DNA of 64,000 nt, from positions 372,001 to 436,000 of the forward strand of contig NZ_JAZDDH010000002.1 of assembly GCF_037081715.1 (NCBI RefSeq), written 5' to 3'. Positions within the stretch are counted from its first letter, which is position 1; each line of letters opens with the position of its first letter. The notes under the pieces are model-generated. The model saw only the letters and a program-made list of their open reading frames with translations, did not search any database and was not told the DNA's origin. Made by a program: the position numbers and the translations under genes. This document shows, piece by piece, positions 1 through 64,000 of the stretch. The DNA is from Halalkalicoccus sp. CG83. Its GTDB lineage: Archaea; Halobacteriota; Halobacteria; Halobacteriales; Halalkalicoccaceae.

Positions 1-487
1 CCCGCTCGAACCGCTGCTCGGAGAGCGCGCCGTCCTCGCGGGCCAGCCGGGCGACGTGGCTCAGCCGGTGCTCGCCGAAGAAATCGACCCACGAGCCGGT
101 CCAGGGGTTCGGCTGGCGGACCGGTCCCGTGAGGGTGTCGAACGGGAACCCGAACGCCTCCGCCCCGTGGGCGTGCAGCCGGGCGAGTCGCTCGGCGGCG
201 TCGCGCTCGACCGCGGGCGTGAACTCGGAGCGTCCCTCGACGTGCTCCATCACGAGCAGGTCGTCCGACGCGTCGTACACCTCGGGGACCGCGAGCCCGG
301 CCTCGGAGAGCGTCCGGAGCATCCGCGCCTCGACCGACAACGGCGTCGGTCCCGTCTTCGCGACGACCGGTTCGCCCTCCGCGAACTCGGCGCGGACGAC
401 CCGGCCGATCATGCCGCCCTCGAGGTCCGCGACTTCGATCGGTTCGCGGCCGATGGCGGCTGCTATCCGGCGTTCGAGATCGGACAT
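1..487 (-). CDS. Fructosamine kinase-like protein (C-terminus beyond the left edge)
   Basis: The gene reads leftward from ATG at 487 and is open to the window edge, giving 162 N-terminal residues. They look like the small lobe of a fructosamine-3-kinase / aminoglycoside-phosphotransferase-like fold: a Gly-rich strand-turn near residues 24-32, the sequence VVAKTG with the likely ATP-binding Lys near 44, a Glu near 54, a hinge LLVMEHVEG near 77-85, LARLHAHG near 101-108, and WTGSWVDFF near 129-137, which is typical of the fructosamine kinase branch. The family phosphorylates sugar-amine adducts on proteins or small amines in the cytoplasm. The catalytic loop lies outside the window. It starts 12 bases after the L15e stop on the same strand, so the two are probably co-transcribed. 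Confidence 0.85.
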   Translation of the reverse strand, partial: MSDLERRIAAAIGREPIEVADLEGGMIGRVVRAEFAEGEPVVAKTGPTPLSVEARMLRTLSEAGLAVPEVYDASDDLLVMEHVEGRSEFTPAVERDAAERLARLHAHGAEAFGFPFDTLTGPVRQPNPWTGSWVDFFGEHRLSHVARLAREDGALSEQRFER

Positions 488-499
488 GAAAGGGGCGCG

Positions 500-1075
500 T
501 TACTGGCTGCTTCGGCTGGGTCGGGTGTGTTCGGTGCCCTTGCCCTTCGTACCGAGGCCGCGGTTACGCTTGCCCGCACCCGTCAGGCCGCGAAGCGCGC
601 GGTTCTGCTGGTTCTCGTTGCAGATCCAGTTGAGGTCGTCGTCGTTCTGGATCGCGGGGTGTTCGGGGTCGAGCAGGATCACTTCGAACCACTTCTGCGA
701 GCCGTCCTGGCCGACGCCGTAGGAGTTGAGCACGCGGAGGTTGCGGAACTTACGGGTCGCGCGCTCCTCGGCGATGCGTTGGAGGTTCTTCGTCCGCGTG
801 ATCCGGCTGACGCCCTGGCGCTTCGACCGGCGACCCGCCTTGTGACGCTGCTTGCGTGCGGTCCCCTTGCGGACGCTGACCCGGGCGACGACGACGCCCT
901 GTTTGGCCTTGTAACCGAGTTCGCGGGCCTTGTCCAGCCGCGTGGGGCGCTCGATGCGTTCGATCGCGCCCTCCTCGCGCCACTGCTGTTTTCGTCGCCA
1001 CTGTAGCTCGCCGAGGTCCCCGTCGCCGGGGTCCTTCCACGCGTCGCGAATGTGTGAGTAGAAGCTTCGTGCCAT
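500..1075 (-). CDS. rpl15e: 50S ribosomal protein L15e
   Basis: This 191-residue protein starts MARSFYSHIRDAW and carries the family's basic core (KARELGYKAKQGVVVARVSV) followed by an Arg/Lys-rich stretch and the segment ending in WICNENQQNRALRGLTGAG. It is a structural component of the large ribosomal subunit found in Archaea and eukaryotes. The open frame continues upstream to 1138, but that extension is Arg/Pro-rich antisense-like sequence, and the ATG at 1075 gives the standard family N-terminus. The fructosamine-kinase-like gene follows after 12 bases on the same strand. The 152 bases upstream, to the TrmB-like gene, should hold its promoter. Confidence 0.97.
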   Translation of the reverse strand: MARSFYSHIRDAWKDPGDGDLGELQWRRKQQWREEGAIERIERPTRLDKARELGYKAKQGVVVARVSVRKGTARKQRHKAGRRSKRQGVSRITRTKNLQRIAEERATRKFRNLRVLNSYGVGQDGSQKWFEVILLDPEHPAIQNDDDLNWICNENQQNRALRGLTGAGKRNRGLGTKGKGTEHTRPSRSSQ

Positions 1076-1227
1076 GTGTATCACCACGGGCGTTGGGTGG
1101 TTCAGCCACGCGGATCGTCGTCGAGCCGCCGGCCACATTCCGTCCTGCGTCCGCGGCAGGTGCCCGCTGGTGCCCGTTCGCCAGCGAGTGGCCGGTTCTA
1201 CCGCCGAGTCGCGGTTAAGCCCTTCGA

Positions 1228-2007
1228 TCAGCGCCCGCGCTCGCTCTCGATGACTGCGGTCTCGAGCCAGCCCGTGAGGATCTCCGCCAGCACCGTCGCG
1301 AAGCCGCTCGACTCGCTCCAGATCGCCGCCTCCTCCTCGTGGCCGGTGCCGGCCTCCCCGTGGACGCTCAGGAGTACCGCGGCGTCGTCGGCGACCAACA
1401 TCCGGGCGGCACGCTCGTTTCGCAGGCTCTCGGGGGGTGCATGGACCGTAATCACGCCCCCCTCGAACGGTCGCCGGACGTCGGGGTCCTCGCTCACGAC
1501 GACGACCTCGACGCCGCCGTCGGCCGCCGCGAACAGCCGTTCGCGGATCGTCTCGGTGAGCAGCGTCGCGTTCGCCGCCCCGAAGACGATCGTCTCGTTC
1601 GCACCCTCGAGGAGGTGCTCGATCCGGTCGTCGACGTGCTCGGTCCCGTTGACCGACCAGATGTCCTCGCGTTCCTCGCCGGCCTCGTTGCGGTCGCGCA
1701 CCGACTCGAGGAACTCGAACGCCTGGGAGCGTTCGCGCTCGAAGCGTTCCTCGAGCAGCCGTTCGGCCTCCTCCAGGCTGACGGGACGGTACTGCATCGG
1801 CGTCGAGTGCTGTACCTCGACCAGCCCCCGCTCCGCCAGGCTCTCGGCCGCCCCGTAGACCTGGGACCGAGGGATCTCCGAGACGCGATAGACGTCACGG
1901 GCGGTCCCCGTGCCCAGCGTCTGGAGTGCGATGAACACCTTCGCCTCGTAGTTCGAGAGCCCGAGTCGTTCCAGCGCGTCGACGGCTGCCGTTTCGTCGG
2001 TCGTCAT
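1228..2007 (-). CDS. TrmB-family transcriptional regulator
   Basis: This is a 259-residue cytoplasmic DNA-binding protein. The N-terminal TrmB winged helix covers about residues 8-75 (LERLGLSNYEAKVFIALQTLG, then a recognition region SEIPRSQVYGAAESLAERGLVEV). A short coiled segment follows (EEAERLLEERFERERSQAFEFLESV), then an effector-type domain from about 105 onward with DDRIEHLLEGANETIVFGAAN. TrmB proteins control sugar and central-metabolism genes in haloarchaea. This one lacks an obvious sugar-binding C-terminal signature, so the ligand is unknown. It is a single gene transcribed toward rpl15e. Confidence 0.88.
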   Translation of the reverse strand: MTTDETAAVDALERLGLSNYEAKVFIALQTLGTGTARDVYRVSEIPRSQVYGAAESLAERGLVEVQHSTPMQYRPVSLEEAERLLEERFERERSQAFEFLESVRDRNEAGEEREDIWSVNGTEHVDDRIEHLLEGANETIVFGAANATLLTETIRERLFAAADGGVEVVVVSEDPDVRRPFEGGVITVHAPPESLRNERAARMLVADDAAVLLSVHGEAGTGHEEEAAIWSESSGFATVLAEILTGWLETAVIESERGR

Positions 2008-2440
2008 TGAAGTCGTCCGTTCCGAGTACGGAGACCGTAGGTGTAAAAGGACGTTCCGGTTCGCCGCCTCGTTCGCCCCGGAGGATCGGCACGACCGGCG
2101 GTACGCCTACGTCGACGCGTGGATCCCCCCGCGGTGGGATCGCAGTCGAGACGAACGCCGCCGCCGTCTCCGGATCGAGGTGATGGCCGCCCGCACGACG
2201 CCAGCAGGGATCGGCGGCCCCGGATCGACGAGTCACTCGCGACGTGGCCCGAGGCGATGCTCGGCGAGCCCGTCGGGGGATCGTCGAACGCGAACGCCGG
2301 GTGTCCGTCCCGCCCGTGTCGGTCGGCCGATCCCCGCCCTCGTTCTCGCGAGATCGGCCGAGGTTCGATTTTCTATCGTCACATGTGATTTACGGGACTC
2401 TCACGCGGGGCTTTTATCGCCGCTCGCCCTATCGGGGCCA
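2008..2440. other. Intergenic region without a supported gene; RIO2 promoter at its right end
   Basis: Several open frames cross this stretch, but all are Arg/Pro-rich and none resembles a known protein. The divergent promoters of the TrmB-like gene and of rio2 must lie here. The T-rich element cttttatcgc at 2411-2420 is centred about 27 bases before the rio2 ATG, which fits an archaeal TATA-like box and a leaderless rio2 transcript. Confidence 0.5.
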
Positions 2441-3349
2441 ATGGCACGGAACGTCGCGAGCGTGATGCGGGAACTCGATCCCGAGGACTTCCATCTGCTC
2501 TCGGGCGTCGAGCACGGCATGCGTTTCAGCGAGTGGGTCAACCGGGGGAAGCTCACCGAGTTCTCGCGGCTGACGAGCGAGGAGGTCGACTACCGGCTGA
2601 ACCGCTGTCTCGACCGCGAACTAGTGGAGCGAAAGACCATCCAGTACGAGGGGATCCGTCTCCGGATGGACGGCTACGACGCGCTCGCGCTTCGAACGTT
2701 CGCCGAGCGCGACACCATCGAGGGGTTCGGCGCACCCCTCGGAGTGGGCAAGGAGAGCGACGTCTTCGAGGTGCAGTCCTACCGGCCGATGGCCCTGAAG
2801 TTCCACCGGGAGGGCTACACCAACTTCCGGGAGGTCCGCCGCGAGCGCGACTACACCTCCGATAAGGAGCACCTCTCGTGGTTCTACACGGCCCGCAAGG
2901 CCGCCGAGCGCGAGTACGAGGCGCTTGAGGCGCTCTATCCCGACGTGTCGGTCCCCAGACCGGAGGACCAGAACCGCCACGCGCTGATCATGGAGAAGAT
3001 CCCCGACGCCGAACTCTCGCGGACGAAGCTCACCGACGAGCAGGTCCGGCCGGTGCTCGACATGATCCTTCGCGAACTCGCCGCGGCCTACGAGACCGGC
3101 TACGTCCACGCCGACATGAGCCAGTACAACGTCTTCGTCGGCGAGGAGGGGGTCACCGTCTTCGACTGGCCGCAGGCGGTCCCCGCGGATCACGAGAACG
3201 CAGAGGAGTTCCTCGCGCGCGACGTTCGTAACCTGTTCGGCTACTTCGAGCGCAAGTACCCGGGTCAGATACCCGAGATCGATCAGCGTGCACTCGTTTC
3301 CGCCGTCCGCGAGGGATCGTTCGACTCGATCGAGGACCTCAGAGAATAA
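2441..3349 (+). CDS. rio2: RIO2-type serine/threonine protein kinase/ATPase
   Basis: The 302-residue protein has the RIO2 layout: an N-terminal winged helix (about 1-90; MARNVASVMRELDPEDFHLL) followed by an atypical protein kinase fold. Visible are the ATP loop GVGKESDVFEV near 101-111, Lys at about 120, the catalytic motif VHADMSQYNVFV with Asp near 225 and Asn near 230, and the metal-binding DWPQ near 242. RIO2 acts in late maturation of the small ribosomal subunit in Archaea and eukaryotes. The frame is open 87 codons further upstream, but the ATG at 2441 matches the family N-terminus and sits about 27 bases after a TATA-like element. Confidence 0.95.
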   Translation: MARNVASVMRELDPEDFHLLSGVEHGMRFSEWVNRGKLTEFSRLTSEEVDYRLNRCLDRELVERKTIQYEGIRLRMDGYDALALRTFAERDTIEGFGAPLGVGKESDVFEVQSYRPMALKFHREGYTNFREVRRERDYTSDKEHLSWFYTARKAAEREYEALEALYPDVSVPRPEDQNRHALIMEKIPDAELSRTKLTDEQVRPVLDMILRELAAAYETGYVHADMSQYNVFVGEEGVTVFDWPQAVPADHENAEEFLARDVRNLFGYFERKYPGQIPEIDQRALVSAVREGSFDSIEDLRE

Positions 3350-3465
3350 ACCGGATACTGCGATATCGAACGGGGCCGCGCGGCCATCGGTGGCCAAGCA
3401 CCGAACGGTCTTCGGGCCCGCATAAGAGATTTCAAACGCTCGGAACGTACGCGCGACGAGTAGCC

Positions 3466-4662
3466 GTGATCGATCCGCTGTTGGTCGGCGGGCTGGTCAT
3501 CGCGTGTTTCGTCGCGTACAACATCGGAGGAGCGACGACCGGACCGGCGTTCGGTCCGGCCGTCGGAGCGGGCGTGATCAGCAAGACCGTCGCCGGAGGG
3601 CTGATGTCGGTCTGTTTCTTCCTCGGCGCCTGGACGATCGGACGGCGGGTCGTCGACACCCTCGGCGAGGAACTCGTTCGGGATCCGGCGGTCTTCACGC
3701 TACCGGCCAGCATCGTCGTCCTCTTCTTCATCGGTGGCGCGTTGCTGATCGGCAACGTCTCGGGCGCCCCCGCGTCGACGTCGATGACCGCCGTCGGGGC
3801 GATCGCGGGGCTGGGTCTCGCGACCGGCGAGCTCGATTCGGCGGTGATCGGCGAGATCCTCGCCTGGTGGATCATCTCCCCTGTGATCGGATTCTGGATG
3901 GCGGTGGTGATCGGCCGATACGCCTACGGGACGATCGATCGGCTGATCGCGATCGAGCGAAGCGAGGGGCCGCTGGTGACCGTGGAGGGCTCCGGCCCCC
4001 TTCCGCGTCCGGCTCCCGGTCCGAACACGACGCGACGCGAGCTCATCGGCACCGTCGTCGTCGTGGGCATCGGCTGTCTGATGGCGTTCAGCTCGGGGGC
4101 GAGCAACGTCGCGAACGCGATCGCGCCGCTCGTCGGCAGCGGTGCGGTCGGAATGAACCCCGGGATTGTGATCGGCTCGGTCGCCGTCGCGGCGGGCGCG
4201 CTCACCATCGCTCGACGGACGATGGAGACGCTCGGCAACGACATCACCGACCTCCCGCTGACCGCGGCGATCGTCGTCGCCGTGTTGAGTTCGACGATCG
4301 TGATCGTGCTGTCGGCGATCGGCATCCCGGCGAGCTTCGTCATCATCGCGACCGTCTGTATCGTCGGTCTGGGATGGGGACGCTCGACCCGGCAGGTCCC
4401 GATCGCCGCCGCCGTCCACGGCAACGCCTCGCCACGGGTGTCGGTCGGCGCGCTCACGGCCGACGGCGCGCCGACCGTCGGAGAGCCGGAACCGGGAGAG
4501 TCGACCGATGACGTCGCCGCCGACGGCGACGGGGATCCGCCGCCGCGCTCCGAGCTCTTCGACCCGGCGACGACCGTTCGGGTGATCGTCATGCAGAACG
4601 TCGTCCCGATTCTCGCCACGATCGGCTCGTATCTCGCGTTCGTCCTGGTCGGGCCGGTATAG
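3466..4662 (+). CDS. PiT-family inorganic phosphate permease
   Basis: This 398-residue polytopic membrane protein has about ten hydrophobic segments in two related halves. The second half carries the family signature as SSGASNVANAIAPLVG (about 208-223). The first copy is diverged (NIGGATTGPAFGPAVGAG, about 19-36), lacking the usual Asn-Asp-x-Ala-Asn core. A hydrophilic Asp/Glu-rich loop of about 60 residues precedes the last helix. PiT proteins couple phosphate uptake to a cation gradient; the altered first repeat may mean a different substrate or coupling ion. The start is GTG at 3466, just before the first membrane segment, with no ATG closer. A small membrane protein follows 53 bases downstream on the same strand. 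Confidence 0.88.
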   Translation: MIDPLLVGGLVIACFVAYNIGGATTGPAFGPAVGAGVISKTVAGGLMSVCFFLGAWTIGRRVVDTLGEELVRDPAVFTLPASIVVLFFIGGALLIGNVSGAPASTSMTAVGAIAGLGLATGELDSAVIGEILAWWIISPVIGFWMAVVIGRYAYGTIDRLIAIERSEGPLVTVEGSGPLPRPAPGPNTTRRELIGTVVVVGIGCLMAFSSGASNVANAIAPLVGSGAVGMNPGIVIGSVAVAAGALTIARRTMETLGNDITDLPLTAAIVVAVLSSTIVIVLSAIGIPASFVIIATVCIVGLGWGRSTRQVPIAAAVHGNASPRVSVGALTADGAPTVGEPEPGESTDDVAADGDGDPPPRSELFDPATTVRVIVMQNVVPILATIGSYLAFVLVGPV

Positions 4663-4715
4663 CGACTTCGAGGAGTTGTGCCTTTGTACGATCGGTTCGA
4701 ATCCCCGGACGAACG

Positions 4716-5090
4716 ATGACGATTCGGCTCAGGGGTCGTCAGACGCAGTTCTACATCGATCTGGTCTACGGCGTCGCGTTCAGCGTCGGGTTCGGCTATC
4801 TCCTCTTCCTCGGCATGGACCCGCGCGTAGCCGCCTTCGAGGGAGGGCTCGTCCTCGGCTACTTCCTCCGTGTCTGGGAGAACATGAGCATCTACGAGCA
4901 GGTCCTCGAGGAGGAGGTGGCCGGAGAGGCCGAGGAAGCCGTCGCCGCTGAGGTCGAAGAACAGGTCCCCGCGGAGGCCGAACAGCAGGTCTCGACGGAG
5001 GTCGAGGACCGGATCGGTGACGTCGACGAGCGGATCGATCGAGAGATCGAAGCGCAGGTCTCCGATCGGGTGGAGGACCTCGAGGAGTGA
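4716..5090 (+). CDS. Small membrane protein with acidic coiled-coil tail
   Basis: I do not recognise a named family in this 124-residue protein. Residues 12-55 hold one or two hydrophobic segments (FYIDLVYGVAFSVGFGYLLF and a Gly-rich second one). From about 58 to the end it is a charged helix made almost wholly of Glu, Val, Ala and Asp in heptad-like spacing. That suggests a membrane-anchored cytoplasmic coiled coil. It lies just after the phosphate permease on the same strand and could be an accessory subunit of it, but only position supports this. Confidence 0.75.
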   Translation: MTIRLRGRQTQFYIDLVYGVAFSVGFGYLLFLGMDPRVAAFEGGLVLGYFLRVWENMSIYEQVLEEEVAGEAEEAVAAEVEEQVPAEAEQQVSTEVEDRIGDVDERIDREIEAQVSDRVEDLEE

Positions 5091-5331
5091 CCCCTCACGG
5101 ACCGCCCGACGGCCGTGATCGCGACTGCGACCGCGAGCGGGTCCCGGCACCGAACGGCCCGCGTTACACTGAAGACGGACCCGACACTCGCGGGTTCGAG
5201 TGACCTAAGCCGCTTCAACGGTCGATTTGGCGGGTTCGAGAGACGTGTCGGCGGCATCGAACGGGAGTGCCGGGATCCTCACCGGATCGAACGAGACACG
5301 TCCATGGACGACGCGATCTCGACGGCTTCGT

Positions 5332-5517
5332 TCACTCGGCTCTCTCGTTCTTTTCTATCTCCGTGATGATCACGTCCCAGTCCGGATGTTCGCCACCGTT
5401 CCGGCATTCCCATCCCCCTTCGACGTCGATACCGTTGTCATACGCCCGAAGAAGGAGCGATTTCAGTTCGTCGTTTAGTTCCGCCCGAGTCGTGGGCGAC
5501 GTCTCGGTGGTGGTCAT
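5332..5517 (-). CDS. Small haloarchaeal protein downstream of HalOD1
   Basis: This 61-residue acidic protein begins MTTTETSPTTRAELNDELKS and continues with GIDVEGGWECRNGGEHPDWDVIITEIEK. Its ATG overlaps the stop of the HalOD1 gene in an ATGA (5514-5517), so the two are translationally coupled. Similar short proteins accompany HalOD1 genes in other haloarchaea as far as I recall. It has one Cys, no membrane segment, and an unknown function. The GC content here is lower than in surrounding housekeeping genes. Confidence 0.75.
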   Translation of the reverse strand: MTTTETSPTTRAELNDELKSLLLRAYDNGIDVEGGWECRNGGEHPDWDVIITEIEKNERAE

Positions 5518-5870
5518 CGGAGAGGGACGCCCTCGTTGCGGTCGTGTTCCGACGGAGCGATCGTGACGAGACCGTAGCTGTAGACGATTATCTCGTACCC
5601 CTCTACGGTAAACGTGACCGATCGATCGCCGTTCGTCCTGCCCCGAACCTGTACGATCTCGTCGAGCGCGTCAGTGTCTACGGACGCACCGAGCGGGTCC
5701 AGTTCGATCGGGTCTATGCCCGTCACTTCCGACAACGACGCAACGACGGCCATGCTTGTGGAGGTCGAGTTCGGATCGTACTCGGCTCGATACGTCGCCG
5801 AGTCCCGATGGTACTCCAACGACTCTAACTCGGCACTGGCTAAGCTGGCTGTCATACTGTTCTGCATCAC
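5514..5870 (-). CDS. HalOD1 output-domain protein
   Basis: The 118-residue protein matches the haloarchaeal HalOD1 domain: an N-terminal segment YRAEYDPNSTSTSMAVVASL, then EVTGIDPIELDPLGASVDTDALDEIV, then a beta-rich end VTFTVEGYEIIVYSYGLVTIAP. HalOD1 is thought to be an output module of haloarchaeal signalling; its biochemical role is not established. The gene is first in a two-gene unit with the small protein at 5332-5517. The HTH_10 regulator gene lies on the same strand just upstream. A second HalOD1 next to an HTH_10 regulator occurs near 48.8-49.9 kb. Confidence 0.85.
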   Translation of the reverse strand: MMQNSMTASLASAELESLEYHRDSATYRAEYDPNSTSTSMAVVASLSEVTGIDPIELDPLGASVDTDALDEIVQVRGRTNGDRSVTFTVEGYEIIVYSYGLVTIAPSEHDRNEGVPLR

Positions 5871-5949
5871 TCTAGCGGCCTGAGTCGGTTTAACGGGAAC
5901 ACTGATTATACAGGAGGTATTAATAGGGAGCCGAGCGTGTCAGTCGAGC

Positions 5950-6591
5950 CTACTGGCTGATGAGCGTCGCAGCGATGAGTCGCCGATGACCGCGTCTGAG
6001 CCGAGACGAAAGCGACTGCTGGGTGATCCCGAGCTCCTCGGCGACGTCTTCGAGCGACGCCTCACGTGGCGAATCGAAGTACCCACGTTCGTAGGCCAAC
6101 ACCAGCGCTTCTCGCTGGGTGTCGGTCAACTCGTATCCCTCTCCCTGTACCGGGAGCAACGCGTGTACGGCGGTGATGTCGATGGAAATGTCGTGCTCCT
6201 GGCAGTAGGTTCGAAACTCGCCGATCTCCTCCCGAGTCTCGCTGCGCACCTCGAAGTGCCACCCGTCGTTCGTTCCGATCCCCGAGAGAACGGCGATGTG
6301 TGTCTCCTCGAGGGCGCTCAGGATGCCGACGTACTCCCGGTCCCACTTGGCACGCATGAGATACTCGTTCTCGACGCTGTCGATGAGTCGGATGTCCGTC
6401 ACGCCAGCATGGGCTTCGAAGGACGCTTCGATGTCCTCGGCCTCCGCACCACGGACCCAGAAGAACGGGATTATCAGGGTCTCGTGTGGGATGAGTCGCT
6501 CCAGTTCGACCGTCACTTCCGGCAGATTTTCGAAGACGCTCCCCAGCGGAAACTCGTCCGCCGGGCTCGTAAACTCCATCACGGTCGCCAT
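5950..6591 (-). CDS. HTH_10 (bacterio-opsin activator-like) transcriptional regulator
   Basis: This 213-residue protein has a variable N-terminal sensing region (about 1-150) and the C-terminal HTH_10 domain. The domain reads LTDTQREALVLAYERGYFDSP and continues through SLEDVAEELGITQQSLSSRLRRGHRRLI (about 157-207). Such proteins regulate transcription in haloarchaea, with Bat of the bacteriorhodopsin regulon as the prototype. The N-terminus has no recognisable PAS or GAF domain, so the signal is unknown. It is upstream of the HalOD1 gene on the same strand and back-to-back with a broken HTH_10 gene at 6629-7048. Confidence 0.88.
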   Translation of the reverse strand: MATVMEFTSPADEFPLGSVFENLPEVTVELERLIPHETLIIPFFWVRGAEAEDIEASFEAHAGVTDIRLIDSVENEYLMRAKWDREYVGILSALEETHIAVLSGIGTNDGWHFEVRSETREEIGEFRTYCQEHDISIDITAVHALLPVQGEGYELTDTQREALVLAYERGYFDSPREASLEDVAEELGITQQSLSSRLRRGHRRLIAATLISQ

Positions 6592-6628
6592 ACGAACGGT
6601 TCGTCACCGAGACCGATAACCCACGCGG

Positions 6629-7048
6629 GTGGTGTACCGGGCTCGATCACGACGCGTCCCACCGCAATGGGTGAGGGACGCGGGATGGTGGCTCGTCGTC
6701 CGATCCCAGCATACCTGGTGGACCAGGTTCACGGCACACTGTGAGGACGAGCAGGTCTCGTTGGAGGCGTATCGGGTGTCCAATCCGACGAAACCCGACG
6801 CCGGTCCGTGGTACGGCTTGACCGAGCCTCATCGAAGAGCGATTCGTCTCGCCGTACGGAAGGGGTACTACGACATCCCGAGAGGCTGTACGACCAAGGA
6901 GCTCGCGGACGAACTCGGAATCCCCGATTAGGCCGTAACGGAGCGACTCCGTCGTGCCATCGTGGCGCTCGTCACGCACACACTCGCCCCGTCCGAATCA
7001 GGGGCGTGGACCGCCGTCACCCTCGTGCACCATGGCGAATTCTCATAG
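6629..7048 (+). pseudogene. Broken HTH_10 regulator gene
   Basis: From about 6740 the frame reads CEDEQVSLEAYRVSNPTKPD, GPWYGLTEPHRRAIRLAVRKGYYDIP and RGCTTKELADELGIPD. It then hits TAG at 6929-6931, and the same frame continues AVTERLRRAIVALVTHTLAP to a second stop at 7046-7048. Intact relatives have Gln at the TAG (DQAVTERLRRAI), so one C-to-T change explains the stop. Just upstream, a family-like segment (YLVDQVHGTL) lies in another frame and ends at 6744, so a frameshift near 6735-6745 is also likely. The N-terminal sensing region is missing or unrecognisable. This is therefore a decayed copy rather than a short functional protein. Confidence 0.8.
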
Positions 7049-7117
7049 GGCTGCGAGACACTCGTTGAGTATGGTTCGTAAACCGAAAGTGGAACGATCG
7101 GCCTCCGGAGAGTTCGC

Positions 7118-7471
7118 GTGACGGCCAGTACCACTGAGAGCGGGAGATCGATCCCCCCCGACGTCGTTCTCTCGGCGGTCGCCGACGAACACCGGCGGGC
7201 CGTTCTTCGATCACTGAACCAGACCGACCAGAACGAGATGGATGTCGACGCGCTCGCGGATCTGGTCGCCGAACGCGTTCGAAACGGGGAGCCATCGGAC
7301 GACGACCATCGACGACGCATCCACATCGCACTCCACCACATCCATCTTCCTAAACTGGAGGCGTGTGGGATGATACTCTACGATACCGAAACGAACCAGG
7401 TCCGAAACGTCACCGGAGAGCTGAGCCAGAGACTACTGTCGGTGGTCGAGCCGTACGAAGCACGCGAGTGA
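7118..7471 (+). CDS. Haloarchaeal winged-helix (DUF7344-type) regulator
   Basis: This 117-residue protein begins at GTG 7118 and has a predicted winged helix: PPDVVLSAVADEHRRAVLRSL (about 14-34), a variable helix, then RIHIALHHIHLPKLEACGMILYDTETNQV (about 67-95), ending in a short acidic helix. This is the pattern of small haloarchaeal DUF7344-type transcription factors; the family number is from memory. It lies alone between the broken HTH_10 gene and uvrA, in a patch otherwise devoted to regulators. Its target is unknown. Confidence 0.78.
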   Translation: MTASTTESGRSIPPDVVLSAVADEHRRAVLRSLNQTDQNEMDVDALADLVAERVRNGEPSDDDHRRRIHIALHHIHLPKLEACGMILYDTETNQVRNVTGELSQRLLSVVEPYEARE

Positions 7472-7647
7472 CTTCGTCCGTTAGGCGTCCGCGGGTAGCG
7501 ACGTCCGTTCCGTCGTCTGCGATTCGATCCGTCGGACGTCATCACCGCGGGATCACCCCTCGGGAGCGCCCGCCCGTGTGATGCTTTCACACTCCTTGCC
7601 CTCGAAACCGATGGGTATTCACCCGTCGCGACCCTACCGAATTCCCA

Positions 7648-10596
<2,949 letters not shown>

Positions 10597-10689
10597 GCCG
10601 ACTGGCGGCGAATCCGCTCGCCATCCGAACGGTCATCGTCGACTGAACGCGCCCCCTCGTTTTTGTCGATCGGCACCCTACTCACGGGT

Positions 10690-11694
10690 ATGACGACCGT
10701 CTACGCGGCCATGCGGGACGCGTTCCTGACGATCGACCCCGATGAGGGACGGTGTGTGGAGTCGCTGACGGACCACGACGGCGTCTGCGTCGCCGCCTCC
10801 TCCGATGCTCCCGATCGCGTCCTCTGTGGGACCGCCGATGCCGGCCTCCACCGAAGCGAGGACGGCGGCCGCTCGTTCGAGCGGGTCGGCGAGTCGACGC
10901 TCGACTCCGAGCACGTCACGAGCGCGACGGTCAGTCCCCACGACCCCGAGGAGGTGTGGATCGGCACCGAGCCCAGCGCGGTCTACCGCAGTACCGATGG
11001 CGGCGACACCTGGGAACGGCGCGAGGGGATCACCGATCTACCCTCGGAGCCCGAGTGGTACTTCCCGCCGCGGCCCGACACCCACCACGTCCGGTGGATC
11101 GAACTCGACCCGCACGACCCCGAGCGGCTCTACGTCGGGATCGAACTCGGCGCACTGATACTCAGCGACGACGCGGGCGAGACCTGGCGAGAACGTCCCG
11201 AGGGCTCGCGCCGGGACAACCACTCGCTCGCGACCCACCCGGAAGAGCGCGGCCGGGTCTACTCGGCCGCGGGCGACGGCTACGCCGAGAGCACCGACGC
11301 GGGCGAGTCCTGGACCCACCCGCAGGAGGGGCTCGAGCACCGCTACTGCTGGAGCGTCGCGCCCGATCCGGGCGATCCCGAGGCGGTGCTCGTCTCGAGC
11401 GCGAACGGGGCCCGGACCGCCCACACCGCCGGCACGGCAGAGAGCTACGTCTACCGTCGGACCGAGAGGGAGGGACGCTGGGCGCGCCTCGACGGACGAG
11501 GGTTGCCGACCGGCGAGGGCGTCCTCCGGGCCGAGATCGATTCGGCCGGATCCGGGGAGTTCTACGCCGTCAACAACCGCGGGCTCTACCGGACCGTCGA
11601 CGCCGGCGACTCCTGGGAGCGGATCGCCCTCGACTGGGAGGCGTACGCCGAGCGCGCACCCTGGGGGATGGCGGTCGTCTCTAGTCGCGTTTGA
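10690..11694 (+). CDS. Asp-box (BNR) beta-propeller repeat protein
   Basis: The 334-residue protein contains at least five Asp-box motifs (S-x-D-x-G-x-[TS]-[WF]): SEDGGRSF, STDGGDTW, SDDAGETW, STDAGESW and TVDAGDSW, spaced about 45-85 residues apart, as in sialidase-like six- or seven-bladed propellers. No signal peptide or membrane segment is visible, so it is probably cytoplasmic. Catalytic sialidase residues are not evident and no enzyme activity is claimed. I chose ATG at 10690 (MTTVYAAMRDAF) over the frame's upstream start because it begins the first blade. Confidence 0.85.
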   Translation: MTTVYAAMRDAFLTIDPDEGRCVESLTDHDGVCVAASSDAPDRVLCGTADAGLHRSEDGGRSFERVGESTLDSEHVTSATVSPHDPEEVWIGTEPSAVYRSTDGGDTWERREGITDLPSEPEWYFPPRPDTHHVRWIELDPHDPERLYVGIELGALILSDDAGETWRERPEGSRRDNHSLATHPEERGRVYSAAGDGYAESTDAGESWTHPQEGLEHRYCWSVAPDPGDPEAVLVSSANGARTAHTAGTAESYVYRRTEREGRWARLDGRGLPTGEGVLRAEIDSAGSGEFYAVNNRGLYRTVDAGDSWERIALDWEAYAERAPWGMAVVSSRV

Positions 11695-11758
11695 ACCCGT
11701 AATCCACGTCGACCGTCCGCCATCGTGCGATCTATCGTGTAGGGACGTTCAAACGCTA

Positions 11759-12004
11759 CTAAATGTATCGCGACATCCGGTGGATCCGGCCGTAGGCGTT
11801 GACCGTATCGAAGCCGTGGTCGCCGTAGAACTTCGCGATTCCGCGCTTCCAGGGCTCGACGGTGAGCCAGACCTGTGAGACGCCCTCCTCGCGGGCGTGG
11901 CCGAACCCCGTCTCCACGAGCGCGTCGCCGATCCCTGCCCGCTGGTACGCCTGCTGGACGAAGATCGCCCGTTCGTGTTTGCCGGCGTCGTCGGATACGT
12001 CCGC
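11759..12004 (-). pseudogene. Truncated GNAT acetyltransferase
   Basis: Reading leftward from about 12004 gives DAGKHERAIFVQQAYQRAGI, then GDALVETGFGHAREEGVSQV, WLTVEPWKRGIAKFYGDHGF and RIHRMSRYI before TAG at 11759-11761. That is the acetyl-CoA binding motif A (QRAGIGDAL in place of Q/RxxGxG/A) and the C-terminal strands of a GNAT N-acetyltransferase. An in-frame TGA at 12005-12007 cuts it off, and no start codon or N-terminal half is recognisable in that frame. About 80 residues remain of a domain that normally needs about 150. Confidence 0.75.
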
Positions 12005-12147
12005 TCACCGCCGGGGAGCGCCGCCCCAGCCGGTCGTAGACGTCCGAAGACGCACCGCAAACGCGGTCGACGATCGAACGATCGCCCGGTGAGTCGTCGG
12101 CCATCGTCGACCTGACGGGCCGTGCACGTAAACCGGTGGGGACCACC

Positions 12148-12159
12148 GAGTATTTACTC
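12148..12159 (+). promoter_or_regulatory. Palindromic TATA region of the reductase gene
   Basis: The sequence gagtatttactc is an inverted repeat (gagta, two-base spacer, tactc) and contains a TATA-like tattta. It is centred about 27 bases before the ATG at 12180. A leaderless transcript is therefore likely, and a dimeric regulator could occlude the TATA box. Confidence 0.45.
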
Positions 12160-12179
12160 GCTGCCCCGGTAGCACCGAT

Positions 12180-13262
12180 ATGTACGACTTCGTCGTGGTC
12201 GGGGCCGGTCCCGCCGGCTCGCGCTTCGCACGGCGCGCTGCCGAGGAGGGCTACGACGTGCTGGCCCTCGAACAGGGGTCCGTCGGGAAGCCGCTGGCCT
12301 GTTCGGGCCACGTGAGCACGGACCTCTGGGAGTACACCCCCGACGGGGCGCGCGAGGCGCTCCTCCAGAACGAGATCTCGGGCGCGCGGTTTCACGTCGG
12401 CGGGCCCGACAGCGAGGCCTACCCCTTCTACACCGACGGCACCATCTCGAACGTGATCGACCGCGTGGGACTCGACGAACGCCTCGCCGATGCGGCGCGT
12501 TCGGCCGGCGCGGACCTCCGCGAACACCACACCGTCACGGGCGTCGAGGAGACGGCGGATCACGTCGTCGTCTCGGCGAGCACGTCCGACGGCTCCGCGG
12601 AGTTCCGCGCGCGGATGGTCGCCGGCTGCGACGGGCCCGTCTCGCGGGTCCGGCGCGACCTCTCGATTCCCGAGCCCGACGAACTGCTCCACGGCGTGCT
12701 GGGGTTCGTGGAGACCGAGGACGCGAGCGAGTTCGTCGACGTCCACCTCACCGCGCCACGCTTCTTCGCGTGGCGCATTCCCCGCGGCGAGGCGGGCGTC
12801 GAGTACGGCCTCGCCGCCCCTCCCGGGAAGGAGGTCCGCGAGCTGTTCGACGAGTTCACCTCGGGCTACGGCGTCGACACCGTCGACTTCTGTTCGGGAG
12901 CGATCCCGATCGGCCCGCCGGATCGCGTCACGAGCGATCGGGGCTTTCTCGTGGGGGACGCCGCCGCCCAGACGAAGCCCTTCACCGGCGGCGGCATTCT
13001 GTATGGTATGACCGCCGCCGACCACGCCGCAGAACGGATCGATCCCGCGGATCCGGGAACGCTCTCGGACTACGAGACAGCGTGGCGCGACGATCTCTCG
13101 CGGGAGATCCGTCTAGGTACCTGGCTCCGGCGGGCCTACTCGCTCCCCGAACCGGTCCAGACCGCAGGACTTCGCGCCGTTTCGGGGGAGATCGGCGTCC
13201 ACATGGATCGGCCCACGTCGCTGTTCTCGCGCGACCAGCTCCGCGCGCTGTTGCGTTCGTAG
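12180..13262 (+). CDS. Geranylgeranyl reductase-family FAD protein
   Basis: The 360-residue flavoprotein starts with a Rossmann dinucleotide-binding motif (VVVGAGPAGSRFARRAAEEG, about 5-24). It has the LACSGHVSTDLW motif near 39-50, where the family usually carries a conserved Cys-Gly/Ser patch. The second FAD motif is GFLVGDAAAQTKPFTGGGIL (about 258-277). Members reduce the double bonds of geranylgeranyl chains of archaeal lipids or of isoprenoid quinones at the membrane surface. Haloarchaea have several paralogs, so the exact substrate is uncertain. The gene stands alone. Confidence 0.88.
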   Translation: MYDFVVVGAGPAGSRFARRAAEEGYDVLALEQGSVGKPLACSGHVSTDLWEYTPDGAREALLQNEISGARFHVGGPDSEAYPFYTDGTISNVIDRVGLDERLADAARSAGADLREHHTVTGVEETADHVVVSASTSDGSAEFRARMVAGCDGPVSRVRRDLSIPEPDELLHGVLGFVETEDASEFVDVHLTAPRFFAWRIPRGEAGVEYGLAAPPGKEVRELFDEFTSGYGVDTVDFCSGAIPIGPPDRVTSDRGFLVGDAAAQTKPFTGGGILYGMTAADHAAERIDPADPGTLSDYETAWRDDLSREIRLGTWLRRAYSLPEPVQTAGLRAVSGEIGVHMDRPTSLFSRDQLRALLRS

Positions 13263-13292
13263 CGGCGACCCCCTGGCCGTGATCGGCGGCCG

Positions 13293-13685
13293 TCAGTCGC
13301 CCGCGGCGACGGTGCCACACGCGATCGCGTGCGCCGCGACGATCTCGCCAGCGTCGATCGCGTCGGGATCCATGAACAGGACGGTGTCGTCCGGCATCGA
13401 CTCCTCTACCCGGACCTCCCGGCCGAGTCGGTCCTCGAGCGCCTCGACGTCCCCCTCGTCCGATCCCTCGAGGGCCCGATCGACGTTGTCCGGCGAGAGG
13501 TAGAAGACGCACGCGCCGGGGTCGACGTTCTCGCCCTCGAGCGCCTCGAGCAGTTCGCGCAGCGACTCGTAGCTAACCTCGTCGAAGCTCCGCATCGTGA
13601 CCCGCTCGGTGTCGGAGCCGGGGGCCTCCTCGGAATGCGTTCGGACCCGCTCGGCGAGCCGTCCGAAGTCGTCGATTCGTTCCAT
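13293..13685 (-). CDS. Uncharacterised acidic haloarchaeal protein
   Basis: I do not recognise this 130-residue protein. It begins MERIDDFGRLAERVRTH and has a mid-region LRELLEALEGENVDPGACVF, then a beta-rich end with DTVLFMDPDAIDAGEIVAAH. There is no membrane segment or metal motif. The frame is open 15 codons upstream, but the ATG at 13685 gives an acidic, helix-forming N-terminus typical of haloarchaea. It runs convergently with the reductase gene, 30 bases apart. Confidence 0.72.
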   Translation of the reverse strand: MERIDDFGRLAERVRTHSEEAPGSDTERVTMRSFDEVSYESLRELLEALEGENVDPGACVFYLSPDNVDRALEGSDEGDVEALEDRLGREVRVEESMPDDTVLFMDPDAIDAGEIVAAHAIACGTVAAGD

Positions 13686-13760
13686 ACCTCGGGTGAGGAG
13701 ACGAGGGTCCTTGATGCTACCTCCTGCCATCGTCGGGCTGGCCGCGGTTTTCGGGGCGCC

Positions 13761-13952
13761 TCACTCCCGATCTACGAGCCCCCGCACGGCCCGGAGGACG
13801 ATCGCGAACCCGATGCCGATACCGAACGCCGCTACGTACGCCGAGGGAACGCCGAACGGTCGCCCCGCCGGATCGCTCCACCAGACGAACGCCGCGGTCA
13901 CGACCATGCCGATTCCGATCGCCAACGCCACCTCCTCACTCGTCCTCTCCAT
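13761..13952 (-). CDS. Small two-helix membrane protein
   Basis: This 63-residue protein has two hydrophobic segments (LAIGIGMVVTAAFVWW, about 10-25, and YVAAFGIGIGFAIVLRAV, about 39-56) joined by a Gly/Pro-rich loop. No family is recognised. It precedes the unknown protein at 13293-13685 on the same strand, with a 75-base gap. The region just upstream (13953-14040) is AT-rich and probably promoter. Confidence 0.62.
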   Translation of the reverse strand: MERTSEEVALAIGIGMVVTAAFVWWSDPAGRPFGVPSAYVAAFGIGIGFAIVLRAVRGLVDRE

Positions 13953-14097
13953 CGTTCGTTCTCACCTCGCTCGAACCCGTTCGACCGGCCGACATTTCTA
14001 CCTCCACGAATATATTTGAATATGGATAGTATTTAAATTTGTCTCGTTTGTACCAGTTTCAACGTTTCCATCGTCACCGGACCCGCTCGGAGGAAAG

Positions 14098-15180
14098 TCA
14101 GTACTGGGGAAGCCGTGCCGAGCGTCCGCTGCCCTCGACGAACGGGAGGTCGACCCGCTCCGCAGGGGCCTCCTCGCTCTCGACCCGTACCGCGAGGTCG
14201 TCGGTCGCGAGGCCGAACTCGACGACCGCGAGTGCGATCGGTTCCTCGAGCGTGGGGCTCTCGACGGCTCGGGTGACCTCGCCGACCGATCGATCGCCCG
14301 CGAAGACGGCCGCGCCGGACTCCGGAAGCGCCTCGGGACGAAGGCCGACCAGCCGCCCGCTTGGTTCGCCCCGGTTCTCGACGCGGCTGATCACCTCCTG
14401 GCCGACGAAACAGCCCTTCTCGAAGTCGACGGCGTTTCGCAGGCCCAGTACGTTCGGGATCCGCCCCTCGAGTTCCGTAGCGAACAGCGGAGTGCCCGCC
14501 TCCAGGGTGAGCGTCTCCCAGGTTCGCGTCCCGAACGGAACGGCGTTCTGGCCGTGGACGATCAGCGTATCGAGGACGGTCTCGGCCTCGTCGGCGGTAC
14601 AGACCACCTCGTAGCCGTCCTCGCCGGTGGGGTCGTCGCTCGCGATGACGGTGACGCCGACGTCGTGGATGGTGCCCCGATCGAACACCAGTTCGCCCTC
14701 CGGTACGCCGGCGCCGTTCAACACGCTCGCGACCTTCTCGGTGGCGTTCGGGCCGTGGACGCCGAGCACGGCGAGGTCGTCGGTGGCGACGTCGAACTCG
14801 ACGTCCTGGATGAACGTCTTCCCGCGCCACTCCTCCGCGAGCGCCTCGGCATGTCCCGGCGGGACGAAGACGAGCAGGCGCTCGCCGGCGTTGTAGACGT
14901 AGAGGTCGCGTTCGATCCGTCCCTGTGGATCACAGAGCAGCGCGTACCGCCCCTCGCCGTCGGCGTCGGGGACGCGGTTCGAGAGGGCGTTGTCGACGTA
15001 CTCGATGCGATCCTCGCCGGTAACCACGACGATGCCGTAGGCCATCTCGGTGACGCCGACGGCGTTTCTCACGGCCAGGTGGGTCCGCTCGGGACGACCG
15101 TAGTGGCTCGGCAGCCGGCGACCGCTCCGATCGTCGAAGACGGCGCCGTGTTCGGCGTGATACGGTTCGAGGACGGTCAT
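14098..15180 (-). CDS. Folate-binding YgfZ/GcvT-like protein
   Basis: The 360-residue protein has the aminomethyltransferase fold: an N-terminal GcvT-like region (NAVGVTEMAYGIVVVTGEDR near 39-58) and the YgfZ signature FEKGCFVGQE near 252-261, with the conserved Cys in the KGCxxGQE motif. YgfZ proteins use tetrahydrofolate and support iron-sulfur enzyme maturation or repair. The signature points to YgfZ (COG0354) and not to the glycine-cleavage T protein. The gene precedes no glycine-cleavage genes here. The winged-helix gene at 15247-15543 lies 66 bases upstream on the same strand. Confidence 0.85.
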   Translation of the reverse strand: MTVLEPYHAEHGAVFDDRSGRRLPSHYGRPERTHLAVRNAVGVTEMAYGIVVVTGEDRIEYVDNALSNRVPDADGEGRYALLCDPQGRIERDLYVYNAGERLLVFVPPGHAEALAEEWRGKTFIQDVEFDVATDDLAVLGVHGPNATEKVASVLNGAGVPEGELVFDRGTIHDVGVTVIASDDPTGEDGYEVVCTADEAETVLDTLIVHGQNAVPFGTRTWETLTLEAGTPLFATELEGRIPNVLGLRNAVDFEKGCFVGQEVISRVENRGEPSGRLVGLRPEALPESGAAVFAGDRSVGEVTRAVESPTLEEPIALAVVEFGLATDDLAVRVESEEAPAERVDLPFVEGSGRSARLPQY

Positions 15181-15246
15181 CGGCGTCGGTCCCTCCGCAG
15201 GTCGGTCATACCTCGACTCGACGCTCGCGGCGGTAAAGCGTGCCGC

Positions 15247-15543
15247 TTAGAAGGGCAGCCGGTCCCGGATGCGTTCGGTGATCGACGGCCCGTCGCTCGA
15301 GTCCTCCGGGTCGGGGATCACCGCCTCGGCGGGCCGGATGACGGTCCGGTCGCCGCTCTTCTCGGCCGTGATGAGGTCGTCGTCCTTCAGACTGGCGAGC
15401 GCCGTCTCGAGCTCGTCGATCGGGACGTCCGCCTGGGCCCGGAGCTCGAAGACGGTCATCCCGCTCTCGGGCCGTTCCACGAGCGCGTCGAGCACGGCGA
15501 CCTCGTCCTCGGCCCGGTTCCGGAACTCCCGCTTTGCGCCCAT
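15247..15543 (-). CDS. Haloarchaeal winged-helix protein (DUF6432-type)
   Basis: This 98-residue protein begins MGAKREFRNRAEDEVAVLDAL and has a predicted winged helix: MTVFELRAQADVPIDELETA, then LASLKDDDLITAEKSGDRTVI. A short Pro/Asp linker and RIRDRLPF tail follow. The pattern matches the haloarchaeal DUF6432 family, by memory. An ATG nine bases further upstream (15552) would add MGG; the ATG at 15543 gives the family N-terminus. It may regulate or simply neighbour the YgfZ-like gene downstream. Confidence 0.8.
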   Translation of the reverse strand: MGAKREFRNRAEDEVAVLDALVERPESGMTVFELRAQADVPIDELETALASLKDDDLITAEKSGDRTVIRPAEAVIPDPEDSSDGPSITERIRDRLPF

Positions 15544-15683
15544 ACCCCCCATGCGTCGGGAGGGGATTTACCTCTTGCACTCCTCGAAGGGTCGCCGGCC
15601 CACAGGGTCGCGCGATAGCGTCGGTGCACGGCGATTCCACCCCAAACAGTAGCCTTTTGACGCTCACCGAGTATCTCACATCC

Positions 15684-16469
15684 ATGAGTCTCCGGTGTTC
15701 ACTGCTCGGCCACGAGTACGGGGAGAGCGAGATCGAGCGCGATCGGGAGGAGCGCGGCGACGAGGTCGTCCTCAGCGTCACCGAACTCGAGCGGTGTGTC
15801 CGCTGTGGGAACGCTCGGGTCATCAGCGAGAACACCGAGGTCACACAGCGATCACGCCCACGGAAGGCCGACGCGCCCGAATCCGCGACGGAACCGGCGT
15901 CTGAGCCCGACTCCAGAAACTCGTTCTCCGGGGCGAACGCCGCCGCGTCGAGTACCGCCGAGACGCGTTCGGACACCGGCGTCGGGAGCGACCGGAACGC
16001 CGGCTTCGCGGCCGACGACGACGCCGGCGGCGCCGAACTCCTCGAGACGAGCGAGGGCGACGACCGCTCCCGCCGCGAGTCGGGATCGTGGCCGGAACAC
16101 GACGGCGAGTCCGCTGCCACCGACGCGAGCAGGGAGTGGCCGAGCCTCGAAAGCGACGACGAGGGGTTCGACGCGTCGGTTCCCGACGGCGAGTCGACCA
16201 CCGTCGAATTCGGTGGCGGCCTCACTCCCCAGGCCGACCAGGGTGCGGAGATACTGGGGGGCGAGAGTCCCCCCGACGAGGACGACGACGTCGAGTTCGT
16301 CCGGTCGGAGACCTCGTTCGCCCCCGAACGGACCGTCGATATCGAGGGGGAGACGGAGCTCTACTGTCCCGCTTGCGACGCCTCCGACCTCGACGACCGC
16401 GAGTCGCTCCGTGCGGGCGACATCTGCCCCGTCTGTCGGCGTGGCTACCTCGCCGAGCGCGAACTGTGA
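15684..16469 (+). CDS. Haloarchaeal protein with terminal zinc-ribbon motifs (DUF7093-type)
   Basis: The 261-residue protein has a short N-terminal domain MSLRCSLLGHEYGESEIERD with RCVRCGNARVI (about 1-50). A long acidic Ser/Asp/Glu-rich linker (about 55-210) is probably disordered. A C-terminal zinc ribbon with CPACD and CPVCRRGYL (about 230-258) follows. The architecture matches a conserved haloarchaeal family I recall as DUF7093. It probably binds zinc and nucleic acid or protein, but its role is unknown. The ATG at 15684 is preferred over the earlier in-frame start because the upstream 50 codons are not protein-like. Confidence 0.8.
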   Translation: MSLRCSLLGHEYGESEIERDREERGDEVVLSVTELERCVRCGNARVISENTEVTQRSRPRKADAPESATEPASEPDSRNSFSGANAAASSTAETRSDTGVGSDRNAGFAADDDAGGAELLETSEGDDRSRRESGSWPEHDGESAATDASREWPSLESDDEGFDASVPDGESTTVEFGGGLTPQADQGAEILGGESPPDEDDDVEFVRSETSFAPERTVDIEGETELYCPACDASDLDDRESLRAGDICPVCRRGYLAEREL

Positions 16470-16508
16470 GCCGAAACGGGTAAATTCGGCGCTGGCGAAC
16501 GGGGTCCA

Positions 16509-16904
16509 ATGCGAGAATACAAGATGCGTCGCGGCGAGCATCTCGAGGAGCGCATCCCCGACATGAGAGCCACCGTCGAGGAGTACTTCGGTACCATCAC
16601 CGGCACCGAGGAGTACGACGGCAACGACCTCTTCGTGATCGGCGAACCCGACAACCCCGTCTTCGAGCGGATCGTCGTCGGAACCGCCGAGTACAGCGGG
16701 AAGAAGAACAAGCTCGCGGTCCACTTCGAGGAGCGTCCCGCCGAGGACGTGATCGCCGAGGGCAACGCCGACGCCGCCGCCGACGCCGTCAGCGCCAAGA
16801 ACGAGTTCCTGCTCGAGGCCCCGGGTCGGGACGCGAAGTCGCGACGCGAATCGCTGAAGCGCACCGTCGAGGACAGCGACGCCGACGTGCCCGACGCTAG
16901 CTGA
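16509..16904 (+). CDS. DUF5611-type haloarchaeal protein
   Basis: This 131-residue acidic protein starts MREYKMRRGEHLEERIPDMR and contains GTITGTEEYDGNDLFVIGEPD and ERIVVGTAEYSGKKNKLAVHFEE, ending in an Ala/Lys-rich helix. I recall the family as DUF5611, universal in haloarchaea and without a known function. It follows the zinc-ribbon gene by 39 bases on the same strand. Its last eight bases overlap the 3' end of the convergent FAU-1-type gene. Confidence 0.85.
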   Translation: MREYKMRRGEHLEERIPDMRATVEEYFGTITGTEEYDGNDLFVIGEPDNPVFERIVVGTAEYSGKKNKLAVHFEERPAEDVIAEGNADAAADAVSAKNEFLLEAPGRDAKSRRESLKRTVEDSDADVPDAS

Positions 16905-18282
16905 GCGCGCGTTCGATCGACGACGCGACGCCGCGGGCCCTCTCCGCGAGCCCCTCGCCGACGAGTCCGGCCGCCGTCGCCGCCTCCAGTTCGTCGGCGT
17001 CGACCCGCTCGACCCCGCCGTCCTCGTGTTTCACCACGTCGACGTAGAGATCGACGTAGCGCGCCGCGTCGGGGAAGAGCTCGACCGGCGTGCAGACGTT
17101 GACGTACGTTCCCTTTCGGCGGCCGTCCTCGTCCTTGTAGACGGTCGGATACCACCACCGTCCCTCGGTCAGCGTGGTGATCGCGACGTCGCCGGCCTCG
17201 CGCTTCACCGCGAGCGCGTCGTAGGTCCCGCCGGCGGTCATCTCCCGGCGGACCCGCACGCTCCCCTCCGGGTCGTAGTCGATCACCTCGCCGCGACCGA
17301 GCGTGATCAGCCGGCCGTCGGGCTTGCCGTGTTCGATCGCGAGCGTATCGCCCTCGCGGGGGCCGAACCGGCCCGCGACGGCGTCGAACGGGAACTCCTC
17401 GGGCTCACAGCCCGGGAGGGCCTCGACGAAGTCGACGGCGTCGCTCGCGCGCTCCGAGCCCGCCTTGATCCGGTGGTGGCCGGGCATGGTCGATGTGACC
17501 TCCCGTCGAACGTCGTCGAGGACGAACCGACTCTCGCGACCGAACCAGCACCACGCGCCGGCGTAGGGCGCGGCGAGGCGCTCGGGGCCGTCATCGCCCG
17601 CCTCCCCCGCGTCGGAGTCGAGGTCGGCCACGAGGTCGCTCGCGGCCTCGAGCGCCGCTTCGAGGGCCGCGAGGCTCGCACTGCGGGCGCCCGACCCCAG
17701 CTCGATCCCCCATCCGTCGGAGAGGTCGACCGAGAGCAGGTCGACCAGCCCCGCCGTCTCCTCGTCGGGGGCGTCGATACCTCGCTTACCCTCGACCAAC
17801 ACGGCCATCCCGCCGGGGGTCGGCGCGCGGATCGTCGCCGAGAGGCGCGGGTCGTCGCCGCTCCACGGCGGCGTCGGCTCCGCCACCTGTACCCGCAGGC
17901 GGTCGCCGCGCTCGACGTACTCCTCGGTCTCCGAGAACGGCAGGTAGCCGGTACCATCGTCGAGCGCCACCGTGGCGCCACCGCCAGTGTCCTCGACGAC
18001 GCCCACGTGGATCGAGCCGAAGGGGAGCGGGTCGGTCCACGAGAAGGCGTCGCGCTCGACCTCGAGCAGGTCGCGGCCGGCCGCGACCGCGTCGGGCTCG
18101 CCGCGGAGTCCGACCCCCTGTCGGTCGCGGGTCGTCCCGACCGCGAGGTTCGCGGGGCCGTCGCCCAGGTCGTCGTCGAAGCGCTCCTCGATCGGGTTCG
18201 AGGCCTGCACCACGTCGTGACCCGCCGCCCGGAACCGCCGGGTGAGCGCCGTCGCGTAGACCCCCCGGATCCGGGCGTTCAT
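16897..18282 (-). CDS. FAU-1-type RNA-binding protein / ribonuclease with DUF402 domain
   Basis: The 461-residue protein starts MNARIRGVYATALTRRFRAA and has an N-terminal part with S1-like strands (GSIHVGVVEDTGGGATVALD near 91-110). Its C-terminal DUF402 domain has YDALAVKREAGDVAITTLTE, GRWWYPTVYKDEDGRRKGTY and VNVCTPVELFPDAARYVDLY. This matches archaeal FAU-1, an AU-rich-RNA-binding protein reported as a ribonuclease E/G-like factor in 5S rRNA processing. The ATG at 18282 overlaps the stop of the upstream small gene (ATGA), so the two are coupled. The frame is open 41 codons upstream, but that sequence lies within the small gene. Confidence 0.85.
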   Translation of the reverse strand: MNARIRGVYATALTRRFRAAGHDVVQASNPIEERFDDDLGDGPANLAVGTTRDRQGVGLRGEPDAVAAGRDLLEVERDAFSWTDPLPFGSIHVGVVEDTGGGATVALDDGTGYLPFSETEEYVERGDRLRVQVAEPTPPWSGDDPRLSATIRAPTPGGMAVLVEGKRGIDAPDEETAGLVDLLSVDLSDGWGIELGSGARSASLAALEAALEAASDLVADLDSDAGEAGDDGPERLAAPYAGAWCWFGRESRFVLDDVRREVTSTMPGHHRIKAGSERASDAVDFVEALPGCEPEEFPFDAVAGRFGPREGDTLAIEHGKPDGRLITLGRGEVIDYDPEGSVRVRREMTAGGTYDALAVKREAGDVAITTLTEGRWWYPTVYKDEDGRRKGTYVNVCTPVELFPDAARYVDLYVDVVKHEDGGVERVDADELEAATAAGLVGEGLAERARGVASSIERALS

Positions 18283-18665
18283 AACGCGTCGCGCTCCGGA
18301 GCGAACTTCACCCGGGCGTCGACGGTCGGCCCCAGTGAGAGCTCGACCAGCTCCGGTCGATCGTCGCCCCGGAGGACCCGTCCGCCCTCGACGGGCACGC
18401 CCCACGAGTCGAACCGCAGGTAGCCCCGGAGATCGGCGCCGTGGGTGAACAGGTCACAGTACTCGACTGCGTGTTCGGGGAACTCGCTCCGGCTGTGTGC
18501 GAGCTCCATGTCGGAGTAGACCGACGCGTGGGCGTCGAAGAACGCCTCCAGCCGGTCGGCGTCCCTCTCGACGAGTTCGGCGACGCGATCGGATATCTCG
18601 ACGATTGCGTCGTTCTCGAGGCCGGCCTCGCGCAGCGCCTGCTGGGTCCGCTGGTCGAAGTGCAT
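18279..18665 (-). CDS. Small haloarchaeal protein coupled to FAU-1 (DUF7532-type)
   Basis: The 128-residue protein starts MHFDQRTQQALREAGLENDA and has a helical N-terminal half (ELVERDADRLEAFFDAH) and a beta-rich C-terminus (DLRGYLRFDSWGVPVEGGRV). The family label DUF7532 is from memory. No catalytic motif is visible. Its stop overlaps the FAU-1 start by four bases, so it is likely translated together with FAU-1 and may act with it in RNA handling; that is inference from gene order. An ATG at 18722 would add 19 Thr/Gln-rich residues. Confidence 0.8.
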   Translation of the reverse strand: MHFDQRTQQALREAGLENDAIVEISDRVAELVERDADRLEAFFDAHASVYSDMELAHSRSEFPEHAVEYCDLFTHGADLRGYLRFDSWGVPVEGGRVLRGDDRPELVELSLGPTVDARVKFAPERDAL

Positions 18666-18819
18666 ACCGGCCGTTCGGACGCGGGTCTGTTGAGTCTGAC
18701 TAGTCGGCGTGGCCGTCGTCATTCTCGTCCGTTCGCCGCGAGTACCCGCGCCGTTCGGAGTACCGGTCGCTCCCGCCCTGAGCCAAAGAATTAGGGCGAG
18801 AGCAGTCGAACCGGGGGCC

Positions 18820-19836
18820 ATGCGAGGAAAGCGGGACCCGATCGAGCGCGAGTCACGGGACTCGCGCGACCTCTACGACGTCTCGACGTGGGAGAAGCGA
18901 TCGACCGTCGACGCGATCGCGACGTGGCTCTACCGGTTCGGGGTCGCGAGCGCGAAGGCGTTCGTGATCCTGCTCGCGGCGCTGTTCCTGCTGGTGCAGT
19001 TCGTCCTCGGGGGATTGGGGATAGTGACCGAGCCGGTGGTCGGGGCGTTCGTCCTCCTCTCGGTGGTGCCCGCGCTCGCCATCGCCGCCTACGTCTGGTA
19101 CGCCGACGTCACGACGGACGAACCGCTGTCGGTGCTGGTCGTCACGTTCACGCTCGCGGTGCTGTTCGCGATGTTCGCGGCCGTCATCAACTCGATCCTC
19201 CAGCCGGCGTTCGGCGTCCTGCCGTCGGTGATCGGTCTTCCCCTCTTCTTCTTTCTGGTCGTTGGGCCCGTCGAGGAGACGGTCAAACTGCTCGCCGTCA
19301 GGCTCTACGCCTACCGCGACGTCCGCTTCGACGCCGTGATCGACGGGGCGGTCTACGGCGCGGCCGCCGGACTGGGCTTCGCGACCATCGAGAACGCGAT
19401 CTACATCACCCGGGGCCTGGAGTCGGGGCTGGGAACCGTCGAACTCATCGGCGCGGCCGGGGGGACGGCCGCCGTCCGGGCGCTCGCGGGCCCCGGCCAC
19501 GTGCTCTACTCGTCGATCGCGGGCTTCTACCTCGGGCTTGCGAAGTTCAACCGCGAGAACGCCGGCCCGATCGTGATCAAGGGGCTGTTGATCGCCGCGG
19601 TGTTCCACGCGCTCTACAACTCGCTCGCGGGCGTCGTCCCCGGGCTGCTCACCGCCGCCGCCACCTGGATCACGCCGGGGATCGCGATGATCGGATTCAT
19701 CGTGCTCTACGACGGGCTGGTCGCGTACTTCCTCTACCGGAAGATCGCTGGCTACCGCCGCGCGTACAAGGAGGTCGGCGTCACCCACGCCAGTGACGAC
19801 GAACCCGCCGCCGAACTCACGGAATTCGATCCCTGA
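18820..19836 (+). CDS. PrsW-family intramembrane metalloprotease
   Basis: The 338-residue protein has about eight to nine membrane segments after a charged N-terminus. It carries the PrsW motifs: PVEETVKL (EExxK, about 149-156), TIENAIY (ENxxY, about 188-194), AGPGHVLYSSIAGF (conserved His, about 224-237) and FHALYN (about 261-266). The Glu and His residues are the presumed metal ligands within the bilayer. In Bacillus PrsW cleaves an anti-sigma factor; archaeal homologs are relatives of CPBP/Rce1-type proteases with unknown substrates. The ATG at 18820 is chosen because the upstream extension overlaps the divergent gene's promoter. Confidence 0.9.
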   Translation: MRGKRDPIERESRDSRDLYDVSTWEKRSTVDAIATWLYRFGVASAKAFVILLAALFLLVQFVLGGLGIVTEPVVGAFVLLSVVPALAIAAYVWYADVTTDEPLSVLVVTFTLAVLFAMFAAVINSILQPAFGVLPSVIGLPLFFFLVVGPVEETVKLLAVRLYAYRDVRFDAVIDGAVYGAAAGLGFATIENAIYITRGLESGLGTVELIGAAGGTAAVRALAGPGHVLYSSIAGFYLGLAKFNRENAGPIVIKGLLIAAVFHALYNSLAGVVPGLLTAAATWITPGIAMIGFIVLYDGLVAYFLYRKIAGYRRAYKEVGVTHASDDEPAAELTEFDP

Positions 19837-19968
19837 GTCGTCCGTCTCCCGTGACCTGATGGGATCGTATCCGCGTTCAGACGTCCGATCGGAGGCGGGT
19901 CTCGCGTTCGGACGGTCGGGAGTCGACAGGGTACGCCGCGAGTGGACGCCCGCCCGGCCGACGGACGT

Positions 19969-21102
19969 TCACTCGTCGGACCCTCCCTCGTCGTCCGAGT
20001 CGACCGCCGTCTCGGCGAACGTGTTCGCCGATCCGGAACCGCTATCGGCGTCCTCGAGCGTGGTTCGGGCGGTCGACGTTCCGGTGTGCCCTCGGGCGAA
20101 GCAATCGAGGACGAGCTTCGCGCCGCCGAGGACGACGGGACCGATGAACAGTCCGACGGCACCGAAGACGACGAGACCGCCGAAGATGCCGACCACGACG
20201 ATGGCGGAGTTGAAGGCGCTGGTCCGGCCGATCAGCGCGGGCCGGAAGTACGTATCCGAGAAGGTGACGAGTAGTCCGTAGACCACCATCGCCACGCTGG
20301 CGGTCGGGCGCCCGACCGTGACGAGATAGACCGCGGCCGGGATCCAGATGCCGAACGCGCCGACCAGCGGGAGCAGCGTCAGGACGAACGTGGCGACGGT
20401 GAGAAAGACGATGGCGGGGACGCCCGCGATCGCCAGTCCGATGCCGAGCATCACCGCCTGAATGGCCGCGACGGCGACGTTCCCGACGACCGACGCCCAC
20501 ATGAGCCGGTCAAGCCCCGTGCGGAGCTCCTCGAACGTCCCGTCGTCGACCGGCAGCACCCACCCGATCCACGCGACGAGCCGATTCCCGTCCCGCAACA
20601 GCGCGAAGAGAACGAACAGCGTGACGGTCAGTCCGATGAACAGACGCGGCAGGCTCCCGACGAGATCGATCGTCCCCATCGTGATCTCCTGAATGCTCGA
20701 GGCGATCCGGCCCTGGTTCGATTCGTACAGCGCGACGAGGTCGACGGAGTACTCGTCGGTCTCGAGTGCGTCCTCGATCGTATCGACGTCGAACCGTTCC
20801 CGTCTGATGGAGTCGACGACCTCGAGCGACTGTCGAACGGCGACCCTGATGACGTAGACGAGCGGGACGAGTACGACGAGCACCGTCGCGACGACGACGA
20901 CGATCGCGGCGATCGTCGGTCTGACGTACCGCTCGAGGCGACCCTGAACGGGAAACAGGACGTACGCGAGAACGACGCCGAACAGGACGTACTGGAGATA
21001 CGGCAGGAGAACGAACAGCGCGAGGAGACCGCTCAGTAGTGCGAGCGCGGTCAGTCCGGGCTGTTCGACGATCCAGTCCGGCGGATCGGGACCCGTTGGC
21101 AT
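19969..21102 (-). CDS. AI-2E family (PerM-like) transporter
   Basis: This 377-residue polytopic membrane protein has seven to eight helices. It shows the family layout: paired N-terminal helices (LTALALLSGLLALFVLLPYL, and LFGVVLAYVLFPVQGRLERY), a soluble mid-segment with SLEVVDSIRRERFDVDTIED, and a C-terminal block with ATFVLTLLPLVGAFGIWIPA and DTYFRPALIGRTSAFNSAIV. Members export small molecules or exchange sodium and protons. The last 45 residues are a hydrophilic Ser/Asp tail. ATG at 21102 is preferred; a TTG at 21117 would add five residues. Confidence 0.9.
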   Translation of the reverse strand: MPTGPDPPDWIVEQPGLTALALLSGLLALFVLLPYLQYVLFGVVLAYVLFPVQGRLERYVRPTIAAIVVVVATVLVVLVPLVYVIRVAVRQSLEVVDSIRRERFDVDTIEDALETDEYSVDLVALYESNQGRIASSIQEITMGTIDLVGSLPRLFIGLTVTLFVLFALLRDGNRLVAWIGWVLPVDDGTFEELRTGLDRLMWASVVGNVAVAAIQAVMLGIGLAIAGVPAIVFLTVATFVLTLLPLVGAFGIWIPAAVYLVTVGRPTASVAMVVYGLLVTFSDTYFRPALIGRTSAFNSAIVVVGIFGGLVVFGAVGLFIGPVVLGGAKLVLDCFARGHTGTSTARTTLEDADSGSGSANTFAETAVDSDDEGGSDE

Positions 21103-21262
21103 GTAGGAGAGATGCAACGGTCCGACGGATTAGCCCACCGGTACGGTGGGCCGATCGCGCCGGTTCGGAGGCTATCGCGATCTTCGCCGACACGCGCGTC
21201 GCGTCATCTCACGCCGTCTCCGTCGGCCGTGTCACCGGCGCTCGAGGCCTGGTACGACGCGC

Positions 21263-21877
21263 TCATCGGTCGGCGGACGACGCTCTCCGGAAGTACGGCT
21301 CCGCGACGCGCTCGACGTACTTCGCGATCACGTCGGCCTCGAGGTGGACGGGATCGCCGACCGCCTTCTCGGCGAGCGTCGTCAGCTCGTAGGTCGTCGG
21401 GATGATCGCGACCTCGTACTCCTCCTCCGAACGCGCCGCGACCGTCAGGCTGATGCCGTCGACGGTGACGGAGCCCTTCTCGACGACGTACGGCGCGAGC
21501 GACTCGGGCAGCGAGAACGCGAAGCGCCAGTCCTCGCCGACCGGCTCGATCGCACGGACCTCGGCCGTCGCGTCAACGTGACCCTGGACGAGGTTCCCGT
21601 CGAACCGGCCGTCGGCGGGCATCGCGCGTTCGAGGTTGACGCGTGCGCCCTCCGGAAGCCCGCCCAGATACGTCCGGTCGAGCGTCTCGCTCGCGAGAAA
21701 GACGGAGAACCGTCCTTCCCCTACCTCCTCGACGGTCAGACACGCGCCGCTCACGCTCACGCTCTCGCCGTGGCGGAGTTCGTCGGCGAACGAACAGCCG
21801 ATCCACAGCCGGAGCCCGTCGTCCGTCTCGACCCGCTCGAGGACCTCACCCGACTCCTCGACGATCCCGGTGAACAT
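21263..21877 (-). CDS. ribE: Riboflavin synthase, bacterial-type (lumazine-binding)
   Basis: The 204-residue enzyme converts two 6,7-dimethyl-8-ribityllumazine molecules into riboflavin plus a pyrimidine. It has the two tandem lumazine-binding barrels: repeat one starts MFTGIVEESGEVL with SVSGACLTVEEV, and repeat two has NLVQGHVDATAEV with VDGISLTVAARS. The family's N-terminal MFTGIVE is exact. Many Archaea use a different, lumazine-synthase-like enzyme, but haloarchaea are known to carry this bacterial type. It stands apart from other riboflavin genes. Its ATG is 78 bases from the divergent small membrane protein gene. Confidence 0.96.
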   Translation of the reverse strand: MFTGIVEESGEVLERVETDDGLRLWIGCSFADELRHGESVSVSGACLTVEEVGEGRFSVFLASETLDRTYLGGLPEGARVNLERAMPADGRFDGNLVQGHVDATAEVRAIEPVGEDWRFAFSLPESLAPYVVEKGSVTVDGISLTVAARSEEEYEVAIIPTTYELTTLAEKAVGDPVHLEADVIAKYVERVAEPYFRRASSADR

Positions 21878-21955
21878 ACCACGGATTCTCGCCGCCGGCG
21901 CAAACCGCTTGCGCTCGGGCGTCGCGTTTTTGTCGTCCGGGGGGCAACGACGGGC

Positions 21956-22183
21956 ATGAAAATGCCCGGACTGTTCGGGATGATCCAGCTGGGATCGGGA
22001 CTCGTCTTCGCGATCCCGTTGGGAATCATCGGCGTCGAGTTCCTGCGGATGGGCCGGCTGGCGTTCGGGATCGCCTTCGTCGTGCTCGCGGCCGTAATGG
22101 TGGTCCTCCCCGAGTACGTCTCCCGGCGGGTCGGCGGCCCGCGCGACTGGATCCGCCGCCGGCTTCCCTGGCGGCGCGAGTGA
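21956..22183 (+). CDS. Small two-helix membrane protein
   Basis: The 75-residue protein has two hydrophobic stretches: LGSGLVFAIPLGIIGVEFLR (about 12-31) and LAFGIAFVVLAAVMVVLPEY (about 35-54). It then has a basic tail RRVGGPRDWIRRRLPW. Basic residues at the C-terminus put that end in the cytoplasm. This is a common haloarchaeal pattern without a function I can name. It is divergent from riboflavin synthase and convergent with the universal stress gene. Confidence 0.75.
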   Translation: MKMPGLFGMIQLGSGLVFAIPLGIIGVEFLRMGRLAFGIAFVVLAAVMVVLPEYVSRRVGGPRDWIRRRLPWRRE

Positions 22184-22217
22184 GTCGGACGGCGCCCGCG
22201 ACGCACCGACGCCGCCG

Positions 22218-22664
22218 TCAGTTCCCGGCGGGTGAGGAGGGTTCGCCGACGACCAGCACGGGAACCGGCGAGAGCCGCACCAGCGCGTCGGTCGTGCTGC
22301 CGAGCACCACCGCCCTGAACGACGATCGGCCCTGCCGGCCGACGACGATCACGTCCGCCCCCTCCTGGCGTGCGTGTTCGAGCAGCTCCTCGTAGGGTAC
22401 GCCGCGGCGGATCGCACCTCCGAGGGGGATGCCCTCGGTCGCCGCGCGCTCCGCGACCGCGGCGAGCGCACCCTCGCCCTCCTCGAGCAGCGCCCGCTCG
22501 ACCGTCTCGGGCTCGACGATCGCGTTGTCGTAGGCGGTGCGCGTCTCGATCACGTAACACGCCCACAGCTTCGCGTCGTAGCGCGCCGCGAGGTCGACGG
22601 CGCGTTCGGCCGCCCCGAGCGCGTCGTCGCTGCCGTCGGTCGCGAGGAGCACCGTCCGATACAC
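22218..22664 (-). CDS. Universal stress protein (UspA family)
   Basis: The 148-residue alpha/beta protein has the Usp N-terminus MYRTVLLATDGSDDALGAAE. Its C-terminal ATP-binding motif reads VVGRQGRSSFRAVVLGSTTD and then VPVLVVGEP, which matches Gly-x2-Gly-x9-Gly-[ST] and indicates the ATP-binding subclass. Usp proteins are cytoplasmic dimers that respond to stress. It is third in a same-strand run after the M24 peptidase (30-base gap) and the UvrD-like helicase. The shared transcription says little about its job. Confidence 0.93.
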   Translation of the reverse strand: MYRTVLLATDGSDDALGAAERAVDLAARYDAKLWACYVIETRTAYDNAIVEPETVERALLEEGEGALAAVAERAATEGIPLGGAIRRGVPYEELLEHARQEGADVIVVGRQGRSSFRAVVLGSTTDALVRLSPVPVLVVGEPSSPAGN

Positions 22665-22694
22665 GGCGGGGGTTGGCAGCCGATCGACTTCTAC

Positions 22695-23825
22695 CTACTC
22701 CCGTGCCCGCGGAACGAGCGATCGAGGGTAGCCGGTGAGGTTCTCGAAGCCGTCCTCGCGGACGACGACGAGATCCTCGATCCGCACGCCGCCCTCCTCG
22801 GCGTCGTAGACGCCGGGCTCGACGGTGAGGACCGTGCCGGCCTCGAGTTCGGTCTCTGCGCGGAGTGACGGCGCCTCGTGGAGGCTCATTCCGACGCCGT
22901 GGCCGACGCCGTGGGTAAGGCCGGGCTCGCCGTCGGGGCGAAAGCCGTAGGCCGCGAGTTCGGCGGCGGCCTCCTCGTGGACGGTGCCGGCGACCGTGCC
23001 CGCACCTTCCGAGAGCACGGCGAAGGCGGCGTCCCGTGCGCGCTCGACGGCGACGTAGGCGCGACGCTCCCAGCCGCCCTCGCTCTCGACGACGAACGTC
23101 CGCGAGAGGTCGCCGTAGTAGCCCTCCGGACCGCGCGGCGAGAGATCGAGCAGGACGGTCTCGCCCGCCTCGATCGAGGCGTCGCCGGTGAAGTGGAGGT
23201 CGACGCAGGTCTCGCCCGCTCCGATGACGGTGTTGTGGGCGTCGCTCACCCCCTCGCGAACGAGCCGGGCGTTCACCTCGCGACGCAGGCGCTCGGTCGT
23301 GAGGGGTTCGCCTTCCCAGTGGAGCCGTCCGTCCGCGACGTCGGCCGCCGCGAGGATCGACTCGGCTCGGGCCATCCCCGCCTCGGCGGCCTGCTGCATT
23401 CCTCGAAGCCGGTCGATCTCGTCATCGGACTTCCGGACGCGCATCCCGGCGACGACGTCGGTCGACGCCAGCTCACAGCCCGCGCGTTCGAGCCGCAGCG
23501 CGGCGTCGTGCGGCAGGTGTTGGGGGACGAGCACCCGTCCGCTCTCTATGAGCTCGGCCGCCCGCTCGCCCGCCGTGTCCGCGTCCTGTTCGCCAGCGGT
23601 CACCACTCGCCCGGGGAACTCGCGACGGGCCTCCTCCCCGAACGACCGGGGAGCACAGAGCGTCGGCTCCCCGTCGCGTTCGACGACGACCGCGTAGGGG
23701 CGGTCGGGTCCCGAGAAGCGGGCGAGATATCGGAGGTCGTCGTCGAAGCGATCGCCGACGTGGACGAACGCCTCCGCGTCGCGTTCCTCGAGTTCGGCCG
23801 CGATCCGTTCGTACTCGGGCGTCAC
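22695..23825 (-). CDS. M24-family metallopeptidase (Xaa-Pro peptidase type)
   Basis: The 376-residue protein has an N-terminal creatinase-like domain (about 1-125) and a pita-bread catalytic domain. All five metal ligands are in place: Asp in LLDLSPRG and in YGDLSRTF, His in GLTHGVGHGVG, Glu in TVEPGVY, and Glu in GVRIEDLVVV. It should cleave Xaa-Pro bonds of small peptides in the cytoplasm. The start is GTG at 23825, 12 bases after the UvrD-like helicase stop, so the two are co-transcribed. Confidence 0.92.
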   Translation of the reverse strand: MTPEYERIAAELEERDAEAFVHVGDRFDDDLRYLARFSGPDRPYAVVVERDGEPTLCAPRSFGEEARREFPGRVVTAGEQDADTAGERAAELIESGRVLVPQHLPHDAALRLERAGCELASTDVVAGMRVRKSDDEIDRLRGMQQAAEAGMARAESILAAADVADGRLHWEGEPLTTERLRREVNARLVREGVSDAHNTVIGAGETCVDLHFTGDASIEAGETVLLDLSPRGPEGYYGDLSRTFVVESEGGWERRAYVAVERARDAAFAVLSEGAGTVAGTVHEEAAAELAAYGFRPDGEPGLTHGVGHGVGMSLHEAPSLRAETELEAGTVLTVEPGVYDAEEGGVRIEDLVVVREDGFENLTGYPRSLVPRARE

Positions 23826-23837
23826 GTCCGTCTCACG

Positions 23838-25697
23838 TCACTGGAGGGGGGCGTCCGCCGCCGACTCCGACTCCGATTCGGCCTCCGACTCCGCGATCAG
23901 CTGCTCGACCGGCGTCTCGCGCGGCTCGTTACAGAGCAGCACGTCGATCGGGAGCGTCGGCGCACCGTTGACGAGGTTCTCGAGCAGTACGAGCCGCTCG
24001 CGGGCCCGACTCATCCCGACGTAGAACACGCGACGCTCGTTGTCGGTGAGCACCGGGACGGGGCTGGTCGTCCGAGTGAACTCCTCGTCGAGGGGGACCT
24101 CCTCCTGTTCGATCGTGGCGGCCATCTGCTCGACCACCTTCTCGGTGAGGTCGGTCGCGACGAAGACGTGGTCCGCCTCGCGGCCCTTTGCGGAGTGGAT
24201 CGTCCCGATCCGTACCCGTGCGGGGTCGTCGCCGCGATAGGTGCCGGTCGCGAAGTAGGACTTCACGCTCTTTCGCTGGAAGCTGGTGATCTTCCGGGAC
24301 ATGTCCGACGCCGAGACGGGGTCGGGGACGAACGGGGCGTACTCGCGGATGAGTTCGGGGGGAACGCTCATGTCGGCGACGTTCTCGACGCCGGTCTCCT
24401 CCTCGCGGGCGTCGAGCGCGTCGAACAGTTCGTCGCGCTCGTTCGAGCCGAACGCCGAGTCGGCGAGCATGTCCGCGAGCCGGCGTGCCTCCAGCCCGGT
24501 GATGTCCTCGCCCTCGTCGAGCTTCTCGACCGCCGAGACGAACTGCTGGAGGCGATCGGTCCACATCCGCTGGTCGGTGAGAACCTTGAACGGCATCCCC
24601 TCGGTGATGAACTCGTCGATGAACTGGAACATCTGATAGCGAGCGCGGAACAGCACCATCACCGTCTCGTCGGGCGTCTCCGAGACCGTCGCGCGGACGT
24701 TCCGCACCAGATTCAGCATCGAGGGACTCTCGACGGCCTCGACGAGTCCACCCTCCTTGCGGGGGTTGAGGTCCTTCTCCTGGCGTTTCTCGATGTGGCG
24801 GACCTCGCGGTTGACGACGTCGAGGATTCGCGAGGGGAGCCGGTAGGAGTTGGGGAGGACGACGTCCTCGTCGACCTCGGCGTCGAGCAGCAGGTTGGGG
24901 TCCGCGCCCTGCCACGCGTAGACGACCTGGTCGTCGTCGCCGGCGATCAGCACGCCCTCCATGTGGGGTTTCCACTCCTCGTAGACGGCGTACTGGAGCG
25001 TGGTGATGTCCTGGAACTCGTCGATCACGAGGTAGTCGACGTTCGGGACGAGCGATCGCTGTTCCACCCGCTCGAGCATGTCCGCGAAGCCGACGAGTCC
25101 GTTCTCGCCCTTGTACGAGCGCCAGGCGCGGATCGCCTCGGGGACGTCGACCCGGTCGTCGTCGCTCGGCCACGTCGGTGTGTACTTGTTGCCCGACATC
25201 GCCCGGTCGTCGACCTCGGGAGGCAGGCGGATCTCCTCGTCGTCCCACTGGAAGGGGATGTCGTACCAGTCGGCGACCTCCCGGTTCGTGCGCTGGAGCC
25301 ACTGGCTGGTGGCGATGATCTTGTTGCCGAGCGTCGTCGAGCGTGCCGTCCGGCGGCCCGCGCCGCTGTACTCGTCCTCGAACTCCAGGCCGTAGTCCTC
25401 GCAGAACTCCTTCTTCTGCTTCTCGCCGACGACGTCCGCACGCGAGAGATCCAGCAGTTCGTACGCCTTCGCGTGCATCGTACAGACGTTCCCCTGGAGC
25501 GATCGCGGCGAGACGTCGAGGCGTTCGGCGAGGCGCTCGCGGACCTCCGAGGCGGCGGCGCGAGTGTACGAGACGACGAGCACGTCGCGGATCCCGACGT
25601 CATCGCTCTCGAGGATCTCTTCGACGCGGTCGAGAAGCGCGGTGGTCTTCCCGCTACCCGGGCCACCGAACAGCCGGGTGACGTGTGAATCAGCCAT
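23838..25697 (-). CDS. UvrD/Rep-like superfamily 1 DNA helicase
   Basis: The 619-residue protein has the SF1A helicase motifs in order: Walker A GGPGSGKTTALL (about 11-22), Ia VVSYTRAAASEVRERL, Walker B LVIDEFQDITTLQYAVYEEW (about 221-240), III GDDDQVVYAWQGADP, IV LPNSYRLPSRIL, V IGTIHSAKGREADHVFV, and VI FYVGMSRARERLVLL. It unwinds DNA 3' to 5' by analogy with UvrD. It is shorter than bacterial UvrD (about 720) with a reduced 2B region. Transcription continues into the M24 peptidase gene. A Ser/Glu-rich tail ends the protein. Confidence 0.93.
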   Translation of the reverse strand: MADSHVTRLFGGPGSGKTTALLDRVEEILESDDVGIRDVLVVSYTRAAASEVRERLAERLDVSPRSLQGNVCTMHAKAYELLDLSRADVVGEKQKKEFCEDYGLEFEDEYSGAGRRTARSTTLGNKIIATSQWLQRTNREVADWYDIPFQWDDEEIRLPPEVDDRAMSGNKYTPTWPSDDDRVDVPEAIRAWRSYKGENGLVGFADMLERVEQRSLVPNVDYLVIDEFQDITTLQYAVYEEWKPHMEGVLIAGDDDQVVYAWQGADPNLLLDAEVDEDVVLPNSYRLPSRILDVVNREVRHIEKRQEKDLNPRKEGGLVEAVESPSMLNLVRNVRATVSETPDETVMVLFRARYQMFQFIDEFITEGMPFKVLTDQRMWTDRLQQFVSAVEKLDEGEDITGLEARRLADMLADSAFGSNERDELFDALDAREEETGVENVADMSVPPELIREYAPFVPDPVSASDMSRKITSFQRKSVKSYFATGTYRGDDPARVRIGTIHSAKGREADHVFVATDLTEKVVEQMAATIEQEEVPLDEEFTRTTSPVPVLTDNERRVFYVGMSRARERLVLLENLVNGAPTLPIDVLLCNEPRETPVEQLIAESEAESESESAADAPLQ

Positions 25698-25746
25698 TAG
25701 GGAGGTTCATGCGCCTCGGAATGATAAGCCTCCTGGGTTTCTCCCG

Positions 25747-25905
25747 TCAGTTGCCCCGCGATGAACGCGCCTCGCGTATCCGTGCACCGTCGCGGATCTT
25801 GTCCTCACAGTCGGGGCAGACGCGGGGGTCCTCCTCGCCCGGCGGTGTGAACACTCGGGCGTACGCCTCCGTCACGAACGAACCACAGTTCTGGCACTCC
25901 GGCAT
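25747..25905 (-). CDS. Small zinc-finger protein (DUF7563-type)
   Basis: This 52-residue protein begins MPECQNCGSFVTEAYARVF and contains two Cys pairs, CQNC near 4-7 and CPDC near 30-33. They should bind one zinc ion in a treble-clef or ribbon fold. The family, which I recall as DUF7563, is conserved in haloarchaea. It is one of four such small zinc-finger proteins in the window. It lies 49 bases upstream of the helicase gene on the same strand. Confidence 0.82.
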   Translation of the reverse strand: MPECQNCGSFVTEAYARVFTPPGEEDPRVCPDCEDKIRDGARIREARSSRGN

Positions 25906-25967
25906 TCGACCTCACGAACGGACACGATCGAAATAAAGCATTTCCCTCCCCGGTCGCTCGAACCGGA

Positions 25968-26144
25968 CTATCGAGGGGTCCACCCACAGACCGAGCAGTC
26001 CATCGCGGATTGGTCGTGAAGGCCGCCACACTCCGGACACTGTTTCTTGTTGTAGTCGGTCTCCCAGCCCGCCGGCGCCGTCTCGTGCCCGCGCTGGGAC
26101 AGGAACTGATCGAGCATCTCGTCGGTCTCCTGTGAGGTGGCCAT
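25968..26144 (-). CDS. HVO_0416-type small zinc-finger protein
   Basis: This 58-residue protein begins MATSQETDEMLDQFLSQRGH and has a C-terminal zinc ribbon KKQCPECGGLHD and DCSVCGWTPR (two CxxC pairs about 14 residues apart). The layout matches the haloarchaeal HVO_0416 family of one-domain zinc-finger proteins. It precedes the other small zinc-finger gene by 62 bases on the same strand and could share its transcript. The AT-rich sequence just upstream (26145-26180) is probably its promoter. Confidence 0.82.
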   Translation of the reverse strand: MATSQETDEMLDQFLSQRGHETAPAGWETDYNKKQCPECGGLHDQSAMDCSVCGWTPR

Positions 26145-26223
26145 ACGTGGTATGGTATACCACGATACTACATAACGCTTCGGGTGGGACAGACGTATCC
26201 TCTCTCGGGACCGTATTCGCCGT

Positions 26224-26877
26224 ATGGACGATTCGCCGCTCGTTCACGTCAGCAACGAACCCGACGACCCCGTCGAGGACGCCGCTCCGGCGGTCGTGGT
26301 GATCCACGGCCGCGGCGCGGACGAACACGACCTGCTGCCGATCGCCGAGCGGTTGCCCGGCTCGCTGCACGTCCTCAGCGTTCGCGCACCCGATCGGCTC
26401 CAGGGCGGCTACACGTGGTACGACCTCGACCTCTCGGCGGGGGGGCTCCACGCCAGCCAGCCCGACGAGGAGGGGTTCCGGCGCAGTCTCGACCTGATCC
26501 ACGAGTTCGTCGACTGGGCGATCGACTCCTACGACCTCGACCCCGAACGGGTGGGGCTGTTGGGGTTCAGCCAGGGGGCGATCACGAGCCTCTCGGCGCT
26601 AATCGAGCGGCCCGAACGCTACGCGTGGGTGGTCGCGCTCAACGGCTACCTGGCGGCCTCCCACGAGGACCGCGTCGAGGCGGCGGCGGACAAGCCCGTC
26701 TTCGTCGGCGCCGGCGAGACCGATCGGATCATCCCTGCAGAACGAGCGGAGCGCGCCGCCACGCTGCTGCGCGAGGCCGGCGCGGACGTCCGGTTCGAGC
26801 GCTACCGGGCCGGTCACGGCACCACGCCCGAGGAGATCGAGGACGTCGCCGAGTGGGTCGACGAGCGGCTCGGGTAG
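26224..26877 (+). CDS. Alpha/beta hydrolase (phospholipase/carboxylesterase type)
   Basis: The 217-residue protein belongs to the phospholipase/carboxylesterase (YpfH-like) branch. It has the oxyanion strand VVVIHGRGADEHDLLP (about 24-39), the nucleophile elbow LLGFSQGAITSLSAL with Ser near 119, the acid in GAGETDRIIP with Asp near 167, and the His in YRAGHGTTPEEI near 199. No signal peptide is present, so it is a cytoplasmic esterase with unknown substrate. It is divergent from the two zinc-finger genes. Confidence 0.9.
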   Translation: MDDSPLVHVSNEPDDPVEDAAPAVVVIHGRGADEHDLLPIAERLPGSLHVLSVRAPDRLQGGYTWYDLDLSAGGLHASQPDEEGFRRSLDLIHEFVDWAIDSYDLDPERVGLLGFSQGAITSLSALIERPERYAWVVALNGYLAASHEDRVEAAADKPVFVGAGETDRIIPAERAERAATLLREAGADVRFERYRAGHGTTPEEIEDVAEWVDERLG

Positions 26878-27057
26878 TCGGACGGGCCGACCGCGACCGC
26901 TCGTCGAGGCCGTCAGATATCGGTCGGTTCTCCCTCGCCGTTCGTGATCGGGAGGAGGCTTTCGGACCGCGTTGATTCGTTGGTCTATGCTCTGACATTG
27001 GTGTTTTGCTTTACATACAGTTATTTTAACCAGTCAAGCGATGTCGCCTACGGAGCG

Positions 27058-28158
27058 ATGGAGAGAGACAACACCAGCCGTCTTCGACGGGACAGCACAC
27101 ACGATCGCCGGCGCTTCTTGCAAACGGTAGGGGCCGTCGGACTCGGTCTCGCCGCCACCGGTACGGCCGGCGCGAACGAGCACGATGAAACGACCGAGAT
27201 CGACTCGTGTACCGTCATCGACGAACCTGGCGAGTACGAACTCGTCGCGGACATCGAACCCGATGAGGTCGTTGATACCGAGGATCCGACGCAGGCCGGG
27301 CCGGAGGACGTCAGCTGCATCGAGATTCGAGCCAGCGATGTCACCCTCCGTGGCAACGGTCACACCATCGACGGCCACGCCGCTCAAGAAGGGAACGGCC
27401 GTGAGGGACATGCCATCGGCGTCAACTCGTTTCTCCATCATTCCGGCGACAACCTCGAGGCGGTCGAGAACGTCGTCGTAGAGGACGTCCACGTGACCGG
27501 GTTCGGAATCGGGGTTCGGTTCGAAGCGGTCGAAGACGGCCGTATTGCCGGCATCGTCGCTCGAGATAACGCCGATGGGATCGGGTTTTACTACTGGGCG
27601 AACGGGATCGACGTTGAGAACAATCGACTGATCGAGAACGGCGCCGGATTCAACACGTACGGCGATCCGGACGTCTACGGCGGGCCCGCAGATAACGTGA
27701 TCGAACACAACGACATCGAGTCGAACGCGACGGGGGTCCGCCTCGGACATGAAACCCACGAGCACACGTTCGGCTACAACCGGATCGTCGGAAACGATAA
27801 CGGAGTGGTGCATAGCGCCCTCTTCACGAGCGGGAACGACTACCACCACAACGCCATCTGTGGCAACGAGGTCTATGGAATCCACAATCCCGACGTGTTC
27901 TTCAGCGACGTCGTCGGCGAGACCGATGACGACTTCCGGATCGAGGACGTCGTCGAGGCGACGGAGAACTACTGGGGAGCGGCGAACGGCCCCTCGAGCT
28001 ACGGCGACCCGGAAGAACCGTTCACCGATCCCGGAACCGGCCGCCCCGCGGACGGCGACGGCGACGCGATCAGCGAGTCGCTCGACCCCGGCGTCGCGAA
28101 CGTCCGATTCGATCCCTTCCTCGAATCGGCGCCCGAGGACGTCGGTATCGACCCGTAA
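27058..28158 (+). CDS. Secreted right-handed beta-helix protein with Tat signal
   Basis: The 366-residue protein has a twin-arginine signal near 15-40 (HDRRRFLQTVG followed by GLGLAATGTAGA), so it is exported folded. After it comes a NosD/CASH-like beta-helix with recurring strands such as GVRFEAVEDGRIAGIVARDN, GIDVENNRLIENGAGF, NVIEHNDIESNATGVRLGHE and YNRIVGNDNGVVH. Such proteins bind or cleave polysaccharides, but no catalytic residues can be assigned. The start at 27058 puts the Tat motif at the usual distance. The sequence is less GC-rich than its neighbours, and a flippase gene follows, which suggests a cell-surface locus. Confidence 0.85.
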   Translation: MERDNTSRLRRDSTHDRRRFLQTVGAVGLGLAATGTAGANEHDETTEIDSCTVIDEPGEYELVADIEPDEVVDTEDPTQAGPEDVSCIEIRASDVTLRGNGHTIDGHAAQEGNGREGHAIGVNSFLHHSGDNLEAVENVVVEDVHVTGFGIGVRFEAVEDGRIAGIVARDNADGIGFYYWANGIDVENNRLIENGAGFNTYGDPDVYGGPADNVIEHNDIESNATGVRLGHETHEHTFGYNRIVGNDNGVVHSALFTSGNDYHHNAICGNEVYGIHNPDVFFSDVVGETDDDFRIEDVVEATENYWGAANGPSSYGDPEEPFTDPGTGRPADGDGDAISESLDPGVANVRFDPFLESAPEDVGIDP

Positions 28159-28432
28159 AGACGTCGGGCGCCGTCGAAGCAGCCGACCGGAGGGAACGCA
28201 CGCCCGGTTCTGATGACCGGAACGCAGGCGATGGGCGAGCTCATCCGTTCTCCCATTCCGCGTCCGAGCGTAGCTCCCTCCGCCCTCGAGACGGCCTCAT
28301 CTCTCGGCCGGAGGCGCTCTCTTTCGGCGATCGACCGGTCTTCACTACCGCGATCCTCGATCCGATATGTAGACGCCTCTATGACAAAAACAACCGTTGC
28401 TAACGTAACATCACCTATGCTTATGCGTCCCT

Positions 28433-28449
28433 GTTCACAACCAGTGAAC
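28433..28449. promoter_or_regulatory. Inverted repeat before the flippase gene
   Basis: The sequence gttcac, a five-base spacer, then gtgaac is a perfect 6-base inverted repeat that ends eight bases before the flippase ATG at 28458. Its size and place fit an operator for a dimeric regulator, or a short stem in a leader. The 299 bases between the beta-helix gene and the flippase hold no supported gene. An AT-rich stretch around 28380-28425 probably carries the promoter. Confidence 0.45.
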
Positions 28450-28457
28450 CGTCTCGG

Positions 28458-29957
28458 ATGGATCAGTCACTGCTCACTCGATTCATCTCCGTCTTCAGCG
28501 GGCGGATCGGGGATCTCCTGCTCTCGATGATGATAACGCCGGTGTTGGTCCGGCTGTTGGGCGCCTCCCAGTACGGCGACTACGCCGTGATGATGTCGCT
28601 GCTGGGGATGGTGATGATCGCAGTCAACTCGGGGGTCTTCGACGGCATCCGGAAGTACGTCTCCGAGGAACGCTCGACCGAACTCTGGACGGAGCACGTC
28701 TTCGCGTTCTACACCCGGATCGGCGCGCTCTTCTCGGCCGTCGCCATTCTCGCGACCCTCGCGATCGTCCGATTGGGCGTGGTCGATCGGGTCTTCGGGG
28801 CCGGGTTTCGGGAGTACTTCTATCTGCTCTGTTTCCTGATCCTCGGGGTCCAGGTCTACCAGATCGGCCGCGGAACGCTGATGGGACTGGGCCAGGAGGC
28901 GTACTCCGAGCCGTTCGTCGTGGTCCAGAAGGCGCTGTTCGGCGTCTTCGCCGTGGCGCTTGCGTGGGTCGGCTACGGCGTCGGCGGCGTGCTGTTCGGC
29001 TACCTCCTGGCGACCGTCGTCTGTGCGATCGGGACCGTTGCGCTCGTTCGACGACACCTCTCGCTCGGTCACCTCGTAAAGCCGCTCGATCCGGCGTTCC
29101 CCCGCCGTGAACTCCTCTCGTTCAACGGGCTCAGTATCGTCCTCGTGCTGTTGATGACCTCGCTGTATCACGTCGACATTCTCCTGTTGCAGCCGCTGGC
29201 GGGCAGCGAACAGACGGGCTACTACAAGGCGGCGCTGGTCGTCGCGGAGTTCCTCTGGTTCGCGCCGTTCGCCATCCAGTTGCTGTTGCTCCAGAGCAGC
29301 TCCCAGATGTGGGCTGACGAACGCCTCGAGCGCATCACGAGGATCGCCGGCCAGGTCACCCGCTACACCGTCCTCCTGACGGTGCTGTGTGCGCTCGGTA
29401 TCGCCGCGCTCGCCGACGCGTTCGTCGGCCTCTACTTCGGGACGGAGTTCACGCCGGCCGTCGTTCCCCTCCTTCTCCTCCTGCCGGGGGCGCTCGGGTT
29501 CGCCGTCGTCCGGCCGATCCTGGCGATCGGCCAGGGGCGAGGCGCGCTCCGAGTACTCATCGCCGCGACCGGCGTCGCCGCGGGAATGAACCTCCTGCTC
29601 AACGTCGCCCTCATTCCGCTCTACGGAATGCGGGGTGCCGCCGTCGCCACCAGCATCGGCTACGGGTCGATGTTCGTCTTCCACGTCTGGAGCGCCCGCC
29701 GGATCGGATTCGACCCGCTCGCCGACCTCCGACCGCGGGCGGTCATCGTTACCGCTCTGGCGTCCGCCCCGGTCATCTTCGGAGTCGACGCGCTGATCCA
29801 GTCGCCGGTCCGTTCCCTGATTCTCGTCCCGCCGGCCGGGTTCGTGGCGTTCGTCGGCGCCGCGTTCGCCACCGGCGCCGTTCGGACGGCGGACGTTCGG
29901 GAGGCCCTCGACGGTCTCCCGATCGACTCACAGCGTCTGAAACGCGTCCTCGACTGA
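28458..29957 (+). CDS. Polysaccharide/oligosaccharide flippase (Wzx, MATE-like superfamily)
   Basis: The 499-residue protein has about 13-14 membrane helices. Its N-terminal pattern ISVFSGRIGDLLLSMMITPV and LVRLLGASQYGDYAVMMSLL is typical of the polysaccharide biosynthesis (Wzx/RfbX) family. A further marker is QPLAGSEQTGYYKAALVVAE in the middle, with ILAIGQGRGALRVLIAATG later. It would move lipid-linked oligosaccharides across the membrane for glycoprotein or polysaccharide assembly. No glycosyltransferase lies beside it here, so the substrate is unknown. Confidence 0.9.
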   Translation: MDQSLLTRFISVFSGRIGDLLLSMMITPVLVRLLGASQYGDYAVMMSLLGMVMIAVNSGVFDGIRKYVSEERSTELWTEHVFAFYTRIGALFSAVAILATLAIVRLGVVDRVFGAGFREYFYLLCFLILGVQVYQIGRGTLMGLGQEAYSEPFVVVQKALFGVFAVALAWVGYGVGGVLFGYLLATVVCAIGTVALVRRHLSLGHLVKPLDPAFPRRELLSFNGLSIVLVLLMTSLYHVDILLLQPLAGSEQTGYYKAALVVAEFLWFAPFAIQLLLLQSSSQMWADERLERITRIAGQVTRYTVLLTVLCALGIAALADAFVGLYFGTEFTPAVVPLLLLLPGALGFAVVRPILAIGQGRGALRVLIAATGVAAGMNLLLNVALIPLYGMRGAAVATSIGYGSMFVFHVWSARRIGFDPLADLRPRAVIVTALASAPVIFGVDALIQSPVRSLILVPPAGFVAFVGAAFATGAVRTADVREALDGLPIDSQRLKRVLD

Positions 29958-30123
29958 GCACTGCCGGTTGCGTCGTCCATCTCGAAGCGGCGAAACTGAA
30001 CGGACCCGGGGACACGCCGAGCGCCGGTGGATCGGTCGTTTCCGTCGTCTCCGTTCCCCTGGATCTGAAGACGGTTACGTACCAAGGTGTGTACTTACAC
30101 GACTGGCGAGCGACGGTTGCTCC

Positions 30124-30264
30124 ATGAAGAGCGATCGACAGCATCGGCCGCAATCAGACCTCGAACTCCCGGACGCGTTCGAGACCTCCGACACCACACT
30201 CGTCGACCGTGCAGGGACCGAGCACGCCTGCCGGGAGCGGGCGTCGAACGGAGGAAAACCATGA
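30124..30264 (+). CDS. Possible 46-residue upstream protein, ATGA-coupled
   Basis: This short frame begins MKSDRQHRPQSDLELPDAFE and ends in an ATGA overlap with the next gene (30261-30264). I recognise no family. A purine-rich gaggaaaa lies just before the next ATG, so the ribosome could reinitiate there. It is either a small partner protein or a leader peptide whose translation couples to the downstream gene. Confidence 0.45.
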   Translation: MKSDRQHRPQSDLELPDAFETSDTTLVDRAGTEHACRERASNGGKP

Positions 30265-30758
30265 CCGAGGATGCGATCCGGGCGGTTCTACGGCTGCGGA
30301 CGCTGGGCCCGTCCGGACTCAACCTCCCACAGACCGAGGTCGTCGATCGCCTCCGGACGCTCGACGAGGAGGGTTCGATCGCCGATCTCGACGTCGACGT
30401 CTGGGGTGGGTCGATGGGAATCACGCGGACGGGAGATCGTGATCCGGACGGCACGCGCGAGACGGTGGCGGAGTACGAGCAGTGGGCGACCGAGCAGGGC
30501 TGTACGCTCCGTCCCGCCTTCGATCGACGCTCCGGCGAACCCGCGGACGACGGGAAGGGACGGCGCGGACGGATCGTCACGCCGCTCATCACGCTCGCCA
30601 TCCACGCCGGCGAGGAGCTTCGAGCGGTCTATCCCCACGTGAAGGACGGCGACGTCCGGACGATCCACGACGGTATCGAAGCGCTCGAATCGATGGACCG
30701 CGACGCCGAGCGGTCGAAGGACGAGAGCCGCGGGAGAGTAGCAGCCCTGCCCCAGTGA
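30261..30758 (+). CDS. Conserved haloarchaeal HTH-domain-like protein
   Basis: The 165-residue protein begins MTEDAIRAVLRLRTLGPSGL and continues NLPQTEVVDRLRTLDEEGSI, which looks like a winged-helix start. A beta-rich middle follows with ADLDVDVWGGSMGITRTGDR, then a conserved-looking RRGRIVTPLITLAIHAGEEL. I recall similar haloarchaeal proteins annotated as HTH domain proteins, without a defined role. The next gene follows after one base, so it heads a small operon of two or three genes. Confidence 0.72.
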   Translation: MTEDAIRAVLRLRTLGPSGLNLPQTEVVDRLRTLDEEGSIADLDVDVWGGSMGITRTGDRDPDGTRETVAEYEQWATEQGCTLRPAFDRRSGEPADDGKGRRGRIVTPLITLAIHAGEELRAVYPHVKDGDVRTIHDGIEALESMDRDAERSKDESRGRVAALPQ

Positions 30759-30759
30759 G

Positions 30760-30969
30760 ATGACCCCGCCCACGAGGGACCACCGGAACGACGCACACTA
30801 CTGTGCTGACTGCGGCTGGCGGACCGACAGCGATGAAGAGCCCGATGGAGGCGACCGTACGACACGAGCGATCCAGCACCACGTCGAAACGGCTCATACG
30901 GTCGTCCACCGGTCAGCCGACCGTCGGACCGGCGATTCCCGATTCCGGTTGACCGACGATCGGTTGTAG
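30760..30969 (+). CDS. Small C2H2-like zinc-finger protein
   Basis: This 69-residue protein has one finger: HYCADCGWRTDSDEEPDGG, then IQHHVETAHTVVH, so C-x2-C about 24 residues before H-x4-H. The loop between is long and acidic. It starts one base after the stop of the preceding gene and is surely co-transcribed with it. The role is probably nucleic-acid or protein binding; no more can be said. The last 20 residues are basic. Confidence 0.72.
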   Translation: MTPPTRDHRNDAHYCADCGWRTDSDEEPDGGDRTTRAIQHHVETAHTVVHRSADRRTGDSRFRLTDDRL

Positions 30970-31072
30970 TACGGTAGAGCCGGACCGATTCGCACGTCGC
31001 CAGTAGTCCCCGCGAGGATGCGTTCTTCGAGACCTAGCGGCTCCGGTCCGTACGACTCCACCCGGGTGAGCG

Positions 31073-31852
31073 CTAACCGAGCGGACGTGCCGGCTCCACT
31101 TCGAGTTCGGCGAAGCGCTCCTCGAGTTCGGGCAGCCGATCCCGGAGCTCCTCCGGCGAGTGGGCGTCCGAGCCGGCGACGAAGGGGATCCCGCGCTCGT
31201 CGAGGGCCGCGAGGAAGTCGGGGGCGGGGTGGAACTCGCCGTACTTCCGGAGGATCCTCCCGGCGTTGATCTCGGGGACCGTCCGGGAGCGCTCGAAGGC
31301 GTCGGCGACCGCCTCGAAGTGTTCCTCGCCGGCGTACCCACGGAGCGGGGGGGTACGCTCGACCAGGTCGACGTGGGCGGCGACGGCGAACAGCTCCGAT
31401 TCCACGAGTTCGACGAGCGCCTCGTAGTAGGCGTCCACGACCGCCCGGCAGTCCTCGTCGGCCATCGCGTCGAACTGTGCCGGGTCCTGGACGTCCGTGC
31501 CGTCGAGGTCGTGGACGCTCCCCAGCGCGTAGTCGAACCCCGTCTCCGCAAGGAACGTCCGGATCTCCTCCTCGTCGCGCGGATCGTAGTCGAGCTCGAC
31601 GGCGTCGTAGATCGTCAGATCGGTCCGTTCGCGGAGCCCCTCGATCGCCTCTCGGCGGCGCTCGTAGGTCAGATCGAGGTTGAAGCCCTTCTCGTACTTC
31701 TCGCGAACCGCCGACTCGCGCTCGGAGACGTTGCAGTGGTCCGCGAAGCCGATCGCATCCAGACCCGCCTCCTCGGCGGCGGCGACCATCCACGGCAGCC
31801 CCGTTCCGTCGGAGTACGTCGAGTGGGTGTGGTAGTCGTGGGTAACGAGCAC
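31073..31852 (-). CDS. PHP-domain protein (histidinol-phosphatase-like)
   Basis: The 259-residue protein has the PHP metal motifs: an N-terminal HDYHTHSTYSDGTG (HxH, about 5-18), IGFADHCNVSE, EINAGRILRKYGEFHPAPDF and a C-terminal FVAGSDAHSPEELRDRL. PHP proteins hydrolyse phosphate esters with up to three metal ions; histidinol phosphatase HisK is one possibility, 5'-3' phosphodiesterase another. I chose GTG at 31852 because it puts the first HxH near the start as is usual; no ATG is near. The frame is open 52 codons further upstream. Confidence 0.85.
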   Translation of the reverse strand: MLVTHDYHTHSTYSDGTGLPWMVAAAEEAGLDAIGFADHCNVSERESAVREKYEKGFNLDLTYERRREAIEGLRERTDLTIYDAVELDYDPRDEEEIRTFLAETGFDYALGSVHDLDGTDVQDPAQFDAMADEDCRAVVDAYYEALVELVESELFAVAAHVDLVERTPPLRGYAGEEHFEAVADAFERSRTVPEINAGRILRKYGEFHPAPDFLAALDERGIPFVAGSDAHSPEELRDRLPELEERFAELEVEPARPLG

Positions 31853-32006
31853 GTCTCCGAGTGTAGGACGGCCCGCGTAGTAAAGCCGCCCGCCGCGACC
31901 CGATTCGCTCAACTGCTCTTCTCTCGGCGGTTTCGCCGGTCTTTCGGATAAACGTCCGTCGCTTGCAGGGTCGTGCTTGATAGTTCTTGCCGTGGTGTCT
32001 GACCGC

Positions 32007-32162
32007 ATGGTGCAGGATCCCAGGGACGACGACGAGACCGAGGAGGACGACGAGTTCCGCTGTGCGATCTGTAACGAGACGTTCGAGTCCCAGCAGGAAC
32101 TGGAGGAACACGGAGAGCAACACGACGAGGTAGACGACGAGGAGCTCTCCGAACAGCCGTAA
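32007..32162 (+). CDS. Small C2H2 zinc-finger protein
   Basis: The 51-residue protein carries a single classical C2H2 finger: RCAICNETFESQQELEEHGE, then QHDE. It is flanked by acidic stretches (DDDETEEDDEF and VDDEELSEQP). C2H2 fingers of this kind occur in many small haloarchaeal proteins. ATG at 32007 is preferred over an upstream in-frame start (31977) that would add hydrophobic residues. It stands alone between two minus-strand genes. Confidence 0.8.
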   Translation: MVQDPRDDDETEEDDEFRCAICNETFESQQELEEHGEQHDEVDDEELSEQP

Positions 32163-32543
32163 AGCGTCGGAACCCACCGTCGAACGGCTGACGTGTGGAT
32201 TGGCGGCGGTCGGCCCGTCGAGCGATCCGGGTTATCGAAGCCCCCGCAACGAGAGTACGATCTCCGAGAAGGGCGCCGATCGCCACGAGCGCGGCTCCGG
32301 CCCCGCCGAGTAGCTCGGTGCTAGTCCATTCGGGGATTCGGTAGTCGTATCGCCATCACGGTCGCGGAGACCAGAAGCGAGAGCCCCGCCCCGAGGATCG
32401 GCGTCGATCTGGCGACGCCGGAGGGACTGCCGATGTCGGGCGGACGGGTACGGGGTATGCCGGACGGAGAGCTGATCGATCACGGTGATCGTGTCGTGGG
32501 GGTTCGATGCGTCGGGCGGCTGATCCCGGGTCAGGTCGCGACG
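32163..32543. other. Intergenic region, probable gene remnant
   Basis: No complete gene is visible. On the minus strand a short frame ending at about 32323 reads GVARSTPILGAGLSLLVSAT and VMAIRLPNPRMD. This looks like a C-terminal membrane helix of a surface or transport protein. It has no start and is cut by a stop upstream, so it may be a remnant. The rest is featureless GC-rich sequence. Confidence 0.35.
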
Positions 32544-34058
32544 CTATAGGTCGTAGAGCTCGCCGTACTTCTCCTCGACGTACCCGAGAAAGTGGTCGGC
32601 GGTGAACGACTCGCCGGTCGCCTCCTCGATCAGCTCCGGGGTGGTGTAGCGACAGCCGTGGCGGTGAACGTTCTCCCCGAGCCAGTCGCGAAGCGGGTCG
32701 AACTCGCCCTCGCGGATCCGCCCCTCGAGGTCGTCGATCTCCCGTTCGGCGTGGGCGAACAACTGGGCGGCCAGCACGCTCCCCAGCGAGTAGGTCGGGA
32801 AGTAGCCGAAGGAGCCGTGGCTCCAGTGGATGTCCTGTAGACAGCCCTCCGCGTCGGTCTCCGGGCGGACGCCGAGATACTCCTCCATCCGGTCGTTCCA
32901 CGCCTCGGGCACGTCTTCGACGTCGAGATCGCCCTCGATGAGTTCGCGCTCGATCTCGAACCGAAGGACGATGTGCATGTGGTAGGTGAGCTCGTCCGCC
33001 TCGACCCGGATGAGGTTGTCGTCGTACACCTGGTTTGCGGCCTCGTAGGCCTCCTCGACCTCCAGATCGGCGGTCTGGGGGAACCGCTTCTGGAAGCGGG
33101 GGAGAAAGAGTTCCCAGAACGCTCGTGACCTACCTACGTGATTCTCCCAGAGGCGGGACTGTGACTCGTGGACCGTGAGGTCGCGCGAGTCGCCGAGCGG
33201 CGTTCCGTACTCCTCGTCGGGCAACCCGAGCGTGTAGGTGGCGTGGCCGAACTCGTGGATCGTGCTCGTGAGCCCGCCGAGGGGGTCGGTGGCGTCGAAC
33301 CGGGTCGTGACGCGGGCGTCGAACTGGTTGCCGATCGAGAAGGGATGCGGCGCGGTGTCGAGCCGGCCCCGGTCCCAGTCGTATCCGAGGACGTCGAGGG
33401 CGTCACGGGCGAGTTCCTCCTGGACGTTCTCGTCGAACTCGCCGGAGAAGGCGTCGGTCGCGAGTTCCGCGTCGCTGTCGGCGATCTCGTCGACCAGCGG
33501 GACGAGTTCGTCGCGCAGTCGAGCGAGCATCTCCTCGGCCGTCTCGAGCTCGATGTAGGGCTCGTAGTCCGCGAACAGCACCGCGTAGGGGTCGGCGTCG
33601 GGATCGATGTGTTCGGCGTACTCCTTCTTGAGTTCGAGCAGCTCCTCCAGGACGGGCGCGAAGATCGAGAAGTCGTCCTCGGCCTTCGCCTCCTTCCACT
33701 GAGGGAGCGCCTCGGAGGTGGTGCGCGAGATCTCCCCGACCAGGTCGGTCGGAACGCGGGTCTTTCGCTCGTACTCCCGGCGCACCTCGCGGACGACGGC
33801 CGCCTGATCCGGATCCAGATCGGCCCCCTCGAGCTCCGCGAGGTACTCACCCATCTCCTCGTCGGTGAACTCCTCGTGGATCACCGCCGAGAGCGTCGAG
33901 AGCTGCTGGGAGCGCGCCTGGATGCCCTCGTCGGGCATCTTGACCTCCTGGTCCCACCGGAGCATGCTCGCGCCCGCGCCGAGGTTCTCGATGCGACGGA
34001 CCTTCTCGAGGAATCGCTCGTAGGTCGAGCGTTCGTCGGCCGCGGCTTCCGTAGCCAT
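32544..34058 (-). CDS. M32-family carboxypeptidase (Taq type)
   Basis: The 504-residue zinc peptidase has the M32 motif STIHEFGHATYTLGLPDEEY (HExxH, with zinc His pair) followed by TVHESQSRLWENHVGRS carrying the third ligand Glu. The length matches the family (about 500). The N-terminus YERFLEKVRRIENLGAGASM LRWDQEVKMP is also typical. It removes C-terminal residues from peptides in the cytoplasm. ATG at 34058 (MATEAAADERSTYERF) is chosen; the frame is open much further upstream, but only as low-complexity antisense to another gene. Confidence 0.95.
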   Translation of the reverse strand: MATEAAADERSTYERFLEKVRRIENLGAGASMLRWDQEVKMPDEGIQARSQQLSTLSAVIHEEFTDEEMGEYLAELEGADLDPDQAAVVREVRREYERKTRVPTDLVGEISRTTSEALPQWKEAKAEDDFSIFAPVLEELLELKKEYAEHIDPDADPYAVLFADYEPYIELETAEEMLARLRDELVPLVDEIADSDAELATDAFSGEFDENVQEELARDALDVLGYDWDRGRLDTAPHPFSIGNQFDARVTTRFDATDPLGGLTSTIHEFGHATYTLGLPDEEYGTPLGDSRDLTVHESQSRLWENHVGRSRAFWELFLPRFQKRFPQTADLEVEEAYEAANQVYDDNLIRVEADELTYHMHIVLRFEIERELIEGDLDVEDVPEAWNDRMEEYLGVRPETDAEGCLQDIHWSHGSFGYFPTYSLGSVLAAQLFAHAEREIDDLEGRIREGEFDPLRDWLGENVHRHGCRYTTPELIEEATGESFTADHFLGYVEEKYGELYDL

Positions 34059-34140
34059 GACCCGCGGTTGGGAACGGTCGATCATGAACGCGGCGGTTGC
34101 GGTGATCCGATTCACCTCCCGTTCGTGGCGACGGCGTGGT

Positions 34141-35901
34141 TCAGTTCCCGACCGGCGGGCCGTCGTCTCCGCCAGCGTCACCGCTTCCCGGCGCGTCGTC
34201 GGGCGGCTGCTCCGGCGGTACGCCGTCTGGCGGCGCATCGTCCTGGTTCTGACCCTCTCCGGTCTGCTCTCCGTCGCTCGGCGCCTCCTCCTCTTCATCG
34301 ACCGGGTCGTCCCCATCCGACTCGGCCCCGTCGTTCCCGGAGTCCTCGCCCGCTTGGTCCCCGTTCTGGTCGCCGTCGTCATCGGCGCCCGAGTCACCGG
34401 TCGCCTGATCGTCGCCGTCCGCCCCCTCGCCTCCGCCGGTTTCGTCGCCGGTCTGCTCGTCCGCGTCGGTTTGGTCGTCGCCGCCGTTCTCATTTCCCTC
34501 GTCCTGATCGCCCCCTCCGTCGGTCTGATCGTTACCGCCGCTCTCGTTTCCCTCGTTCCGATCGTCTCCTCCGCTAGCCTGGCTGCTCGTCTGCCCGTCC
34601 TCATCGTTCGTTTCGTTTCCGTCGGTGGCCTGCTCGCTCACGTCGGCTTGACCGTCGCCGTCGCTCTCATTTCCCTCGTTCTGATCCTCCCCGCTGGCCT
34701 GGGCGTCGCCGCTGCTCTCGTTTTCCCCGTCCTGATCGTTCCCGCCGGTGACCTGATCGCTCGTCTGTCCGGCCTCGTCGCTCGTCTCGTTCCCGTCATC
34801 GGGCTGATCGTCCGCGTCGGCCTGGTCACCGCCGTTCTCATTTCCCTCGTTCTGCTCTCCCCCATCGCCGGTTTGTCCACTCTCGCCGGTCGTGTCGTTC
34901 GCTTCACTGGTCCGATCGCCGCCCGCGTTCTGGCCACTGCCGGCGTTCCCGTCTCCCTCGTCGTTCGTCCCGTTCTCACCGACTTGTTCGTCCTCGTCGT
35001 TCGCGTCGTCGTTCGTTCCGTTGGTCTGGCCTTCGTCGGCCTGGTCGGCCTCGGTCTGGCTATCGCCCGCGGCCGTCTGGTCGTCTTCGGTCTGCGTGTT
35101 CTCGCCGCTCTGACCGTCTCCGTCGGTCGTCCCATCCTCCTCGTTGGTTTGCCCGCCCGCGTCGGCCTGATCGGTTTGGTCGTCTTGGCCGTCGTCGGTC
35201 TGGCCGCCATCAGTCTGGTCGTTCTGGCCGCCGTTCTCGGACGGAGCGTTCTCGTCGGCCTGCTCGCCGCCGGAGGTTTGCTCATCGTTCGTCTCCGTAT
35301 CCCCGTCGTCCTGTCCCGACTCGACCTGATCGCTCTCGCCGGTCGGCGTCTCCTCGCCCTGGTCCGCCCCGTTCGCGGGCTCCTCATCGCCGGTCTGGTC
35401 CTCGTCGGTCTGCTCGTCCGCGCCGTCGCCGTCCGAAGCACCGCTCTCAGCGTCGTCGCCGCCGAAGTCGATGAGCGGGCTTCCTTCATCGCCGCTCTCG
35501 TCCGTCTGATCGCTCCCGCCGGCCTCGTCGTTCTCGTCGGGTTCGGTAGCTCCGGTCTGGCCGTCCGGATCGTCCGAGCCGTCATCGGACCCGTTCGCTC
35601 CGTCGCCGTCCGCGTCCGCGTCGGTACCGTTATCGGACTCGTTCGCCGATCCGCCTGCGTCGGCGTTTCCGGTCCCGTTGGCTCCCGACGCTGCCTCGCC
35701 CGTGTCCTCCCCGGACGAGCCGGTGAGGCCGAGATCGAACGCCGGGAGTCCGAACGTCGCGAGGAGGCCGACGACGAACAGCACCACGCCTGCGACTAAC
35801 AGCAGTTTCTGTGACCGTCGCAACCCCGACTGCTCGTTCCTGCGGGGTGGCTGGTCTGGAATCTGCGATCGACTCAAATCTGGCGGCGCTACGCGGTCCA
35901 C
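34141..35901 (-). CDS. Membrane-anchored protein with long acidic low-complexity tail
   Basis: This 586-residue protein starts (GTG 35901) with a basic stretch (RRNEQSGLRRSQK, about 20-32) and one membrane helix LLLVAGVVLFVVGLLATFGL (about 33-52). All the rest is Asp, Glu, Gly, Asn, Gln, Ser and Thr, in irregular repeats such as GGDDQTD, NEGNENGGDQ and DGQTSD. Lys, His, Cys, Trp and Tyr are practically absent from the tail. By the positive-inside rule the tail lies outside the cell. The family is unknown. It could be a cell-surface spacer, a water- or cation-holding polymer, or a substrate for O-glycosylation. Confidence 0.8.
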   Translation of the reverse strand: MDRVAPPDLSRSQIPDQPPRRNEQSGLRRSQKLLLVAGVVLFVVGLLATFGLPAFDLGLTGSSGEDTGEAASGANGTGNADAGGSANESDNGTDADADGDGANGSDDGSDDPDGQTGATEPDENDEAGGSDQTDESGDEGSPLIDFGGDDAESGASDGDGADEQTDEDQTGDEEPANGADQGEETPTGESDQVESGQDDGDTETNDEQTSGGEQADENAPSENGGQNDQTDGGQTDDGQDDQTDQADAGGQTNEEDGTTDGDGQSGENTQTEDDQTAAGDSQTEADQADEGQTNGTNDDANDEDEQVGENGTNDEGDGNAGSGQNAGGDRTSEANDTTGESGQTGDGGEQNEGNENGGDQADADDQPDDGNETSDEAGQTSDQVTGGNDQDGENESSGDAQASGEDQNEGNESDGDGQADVSEQATDGNETNDEDGQTSSQASGGDDRNEGNESGGNDQTDGGGDQDEGNENGGDDQTDADEQTGDETGGGEGADGDDQATGDSGADDDGDQNGDQAGEDSGNDGAESDGDDPVDEEEEAPSDGEQTGEGQNQDDAPPDGVPPEQPPDDAPGSGDAGGDDGPPVGN

Positions 35902-35940
35902 GCGGAAAGGTCTGCGGTTTCCCCCCGCGTCGTCTCCCCG

Positions 35941-37080
35941 TCAGCCCGTATGGGCCGTCTCGGCGATCGCGCGATACCCACGATAACACCGCTCCAGGAC
36001 GTCGATCGAGACGCTCTCGGTCGCCGTGTGGGCCTCGCCCGGCTCCGAGGCGCCGTAGATCAGACACGCCGTGCCGGCGTCGGCGAGCCAGCCGGCGTCG
36101 GTCGCGTGAGGTTTCGTTACCGCTTCAGGCTCGCCGTCCTGGGTTGCCCGTGCGGCCTCGAGCATCCGATCCGCGAACGCCTCGTCCGCACACTGCATCG
36201 GCCGCAGGTCCTGATCGACGCTCCACTCGACGCCCTCGCCGGCGACCTCCTCTAGGGGGGCGCGCTCGCCGGGGACCGTCCGTTCGTCGACCGTAACCGA
36301 ACAGCGGTCGGGGACGACGTTCATCGCTGACCCACCGTCGATCTCGGTGACGACGACCGTCCCCGACAGCCGGTTGCCGAACACCTCGACGCTCGGTACC
36401 TCCATCGATCTGACCTGTTCGACGGCATCGCAGGCTCGGTAGATCGCGTTCTCGCCGGCCTCGGGTTCGTTCGCGTGCGAGGCGGCTCCTCGGGCGGTGA
36501 TCGTGCTCCCGCGCCGGCCCTTGTGGGCGACGACGACGTCCGTGAGGCCCTCTTCGGAGTAGTTCGTCGAGCCCTCACCGACGACCGCGAACTCGGGTGA
36601 GAAGCCGTTCTCGATCGCGTGACGCGCGCCGACACCGCCGCGCTCCTCGCCGACGAAACTCGCGAAGACGAGTTCCGTGCCGGGCTCCGCGTCGTCGGAC
36701 TGCGTCCGGCCGTTCGAGCCACCTGGCAACCCGCTGTCGCGAAACGCACACATCGCCGCCGCGAGCGACCCCTTCATGTCGGCGGTGCCTCGTCCGTAGA
36801 GCCGACCGTCCCGCTCCTCGACGACGTACTCGCCGTCCTCGGTCTGTTCGTCCGCCGGCGGAACGACGTCGTGGTGGCCGACGAACGCGAGCGATCGTTC
36901 GCCCGTTCCTCGACGGGCGAACACGTTGCCAATCTCGTCACGCTCGACGTCGGCGTCCGTCTCGACACGGAGCCACGACTCGATCGCGTCGCCCGCGGCG
37001 GTCTCGTCGTCGTGGCTCGGGATCGAGACGAGCTCCCGGGTCAGCTCCGACACGTCGGTGGTGCTCTCGCTCGCGGTCAT
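35941..37080 (-). CDS. M20-family metallopeptidase (ArgE/DapE type)
   Basis: The 379-residue enzyme has the M20 motifs: AFVGHHDVVPP (first His/Asp, about 65-75), YGRGTADMKGSLAAAM (bridging Asp, about 94-109), FVGEERGGVGARHAI (catalytic Glu and ligand Glu, about 142-156) and TKPHATDAGWLAD (about 319-331). It would deacylate an N-acyl amino acid or succinyl-diaminopimelate; related ArgE/DapE/carboxypeptidase members cannot be told apart by sequence alone here. It lies 39 bases upstream of the acidic-tail gene on the same strand. Confidence 0.9.
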   Translation of the reverse strand: MTASESTTDVSELTRELVSIPSHDDETAAGDAIESWLRVETDADVERDEIGNVFARRGTGERSLAFVGHHDVVPPADEQTEDGEYVVEERDGRLYGRGTADMKGSLAAAMCAFRDSGLPGGSNGRTQSDDAEPGTELVFASFVGEERGGVGARHAIENGFSPEFAVVGEGSTNYSEEGLTDVVVAHKGRRGSTITARGAASHANEPEAGENAIYRACDAVEQVRSMEVPSVEVFGNRLSGTVVVTEIDGGSAMNVVPDRCSVTVDERTVPGERAPLEEVAGEGVEWSVDQDLRPMQCADEAFADRMLEAARATQDGEPEAVTKPHATDAGWLADAGTACLIYGASEPGEAHTATESVSIDVLERCYRGYRAIAETAHTG

Positions 37081-37111
37081 ATCCAGTCGAGGGCGGGCGT
37101 CGCCTTAGACC

Positions 37112-37417
37112 TCACTCCTCGGTCAGCTCGTCGGCGTTCTCGCGGTAGGCGCGGACCTGATCGCACGCCCGCCGGAGGTGCTCCTGTAGCTCGCCCTCGT
37201 CGTCGCCGGACTGCGTCCGGCTGCCCGAGGAGCTTCGTTCCTCGCCGTCCTCCTGGGGGCGGGTAAGCTCGTCGTGGATCGACTCCAGACGATCGGGCTT
37301 CGGGTCGTTCCCCTCGCTCTCGAGGCGCTCGGTCGCCTGCGCGAGGCCGTTCAGTGGCTCGTTGAGGTCGCCCGTGTCCTCCTCGCGGGCGTGCTGTCTA
37401 CCGTCGATCGTAACTGT
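37112..37417 (-). pseudogene. DUF7553-like helical protein lacking a start codon
   Basis: The minus frame is open from a TAG at 37418-37420 down to TGA at 37112-37114 and encodes about 101 residues. It includes LNEPLNGLAQATERLESEGN, DPKPDRLESIHDELTRPQED and ELQEHLRRACDQVRAYRENA. This resembles a small helical haloarchaeal family I recall as DUF7553. No ATG, GTG or TTG lies in this frame between the stop codons. Further upstream in frame is SLSDSDEFA, so the TAG may be a nonsense mutation. Expression would need a non-standard start. Confidence 0.5.
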
Positions 37418-37511
37418 CTACGCGAATTCGTCGGAATCGCTCAGCGAACTCGTTCGATGGATTACGATCGAGGGTAGAGCTCCGTCCGGACCTGGCCGAG
37501 ATCGGGATCGC

Positions 37512-37766
37512 TCACGAGTGGTGTTCCTCCAGGTGTTCGACGATATCGTCGCTCTCGTAGAGCGTCTCGCCGCACTCGGTGTCGACGAGAAACGGGATCT
37601 GGTCCTCGCCGCCGATCGCCTCCATCGCCTCCCGCGTCGTCTCGTTTCTCACCTCGCCCTCGTGGGTTCGGGGGTTGTGCGCGACGTACGAGAGTCCCAG
37701 ATCGGTCAGTTTCCCGCGGACGTCCTGGGAGTGCGGGCAGTCCTCCGCCTGGTAGAGTTCGAGCAT
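37512..37766 (-). CDS. Glutaredoxin / GST N-terminal-like thioredoxin-fold protein
   Basis: The 84-residue protein has the thioredoxin fold of glutaredoxins: MLELYQAEDCPHSQDVRGKL with active-site C-P-H-S (Cys near 10), the cis-Pro motif GEDQIPFLVD (Pro near 58), and TLYESDDIVEHLEEH. Only one active-site Cys is present, so a monothiol mechanism is expected. Haloarchaea use gamma-glutamylcysteine in place of glutathione. The gene is near the decayed DUF7553-like frame and divergent from a decayed gene at 37787. Confidence 0.88.
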   Translation of the reverse strand: MLELYQAEDCPHSQDVRGKLTDLGLSYVAHNPRTHEGEVRNETTREAMEAIGGEDQIPFLVDTECGETLYESDDIVEHLEEHHS

Positions 37767-37786
37767 CGCCTCCCGGTAGGTCGGCG

Positions 37787-38148
37787 ATGCCCGTCAGCGT
37801 GATGCCGTCTACTGCGTGTCGCCGAACTGCGTGGACCGACCGCTATCCCGATGGGCCGCCTACGAACGGTACGGAAGAGCCACGCCGACCCGTCACGATC
37901 ACCGATTGGGACGCGATCACCGCCGAACCCGAACGGTTCTGTGTGGAGGAGCGTTTCACACGGAGAGCGACGCAGCGAGCCGTAGCGTCGGCAGCGCCGC
38001 GATCGAGGTTCGCGCGGACGAGCACGTCGAAGACAGCGTGCCGTGTTACGAGATCGGTGCCGCGGTCGAGACCCTCGAGTTCGACCACCACGGAGGCGAG
38101 ATCACCGTCGAGAGCGAGGAGCTGCGCTACAGGTTCCGTCGGCCCTGA
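37787..38148 (+). pseudogene. Frameshifted unknown protein gene
   Basis: Two frames join into one plausible protein. The first reads EEPRRPVTITDWDAITAEPE and RFCVEERF, then turns Arg-rich. The second begins to look protein-like at the same place, with HTESDAASRSVGSAAIEVRA, then VPCYEIGAAVETLEFDHHGG and ITVESEELRYRFRRP, ending at 38148. A single missing base near 37955-37958 would reconcile them. I do not recognise the family, and the true start is unclear. Sequencing error is as likely as real decay. Confidence 0.4.
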
Positions 38149-38231
38149 ACGGCCGATCGGCCGTCCGCCCTACGCCACCACCGACCGATCGATGAAATAC
38201 CCTTATCAACGATCCGGCCATACGGACGGCC

Positions 38232-40091
38232 ATGAAGATTCTTCCGGACACGAGCGTGGTCATCGACGGCCGCGTCTCCGAGCGGATCCGAGACGGCGAG
38301 TTCGGCGGGGCGACGGTGCTCATCCCCGAGGCGGTCGTCAGCGAGCTCGAACACCAGGCCAACGAGGGGATCGACAGCGGATGGAACGGGTTAGAGGAGC
38401 TGAACGCGCTGGCCGAACTGGCCGATGCCGGCGAGATCGATCTGCAGTACATCGGTCGGCGGCCCGACGTCATCGAACGGGGCCAGGCTGCCGAGGGCGA
38501 GATCGACGCGCTGATCCGTGACATGGCGGCCGAACACGAGGCACGCTTCGTCACCAGCGACATCGTCCAGAGCGAGGTCGCACAGGCGAAGGGCCTCGAC
38601 GTCGAGTACATCGCTCCCGTGGTCGAGGAGGTCGGGACCCTCGACGTCGAGGAGTACTTCGACGAGCAGACGATGAGCGTCCATCTCAAGGCCGGCGTCG
38701 AGCCGATGGCCAAGCGCGGCAACGTCGGCGAGATGCGCTTCGAGCGCGTTCGAGAGGAGGTCCAGACCGAGGAGGAGATCGAGGAGATCGCCCGCGAGAT
38801 CGAGAACGGCGCCAAACAGTCCTCCGAGGGCTTCATCGAGCTCTCGGAGCCCGGAATGCGGATCGTCCAGTTTCGCGACTACCGGATCGCGATCGCCCGG
38901 CCGCCGTTCTCGGACGGGATCGAGATCACCGCGGTCCGCCCGCTCGTGAAGACCGACCTCGAGGACTACGCGTTCGCCGACGAGCTTCGCGAGCGCATGC
39001 TCGAGCGCCAGCGCGGCATCCTGATCTCGGGCTCGCCCGGGGCAGGTAAATCGACGTTCGCCCAGGCCGTCGCCGGCTTCCTCTCCGAATCGGAGTACTC
39101 GGTGAAGACGATGGAGAAGCCCCGCGATCTACAGGTCGGCCCCGAGATCACCCAGTACACCGAACTGGGGGGCTCGATGGAGAAGACCGCCGACTCGCTG
39201 TTGATGGTGCGACCCGACTACACCATCTACGACGAGGTCAGGAAGACCAACGACTTCGAGGTGTTCGCCGACATGCGCCTCGCGGGCGTCGGCATGATCG
39301 GCGTCGTCCACGCCACCCGCGCGATCGACGCGCTCCAGCGGCTGGTCGGCCGCGTGGAACTCGGCATGATCCCCCAGATCGTCGACACCGTCGTCTACAT
39401 CGAGGCCGGACAGGTCCACACCGTCTACGACGTCACCACCGAGGTGAAGGTCCCGGCAGGGTTGACCGAGGAGGACCTCGCGCGTCCCGTGATCGTCATC
39501 CGGGACTTCGAGACGGACGAGCCCGCCTACGAGATCTACACGTTCAACCGCCAGGTCGTCACCGTCCCGCTCGACGGAGGGGAGGAAGAGGAGGAGGGTG
39601 GCGTCGATCGAATCGCTCGCCAGGAGATCGAACGCGAGATCCGCTCGATCGCCCGCGGCCACGTCGACGTCGAGCTTCAGGGGTCGAACTGTGCGATCGT
39701 CTACGTCGAGGACGACGACATCTCCTCGGTGATCGGAAAGGGCGGCGGCCGGATCACCGACGTCGAGAACAGGCTGGGGATCGACATCGACGTCCGCACC
39801 CACGACGAGAACCCGAACTACGGCTCGGGCGGCGGTAGCGGAGGCGGCGAAAGTCCCCAGCAGCGACACGGCGAGGTGGTCGTCCCGGAGATCACCTCGA
39901 GACACGTCCGCATCGAGACCGACCAGGCCGCTGCCGGTCAGACCGTCGAGGTACAGGCCGGCGGCGAGTACCTCTTCACGGCGACCGTCGGCCGCGGTGG
40001 CGACATCCAGGTCTCGCGGGGCAGTGCCATCGCGGACGAACTGGAACGGGCGATCGACCGAAATCAGCAGATCACGGTCGTCGCCGAGTGA
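38232..40091 (+). CDS. PIN domain - T2SS-like ATPase - KH domain protein
   Basis: The 619-residue protein has a PIN nuclease domain (about 1-130: KILPDTSVVIDGR, VSELEHQANEG, ALIRDMAAEHEARFVTSDIV), then a type II secretion/VirB11-like ATPase with P-loop ISGSPGAGKSTFAQAV (about 265-280), and a KH domain with VIGKGGGRITDVE (about 500-512). A Gly/Ser linker and a C-terminal domain of about 80 residues follow. This PINc-ATPase is conserved in Archaea and thought to act in RNA metabolism or ribosome-linked quality control; the biochemical role is inferred. The last 25 codons are repeated 95 bases downstream of the stop. Confidence 0.93.
   Translation: MKILPDTSVVIDGRVSERIRDGEFGGATVLIPEAVVSELEHQANEGIDSGWNGLEELNALAELADAGEIDLQYIGRRPDVIERGQAAEGEIDALIRDMAAEHEARFVTSDIVQSEVAQAKGLDVEYIAPVVEEVGTLDVEEYFDEQTMSVHLKAGVEPMAKRGNVGEMRFERVREEVQTEEEIEEIAREIENGAKQSSEGFIELSEPGMRIVQFRDYRIAIARPPFSDGIEITAVRPLVKTDLEDYAFADELRERMLERQRGILISGSPGAGKSTFAQAVAGFLSESEYSVKTMEKPRDLQVGPEITQYTELGGSMEKTADSLLMVRPDYTIYDEVRKTNDFEVFADMRLAGVGMIGVVHATRAIDALQRLVGRVELGMIPQIVDTVVYIEAGQVHTVYDVTTEVKVPAGLTEEDLARPVIVIRDFETDEPAYEIYTFNRQVVTVPLDGGEEEEEGGVDRIARQEIEREIRSIARGHVDVELQGSNCAIVYVEDDDISSVIGKGGGRITDVENRLGIDIDVRTHDENPNYGSGGGSGGGESPQQRHGEVVVPEITSRHVRIETDQAAAGQTVEVQAGGEYLFTATVGRGGDIQVSRGSAIADELERAIDRNQQITVVAE
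40011..40085 (+). repeat. 3' end of PIN-ATPase gene, first copy of a direct repeat
   Basis: These 75 bases encode the final VSRGSAIADELERAIDRNQQ and ITVVA. They recur at 40181-40255 with nine differences over the 74 bases compared, all transitions, about 88% identity. Both copies read in the same direction with a spacing of 170 bases. Confidence 0.85.
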
Positions 40092-40180
40092 GGCGGTAAC
40101 GAGCGATTTTTGGAGGAGGTCTTTGCGCGAGGGTGAACGGAGCGAATCCGAGCCGAAAAAGGTCAGCGTGTGACAGTTAG

Positions 40181-40255
40181 GTCTCGCGGAGTAGCGCCAT
40201 TGCGGATGAACTGAAACGGGCGATCGACCGGAGTCAGCGGATCACGGTCGTCGCG
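40181..40255 (+). repeat. Second copy of the PIN-ATPase 3' end
   Basis: This stretch would encode VSRSSAIADELKRAIDRSQR and ITVVA, so the reading frame has been kept but no start or gene body is attached. Between the copies (40092-40180) lies non-coding sequence with T-rich and purine-rich patches. The remnant may be left from a duplication or a gene-conversion event. Confidence 0.8.
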
Positions 40256-40290
40256 ACGAAGAGTTCAGGAGCGGTCGATCGGCTCAGCCG

Positions 40291-40569
40291 TCACTCGGCA
40301 CAGCAGGCCTCGTCGGGGCCGCCGTCGGCGACGACGGCGTCGCCGTTCAACGTGTAGAGGTTCTGCCGGGCGTCCGCGAAGTAGATGTCCTCGTCGACGA
40401 TCTCGATCTCCTCGAGACGTTCGAGCGCGTAGCGGACCGTTCGGGCCGAGAGCATCGACTCGCTGACGATCTGTTTCTGCGTGAGCGAGCCGTTGTACTC
40501 GAGTACCTTGAAGACGAGTTTCGCACTCGGGGGGAGATCCTCCAAGGAGTCCGCGTCTGATCCAGCCAT
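40291..40569 (-). CDS. Winged-helix transcriptional regulator
   Basis: The 92-residue protein has a MarR/ArsR-like winged helix: LPPSAKLVFKVLEYNGSLTQ and QIVSESMLSARTVRYALERL (recognition helix about 38-56), then a wing with IVDEDIYFADARQNLYTL. It ends in an acidic tail with two adjacent Cys (EACCAE), which could bind metal or sense thiols. It is divergent from the EMC6-like/RLI operon, with 97 bases between starts, so it may regulate that operon or itself. Confidence 0.85.
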   Translation of the reverse strand: MAGSDADSLEDLPPSAKLVFKVLEYNGSLTQKQIVSESMLSARTVRYALERLEEIEIVDEDIYFADARQNLYTLNGDAVVADGGPDEACCAE

Positions 40570-40666
40570 TACACCGAGTCAAGAGGCGCCACGAGCATAA
40601 AGGTTGATCATCCGCCTCACACGCCGAAACGAACGGTTTTTGCGTACCGACGGCCGACCGATACGC

Positions 40667-40966
40667 ATGGCAACCGAAGCGATCGAGCAGCGGTCAGCCC
40701 ACGTGCGGGCGGTGACGGTCACCGCACTGTGCTCGCTCGCGGGGATCGCCGCGGGGATCGCCTCCTCGGCGCTCGCCGCGGACGCCGGCGATCCCATCGC
40801 GCTCGCGATCCTGGCCGCGTTCGTACTGATCCAGTTTCCCCTGCTCTCGATCACGGGGATCGTCGAGGAGTTCTCGACGAAGGACAAGCTCTTCATCGGC
40901 TTCATGAGCTTCTGTCTCTGGTTCGTCACCTGGGGCATCCTGCTCACCACGGGAGTGACGATCTGA
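40667..40966 (+). CDS. EMC6-like membrane protein
   Basis: The 99-residue protein has three membrane segments (AVTVTALCSLAGIAAGIASS, ALAILAAFVLIQFPLLSITG and LFIGFMSFCLWFVTWGILLT). The size and pattern match archaeal EMC6-like proteins, relatives of a subunit of the eukaryotic ER membrane protein insertase. The ATG at 40667 is preferred to the earlier in-frame start, which adds a basic antisense-like stretch. The stop is one base before the RLI start, so the genes are co-translated. Confidence 0.85.
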   Translation: MATEAIEQRSAHVRAVTVTALCSLAGIAAGIASSALAADAGDPIALAILAAFVLIQFPLLSITGIVEEFSTKDKLFIGFMSFCLWFVTWGILLTTGVTI

Positions 40967-40967
40967 C

Positions 40968-42782
40968 ATGGCCGACGATAGCATCGCCGTCGTCGATCTG
41001 GATCGGTGCCAGCCCGACCGGTGTAACTATGAGTGTGCCAACTTCTGTCCGCCCAACCGCACCGGAAAGGAGTGCATCACGCTTCGCGGCGAGGACGCCG
41101 ATCAGGGCGGCCCCGACCAGGTGCGCATCTCCGAGGAGATCTGTCTGGGCGAGACCTGCGGGATCTGCGTCGAGAAGTGTCCGTTCGACGCGATCGAGAT
41201 CATCAACCTTCCCCAGGAGCTCCAGGACGATCCCGTCCACAGGTACGGCGAGAACGCCTTCTCGCTCTACGGGCTGCCGATCCCGATCGAGGGGCAAGTA
41301 ACGGGTATCCTGGGTCCCAACGGGATCGGGAAGTCCACCGCGGTGCGGATCCTCGCAGGCGAGATGACGCCCAACCTCGGCGACTACCAGCAGGACCCCT
41401 CCTGGGACGCCGTCCTCGACGCCTACCGGGGCACCGAGCTTCAGGACTACGTCCGCGAAGTGCGCGACGGAGAGGTCTCGGTCGCGCGCAAACCCCAGTA
41501 CGTCGATCGGATCCCCGACCAGTTCGACGGCAACACCCGAGAGCTCCTCGAGCACACCGACGAACGGGGCGTACTCGAGGAACTGGTCGAGCGCCTCTCG
41601 ATCACGCCGGTGATCGACCAGGAGATCGACGAGCTCTCGGGCGGCGAACTACAGCGGGTAGCGATCGCCGCCTGCCTGGCGCGAGACGCCGACTTCTACT
41701 TCCTCGACGAGATCACTCCCTACCTGGACATCAGCCAGCGAGTGGCCGTCGCTCGGCTCGTCCGGGAACTCGCGGAGGAGGGCGACCGATCGATGCTCGT
41801 GGTCGAACACGACCTCGCCATCCTCGATCTGCTCTGTGACAACCTCCACGTCGCCTACGGTGAACCCGGCGCCTACGGCGTGATCACCTCGCCCAAGTCG
41901 GTCCGAAAGGGGATCAACGAGTATCTCCAGGGCTACCTCGACAACGAGAACATGCGGATCAGGCCGGAGGCGATCGAGTTCGCGCGCCACGCCCCCCGGA
42001 CGGTCTCGCGCAGTCCCTCCCTGGTCGACTACCCCTCGATGGAGAAGTCCTACGGCGAGGACGCCTTCTCGCTCTCGGTCGAGGGCGGCACGATCCGAGA
42101 GGAGGAGGTGTTGGGCATCGTCGGCCCCAACGGGATCGGCAAGTCGACGTTCGCGAAGCTGCTCGCGGGCCGCCTGGAGCCCGACGAAGGCGAGTTCGAG
42201 ACGAACCTCTCGATCTCCTACAAGCCGCAGTACGTCGAGATCGACAAGCCGATGCGCGTCGACGCCTTCCTCGCCTCCATCACCGATCGGTTCGGCAGCT
42301 CACACTGGAACACCGAGATCGCAAAACCCCTCCAGCTCCAGCGGATCATGGAGCAGGACCTCACCGACCTCTCGGGCGGCGAGCGCCAGCGCGTCGCGAT
42401 CGCGGCGTGTCTCTCGGAGGACGCAGACCTGTTCCTGCTCGACGAGCCCTCCGCCCACCTCGACGTCGAACAGCGGGTGCTCGCCACGCGGGCGATCCGC
42501 CGATACGCGGAGACCCAGGACGCCACCGTGTTGGTGATCGACCACGACATCTACATGATCGACCTGCTCGCCGACCGACTGCTCGTCTTCGACGGCGAGC
42601 CCGCACACGAGGGTCGCGCGAGCCAGCCCAAAGGCATGCGCGACGGCATGAACGAGTTCCTCTCGAACCTCGACGTGACGTTCCGGCGCGACGAACGCAC
42701 GGGCCGCCCGCGGATCAACAAACCCGACAGCCAGCTCGATCGCGAACAGAAGCGCCAGGGCGAGTACTACTACGCCCCGTAG
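40968..42782 (+). CDS. rli: RLI / ABCE1 ribosome-recycling ATPase
   Basis: The 604-residue iron-sulfur ABC protein splits ribosomes after termination. The N-terminal [4Fe-4S] domain has CNYECANFCPPN and CLGETCGICVEKCPFDA (about 18-70). Two nucleotide-binding domains follow with Walker A GPNGIGKST at about 116-124 and 386-394, signatures LSGGELQRVAI and LSGGERQRVAI, and Walker B FYFLDEITPYLD and LFLLDEPSAHLD. The family's hinge HAPRTVSRSPSLVDYPSM-like segment lies between. The length is normal. It is coupled to the EMC6-like gene upstream. Confidence 0.98.
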   Translation: MADDSIAVVDLDRCQPDRCNYECANFCPPNRTGKECITLRGEDADQGGPDQVRISEEICLGETCGICVEKCPFDAIEIINLPQELQDDPVHRYGENAFSLYGLPIPIEGQVTGILGPNGIGKSTAVRILAGEMTPNLGDYQQDPSWDAVLDAYRGTELQDYVREVRDGEVSVARKPQYVDRIPDQFDGNTRELLEHTDERGVLEELVERLSITPVIDQEIDELSGGELQRVAIAACLARDADFYFLDEITPYLDISQRVAVARLVRELAEEGDRSMLVVEHDLAILDLLCDNLHVAYGEPGAYGVITSPKSVRKGINEYLQGYLDNENMRIRPEAIEFARHAPRTVSRSPSLVDYPSMEKSYGEDAFSLSVEGGTIREEEVLGIVGPNGIGKSTFAKLLAGRLEPDEGEFETNLSISYKPQYVEIDKPMRVDAFLASITDRFGSSHWNTEIAKPLQLQRIMEQDLTDLSGGERQRVAIAACLSEDADLFLLDEPSAHLDVEQRVLATRAIRRYAETQDATVLVIDHDIYMIDLLADRLLVFDGEPAHEGRASQPKGMRDGMNEFLSNLDVTFRRDERTGRPRINKPDSQLDREQKRQGEYYYAP

Positions 42783-42863
42783 CGCTCCAGTCGCTCGCTA
42801 CCGCGCCGGTTCGGCCGGTCGTGAATCCATCGTGAGGCCGTCCGTGTGGTGAATGAACACGGG

Positions 42864-42871
42864 TTATATTA
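42864..42871 (+). promoter_or_regulatory. TATA box of the cold-shock gene
   Basis: ttatatta is 51 bases before the ATG at 42915. Transcription starting about 25 bases further on would give a leader of roughly 20-25 bases, unusual in haloarchaea, where many transcripts lack one. The palindrome atacgtat at 42885-42892 falls at about the expected start site. Confidence 0.55.
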
Positions 42872-42914
42872 TCTCGGAAGCGTTATACGTATGTCTCCGT
42901 TGTGTTCATATGTA

Positions 42915-43109
42915 ATGGCGAAAGGCAACGTTGATTTCTTCAACGACACTGGCGGCTACGGTTTCATTTCGACGGACGACGCGGACGACGACGTATTCTT
43001 CCACATGGAGGACGTTGGCGGTCCGGACCTCGAAGAAGGTACAGACATCGAGTTCGACATCGAACAGGCCCCCAAGGGCCCCCGGGCGACCAACGTCACC
43101 CGCCTCTAA
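42915..43109 (+). CDS. cspA: Cold-shock domain protein (CspA family)
   Basis: The 64-residue OB-fold protein has both RNP motifs, diverged slightly for a high-salt cytoplasm: GNVDFFNDTGGYGFIS (RNP1, about 4-19) and DDVFFHMEDV (RNP2, about 25-34). It binds single-stranded RNA or DNA and acts as an RNA chaperone. Acidic residues replace many of the surface Lys of bacterial CspA. The gene is monocistronic with its own TATA box. Another in-frame ATG upstream is rejected because it breaks the family N-terminus. Confidence 0.95.
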   Translation: MAKGNVDFFNDTGGYGFISTDDADDDVFFHMEDVGGPDLEEGTDIEFDIEQAPKGPRATNVTRL

Positions 43110-43569
43110 GGCGGTGGACGGCGGTTTCAACGGATCTAGCAGCTACTCTTCCTTTTTGGGAACTCGTACGGCTCCGGAGTCGAATCTCTCCCTACTTCCA
43201 TCGCCTCGATCGAATCCGTCCGCCGGAGAGGTCGACGCCCAGGACCACGGCTCGATCGCGGGGTAGCTCGTGACCCATATCTCCAAGCCCGCCGCCGTAG
43301 AACCGTGGAACGTATATCCCTGACCGAATTCTGCGGGATCGTTCCACGCGAACGGGCGAACCATCTGAAGCCCCTCGGCGCTGGCGCGCTGTCGGCGGGA
43401 TCGACGGGATCGGTATCGACAGAGGAGCGGAGTTTCGAGATCACAGCTCCCGAACGGCCGTGTCGAACCGTCGTTACCGTCATCGACTGAGGGTTCGAGC
43501 GTGGGACCGGGAGTTCGGGGAACGGAGCGTCGACCGAGCGCTTAAGCCCCTCCCGGTCGACGCCCCGGC
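43110..43569. other. Intergenic region; one weak minus-strand frame
   Basis: A 73-residue minus frame (43364 to 43143) begins MVRPFAWNDPAEFGQGYTFH and includes AAGLEIWVTSYPAIEPWSWA. Its composition is not clearly antisense-like, but it lacks the Asp/Glu bias of haloarchaeal genes and matches nothing I know, so it is not called as a gene. A T-run near 43151-43158 after the cold-shock gene may aid its termination. The promoter of the SDR gene should lie near 43520-43550. Confidence 0.35.
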
Positions 43570-44331
43570 ATGTCGATCCTTGACGCGTTCGCTTGTTCCG
43601 ACAGAACCGCCGTCGTCACCGGCGCGAGCCGCGGCATCGGCCGGGCGATCGCGCTCGGACTGGCCGAGGCCGGCGCGGACGTCGTGCCCGCGGCCCGCTC
43701 GGAGGACGCGCTCGAAACGGTGGCGGAGGAGATCGAGGACCGCGGCGGCGAGTCGCTCGTCCATCCGACCGACGTGACAGACGAGGACGGCGTTCGTGAG
43801 CTGTTCGACCGGGTCGACGAGGAACTGGGATCGGCTGACGTCCTCGTCAACAACGCGGGGATCAACCCCGACGACGCGCTCGGAACGCCCGAGGCCATCG
43901 AAATGGAGGGATACGACCGGACGCTCGACGTCAACCTCCGGGGTGCCTTCCTCTGTACGAAGGTCGCGGCCGAGCGCGAGCTGGGATCGGTCGTCAACGT
44001 CGCGAGCGTCGGCGGCGTCGTCGGCCTGCCGCGCCAACACCCATACGTCGCCTCGAAACACGGTCTCGTCGGGCTGACGAAGAGCACGGCGATCGACTGG
44101 GCGCCCGAGACCCGCGTGAACGCGGTCGCGCCGGGCTACGTCGCCACCGAACTCACCGAGGAGGCGATGGAGAACGAGAAACTACGCGAGTCGCTGCTCT
44201 CGCGGACGCCGCTCGAACGCTTCGCCGAGCCCGAGGAGATCGCCGCGCCCGTCGTCTTTCTCGCGAGCGAGGCGGGCTCGTACGTCACCGGGACCTGTCT
44301 GAACGTCGACGGCGGCTGGTGTGCGCGTTAG
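43570..44331 (+). CDS. Short-chain dehydrogenase/reductase (SDR)
   Basis: The 253-residue classical SDR has the cofactor motif VVTGASRGIGRAIALG (TGxxxGxG, about 14-29), NNAG near 95-98, catalytic Ser in NVASVGG, and YVASK (Tyr/Lys, about 159-163). It ends with the family's YVTGTCLNVDGGW. An Arg at the end of beta-2 (AARSEDA) suggests NADP(H). The closest named relatives are 3-oxoacyl-ACP reductases and glucose dehydrogenases; the substrate is undecided. It is convergent with the DUF4382 lipoprotein gene, three bases apart. Confidence 0.92.
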   Translation: MSILDAFACSDRTAVVTGASRGIGRAIALGLAEAGADVVPAARSEDALETVAEEIEDRGGESLVHPTDVTDEDGVRELFDRVDEELGSADVLVNNAGINPDDALGTPEAIEMEGYDRTLDVNLRGAFLCTKVAAERELGSVVNVASVGGVVGLPRQHPYVASKHGLVGLTKSTAIDWAPETRVNAVAPGYVATELTEEAMENEKLRESLLSRTPLERFAEPEEIAAPVVFLASEAGSYVTGTCLNVDGGWCAR

Positions 44332-44334
44332 CGG

Positions 44335-45312
44335 TCAGTTCCCGGAGCCGTCGTCGTCGTCGGGAGCTCGTTCGTCGCCGCCCGTACCCTCGTCACCGTC
44401 GTCGGTCCCGGATGCGCCATCGGACCCGTCCGATCCGCCCCCGTCTCCCGCTTCCGGATCGTACTCCTCGTCGCCGTAGAGTACCTGCGTTCCGGTGGCG
44501 ACCGGTTTGATCAGGTAGCGGTTGCCGCGTCCGAGTCGAACCGGGGCGAAGTCCGCGATGAATCGGGTCACCTCGTCCGCGCGGATCTCGAAGGAGTGCT
44601 GGAACTGTAGGGGGGCGTTGCCGGGCGTCTTGACCTCCGCCTCGCCGCCGTCGGCGAGCGTGCCCTCGACCCCGCTCACGTTGAGCTGGAGGAACCGATA
44701 CTCGCCGACGGCCAGTTCGGTCTCGTCGATCAGCTGGGTGTTCACGCCCTGGAGCCGAACGAGGTCCGCCTCCTGTGGCTCGTCGAACTCGACGTAGTAT
44801 CGTCCCCCGCTCTCGTCGGGCGCGTCCCCGGTTCCGTCGTCGCCGGCCGTCTCGTTCTCGTCTCCCTCGTCATCAGCCGCGTTCTCGCCGTCGTCGCCGG
44901 CCGTCTCGTTCGTGTCGCTCCCGTCGTCCGGTCCGTGGTCGTGTCCCTCGTAGGCGTCAACTTCCGGCTCCTCGGGCTCGTCCTCGTCGGTCACGTTCTC
45001 GTCCGTTTCGTCCTCATCGCTCCCGTCGTCGTCCGTCTCGTTCTCGTCGCCTTCCTCGTCGGCGTTCGCGGGCTTGACCCAGATCCCATCGACGGTGACC
45101 ACGCAGGACTCGAAGTCGTCGATGTCGACGGGCTGGTCGGTCACGCTCGTCGCGAGCGTTCCCGTCCCCGATTCGCCGGACCCGCTCTCCTCGCCGTCGT
45201 CGTTCGCGTCACCCTCGTCGGCCGCGTCCTTCGAGCCGCCGGCGGCACAGCCGGCCAGCAGGCTGCCGGTCACCGCGGCACCCGTCGCCTTGATGTACTG
45301 TCTTCGCTCCAT
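44335..45312 (-). CDS. DUF4382 lipoprotein
   Basis: This 325-residue protein has a twin-Arg-like lipoprotein signal (MERRQYIKATGAAVTGSLLA, then GCAA lipobox with Cys near 22), so it is anchored outside the cell. A DUF4382 domain follows (SVTDQPVDIDDFESCVVTVD, and LQGVNTQLIDETELAVGEYR). An Asp/Glu/Asn-rich insertion of about 100 residues with repeated NETAGDD units splits the domain, and a second acidic tail ends the protein. The family is common on archaeal surfaces; its function is unknown. Confidence 0.88.
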   Translation of the reverse strand: MERRQYIKATGAAVTGSLLAGCAAGGSKDAADEGDANDDGEESGSGESGTGTLATSVTDQPVDIDDFESCVVTVDGIWVKPANADEEGDENETDDDGSDEDETDENVTDEDEPEEPEVDAYEGHDHGPDDGSDTNETAGDDGENAADDEGDENETAGDDGTGDAPDESGGRYYVEFDEPQEADLVRLQGVNTQLIDETELAVGEYRFLQLNVSGVEGTLADGGEAEVKTPGNAPLQFQHSFEIRADEVTRFIADFAPVRLGRGNRYLIKPVATGTQVLYGDEEYDPEAGDGGGSDGSDGASGTDDGDEGTGGDERAPDDDDGSGN

Positions 45313-45322
45313 ATAACATACA

Positions 45323-45332
45323 TATAAATATA
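45323..45332 (-). promoter_or_regulatory. TATA box of the DUF4382 lipoprotein gene
   Basis: The minus strand reads TATATTTATA here in a very AT-rich stretch (45311-45353). It is only about 11-20 bases from the ATG at 45312, closer than usual, and a second T/A-rich element at 45333-45345 fits the expected distance better. Either could act. Confidence 0.45.
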
Positions 45333-45391
45333 GTAATAAATATGTTTCTGCGGCGTCAACTGTGGATCGACGCTGGCGTTCCGTCGACCCG

Positions 45392-45766
45392 TTACTCCTC
45401 GTTCAGGATGCTCTGGATCGCCTCGACGAGCGCGCCGAAGCGGTCCATCGTCAGGTCGCCGGTCGTCACGTAGACTCCCTCGTCGTCGGTGATCACGCGG
45501 ACGAGGTGTCCCGCCGTGAACACGCGGATGGTGTACTCGTACTCCCCGAGTTCGGACCACTCGTAGGTCCGCTGGCTGGAGAATCCCTGCCGTTCGTTCT
45601 CGACGAACGCCTCGGGGTCGTCGCCTCGTTCGAGGTCCTCACGCAGATAGAGGTGGTCGTATTCGTCGGGGGTGAAGTAGGTGATGCTGCGTAGCTCGTC
45701 GCCTACGGTCGTTCGACACGCCGATAACAGCTCCTCGGTCGTCTCGTCGGAGAGCGCCATGTCCAT
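45392..45766 (-). CDS. Small haloarchaeal protein (DUF7522-type)
   Basis: This 124-residue acidic protein contains ELLSACRTTVGDELRSITYF and YLREDLERGDDPEAFVENER, then a beta-rich stretch EYTIRVFTAGHLVRVITDDE, and ends with VEAIQSILNEE. I recall the family as DUF7522, widespread in haloarchaea without function. It could start at ATG 45766 or 45760. It lies 33 bases after the archaemetzincin stop on the same strand. Confidence 0.78.
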   Translation of the reverse strand: MDMALSDETTEELLSACRTTVGDELRSITYFTPDEYDHLYLREDLERGDDPEAFVENERQGFSSQRTYEWSELGEYEYTIRVFTAGHLVRVITDDEGVYVTTGDLTMDRFGALVEAIQSILNEE

Positions 45767-45799
45767 CGGTTGGAGACGACGGCGGATCAAACCCTCGCC

Positions 45800-46321
45800 T
45801 CAGAGGACGGATCGCTGACAGGTCCCACAGAGGTTCTCCTCCTTGATGTCGACCTCGCGAACGGTGGGGGAGAAGTTCATCACGCAGCGGCTGTTGTCGC
45901 AGTGTTCCAATCCCAGGGTGTGGCCGATCTCGTGGACGACCTCCTTCCGAACCCGATCGCCGAAGATCTCGCCGGCGCTCTTCTCGGAGAAACCGCCGTC
46001 GCTCGAGGTCTGGAGCCGGTAGGTCGAGATGACGCTGCCGTTGCCGTCGAGATAGGCCAGTCCGAAGACGTAGTTTCGCCGCCGGTAGAAGAGGTCCTTC
46101 GCGGTCACCGCGATGTTCTTCTCGCCCGACCCGATCCGACTCGCGAGTTCGATGAACTCCTCGGCTCGGTACTGATCGCGGCTCGAGTCGTACGCGCCGG
46201 AGGGGATCGACTGCTCGTCGTGGACGGTAACGTCACAGTCATACACCGACCGTAGCCCCGTCGAAGCCTCCCGTTTCACCGCCGCGGGAAGCTCCCCGAC
46301 CGGCACGATGTCGACATGCAT
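45800..46321 (-). CDS. amzA: Archaemetzincin zinc protease
   Basis: The 173-residue protein starts MHVDIVPVGELPAAVKREAS and has the extended zinc motif VVHEIGHTLGLEHCDNSRCV (HExxHxxGxxHC, about 128-147). MNFS and a CGTC pair follow near the end. The Cys after the third His and the CGTC pair build the second zinc site of archaemetzincins. It is a cytoplasmic metalloprotease with unknown substrate. The frame is open 57 codons upstream but archaemetzincins start at MHVDIVPVG-like sequence. It is divergent from the UPF0146 gene. Confidence 0.95.
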   Translation of the reverse strand: MHVDIVPVGELPAAVKREASTGLRSVYDCDVTVHDEQSIPSGAYDSSRDQYRAEEFIELASRIGSGEKNIAVTAKDLFYRRRNYVFGLAYLDGNGSVISTYRLQTSSDGGFSEKSAGEIFGDRVRKEVVHEIGHTLGLEHCDNSRCVMNFSPTVREVDIKEENLCGTCQRSVL

Positions 46322-46361
46322 GAAAAGGGATATGGGGTGGCGAATGATAAATACCACGGCC

Positions 46362-46751
46362 ATGAAATCGCGGACGCAAGCGGCGCTCGTGGCGGCGCTC
46401 GACCCGTACGAGCGACTCGCCGAGATCGGCATCGGCCGCCGGACCGACGTCGCCGCGGCGCTCGCTGCGAGCGGTACGCGGGTCGTCGCCACCGACGTCC
46501 ACCGGCGGTCGGTCCCCGACGGAGTACGCTTCGTTCGCGACGACGTTACCCGTCCCGACCCGTCGGTCTACACGGACGTCGAGGCGATCTACGCGCTCAA
46601 CCTCCCGCCCGAACTCCACCGCCCCGCGTGGTCGCTCGCCCGACGGACGGGAGCGGACTTCCTCTTCACGACGCTCGGGGGCGACGCTCCCGAGGTCCCC
46701 GTATCCCGACACACTCTGCCGGGCGAGACGCTGTTCGTCGCGGAACGATAA
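46362..46751 (+). CDS. UPF0146 family protein
   Basis: The 129-residue protein has a Rossmann-like core: [60 protein letters not shown] and [17 protein letters not shown]. This matches archaeal UPF0146, a methyltransferase-like fold with no known activity. Start codons at 46344 and 46362 are both possible; the second gives MKSRTQAAL. It lies just before the HAD gene on the same strand with a 31-base gap. Confidence 0.88.
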
Positions 46752-46782
46752 GCCCCATACCCCTCGGGTCGAACCTCCCCGT

Positions 46783-47661
46783 ATGCACGCGGACAGCGTC
46801 GTCCTCGACGTCGACGGGGTGCTGGTCGACGTCGCCGACTCCTACCGCCGGGCGATACTCGAGAGCGTCGAGCGGGTCTACGACGACACGATCGATCGCG
46901 AGGGCGTACAGGCGTTCAAGGATGCCGGCGGGTTCAACAACGACTGGGAGCTCACCGACGCGGCCGCGCTGTACGTCCTCGCGCGACAGGAGGGCTACTC
47001 CGAGTCCGTCGAGGCGTTCGCCGACCGAATCGCCGACCGTGGCGGCGGACTCGTCGCGGCGGAGGCGTGTCTCGAGGCGATCCTCGCGGACGAGGCCGCC
47101 GACCGCGTTCACGGCCGGTGGAATCCCGAGCGACTGCGCGAGGTCTTCCAGTGGCTCTACCTCGGCGCCGACCTCTACCGGCAACTCGAAGGAGGCGAGA
47201 GGCCCTCGGGGGTTCCCGCCGACCACGCCGGCTACGTCCACGACGAGCCCGTGTTGGTCGAGTCCGACACGGTCGAACGGCTCACGGAGCGCTTCGACGT
47301 CGGGGTCCTGACGGGGCGACCGGCCGCCGAGGCGGAGATCGCCCTCTCGCGAGTCGGCCTCTCGGTTCCCGACGATCACCGTTTCACGATGGACGACTGG
47401 GAGGAGGGAAAGCCCCACCCCCGCGCGCTGGTGGCGCTCGCGGACCGGTTCGACGCCGACGCCGTCGCGTTCGTCGGCGACACGCTCGACGACGTCCGTA
47501 CGGCGACGAACGCGGCCGCGGCCAACCCCGACAGGGACTACTACGGGGTCGGCGTTCTCACCGGCGGGCTGCGCGGCGAGGAGGGACGCGCGAAGTACGA
47601 GGCGGAGGGTGCGGCGGCAGTGCTCGACTCAGTCAACGACCTGCCAGACCTGCTCGAATAG
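46783..47661 (+). CDS. TIGR01548-type HAD hydrolase
   Basis: The 292-residue protein has the HAD motifs: [20 protein letters not shown] with catalytic Asp 9 and 11 (about 5-24), [20 protein letters not shown] (motif II), and [14 protein letters not shown] with [18 protein letters not shown] (motifs III and IV). An all-alpha cap lies between. The group (TIGR01548) is restricted to haloarchaea and cyanobacteria and is often near histidine biosynthesis genes; hisE is about 3.4 kb away. The substrate is unknown. Its 3' end overlaps the convergent gene at 47541. Confidence 0.88.
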
Positions 47662-48110
47662 TCCTCAGTTGGCCGGCGAGACCAGTCGTGTCCGCCCCCG
47701 GGTTCGAACGGCTCGACGTCCCCACCGGCCTCGTCCGCTCGGTCACGGATCGCCCGCGCGAGGGTCACGAGATCGCGGCGTTCGTCGTTCGAGCGAAAGC
47801 CGAGCTGGATTTCGTCGCTCCGCCCCGCCACCCGGAGGTGAAGCGAGAAACCGGTCGGACGCACGACTGGGGCCATCGCCTCGACATCGACGTAGCGTAC
47901 CCGGATCGTCCCCGGATTCTCGGCGGCCTCAGCCCCGCTCACGTCGAAGGGATCGTACAGGCCGAGCCCCTCCGAGAGGTGGGCGAACAGGCCGTTCGGC
48001 GTCCCGCCCACAGATCGGGCGAGCGGTCCCCGGCGTGTCGGCGCGATCAAGAAGACGCCTTGCTTGAGGAAGACCCACCGGGTCGCGCGCAGTCCCCTGG
48101 ATCGACTCAT
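47541..48110 (-). CDS. Uncharacterised haloarchaeal protein, 3' end antisense to the HAD gene
   Basis: The 189-residue frame begins [20 protein letters not shown] and includes [12 protein letters not shown]-like and [40 protein letters not shown]. The first 150 residues look coding. The last 40 (Ser/Arg/Pro-rich) are antisense to the HAD gene and look like read-through. In another frame a natural stop falls at 47665-47667, four bases beyond the HAD stop. The true C-terminus may therefore have been lost by a frameshift near 47680. Confidence 0.6.
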
Positions 48111-48178
48111 AACCCTTGTGATCGATTCCAGGCTGCCACTCTCGGAACCTTTAGGCCGTGCCCGTCGTCAGTTCGCGT

Positions 48179-48847
48179 ATGCGAATCGCACTCTGTGGCG
48201 GCACCGGCGACATCGGGGAGGGGCTGGCGCTGCGCTGGGCTCACGATACGGACCACGAGATCCTGATCGGCTCGCGCGATCCCGAGAAGGCTCGCGCGAA
48301 GGCCGAGGAGTACGAGACCGAGCTCGACGAACGGGGGATCGATCGAACGGTCAAGGGGTTCGAGAACGGGATGGCGGCCGACCGCGCCGACGTGGTCGTG
48401 CTCGCGGTACCTCCCTACCACGTCCGAGACACCGTCGAGGGGTTCGCGGACCGTCTCGATGCCGATACCGTGCTCGTCAGCCCTGCCGTCGGGATGCAGC
48501 GCGACGACGCCGGCCTGCACTACCACCGCCCCTCCGAGGGAAGCGTCACCGCCGTCGCCGCCGCCACCGCCCCCGAGGACGTTTCGGTCGTCGGCGCGTT
48601 CCACAACCTCTCGGCGGGACGGCTCGCGGACCTCGACGCCGAGCTCGACCAGGACACCCTGCTGGTGGGCAACGACGAGGACGCCGTCGACGTCGTCCGG
48701 CTACTGACCGAGGAGATCGAGGGGCTCCGGCCGCTCTACGTCGGGCCGATCGACAACGCCCCCGAGGTCGAGTCGCTGACGCCGCTGTTGATCAACCTCG
48801 CGACGTACAACGACGATCTCCACGACGCGGGCGTTCAGTTCGAGTAG
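48179..48847 (+). CDS. npdG: F420-dependent NADP reductase (NpdG)
   Basis: The 222-residue enzyme has the family N-terminus MRIALCGGTGDIGEGLALRW, with NADP-binding IGSRDPEKARAKAEEYE next, and VVLAVPPYHVRDTVEGF. The end, VGPIDNAPEVESLTPLLINL, fits too. It transfers hydride between coenzyme F420H2 and NADP+ in the cytoplasm, giving NADPH for biosynthesis. Its cofactor's biosynthetic ligase CofE is encoded at 63.1 kb. The gene is convergent with the HalOD1 gene, overlapping it by 13 bases. Confidence 0.93.
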   Translation: MRIALCGGTGDIGEGLALRWAHDTDHEILIGSRDPEKARAKAEEYETELDERGIDRTVKGFENGMAADRADVVVLAVPPYHVRDTVEGFADRLDADTVLVSPAVGMQRDDAGLHYHRPSEGSVTAVAAATAPEDVSVVGAFHNLSAGRLADLDAELDQDTLLVGNDEDAVDVVRLLTEEIEGLRPLYVGPIDNAPEVESLTPLLINLATYNDDLHDAGVQFE

Positions 48848-49137
48848 TCGCCGGCCGGCGTCGCGTGGACGAACCCGTCGTCGGTGACGGTGACCACACA
48901 GTCGAGATAACGAAACGAGACGGAGACGGCGCCCTCCGACGAGCACTCACCGAAGAGGTCGGCGAGGGCGTCGGGGTCGATCCAGCCGTACAGCGGCTCC
49001 ATCGTCGTCGGATCGCGACCCGTCAGCGTCCCCACCGTCTCGACGACCGTCGCGCTCAAGGCCCACCGGTCGTCCCACTCACGGACGATACCCGATTCCT
49101 CGAGCGAGGCGACGGACGTCGTGAGGTCATCGGTCAT
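48835..49137 (-). CDS. HalOD1 output-domain protein
   Basis: This 100-residue protein has the HalOD1 core TVGTLTGRDPTTMEPLYGWI and DPDALADLFGE, then beta strands VSVSFRYLDCVVTVTDDGFV. It is followed on the genome by npdG in the opposite direction (13-base overlap). The HTH_10 regulator gene lies immediately upstream on the same strand, the second such pairing in the window (compare 5.5-6.6 kb). Function as a signalling output module is inferred from the family. Confidence 0.85.
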   Translation of the reverse strand: MTDDLTTSVASLEESGIVREWDDRWALSATVVETVGTLTGRDPTTMEPLYGWIDPDALADLFGECSSEGAVSVSFRYLDCVVTVTDDGFVHATPAGDYSN

Positions 49138-49193
49138 ACACTTAATACGATAACTACGTCATTGAATCCATCTACTGAATACGCCGGTCTTTA

Positions 49194-49853
49194 TTACCTC
49201 TCGTGGGCCCCGAGCTCCGAGAACTGCGCCTCGACGAGCCGCCTCATCGCTCGTCGCAGGCGTCCGCCCGCGGCGGTCGAGGAGATCCCTAACTGCCGAC
49301 CGAGCTCCTCGAGCGTGATCCCGCGGGGCTCCTCGAAGTAGCCCGCCTCGTACGCCGCCAGCAGCAGCCGGCGTTGGGGCTCGGTGAGGCCGACCTCGGC
49401 GGTGGTCAGGTCGTCGGCGTTGTAGAGGCGCTCGGTCCGGAAGTCGACCCCCCGATCGATGCAGGAACGACGGAACGCGACGAACGCCTGGCGATCCGGC
49501 AGCTGGACGCGGACCAGCCAGCCGTCGTCGGCGGTCCGTGCCCCGATGAGCCCGCCGCCGCGATCGACCAGTTCGGGCATGATCAACAGCGCGTCAGAGG
49601 AGAGCGCCACTCGGTAGATCCGTCCTCGGGCGACGGTGGCGACCGATTCCGAATCGACGACCGTCTCGTCCGTCGCGAGGGCGGCCTCGAACCCGCCGAA
49701 GTCGTCGTTCGACACGGTGACGTGGTAGAACCCGATCCAGCGATCGGGCGACAACAACGGATACCACGCCGTCTCGATCGTCGATTCGGGCGCGCTTCGG
49801 ATCGTCCCCATCAGCACCAGTCGTGGATGGGAGAGCTGGATCTCTCCGATCAT
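49194..49853 (-). CDS. HTH_10 (bacterio-opsin activator-like) regulator
   Basis: The 219-residue protein has an N-terminal sensory region starting MIGEIQLSHPRLVLMGTIRS (about 1-155) and a C-terminal HTH_10 domain: LTEPQRRLLLAAYEAGYFEE, then TLEELGRQLGISSTAAGGRL and RRAMRRLVEAQ. It regulates transcription; its signal is unknown. GTG at 49862 would add three residues. It lies 56 bases upstream of the HalOD1 gene. Confidence 0.88.
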   Translation of the reverse strand: MIGEIQLSHPRLVLMGTIRSAPESTIETAWYPLLSPDRWIGFYHVTVSNDDFGGFEAALATDETVVDSESVATVARGRIYRVALSSDALLIMPELVDRGGGLIGARTADDGWLVRVQLPDRQAFVAFRRSCIDRGVDFRTERLYNADDLTTAEVGLTEPQRRLLLAAYEAGYFEEPRGITLEELGRQLGISSTAAGGRLRRAMRRLVEAQFSELGAHER

Positions 49854-49985
49854 GGTCGTCACTCGTATGGCGCACGTCGTTCCGGCTCCGTCACCTGCCG
49901 GTTACCTCATGATCGATAACGGTATTGCATCTAATAAGGCTAGCGTCCGAAAGAAAACTCGATCGAGAACCGACGCGGTCGGGGT

Positions 49986-50255
49986 TTAGGCGCCCGCTTC
50001 CTCGAGAGCGTTCTCGAGGTCGTCGCGCTGGGTGACGCCGACGAACCGTTCGACGACGCCGTCGTCGTTCTCGATGATTAGCGTGGGTAGCGACCGGACC
50101 TGGTACTCGTTGGCGGTCTCCTGGTCCTCGTCGACGTTCACCTTCTCGACGCTGAATCGGTCGTCCCAGTCCTCCTCGAGCTCCTCGAGGATCGGGTCCT
50201 GGGTCTTACAGGGTCCACACCAGTCCGCATAGAAGTCTTTCAGGGTTACGGCCAT
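49986..50255 (-). CDS. Thioredoxin-family protein
   Basis: This 89-residue minimal thioredoxin starts MAVTLKDFYADWCGPCKTQD with the active site W-C-G-P-C near 12-16. The cis-Pro is in VRSLPTLII near 55, and the end is GVTQRDDLENALEEAGA. It is about 15-20 residues shorter than E. coli thioredoxin, lacking the N-terminal strand. It is cytoplasmic and reduces disulfides. The gene is monocistronic, divergent from Sec61-beta. Confidence 0.93.
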   Translation of the reverse strand: MAVTLKDFYADWCGPCKTQDPILEELEEDWDDRFSVEKVNVDEDQETANEYQVRSLPTLIIENDDGVVERFVGVTQRDDLENALEEAGA

Positions 50256-50366
50256 CGTTCACCGGTCCTAACCCTGCGCCGCGCATAAGCGTTTCCCACT
50301 CGTGCGTCTTCGCCGCAGTCTCGATCACCCGAAAGACTTACGCCCGGACGATGGCGAGACGTAGCC

Positions 50367-50528
50367 ATGAGCAGCGGACAGAACAGCGGCGGGCTGATGT
50401 CGAGCGCGGGATTGGTCCGGTACTTCGACTCCGAGGACCGTAACGCCCTCACCTTCGATCCGAAGACGATCATGGCGGTCTGCGTCCTGTTCGGGGTCTT
50501 CGTCCAGGTCCTGAACGCCGTGATGTGA
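50367..50528 (+). CDS. Preprotein translocase Sec61-beta subunit (SecG)
   Basis: The 53-residue protein has the family layout: a Gly/Ser-rich cytoplasmic N-terminus [20 protein letters not shown], then [20 protein letters not shown], which leads into a single C-terminal membrane helix ([13 protein letters not shown]). It is the small third subunit of the SecYEG/Sec61 protein-conducting channel. It is too short for most gene finders. The bifunctional-nuclease-like gene follows after 57 bases on the same strand. Confidence 0.93.
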
Positions 50529-50585
50529 TCGGGTCGCCGAGGGCCACACAGTAGGTCTTTAGGCGTTCACCACGTCGAACCGGTC

Positions 50586-51050
50586 ATGAACGCAAGCATC
50601 GATGCGGTGCGTGTCGCCGGCACGCCCGAGGGACCGGTCCCCGTGGTCGTCATGACGGCGGAGGGGGCCGACGGCGTTCTACCCATCTTCATCGGCTTCG
50701 AGGAGGCGAACAGCATCGCCCACGGACTCGACGCCTACGACATCGGTCGCCCGCTCACACACGACCTTCTGCTCGACGTAATGGAGGAGCTCGGCGGACG
50801 GATCGATCGCGTCGAGATCACCGAGATAAGCGAGGAAGGGACCTACATCGCGGACATCCACATCGAGGGGCCGCGTTCGTCGGTAGTGGTCGACGCCCGT
50901 CCCAGCGACTCGCTCGCGCTGGCCGCCCGAACGAACGCCCCCATCGAGATCGCCGAGTCGGTGTTCGAACGGGGTCGCCAGGCGGGCGAGCAGTTCGACG
51001 ACCTCGCGGACATTCGCGAGATCGGCGAGCTCGTCGAGGAGGAGCCGTGA
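50586..51050 (+). CDS. Bifunctional nuclease (BFN) family protein
   Basis: The 154-residue protein matches the BFN/DUF151 family: VRVAGTPEGPVPVVVMTAEG, then LPIFIGFEEANSIAHGLDAY, RPLTHDLLLDVMEELGGRID and VVDARPSDSLALAARTNAPI. The last is the family's highly conserved DARPSDAIALALR-like motif. Plant and bacterial members have been linked to nuclease activity. The stop overlaps the hisE GTG (GTGA at 51047-51050), so the pair is translationally coupled. Confidence 0.92.
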   Translation: MNASIDAVRVAGTPEGPVPVVVMTAEGADGVLPIFIGFEEANSIAHGLDAYDIGRPLTHDLLLDVMEELGGRIDRVEITEISEEGTYIADIHIEGPRSSVVVDARPSDSLALAARTNAPIEIAESVFERGRQAGEQFDDLADIREIGELVEEEP

Positions 51051-51355
51051 GCGGTCCCGACGCCGACCTCGACGCCGCGGTCCTCGACGAGCTGTTCGCC
51101 GTCATCGAGGACCGCAAGGAGACGCTCCCCGAGGACTCCTATACGGCGTCGCTGTTCGTCCACGAGAAGGGCGAGAACGCGGTCCTCGAGAAGCTGGGCG
51201 AGGAGACGACCGAGCTGATCCTCGCCGCGAAGGACGACGATCACGAGGAGATCGCCCACGAGTCCGCGGACATCGTCTATCACCTGCTCGTCCTGCTGTC
51301 GATGAAGGGGATGGATCTCGAGGACCTACGGGCGGAGCTCGAGGAACGACGGTAG
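51047..51355 (+). CDS. hisE: Phosphoribosyl-ATP pyrophosphohydrolase (HisE)
   Basis: The 102-residue all-alpha enzyme removes pyrophosphate from phosphoribosyl-ATP, the second step of histidine synthesis. It has the MazG/HisE motif: VLEKLGEETTELILAAKDDD and EEIAHESADIVYHLLVLLSM, with the Glu (ExxE) and Asp (ExxD) metal ligands in place. The start is GTG within GTGA overlapping the upstream gene. Other his genes are not in the window. Confidence 0.95.
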   Translation: MSGPDADLDAAVLDELFAVIEDRKETLPEDSYTASLFVHEKGENAVLEKLGEETTELILAAKDDDHEEIAHESADIVYHLLVLLSMKGMDLEDLRAELEERR

Positions 51356-51413
51356 GGCGGCCTCGTCGAACGCTCCGAGCCGATAGATCGGCACGGTTCG
51401 GCGCACAACCGAA

Positions 51414-51728
51414 ATGTCCACGGCGATTCCGTCCACTCCCGTACTCGTGACACCAACCGTCGACGACCTCCGAAACGAGATCCGACAGGCCGTGGGAAGG
51501 TACGAACGTGCTGAATCGACCGCCTTCACCAAAGAAGCCCTGGCTGCGATCTGTGACGCCGTAGACTACGACATCGATACGACGACCGGACTCCCCTCCA
51601 AACCTCGGATGCGTGCGGGCGTCCTCCGGAAGATCGGCGTTCTCGACGAGGACGATCCCGACGGTATCGATCGTTCCTTCCGGAAGGCGGAACTCGAATC
51701 CATCGCGGCCGCGCTTCGAAACGAGTAG
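51414..51728 (+). CDS. Small haloarchaeal protein of unknown function
   Basis: The 104-residue protein has TPTVDDLRNEIRQAVGRYER, then FTKEALAAICDAVDYDIDTT and LPSKPRMRAGVLRKIGVLDE. It is helical and acidic with a central basic patch (SKPRMR), and could bind nucleic acid. I recall related haloarchaeal proteins but no name. ATG at 51414 or GTG at 51447 are both plausible starts. Confidence 0.7.
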   Translation: MSTAIPSTPVLVTPTVDDLRNEIRQAVGRYERAESTAFTKEALAAICDAVDYDIDTTTGLPSKPRMRAGVLRKIGVLDEDDPDGIDRSFRKAELESIAAALRNE

Positions 51729-52047
51729 CGAACGTCACGGCCCGCGAGCTCCCGGACCGATACGACGATTTTCGACGGCCGAACGCGCAGGCCGTAGCGA
51801 TCGTTCCGGGCTCCCGTCTACGGATCCGTTCGTGGCACAGTCTCGTCGACCAGCCGTTTCCAGCGTTGGCGGACGATGGGGCCGTCTTCGGCGAAGCGTT
51901 CCACGGACGTGACCGGCACGTCCGTCCGCCCCTGTTCGTGGAAGACGGGTCGTTGTACTGGAGGGCGACCGGCCGACGAGACGGTACGTTCGAGGAGGGC
52001 GTCGGGCGGGAGGGCGGTTCCTCGGACTCTCCTCTCGCAGTTCGGGT
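51729..52047. other. Intergenic region with a likely gene remnant
   Basis: On the minus strand a frame ending at 51818 reads PPVQRPVFHEQGRTDVPVTS, VERFAEDGPIVRQRWKRLVD and ETVPRTDP. It looks like a genuine C-terminus but no ATG, GTG or TTG gives it a sensible start before the neighbouring DUF5518 gene. The opposite-strand frame (51866-52054) is weaker. I see no promoter that can be singled out. Confidence 0.35.
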
Positions 52048-52455
52048 TCAGTAGTCCGAGCGGACGTCCGTCCGACGGTTTTCGTTCCCGTTCAGTACTG
52101 CGCCGATCGCGCCGGCGACCGCGCTCTCGAGGGCCATCACCATCGCGATCATCGCGGCGATCGCGAACACGCCGAAGCCGGCGACCGTGCCTGCGGCCGC
52201 GCCGACGGGCCCTCCCGCGAGTCCCGCGAGCGCGACGGCCGCCCACAGGATCAGGCCGACGGCGATCCCGCCGATGCTCCCCGCGAGCAGCCCGTGCCAG
52301 AACCCACGCCCGAGGCCGCCGCCGCCGAGGTAGCCGGCGACGAACCCGCCGATTAGCCCCGCGGTCAGCTGACCGAGTCCGGGTACGGCGAGGCCGACCA
52401 CGCCGACGAGGAGCGTCACCACGAAACCGTAACCGACGGCGCGCCAGTTCGTCAT
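52048..52455 (-). CDS. DUF5518 membrane protein
   Basis: The 135-residue protein has four hydrophobic segments rich in Gly and Ala: VGYGFVVTLLVGVVGLAVPG, LTAGLIGGFVAGYLGGGGLG, LLAGSIGGIAVGLILWAAVA, and a long last one through GAAAGTVAGFGVFAIAAMIA. This is the usual DUF5518 pattern in haloarchaea; function unknown. It is divergent from the NOG1-type gene with a 94-base gap. Confidence 0.85.
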   Translation of the reverse strand: MTNWRAVGYGFVVTLLVGVVGLAVPGLGQLTAGLIGGFVAGYLGGGGLGRGFWHGLLAGSIGGIAVGLILWAAVALAGLAGGPVGAAAGTVAGFGVFAIAAMIAMVMALESAVAGAIGAVLNGNENRRTDVRSDY

Positions 52456-52549
52456 GTCCTCCGGTTGGCCGCCGAACGACAAAAGCGCGACGCCGCGGAC
52501 GCGAACGCCGACGGACGGCCTTTTGTACCGCCGCCGCGTACCGAGAGGT

Positions 52550-53506
52550 ATGATTTTCGAGGACCTTCCGACGACGCCGCGCTCGGAGGAACTCATCGAC
52601 AAGGCGTTCTCGCGGGCGGCCCGGGCCGGTCGGGCCAAGAGCGGCGCCGAGGCCCAGCAGTCGATGCTGCTGACGGCCTCGAACGTCCTCTCCGACAACC
52701 TCGAGAACGTCGTCACCGCCTGGCCCGACTTCGACCTCGTCGACCCGTTCTACTACGAACTCGCCGACGCGCTGGTCGACGTGGACGAGCTCCGACAGAG
52801 CCTCTCGGAGGTGGGGTGGGCGAGTCGCAAGACCAAGGAGATCGGCCGGGAGTACCAGAGCCGGCTGCACGCCGACGCCGACGTCGCCCGCAAACACCGA
52901 AAGCAGGCGTTCGCTCGGCTCGCGGACGTCGTCGAGGAGGTCGAGGACGACCTTCTGCGCGTCGGCGACGCCCGCGACCAGCTGAAGACGCTACCCGATA
53001 TCGACCCCGACGAGCCCGCGATCGTCGTCGCGGGCTACCCCAACGTCGGCAAGTCGACGTTCGTCAACGGCGTCACGAACGCCCGCCACGAGACCGCGAC
53101 CTACCCCTTCACCACGAAGGGGATCGGCGTCGGCCACCTTACCCGTGACCACATCCGTTACCAGCTCATCGACACGCCCGGGCTGCTGGATCGGCCGCCG
53201 GAGGAGCGAAACGAGATCGAGTCCCAGGCGGCGAGCGCGCTCACCCACCTCGCCGACTGCGTGCTCGTCTTCCTCGACGCGAGCGGGGAGTGTGGCTACC
53301 CCCTCGACGCCCAGCTCGCGCTCCTCGACGAGATCGAGTCGCGATTCGACGTGCCCGTGCTGTCGGTCTGCAACAAGGCCGACCGGTCGCGGGACGTCGA
53401 GGCGGATCACTACGTCAGCGTCACCGAGGGCGAGGGCGTCGAGGAACTGCTCGAGGCGGCGATCGCCGCGATCGGCTACGAGCCCGAGCTCCCGTTCGAA
53501 GGATAG
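52550..53506 (+). CDS. NOG1-type GTPase
   Basis: The 318-residue protein has an N-terminal helical domain (MIFEDLPTTPRSEELIDKAF to about 145) and a G domain with G1 VVAGYPNVGKSTFVN (about 160-174), G2 TYPFTTKGI, G3 IDTPGLLDRPPEERNEIE and G4 SVCNKADRS. In eukaryotes NOG1 works in 60S subunit assembly; the archaeal homolog, shorter at the C-terminus, is presumed to act in large-subunit biogenesis. The frame is open 32 codons upstream, but ATG 52550 gives the family N-terminus. Confidence 0.93.
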   Translation: MIFEDLPTTPRSEELIDKAFSRAARAGRAKSGAEAQQSMLLTASNVLSDNLENVVTAWPDFDLVDPFYYELADALVDVDELRQSLSEVGWASRKTKEIGREYQSRLHADADVARKHRKQAFARLADVVEEVEDDLLRVGDARDQLKTLPDIDPDEPAIVVAGYPNVGKSTFVNGVTNARHETATYPFTTKGIGVGHLTRDHIRYQLIDTPGLLDRPPEERNEIESQAASALTHLADCVLVFLDASGECGYPLDAQLALLDEIESRFDVPVLSVCNKADRSRDVEADHYVSVTEGEGVEELLEAAIAAIGYEPELPFEG

Positions 53507-53544
53507 CGCCGCGAGTCGCCGTTCCGTGCCGTCGAACGCTCTTC

Positions 53545-54438
53545 TTACTCCTCGGCTTGCTCGTCCTCGGTCTCCTCCTGCTCGGATTCTTCGTCTTCGT
53601 CTTCCTCGTCCGCTCCGATCTCGTGTTCGACGGTCTCCGCGGCCTCCTCGACCTCACCCTCGACCTCCTCCGCTCGCTCGTCGAGCTCCTCGCCAGCGTC
53701 CTCGACCGTCGAGGCGGCTCGATCGGCCTCCTGCTCCGTCCGGTCGGTGGCCTCCCCGATGCGGTCGTCGAGTTCCTCGCTGGTCTCCACCGCGCTCTCG
53801 GCCTTCTCCTCGACCGCGTTCTGGGTTCGATCCGCCACCGACTTCGTGAGGTTCGTCACCGTGTCGGCGATCTCGACCACCGATCCGGCGACGTCGTCGG
53901 TCCGGCTGGTGGCCTCCGCTGCGGCCTCGTCGGTCCGTTCGGTGGTCGACTCCGCGACCTCGCGCGTCCCCGTCGCGGCCTCGTCCGCGAGCTGCTCGAC
54001 CGAGTTGGCCCGTCGGCTGAGGACGTAGCTGACTGCGGCGACCGCCCCCAGCAGAAGCACGATCGGCGAGAGGACGCTCCGTCCGTCGTCCGACTCCTCG
54101 GGTTCCTCGACCTCCTCGACCGCGGACTCCACCGGTTCCTCCGGCTCCGCGTCCTCGCGTTCGCTCCGCTTGCGGTCGGCCTTCGCGAACCGTGCTTTCG
54201 TCTCGCTCAACGAGTCGAACCCGTCGGACGATCGACGACCCCGGAGCCCGTACCCGATTCCGACGCCGACGCCGATCAGCGCCAGCGTGCCGAGCGATCC
54301 GCGACCTCCCGAGCTGCCCGATTCGGTCTCCGCCTCCTCGATCGCCTCCTTTATCACTTCCTTCAGCGGTTCGCGTGCGGACTGCGTGAGGACGTTTACG
54401 ATGCTCCGTTTCTGCTCCGACGATAGTCTATCGATCAT
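53545..54438 (-). CDS. Membrane protein with long apolipoprotein-like helical repeats
   Basis: The 297-residue protein starts MIDRLSSEQKRSIVNVLTQS and has two hydrophobic segments (LGTLALIGVGVGIGYGL near 48-64 and VLSPIVLLLGAVAAVSYVLS near 121-140). From about 143 it is an amphipathic helix of Glu, Ala, Thr, Asp and Arg in 11-residue-like repeats (ATGTREVAESTTERTDEAAA). The end is an acidic run DEEDEDEESEQEETEDEQAEE-like. The repeats resemble LEA or apolipoprotein helices. Function unknown. Confidence 0.75.
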   Translation of the reverse strand: MIDRLSSEQKRSIVNVLTQSAREPLKEVIKEAIEEAETESGSSGGRGSLGTLALIGVGVGIGYGLRGRRSSDGFDSLSETKARFAKADRKRSEREDAEPEEPVESAVEEVEEPEESDDGRSVLSPIVLLLGAVAAVSYVLSRRANSVEQLADEAATGTREVAESTTERTDEAAAEATSRTDDVAGSVVEIADTVTNLTKSVADRTQNAVEEKAESAVETSEELDDRIGEATDRTEQEADRAASTVEDAGEELDERAEEVEGEVEEAAETVEHEIGADEEDEDEESEQEETEDEQAEE

Positions 54439-54522
54439 TCTGGAAAGTCCCTCCTCTTCCCGTTCTCCTCGTCGGGACAAAAACCTGTTTTGAACGATAG
54501 CTGATACGAACTCGATGGCCGA

Positions 54523-54714
54523 TCAGGCGGTCTGGTACGCCCGGAAGCGCGCCCGGACGCCGACCTGACGGTCGGTCCGCTCGTCGAGGCGCTTTTCGAT
54601 GTCAGCGGTCACCCCGCCGGGCGGGTCGCCCTCGCCGGTATGGCTCGCGACTGCCGTTACGGTCTGATACTCGGAGGGGGTGAAGAAGCCGTTCCAGACA
54701 GATACGACCACCAT
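54523..54714 (-). pseudogene. Short frame resembling the C-terminus of DUF389 proteins
   Basis: The 63-residue frame begins MVVVSVWNGFFTPSEYQTVT and continues VASHTGEGDPPGGVTADIEK with RLDERTDRQVGVRARFRAYQ. It lines up end-to-end with the last 45 residues of the DUF389 protein encoded at 55891 (NVTITVGYENDPDQGALADA, then HERINDGIEQEVSVEVRFVE). The membrane part is missing. It could be a remnant of a second DUF389 gene, or a small protein in its own right. Confidence 0.45.
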
Positions 54715-54761
54715 CCCGGATCGATCGTCGACACGAGGCGGGCGGGCCGGCGACTTCCGGT

Positions 54762-55790
54762 CTACTGCTCCCAGTCGATGGCGGTCGTTCGCTCCGAACT
54801 GCGGAGGATGAACGGCCCCAGCGCGCCGGTCCGTTTCGAGATGGTCGCGATCCGGACCACGTAGGCGGCGAGCAGGAGAAAGGGCACGAGCGCGAGCGTC
54901 GTGCTGGTGCTCACGACCCAGACCATGTCGCTGACGCCGAGCGTCGTACCCGAGAACGCACTCGGATCGAGATACAGCACCGTCGCGATCGACGTCAGCA
55001 GCGCCGGTATCGCGACGTAGAGGATCGACCGCGTGAGGTTCACGAGCTCCCACTGGAAGTACAGCGACTTGAAGTGCTCGAGCGCCGGGCCGAACAGCGT
55101 CAGTATGTCGACCAGGTCGTCGAACGCCTCGAGGTCCTCGTCCTCGAGGCTGTCCTCGTGTTCGTTCCGGAGCCGTCGCACCGCGTAGATCTTCCAGGAG
55201 TAGTTGTAGTTCAGCCCCGAGCGCAACACGCCGAACTCCCCGAACTCCGCCGTCTCCAGCTGCTCGTAGATCTCCTCGGAGTTCTCCACGACGTTCTCGA
55301 CGAGCTTGTCGGTCCGATCGCGGAGTTCCTCGTCGTCGTTGTCAGCGACCGTCTCCCGAAGCGCCTCGGCCCGGTCCGCGCTGGTCTGGACGAGCGCCTG
55401 GAGGAACTGTGCGGGGTCGGGCGGGCCGATCGATTCGAACAGCAGTTCGACCTCGCGTCGAAACTCCATGGCCTCGTCCATCCAGGCGTGGTGATCGCCG
55501 AGCTGGCCGATCTCCTGGGAGAGAACGAGTTGATTGATGGACACGACGAGCGTGACGCCGGTGATGAGCGCGCCGATCAGCGCCTGGAACGCGGTCTCGA
55601 CCGGATCCGAGCGCTGCATCATCTCGTTCAGCGGCGGCGCCGCCGCTCCGAGGACGACCAGTACCGAGAACGTGAGGACCGAGAGCAGCCCCCCGATCAG
55701 CCACCGATTCGCATCGAGAAACAACCAGAGGGCGATCCGGCTCTCGTCGGTTCGCCCCCGCAGCGTATCGGTCGACGCCAGTCTGTCCAT
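54762..55790 (-). CDS. Uncharacterised four-helix membrane protein
   Basis: The 342-residue protein has two helices near the N-terminus (LIGGLLSVLTFSVLVVLGAA and LIGALITGVTLVVSINQLVL). A roughly 150-residue cytoplasmic helical domain rich in Glu follows (NSEEIYEQLETAEFGEFGVL). Two further helices (SILYVAIPALLTSIATVLYL and TLALVPFLLLAAYVVRIATI) end it. A haloarchaeal membrane family of unknown role is the best description. It lies between the DUF389 gene and its possible remnant on the same strand. Confidence 0.78.
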   Translation of the reverse strand: MDRLASTDTLRGRTDESRIALWLFLDANRWLIGGLLSVLTFSVLVVLGAAAPPLNEMMQRSDPVETAFQALIGALITGVTLVVSINQLVLSQEIGQLGDHHAWMDEAMEFRREVELLFESIGPPDPAQFLQALVQTSADRAEALRETVADNDDEELRDRTDKLVENVVENSEEIYEQLETAEFGEFGVLRSGLNYNYSWKIYAVRRLRNEHEDSLEDEDLEAFDDLVDILTLFGPALEHFKSLYFQWELVNLTRSILYVAIPALLTSIATVLYLDPSAFSGTTLGVSDMVWVVSTSTTLALVPFLLLAAYVVRIATISKRTGALGPFILRSSERTTAIDWEQ

Positions 55791-55890
55791 GAGCGACCTA
55801 CAGCACCCGCGCGGAAATGGATTGAGATCAGCCCCCGGATGCGACCGCCGCCCGCCTTCGAGGTGGCGATGGTCGACCCGGCGAGTCCGA

Positions 55891-57204
55891 CTATCGTCGC
55901 TCGATCTCGACGAACCGGACCTCGACCGATACCTCCTGCTCGATACCGTCGTTGATTCGCTCGTGGAGGGCGTCAGCGAGCGCCCCCTGGTCGGGGTCGT
56001 TCTCGTAGCCGACGGTGATCGTCACGTTCGTGATCTGCTGGTTGATGCCTACGATATTGCCCTGTTCGTACGTGACGTCCTCGCCGGTCGAGTACTCGAT
56101 CCCGAGCAGCGTGAACCGTTCGTGTTGGTCGAGTTCGGCCTCGACGTCGTTCTCGATCTCCTGCTGGACCGTCGAGGTCTGGTACGACGAGACGGTCACG
56201 GCGCCGAGAAACGCGGAGAGCAACAGCACCGCGGCGGTGAAGACGACGACGTTTCGAACCAACTTCTGGTGGACGTCGTCCGTCTCGAACCAGTTCTGTG
56301 GTCGGTAGCCGGTGTACCACAGCGTCAACACGCCGGCGAGGTTGACCGAGATCGTGTTGACGAGCACGAGCACCGTCGCGCCGACGGCCGGAAGCGGCTG
56401 CCACCACGCGATGGCGACGCCCGCCGCGGCCGCGGGCGGGATCAGCGCCGCGGCGATCATCACGCCCACGAGCGCCACCGAGATCCCCGTCGAGAGCGCG
56501 AGCACGCCCGCGACGCCCGCCCCCAGCGCGACCACGAGCAACAACAGGTCGGGGGTGAACCGCTCGGCGATCTCGTCGATCGACGCGAGCTCGATCCCGG
56601 GGGGGACGACGTACGTCGTCTTCAGGAGCCACGCGAAGATCGTCGCCCCGCCGATCGCGAGGACGAGTCCGATCGCCTGGTACTTGATCCCCTTGCGGAA
56701 CATGTCGTCGTCGTCCGTGATCGTCCCGACGCTGGCGGCGAGGGCGGGTCCGATCAGCGGCGCGATCACCATCGAGCCGACGACCACGGCCGGCGAGTCG
56801 AGCAGCAGTCCGGCGGTTGCGACGATCGCGCTGATCAGCGTCATCGTCACGTAAACGGGGAACGTCGGCGTCATCTCCTCGGCCTCGGTGTGGAGCTCCT
56901 GGCGGGAGATGCGCTCCTCGTCGGTGTCGTCGGTCGAGTACTCCTCCTCGAGGTCGTCGAACTGCCGAGAGACGACCGTCTGGGCGTCGACGACGACGGT
57001 GTAGGACTGGTCCTCGAGTCCGATCTCCTCGAGGTAATCGAGCACGGGTTCGACGGCGTTGTCGGGCAGCGGGAAGTAGACGACGGCGGTGTACTTCCGG
57101 CCGCTGGTCTCGTCGGTCACGACGTAGTCGATGCCCTTCTCGTCGAGTGCGTCGAGGACCGTTTCGCGCATGCCCGCGGGGATCGTGACTTGGACCAGAC
57201 GCAC
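55891..57204 (-). CDS. TIGR00341/DUF389 membrane protein
   Basis: The 437-residue protein starts VRLVQVTIPAGMRETVLDAL (GTG at 57204, the canonical family start). It has an N-terminal ferredoxin-like domain, a linker, about six membrane helices with the DUF389 core SPAVVVGSMVIAPLIGPALA and PVYVTMTLISAIVATAGLLL, and a C-terminal soluble domain ending VRFVEIERR. The family is found in many Archaea and Bacteria; transport or a sensor role is suspected but not shown. The frame is open 40 codons upstream. Confidence 0.9.
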   Translation of the reverse strand: MRLVQVTIPAGMRETVLDALDEKGIDYVVTDETSGRKYTAVVYFPLPDNAVEPVLDYLEEIGLEDQSYTVVVDAQTVVSRQFDDLEEEYSTDDTDEERISRQELHTEAEEMTPTFPVYVTMTLISAIVATAGLLLDSPAVVVGSMVIAPLIGPALAASVGTITDDDDMFRKGIKYQAIGLVLAIGGATIFAWLLKTTYVVPPGIELASIDEIAERFTPDLLLLVVALGAGVAGVLALSTGISVALVGVMIAAALIPPAAAAGVAIAWWQPLPAVGATVLVLVNTISVNLAGVLTLWYTGYRPQNWFETDDVHQKLVRNVVVFTAAVLLLSAFLGAVTVSSYQTSTVQQEIENDVEAELDQHERFTLLGIEYSTGEDVTYEQGNIVGINQQITNVTITVGYENDPDQGALADALHERINDGIEQEVSVEVRFVEIERR

Positions 57205-57362
57205 ACGCCGACTAACGGGGGTACCCGCAAATAACCCTCGGAACGGCCGTGGCCGGTCGGTTCCTCGCGACCGTCGATCCTCGGATCCTCTCGACCCGTT
57301 CGCCGAGTTCGGATCCGTCGCCACAGCAGGCAGTATAAATCCCTCGGCGGGCTACCACGACC

Positions 57363-57983
57363 ATGTTCGAGGGACGTCCCGATCGGGACGCGGAGATCGC
57401 CTTCGTCGGCCGGTCGAACGTCGGGAAGTCGACGCTGATGCGCGAGTTCACCGGCCACCGCTTCGACACGGGCGGGAAGCCGGGCGTGACCCGCTCGCCG
57501 AACCACTACGACTGGGCGGGCGAGGACTTCACGTTCACCGACCTGCCCGGCTTCGGGTTCATGGAGGGCGTCGAGGAGGAGGTCCGCGAGCGGATCAAGA
57601 CCGACGTCGTCCGCTACATCGAGGAACACGCCGAAGAGATCCTCGTGGGCGTGCTCGTCGTCGACGGCAAGGCCGCCGTCGATATCATTGACCGCCACGA
57701 GGAGCGGGGCAACGTCCCCCACGACGTCGAGATGTTCCACTTCCTGCGCGAGGTCGGCATCCCGACGGTCGTGGCGGTGAACAAGATGGACAAGGTCGAC
57801 GATTCCGACGAACGTCTCGACGCCCTCTGTGAACGCCTCGGGCTCTCGCCGCCCTGGCAACAGTGGCAGGACACGATCGCGCCGATCTCGGCCAAACGGG
57901 GACGGATCGACCCGCTCCGAGAGGCGCTTCGGACCCACCTCCACGAGCAGGGTCGCGACGACCTACTCGGGTTCGTGGTCTGA
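57363..57983 (+). CDS. engB: EngB-type GTP-binding protein
   Basis: The 206-residue GTPase has G1 [17 protein letters not shown] (about 13-29), G2 with GVTRSP, G3 [12 protein letters not shown]4 [11 protein letters not shown] and G5 ISAKRGR. In bacteria EngB/YihA helps assemble the large ribosomal subunit. The divergent neighbour is the DUF389 gene; the starts are 159 bases apart. The downstream gene at 58119 is on the same strand, 135 bases away. Confidence 0.94.
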
Positions 57984-58118
57984 GCGTTCTTCGATATCGC
58001 TTGCGAAAGCAGGCCCAACCGATTTGCCCGACTCGACCGATCCCCCGTACGACAGCCCGTCGCCGGCCACGACGTGAGTCGGCCGAGCGGCGGGCCGACC
58101 AACCGAGGTCGTTCTACC

Positions 58119-58436
58119 ATGGCTACGGAAACCTACACGCTCCGAATCGAGGAAGCGGACGGTGCCGAGGGAATCAGCGTCGATCTCTACAACGCGGACG
58201 GCACGATCGACGAGTCGACCTGGATCGACTACGACGACCACGGGCTGGCGGTCTCCCGCGAGGGCGACGCGCCGCCCGCCGCCGAACGCGAGGTGACCAC
58301 CGACGCGATGCGACTCGATCTGCAGATCGAACGCGTCGACGCCGCCTTCGAGGTTCGTCTGCTCGGCGATACTGGAACGCTCGAGACCCAGCGGATCGAG
58401 GACCAGGAGTGGGGCCTCGAACGGGCCGGCGCGTAG
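58119..58436 (+). CDS. Small acidic haloarchaeal protein
   Basis: The 105-residue protein begins MATETYTLRIEEADGAEGIS and alternates beta strands with acidic loops (VDLYNADGTIDESTWIDYDD, then REVTTDAMRLDLQIERVDAA). No motif or membrane segment is seen and I recognise no family. It follows engB and is convergent with the D-2-hydroxyacid dehydrogenase gene. Confidence 0.68.
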   Translation: MATETYTLRIEEADGAEGISVDLYNADGTIDESTWIDYDDHGLAVSREGDAPPAAEREVTTDAMRLDLQIERVDAAFEVRLLGDTGTLETQRIEDQEWGLERAGA

Positions 58437-58555
58437 TCGGATCGCGGCAGCGGTATCCGACGCCCCGACCGGGACGTTCCGCGCCGTTCACGAACGCGGC
58501 TCGAGTCGCCGAGCCTCGTCCCGTGGCGGGACCGTCGCTCCCGACACCCGTTCGG

Positions 58556-59485
58556 TCAGACGACCCGGTTTCGGAGCTCCTCGCCCGCGGCGATCCGGGA
58601 GACGTTCCCCTCGACGAGCGCGGCGATGTCGCGGTAGTAGTCGCGGGTGTAGGCCGCGGCGTGGGGCGTGACGATCACCTCCTCGAACTCCCACAGCGGC
58701 GAGTCCTCGGGGAGGGGTTCGTCCTCGAAGACGTCGAGCGCCGCGCCCCGGATCTCCTCCGTCTCGATGGCGTCGATCAGCGCGCGTTCGTCGACGATGG
58801 GGCCGCGCGCGACGTTGATCAGGTAGGCGTCCTCGCGCATCGCCTCGAACTCATCGCGTCCGATCAGTCCCTCCGTCTCGTCGGTCAGCGGCGTCGCCAC
58901 CGCGACGAACCGGGCGTCGCCGATCGCCTCGTGGAGTTCATCGCTCGGAGCGACCCGCTCGACGCCTTCGACCGGCTCGCCGCTCCGCCGGACGCCGGTG
59001 ACGCTCACATCGAGCGCGCCGGCACGCTCCGCGATCCCCCTCCCTAACGTCCCGAGGCCGACCACGCACAGCGACTCGCCGTCGAGGGTGAACGGAACGT
59101 CCCACGCCGGCCGCTTCCACCGTTTCTCGGTCCCCTGTCGGACGTACTGGTGGAGCCGGCGCGCGAGCATCAGCATGTAGCCGACGGCGGTCTCGCCGAC
59201 GCTCTCGCCGTGGATGCCGGTGCTGTTCGTCAGACGAGTACCGGCGGCCTCGAACTCCTCGAGGGGGAAGCGGTCGTAGCCGGCCTGGATCGAGTGGACC
59301 CACTCGAGGCCGACGAACGCCTCGCGGTGGGCGAACGTGACGACCGCGTCGCAGGCGGTGATCGCCTCGGGGTCGTCGCCCACCACGACGACCTCCGGTG
59401 CCTCGGTCTCCAACGCTTCACGTAGCCGTTCCGGCGGGAACACCGCCGCCACCGAGTCGTGAATCCCCAATCGCGAGAGCTCCAT
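58556..59485 (-). CDS. D-2-hydroxyacid dehydrogenase
   Basis: The 309-residue protein has the D-isomer-specific dehydrogenase layout. A lid-forming catalytic domain is split around a Rossmann domain, with GLGTLGRGIAERAGALDVSV (GxGxxG, about 168-187). Arg and Glu of the catalytic set lie in INVARGPIVDERALIDAIET and DVFEDEPLPEDSPLWEFEEV, and the His is in VIVTPHAAAY. It reduces 2-keto acids to D-2-hydroxy acids with NAD(P)H. A D-hydroxyacid dehydrogenase of this type is known in Haloferax. ATG 59485 is preferred over 59515. Confidence 0.92.
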   Translation of the reverse strand: MELSRLGIHDSVAAVFPPERLREALETEAPEVVVVGDDPEAITACDAVVTFAHREAFVGLEWVHSIQAGYDRFPLEEFEAAGTRLTNSTGIHGESVGETAVGYMLMLARRLHQYVRQGTEKRWKRPAWDVPFTLDGESLCVVGLGTLGRGIAERAGALDVSVTGVRRSGEPVEGVERVAPSDELHEAIGDARFVAVATPLTDETEGLIGRDEFEAMREDAYLINVARGPIVDERALIDAIETEEIRGAALDVFEDEPLPEDSPLWEFEEVIVTPHAAAYTRDYYRDIAALVEGNVSRIAAGEELRNRVV

Positions 59486-59856
59486 GGTGGAGCCATCGCC
59501 AAGCGAGCGATTCAATCTTGCGCTGACCTCGCCGGCCGCCGCCGAGGCATCGACCGCCGTCGCTCGGCGGTGTACCGACCCGCTCGACTTCGGTCCTCCG
59601 GAAGCGCCTCCTCGGCCCCTCGAACGAGAGGACCGACGCGACGTACGCCGTCATGACGTTCGATACCCGAACGAGCCGGTTTCGGTCCGTCACGAAGCCG
59701 TCGCTGGTCGAGTCGGAGAGGTGTGGCTCGGTGTAACCGCTTCATCACAAGGGGCTCAGCGGGGGTAACTGCTCGTCATGGCCACTAACGACCGGTAGGC
59801 GGGTCGGCCGCAAAAAGGTCACGTTGCGGTGCCGGTCGGAAACGCTTCGTCTCGGC
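59486..59856. other. Intergenic region without a supported gene
   Basis: The frames crossing this stretch are short and Arg/Pro-rich. No RNA-like structure is evident by eye. The dehydrogenase promoter should lie just to the right of 59485. Confidence 0.5.
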
Positions 59857-60261
59857 TTACCGTCCGAGCGCCCGACGGAGGAACGCCACTGCGGCGCCGA
59901 GCATGGCGACGTTCTTGATGAAGTGGTTCTGTTCGTTCTGTCTCTCCGGGCCGTCCGCCTCCCAGAAGTCGTGCATCGACGGGGTGATCGCGGCGAGGAA
60001 CGTCGCGACGGCGCCCGACGCCAGCGCCGGCATCCGCCAGAGGACGATACCGATACTGCCGAAGGCGAGCATCCCGCTCGAGAACGGTACCAGCCGGTCG
60101 GCGTACGGAACGCCCTTCGACTCGGCGTAGCCGATCTGTGCGTCCACGTTCCTGAAGGCGTTGATCGCCGAGAACCCGAGCATTCCACCGAACAGGAGCC
60201 GTCCGACCAGCGACGGCGGGTCGCGTCGGGTCGCGGCCTCGTTCTCTCGTGACTCGTTCAT
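59857..60261 (-). CDS. DoxX-family membrane protein
   Basis: The 134-residue protein has about four membrane segments. It has the DoxX/SURF4-like pattern SLVGRLLFGGMLGFSAINAF near 18-37, YADRLVPFSSGMLAFGSIGI near 53-72, ASGAVATFLAAITPSMHDFW with a conserved His-Asp-Phe-Trp, and QNHFIKNVAMLGAAVAFLRR. DoxX-like proteins are redox-linked membrane proteins of uncertain role. It stands alone between two minus-strand genes. Confidence 0.85.
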   Translation of the reverse strand: MNESRENEAATRRDPPSLVGRLLFGGMLGFSAINAFRNVDAQIGYAESKGVPYADRLVPFSSGMLAFGSIGIVLWRMPALASGAVATFLAAITPSMHDFWEADGPERQNEQNHFIKNVAMLGAAVAFLRRALGR

Positions 60262-60330
60262 GCAGTCGTTCAGTCGTTCGGGAGGCAGATAGACCGTTCG
60301 CTTGCCCTCGTATCGTCCTCTTTCGCAGCC

Positions 60331-61596
60331 TCAGTACTCGGGGGGACCGCGCTCGCGCCAGCACGCCAGCCGCTCGTGTTCGGCGGCACGCTCGGCGACC
60401 GCCTCACGATCGAGCACTCCCTCCTCGGTGATCACGCCAGCGACGAGGTCGGCGGGCGTCCGGTCGAACAGCGGGCAGTCGACGGAGACCGAGGCGTCGC
60501 CCCCGTAGATCGCCTCCCTCTCGATCCGTTCGAGCGTCGATCCCTCCGCCGTCGGCGCGACCTTGTCGGCGGCCGCGACGGCGTACATCGGGACCCCCTC
60601 GTGGGCGGCCGCGGCCGCCGTCGTTCGGGTGCCGACCTTGTTGATCACGCTCCCGTCGGCGAGCACCGTGTCCGCACCGACCAGGACGCAGTCGACGCCC
60701 TCGACGACGTGTGCCGCCGCCGCGTCGAGCGTGAGCGTGGCGTCGATCCCCGCCCGCACGAGCCGCTCCGCGACGCCGACGCCCTCGCGTGCGGGTCGCG
60801 ACTCGAGGACGACGACCCGCCCGGGAGCGGCCTCGAGCAGCGCGTCCTCGACCGTCCCCGAACGCGAGAGCGTCAGGACGCCGTCGCTCCCCTCGACCAC
60901 GTCGGTCGCCCGTTCGGCGGCCCGGTCGTCGGCACGGACGGCGCGCTCGATTCCCTTCCTGGCGCTTCGCTCGATCGCGTCCGCCGTTCGCCCGTCGACC
61001 TCGGTCATCGTTCGATCGACCCGGTTTCCGAGCGCGGCCATGCCGGGCCGGGCATCGAGCAGGTCGCGTGCCAGCACCGCGAGTTCCTCCCATCCCTCCG
61101 CGCCGTCCCCGTCGTCCGCCAGCGCACTGGCCCGATCGCGGAGCACCTCGAGTGCTCGGATGGAGACGTACGCCGAGCCGTGGAGCGCGTCCTCGCGAAC
61201 GCTCTCGACCGTCGGCGCGATCGCCTCGTACGCCTTCCAGAGCGACGGCACCGTCTCCCGGCGACGGATCTCGGTCGGATGCACCCACTCGACGTGCTCG
61301 AACTCCCGGTTCGACGTCGCCTCGCCCGGCCCGCAGTCGAAGAGGTACGGATGGACGACCCACGTTCGCTCGCCGTCGACGACCTCGAGGGGGTCGCCCG
61401 CGCGGACGAACGAGACCGCTTCGAGCAGCCTTACCTCCTCGTCGATCTCGCGACGAGCGGCGGCGTCCGGATCCCCCTCGGCGTATCCCGAAACCGCGCC
61501 CCACTGTCCTCGATACGTACCGACGGCCTCGCTCCGCCGTCCGAGGAGTACCCGTCCCTCACGCCGGAGGAAGCAGGTGACGACGTCCGCGCTCAT
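60331..61596 (-). CDS. Nudix - eIF2B/R15P-isomerase-like fusion protein
   Basis: The 421-residue protein fuses an N-terminal Nudix domain to a C-terminal eIF2B-alpha/R15P-isomerase domain. The Nudix box is incomplete: GYAEGDPDAAARREIDEEVR (about 37-56) keeps the REIDEEV core but lacks the leading Glu and the late Gly. The second domain has CVLVGADTVLADGSVINKVG (about 308-327) and VDCPLFDRTPADLVAGVITE. Haloarchaeal homologs take part in the pentose bisphosphate pathway, converting ribose-1,5-bisphosphate to ribulose-1,5-bisphosphate; this assignment is by family. ATG at 61596 fits the Nudix start. Confidence 0.82.
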   Translation of the reverse strand: MSADVVTCFLRREGRVLLGRRSEAVGTYRGQWGAVSGYAEGDPDAAARREIDEEVRLLEAVSFVRAGDPLEVVDGERTWVVHPYLFDCGPGEATSNREFEHVEWVHPTEIRRRETVPSLWKAYEAIAPTVESVREDALHGSAYVSIRALEVLRDRASALADDGDGAEGWEELAVLARDLLDARPGMAALGNRVDRTMTEVDGRTADAIERSARKGIERAVRADDRAAERATDVVEGSDGVLTLSRSGTVEDALLEAAPGRVVVLESRPAREGVGVAERLVRAGIDATLTLDAAAAHVVEGVDCVLVGADTVLADGSVINKVGTRTTAAAAAHEGVPMYAVAAADKVAPTAEGSTLERIEREAIYGGDASVSVDCPLFDRTPADLVAGVITEEGVLDREAVAERAAEHERLACWRERGPPEY

Positions 61597-61664
61597 CGAC
61601 CGTACTCCGAGCCGGATCGGCTTCAACCTCCGGCTGCTCCTTTCTCGATTTAATTGGTAAGAAA

Positions 61665-61670
61665 TTATAT
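61665..61670 (+). promoter_or_regulatory. TATA box of the deacetylase lipoprotein gene
   Basis: ttatat in the AT-rich stretch 61649-61672 is centred about 28 bases before the ATG at 61695, so a leaderless transcript is likely. The same region separates this gene from the divergent Nudix fusion gene. Confidence 0.5.
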
Positions 61671-61694
61671 GTATACGGGAGTACGTATCATCTG

Positions 61695-62996
61695 ATGGAT
61701 ATGAAATCGCCACAGAACCGCCGTCGATTCCTCGCCGCGCTGGGAGTCGGCACTGCGACGCTCGCGGGCTGCATGGACGTGATCGGCTCCACCGATCCAG
61801 ACGCGGACGACGAGGACGAGGGGACGAACGGCAACGAGACCGGCGGCGAGGACGAGAACAAGAGCGGGAGCGGGAACCGCGAGATCGTCGCACCCGCCAT
61901 CGAGGCGGGCGATCTGGTCGACGACTTCGAGGCGATCGAGTGGAACCCGATGCACGACCACACGACCGTCTCGAGCGACGAGGAAGCGCTCGTCGGCGAG
62001 AGCTCGATGCTGGTCGAGTCCGAGAACGAGGACGCCGCCGGCGCGTTCCGAGTGTTCTCGGAGGGACAGGACTTCTCGGGGAAGGACCTCTCCTTCGCCG
62101 TTCGGGTCGAGTCGCCCCTGCCGGCACGGGTGGTCCTCGACGTCCGCGCACCTGGGGCGAGCGACCGGCTCGTGAGCGCCCGGTCGATTCCGGGGGAGTT
62201 CGACGGTTGGCTTCGGGTCGAGGGCGGCTACACCGGGAAGCGCGGCGAACCCAACCTTGGGAACGTCCAGGAGATACGGATCCACGTCGAGCCGCGCGGC
62301 GACGCCGAGGGGCCGATCCGCTTCCGGATCGACGACCTCCGGGTGACGGAACGGTCGGACCAGGGTAAGGTGATCCTCACGTTCGACGACGCCGTCGAGA
62401 GCCAGTACACCACCGCGCGGCCGATGCTCGAGGAGCGCGGCTGGCCGGGCGTCGCCGCGATCATCCCGGGCTCGCTGAACCAGCCCGGTCGGCTCAACAT
62501 CGACCAGTGTCGCCAGCTCCGCGACGCCGGCTGGGACGTCTCGGCACACCCCCACACGGCGCTGCCCGAGATGGACCCCGACGAGCGCGTCGATTACCTC
62601 CAGAACGCCCACGACTACATCGCGAACCGCATCTCCGAGGACGGCGCGCGCCACTACTTCGCGCCCTACAACCGGATGGACGCCGACTCCATCGCTGACG
62701 TCCGCGAGGTGTTCGAGACGTCGTTCATCTTCGGCGGCCAGCCCAACGTCGCCCCGCCGCTCGACGGCCACATGCTCCCCCGGGTCAATGGCCACGACGC
62801 CGGCTCGATCGCTTCGATGCTCGATCTCGCCGCCGAATACGGTCAGGTCCTCACGCTGATGGTCCACGGCGTCGGCGATACCGAGAGCGAGGACAGCCGT
62901 AACGACGTGACCGAGGAGGACTTCGAGGCCGTCCTCGACGCCATCGAGTCCCGCGATCTGGAGGTCACTACCGTCTCCGGCCTGATCGACGACTGA
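61695..62996 (+). CDS. Polysaccharide deacetylase-family lipoprotein
   Basis: The 433-residue protein has a twin-arginine lipoprotein signal: QNRRRFLAALGVGTATLAGC, with lipobox Cys near 26. A Glu/Asp/Asn-rich linker (about 33-63) leads into a carbohydrate-binding-like beta domain. A NodB-type deacetylase domain follows with ILTFDDAVESQYTTARPMLE (about 225-244), DVSAHPHTALPEM near 282-294 and HYFAPYNRMDADSI. The motif-1 Asp pair is present, and His residues at the second motif. It is exported and anchored outside. Substrate unknown. Confidence 0.88.
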   Translation: MDMKSPQNRRRFLAALGVGTATLAGCMDVIGSTDPDADDEDEGTNGNETGGEDENKSGSGNREIVAPAIEAGDLVDDFEAIEWNPMHDHTTVSSDEEALVGESSMLVESENEDAAGAFRVFSEGQDFSGKDLSFAVRVESPLPARVVLDVRAPGASDRLVSARSIPGEFDGWLRVEGGYTGKRGEPNLGNVQEIRIHVEPRGDAEGPIRFRIDDLRVTERSDQGKVILTFDDAVESQYTTARPMLEERGWPGVAAIIPGSLNQPGRLNIDQCRQLRDAGWDVSAHPHTALPEMDPDERVDYLQNAHDYIANRISEDGARHYFAPYNRMDADSIADVREVFETSFIFGGQPNVAPPLDGHMLPRVNGHDAGSIASMLDLAAEYGQVLTLMVHGVGDTESEDSRNDVTEEDFEAVLDAIESRDLEVTTVSGLIDD

Positions 62997-63068
62997 CCGC
63001 TTCGCTTCGGCCCTCCCCGTCTTCTCCGGTGTCGGCGGCCTTTTGATCCGCCGACCCCGACCCCCGCT

Positions 63069-63863
63069 ATGGAACTCATCGCAGTCCCCGGGATTCCCGA
63101 GATCGACCCCGGCGACGACCTCGCCGACCTCGTCGCCGACCGGATCGATCTCGACCCGGGAGCGCAGTCCGACGAGCGTGACCGGCCAGGATCGCCGCCG
63201 GTCGGCGACGTGCTCTGTATCGCGAGCACGGTCGTCTCGAAGGCCGAGGACCGGCTCGCGGATCTCGAGGCGTTCCCGGCCGGTCCGCGTGCCCGCGAGA
63301 TCGCCGATCGTCTCGAGGGGATCACCGGCGAGGAGAGGGATCCCCGGTTCGCCCAGGCGGTCCTCGAGGAGAGCACCGACCTCGTGATGGAGGCGCCGTT
63401 CCTTCTGACGGAGACGCGCTTCGGACACGTCTGCGTCAACGCCGGGATCGACCGTTCGAACACCGGGGGCGCCGACCTGCTGTTGCTGCCGAAACGTCCC
63501 TCCGAGAGCGCCGCCCGGCTGAGCGAGGCGCTTTCCGTCCCCGTGATCGTCACCGACACCTGCGGACGGCCGTTTCGCCACGGCCAGCGCGGCGTCGCCA
63601 TCGGCTGGGCCGGCTTGCCTGCGAGCCGCGACTGGCGCGGCGAGCGCGACAGGGACGGTCGCGAGCTCGGCGTCACCGTCGAGAACGTGGTCGACGAACT
63701 CGCGGGCGCCGCGAACCTCGTCGCCGGCGAGGGCGGTGGCGGGACGCCGGCGGTCGTCGTTCGTGGCTTCGAGTTCGGTGCGATGGCGGGGAGCGACGAG
63801 CAGTTCCGCTCGGTCGAGACCGACTTCGTCCGCCAGGCGCTCCGGGGGTGGTCGCATGAGTGA
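63069..63863 (+). CDS. cofE: Coenzyme F420-0:L-glutamate ligase (CofE)
   Basis: The 264-residue enzyme adds glutamates to coenzyme F420-0 with GTP. It has the family N-terminus MELIAVPGIPEIDPGDDLAD, then DVLCIASTVVSKAEDRLADL, VCVNAGIDRSNTGGADLLLL and VIVTDTCGRPFRHGQRGVAI. The length is normal. Its last codons overlap the first unit of a tandem repeat (ATG at 63856). F420 made by this pathway serves the reductase encoded at 48.2 kb. Confidence 0.95.
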   Translation: MELIAVPGIPEIDPGDDLADLVADRIDLDPGAQSDERDRPGSPPVGDVLCIASTVVSKAEDRLADLEAFPAGPRAREIADRLEGITGEERDPRFAQAVLEESTDLVMEAPFLLTETRFGHVCVNAGIDRSNTGGADLLLLPKRPSESAARLSEALSVPVIVTDTCGRPFRHGQRGVAIGWAGLPASRDWRGERDRDGRELGVTVENVVDELAGAANLVAGEGGGGTPAVVVRGFEFGAMAGSDEQFRSVETDFVRQALRGWSHE

Positions 63864-64000
63864 ACGAAGTGAGCGATTGCGACTATGCCGAGGCGAAGCC
63901 TCGGAGGTGGTCCCATGAACGAGCGTAAGCGAGCGAACGGGACTACGTCGGATCTTCGATCCGACGGTGGTCGTATGAGTGACCGCGGCGAACGAGGACG
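63844..64000 (+). repeat. Tandem repeat with hairpin and start codon in each unit
   Basis: Three units share the pattern ggtggtc-NN-ATGA, then an Arg/Ser/Glu-coding stretch (ATG at 63856, 63915 and 63975; spacing 59 and 60 bases). Between the starts lie hairpins: ccgaggc-gaa-gcctcgg at 63888-63904 and gtcggatc-ttc-gatccgac at 63947-63965. The two stems have different sequences but both pair perfectly. The third unit runs off the window. Confidence 0.8.
63915..64000 (+). CDS. Start of a gene that continues beyond the right edge
   Basis: From ATG 63915 the frame reads MNERKRANGTTSDLRSDGGR and then MSDRGERG, open to the edge. The true start could be 63915 or 63975, since the two are in frame 60 bases apart. 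The first repeat unit's ATG (63856) is out of frame and stops at 63918 in an overlapping ATGA. The product cannot be told from 28 residues. Confidence 0.4.
   Translation, partial: MNERKRANGTTSDLRSDGGRMSDRGERG

Follow-up and report, generated by a model that had tools for sequence, protein, structure and literature searches.

A recurrent HTH_10–HalOD1 gene pair and a mobile five-gene cassette in haloarchaea

Two HTH_10–HalOD1 units in a Halalkalicoccus genome

The window analysed here, a 64,000-nucleotide stretch of the genome of Halalkalicoccus sp. CG83, contains two places where a HalOD1 gene comes directly after the gene of an HTH_10 regulator on the same strand (Table 1). Both pairs lie where the original prediction had placed them, and profile matches bear out the domains. 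The HalOD1 matches cover profile positions 2-74 in unit 1 and 2-73 in unit 2 and assign both proteins to PF18545, with ATG alternatives possible besides the GTG start of the first; both regulators belong to PF04967. The BAT domain before HTH_10 scores 39-50 bits in orthologues from the cassette described below and 25.7 bits in the unit 2 regulator, just below the cut-off of 25.8 bits. A domain scan of the window and the cassette orthologues found no PAS, GAF or REC sensor domain in these HTH_10 proteins of 213-222 aa, and no scanned cassette protein matched a receiver domain or qualifies as a response regulator. The window HalOD1 proteins score 51.9 and 66.2 bits against the DdfA equivalog NF053557, below its cut-off of 70 bits.

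A third small protein had been predicted to be coupled to unit 1, and the ATG of the 61-aa gene indeed overlaps the HalOD1 stop codon in the four nucleotides ATGA. The unit extends beyond position 6591 to a divergent HTH_10 remnant and an intact DUF7344 gene, which the original prediction had missed, and is the most elaborate HTH_10–HalOD1 form seen here. Unit 2 is a different, narrower conserved pair without the cassette, with an ordinary GC3 of 87-88%. Its best homologues with a checked neighbourhood, 44-45% identical and found in three sister-genus genomes, also precede HalOD1, and one in genome G017 (40% identity) likewise lies upstream of HalOD1.

Table 1. Features of the two units, in window coordinates. 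Pfam cut-offs are 26.3 bits for PF18545, 23.1 for PF04967, 25.8 for BAT and 27.8 for PF24035.
Feature	Position	Strand	Basis
61-aa 'WECRNG' gene, third of the HalOD1 arm	5332-5517	-	open reading frame
Unit 1 HalOD1 gene, 118 aa from GTG	5514-5870	-	PF18545, 74.2 bits
Conserved element CTGTATAATCAG in the HTH_10b-HalOD1 gap (5871-5949)	5902-5913	-	alignment of ~45 cassettes
Unit 1 BAT and HTH_10 gene (HTH_10b), 213 aa	5950-6591	-	Pfam HTH_10, 67.4 bits; BAT, 42.6 bits
Operator-like site B, immediately 5' of the HTH_10b promoter	6630-6639		CGGT-N2-ACCA on the - strand; consensus TGGTACACCA
Operator-like palindrome, site A	6714-6727		CCTGGT-N2-ACCAGG in the window; consensus CATGGT-N2-ACCATG
Decayed HTH_10a	6728-7048	+	HTH_10, 60.6 bits, one TAG inside; aligns with intact HTH_10a
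DUF7344 gene, fifth cassette gene, downstream of HTH_10a	7118-7471	+	PF24035, 67.9 bits; cassette profile, 134 bits
Unit 2 HalOD1 gene, 100 aa	48835-49137	-	PF18545, 71.7 bits
Unit 2 HTH_10 regulator gene, 222 aa	49194-49862	-	PF04967, 61.1 bits

HTH_10 genes lie upstream of HalOD1 far more often than by chance

Profile searches of the source genome returned 15 HalOD1 and 40 HTH_10 matches, and four HalOD1 genes stand directly behind a same-strand HTH_10 gene where 0.04 would be expected (Poisson P ~1e-7). None of the 55 Usp genes taken as a control is so placed, and the one such case among 21 DUF7344 genes is that of the unit 1 cassette. The larger sample comprised 167 HalOD1 genes from the source genome and 20 relatives, picked by profile score and not by neighbour; their surroundings were scanned with profiles built from the same loci, and expectations follow the HTH_10 density of each genome. 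Counting adjacency against family abundance had been named beforehand as the test that could refute the association, and the association withstood it: an HTH_10 gene lies at most 500 bp upstream on the same strand for 33 of the 167, against 0.38 expected (within 1 kb, 37 against 0.75). The enrichment is ~88-fold, and the background is low elsewhere in the same neighbourhoods. None of the 167 has an HTH_10 gene downstream on the same strand within 500 bp, and five more have one tail-to-tail within that distance. Adjacency is far above chance and its order is fixed; chance is ruled out by the density, position and Usp controls. The repeated order had been taken to mark a functional module, and in this respect the association is real, but the two units are not copies of one module.

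The genomes are related, and Poisson P values overstate independence; but the 42 pairs represent 24 HTH_10 clusters at 45% identity, and labels change 29 times on the HalOD1 tree (37 in shuffled examples), which shows that the association was not inherited from one event. A single origin of the pairing is not favoured by these 29 changes, counted on a tree of low resolution that was built from a domain of 66 residues. One HTH_10 cluster contains both a tandem (L116) and a convergent pair (L071), indicating that the pairing outlives rearrangement. Nearest neighbours agree between HTH_10 and HalOD1 in 19 of the 42 pairs, with one expected. The Mantel correlation is weak over all 42 (r 0.12, P 0.02) and loses significance in the non-redundant set left when near-orthologues were removed. 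Mirror-tree evidence for coevolution was rejected, as the two trees do not match in their deeper branches; they support recent co-inheritance at most. No HTH_10-HalOD1 fusion was seen.

About three-quarters of the HalOD1 genes have no adjacent HTH_10. Upstream of unpaired copies we found DUF7344 (4 of 44), Lrp/AsnC-type (4) and TrmB (2) genes and many unrelated ones. At one locus of the source set (L011, G000:C1:1360931-1361547) a HalOD1 domain comes immediately after a DUF7344 domain on the same strand. Sister species have low-scoring HalOD1 genes whose frames are of similar length, which raises the possibility of DUF7344-HalOD1 as another type of pair. Elsewhere (L005, G000:C3:206415-211349), an HTH_10-HalOD1 pair is followed by a same-strand run of universal stress protein domains.

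A mobile five-gene cassette with its own candidate control sites

Unit 1 belongs to a cassette with the layout DUF7344 ← HTH_10a | HTH_10b → HalOD1 → 61-aa 'WECRNG' protein. An alignment of the 61-aa protein, used as query, recovered 54 loci from GTDB species genomes and also had matches in seven plasmid records; the exact five-gene order is present in 37 of 59 loci, a set that includes a few duplicates (L236 and L263, for example, are the same plasmid). The cassette occurs in >20 haloarchaeal genera, on chromosomes and plasmids, in some loci with a second DUF7344 behind the 61-aa gene. HalOD1 and the 61-aa gene share the ATGA overlap in 39 of 47 cassettes. Across genera, HTH_10b orthologues are 72-83% identical to that of the window, and 61-aa orthologues in other genera reach 75%; HTH_10a proteins share 30-34% identity with HTH_10b of the window, both types being BAT-HTH_10 proteins. 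RefSeq labels the plasmid-borne genes 'helix-turn-helix', 'HalOD1 output domain-containing' and 'hypothetical', and in a Haladaptatus plasmid record the DUF7344 gene, detected by profile, is absent from the annotation. The PADLOC defence models gave no cassette match, the nearest being a CARF-like model to HTH_10b (E 0.017).

Intact HTH_10a proteins at other loci have 215-221 aa. The window copy is without promoter core, start and ~125 codons and carries an in-frame TAG at 6929-6931, and the four other cassette genes are intact despite the dead HTH_10a, including DUF7344, whose match at 7118-7468 places it in PF24035. Decay as in the window was observed in one Haloterrigena cassette (L223), with truncated HTH_10a, HTH_10b and DUF7344 frames; the same genome has two intact copies (L209, L224). 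Another locus (L015, G000:C3:101000-115000) has five HTH_10 domain matches in 6 kb, one in a frame with a stop, together with a 61-aa paralogue in divergent orientation; it looks like a hotspot where HTH_10 genes duplicate and decay.

The four intact cassette genes have a GC3 of 69-79%, and that of uvrA next to them is 92%. Relative to a sister species (G004), where rio1 and uvrA are adjacent, the window has an insertion of ~4.2 kb between the two (window ~3350-7570), consisting of an anion permease gene (3466-4662), a 124-aa gene (4716-5090) and the cassette. Families are intermixed on the HTH_10b tree, with 16 label changes among seven families and one group of 99% local support that contains three. 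Several copies are plasmid-borne, and the flanks are not conserved: besides the extra DUF7344 (16), the next flanking family appears in 8 of 59 loci. The cassette has been transferred between species as a unit, and HTH_10a was lost in the window copy. A Halomontanus plasmid (L261) and locus L232 likewise have an anion permease homologue close to the cassette, and L258 has one close to a 61-aa paralogue.

The divergent region between HTH_10a and HTH_10b, ~190 bp long, contains two operator-like palindromes. In most cassettes site A and the start of HTH_10a are 44-49 bp apart, and in the window both of its halves are altered symmetrically relative to the consensus; a few cassettes (L222, L235, L254, L255) have no strict palindrome. 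The exact consensus is present in four of nine genomes searched, every time at the cassette only, and its reversed control gave no match in the nine. Site B repeats the motif less exactly, ~40-50 bp from the start of HTH_10b. In the gap before HalOD1, CTGTATAATCAG lies between a conserved A+T-rich element on its upstream side and TTgAACCGAcTCAG on its downstream side. The CTGTATAATCAG element occurs in the source genome at the cassette only. Of nine genomes searched, seven have CTGTATWATCAG, from the same block, at the cassette; it has four further occurrences outside the cassette, about as many as its reversed control. Judged by its conservation, the block is a candidate promoter/operator of HalOD1 itself, and with such a promoter-like element HalOD1 need not be co-transcribed with HTH_10b. 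A wider regulon was considered and rejected, as neither conserved site recurs beyond chance in the genomes searched; these findings suggest local autoregulation. We infer that the HTH_10 proteins recognise the TGGT-N2-ACCA sites.

The 61-aa protein has no family in Pfam, NCBIfam, PHROG or PADLOC. An HTH_10 gene lies within 1.5 kb of 63 of the 68 copies examined, and this holds for 21 of the 25 copies without a neighbouring HalOD1, where it is often divergent. One open frame (L203:565-1230) carries the 61-aa domain behind a HalOD1 domain with no internal Met at the joint, a single case from a fragmentary assembly. Relatives of the 61-aa protein were absent from the viral contigs searched, as were those of the unit 1 HalOD1 from the phage records searched. 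Structure prediction of the 61-aa protein is confident for a helix alone. The AlphaFold2 model of HalOD1, of acceptable quality (pLDDT 75), has the order bb-aaa-bbb; its best VIA match is not a PAS domain (Z 4.0, rmsd 3.7, 74 aligned), PAS rows score Z 3-3.9, the best Foldseek match has E 0.68, and neither search gave a trustworthy fold or enzyme-fold match. In a sequence search of solved structures the regulator had no match, and HalOD1 and the 61-aa protein had weak, short matches, mostly to designed proteins.

A proposed regulator-partner system

Similar to Bat and Bat-like regulators (such as DmsR), the cassette HTH_10 proteins have a C-terminal HTH_10 preceded by BAT. They differ in having no REC, PAS or GAF and in forming two divergent paralogues with small partner genes, and the operator-like palindrome suggests a local circuit rather than the bop regulon. 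The window HalOD1 proteins resemble stand-alone HalOD1 proteins such as DdfA of Haloferax volcanii in being small, with a single HalOD1 domain and no other recognised domain; the available text on Hfx. volcanii places DdfA beside rdfA/sph3, whereas the unit 1 HalOD1 is in an HTH_10 cassette. Galperin et al. (2018, PMC5847659) describe REC-HalOD1 and REC-PAS-GAF-BAT-HTH_10 response regulators, in which the same output domains are fused to a receiver; the cassette, in contrast, has neither receiver nor kinase, and its domains are on separate neighbouring genes. An indirect link between the two families comes from Haloferax volcanii, in which mutants of DdfA and of HVO_1357 (a multidomain protein, REC...HTH_10) are both hypermotile (PMC10869688, PMC7824242), and DdfA is required for the density response (PMC12240190) and for cell-shape change. 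The component domains are known (PMC5847659), but the pairing had been proposed to be undescribed as a system, and the consulted literature on HalOD1, HTH_10, DdfA and DUF7344, with subscription papers mostly outside it, gave no description of pairing or cassette; the accessible HalOD1/DdfA texts do not mention adjacency to HTH_10.

The combined results suggest, with a probability of roughly 55%, that HTH_10 and HalOD1 form a recurrent regulator-partner pair of which unit 1 is a mobile, autoregulated cassette with small-protein modulators. HTH_10a and HTH_10b, transcribed divergently, would most likely control their own promoters through the palindromic TGGT-N2-ACCA sites just upstream of each core promoter and so form an autoregulated one-component switch. 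HalOD1 and the 61-aa protein may be small partners that tune HTH_10b in response to a signal, probably by contacting its BAT domain, and DUF7344 may have the matching role for HTH_10a. A function of HalOD1 as partner or modulator of the HTH_10 regulator, as originally proposed, is plausible; protein contact, direction of regulation and signal are what we infer from gene order and sequence.

The main rival to this reading, which we consider less likely, is that HalOD1, with or without the 61-aa protein, is the regulated output of HTH_10, for example a metal-dependent enzyme. An HTH_10 gene upstream and a promoter-like element before HalOD1 form a regulator-target layout, and from acidic motifs Galperin et al. 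(PMC5847659) predict that HalOD1 binds metal and may be enzymatically active. However, the tail-to-tail pairs and the linkage of the 61-aa gene to HTH_10 even without HalOD1 are less natural for a simple regulator and target, and the HalOD1 model yields no trustworthy enzyme fold. We regard as improbable a selfish, addiction-like element with toxin-antitoxin logic and no link to host physiology. As in toxin-antitoxin operons, the cassette has small overlapping genes, palindromes at its own promoters and mobility as a unit in variable contexts. Yet it matches no known defence or toxin family, its five mostly regulator-like genes, with several DNA-binding proteins in two divergent arms, are unusual for such a pair, and the decay of HTH_10a with the rest intact shows that there is no lethal dependence on HTH_10a. 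Very little credence is left for coincidence, in which two abundant families that share accessory regions become adjacent: both are numerous in the source genome, but the enrichment is limited to one position and strand, and Usp, with more copies than either, never follows HTH_10.

Within the regulator-partner reading, we tentatively consider a broader possibility, somewhat less than even in our estimation, in which stand-alone HalOD1 and the 61-aa family are exchangeable subunits of Bat-type HTH_10 regulators and constitute a haloarchaeal class of kinase-less signalling, in which domains that are fused in response regulators elsewhere would act as separate proteins encoded by neighbouring genes. 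One survey (Galperin et al. 2018, PMC5847659) counts >2,000 HalOD1 proteins and up to 49 stand-alone copies per genome. If true, exchangeable subunits would account for genomes with dozens of stand-alone HalOD1 genes and would suggest a role for DdfA in the density response. Through the genomic link every paired HalOD1 has a defined candidate partner for study, and the cassette offers a compact system with a predicted operator.
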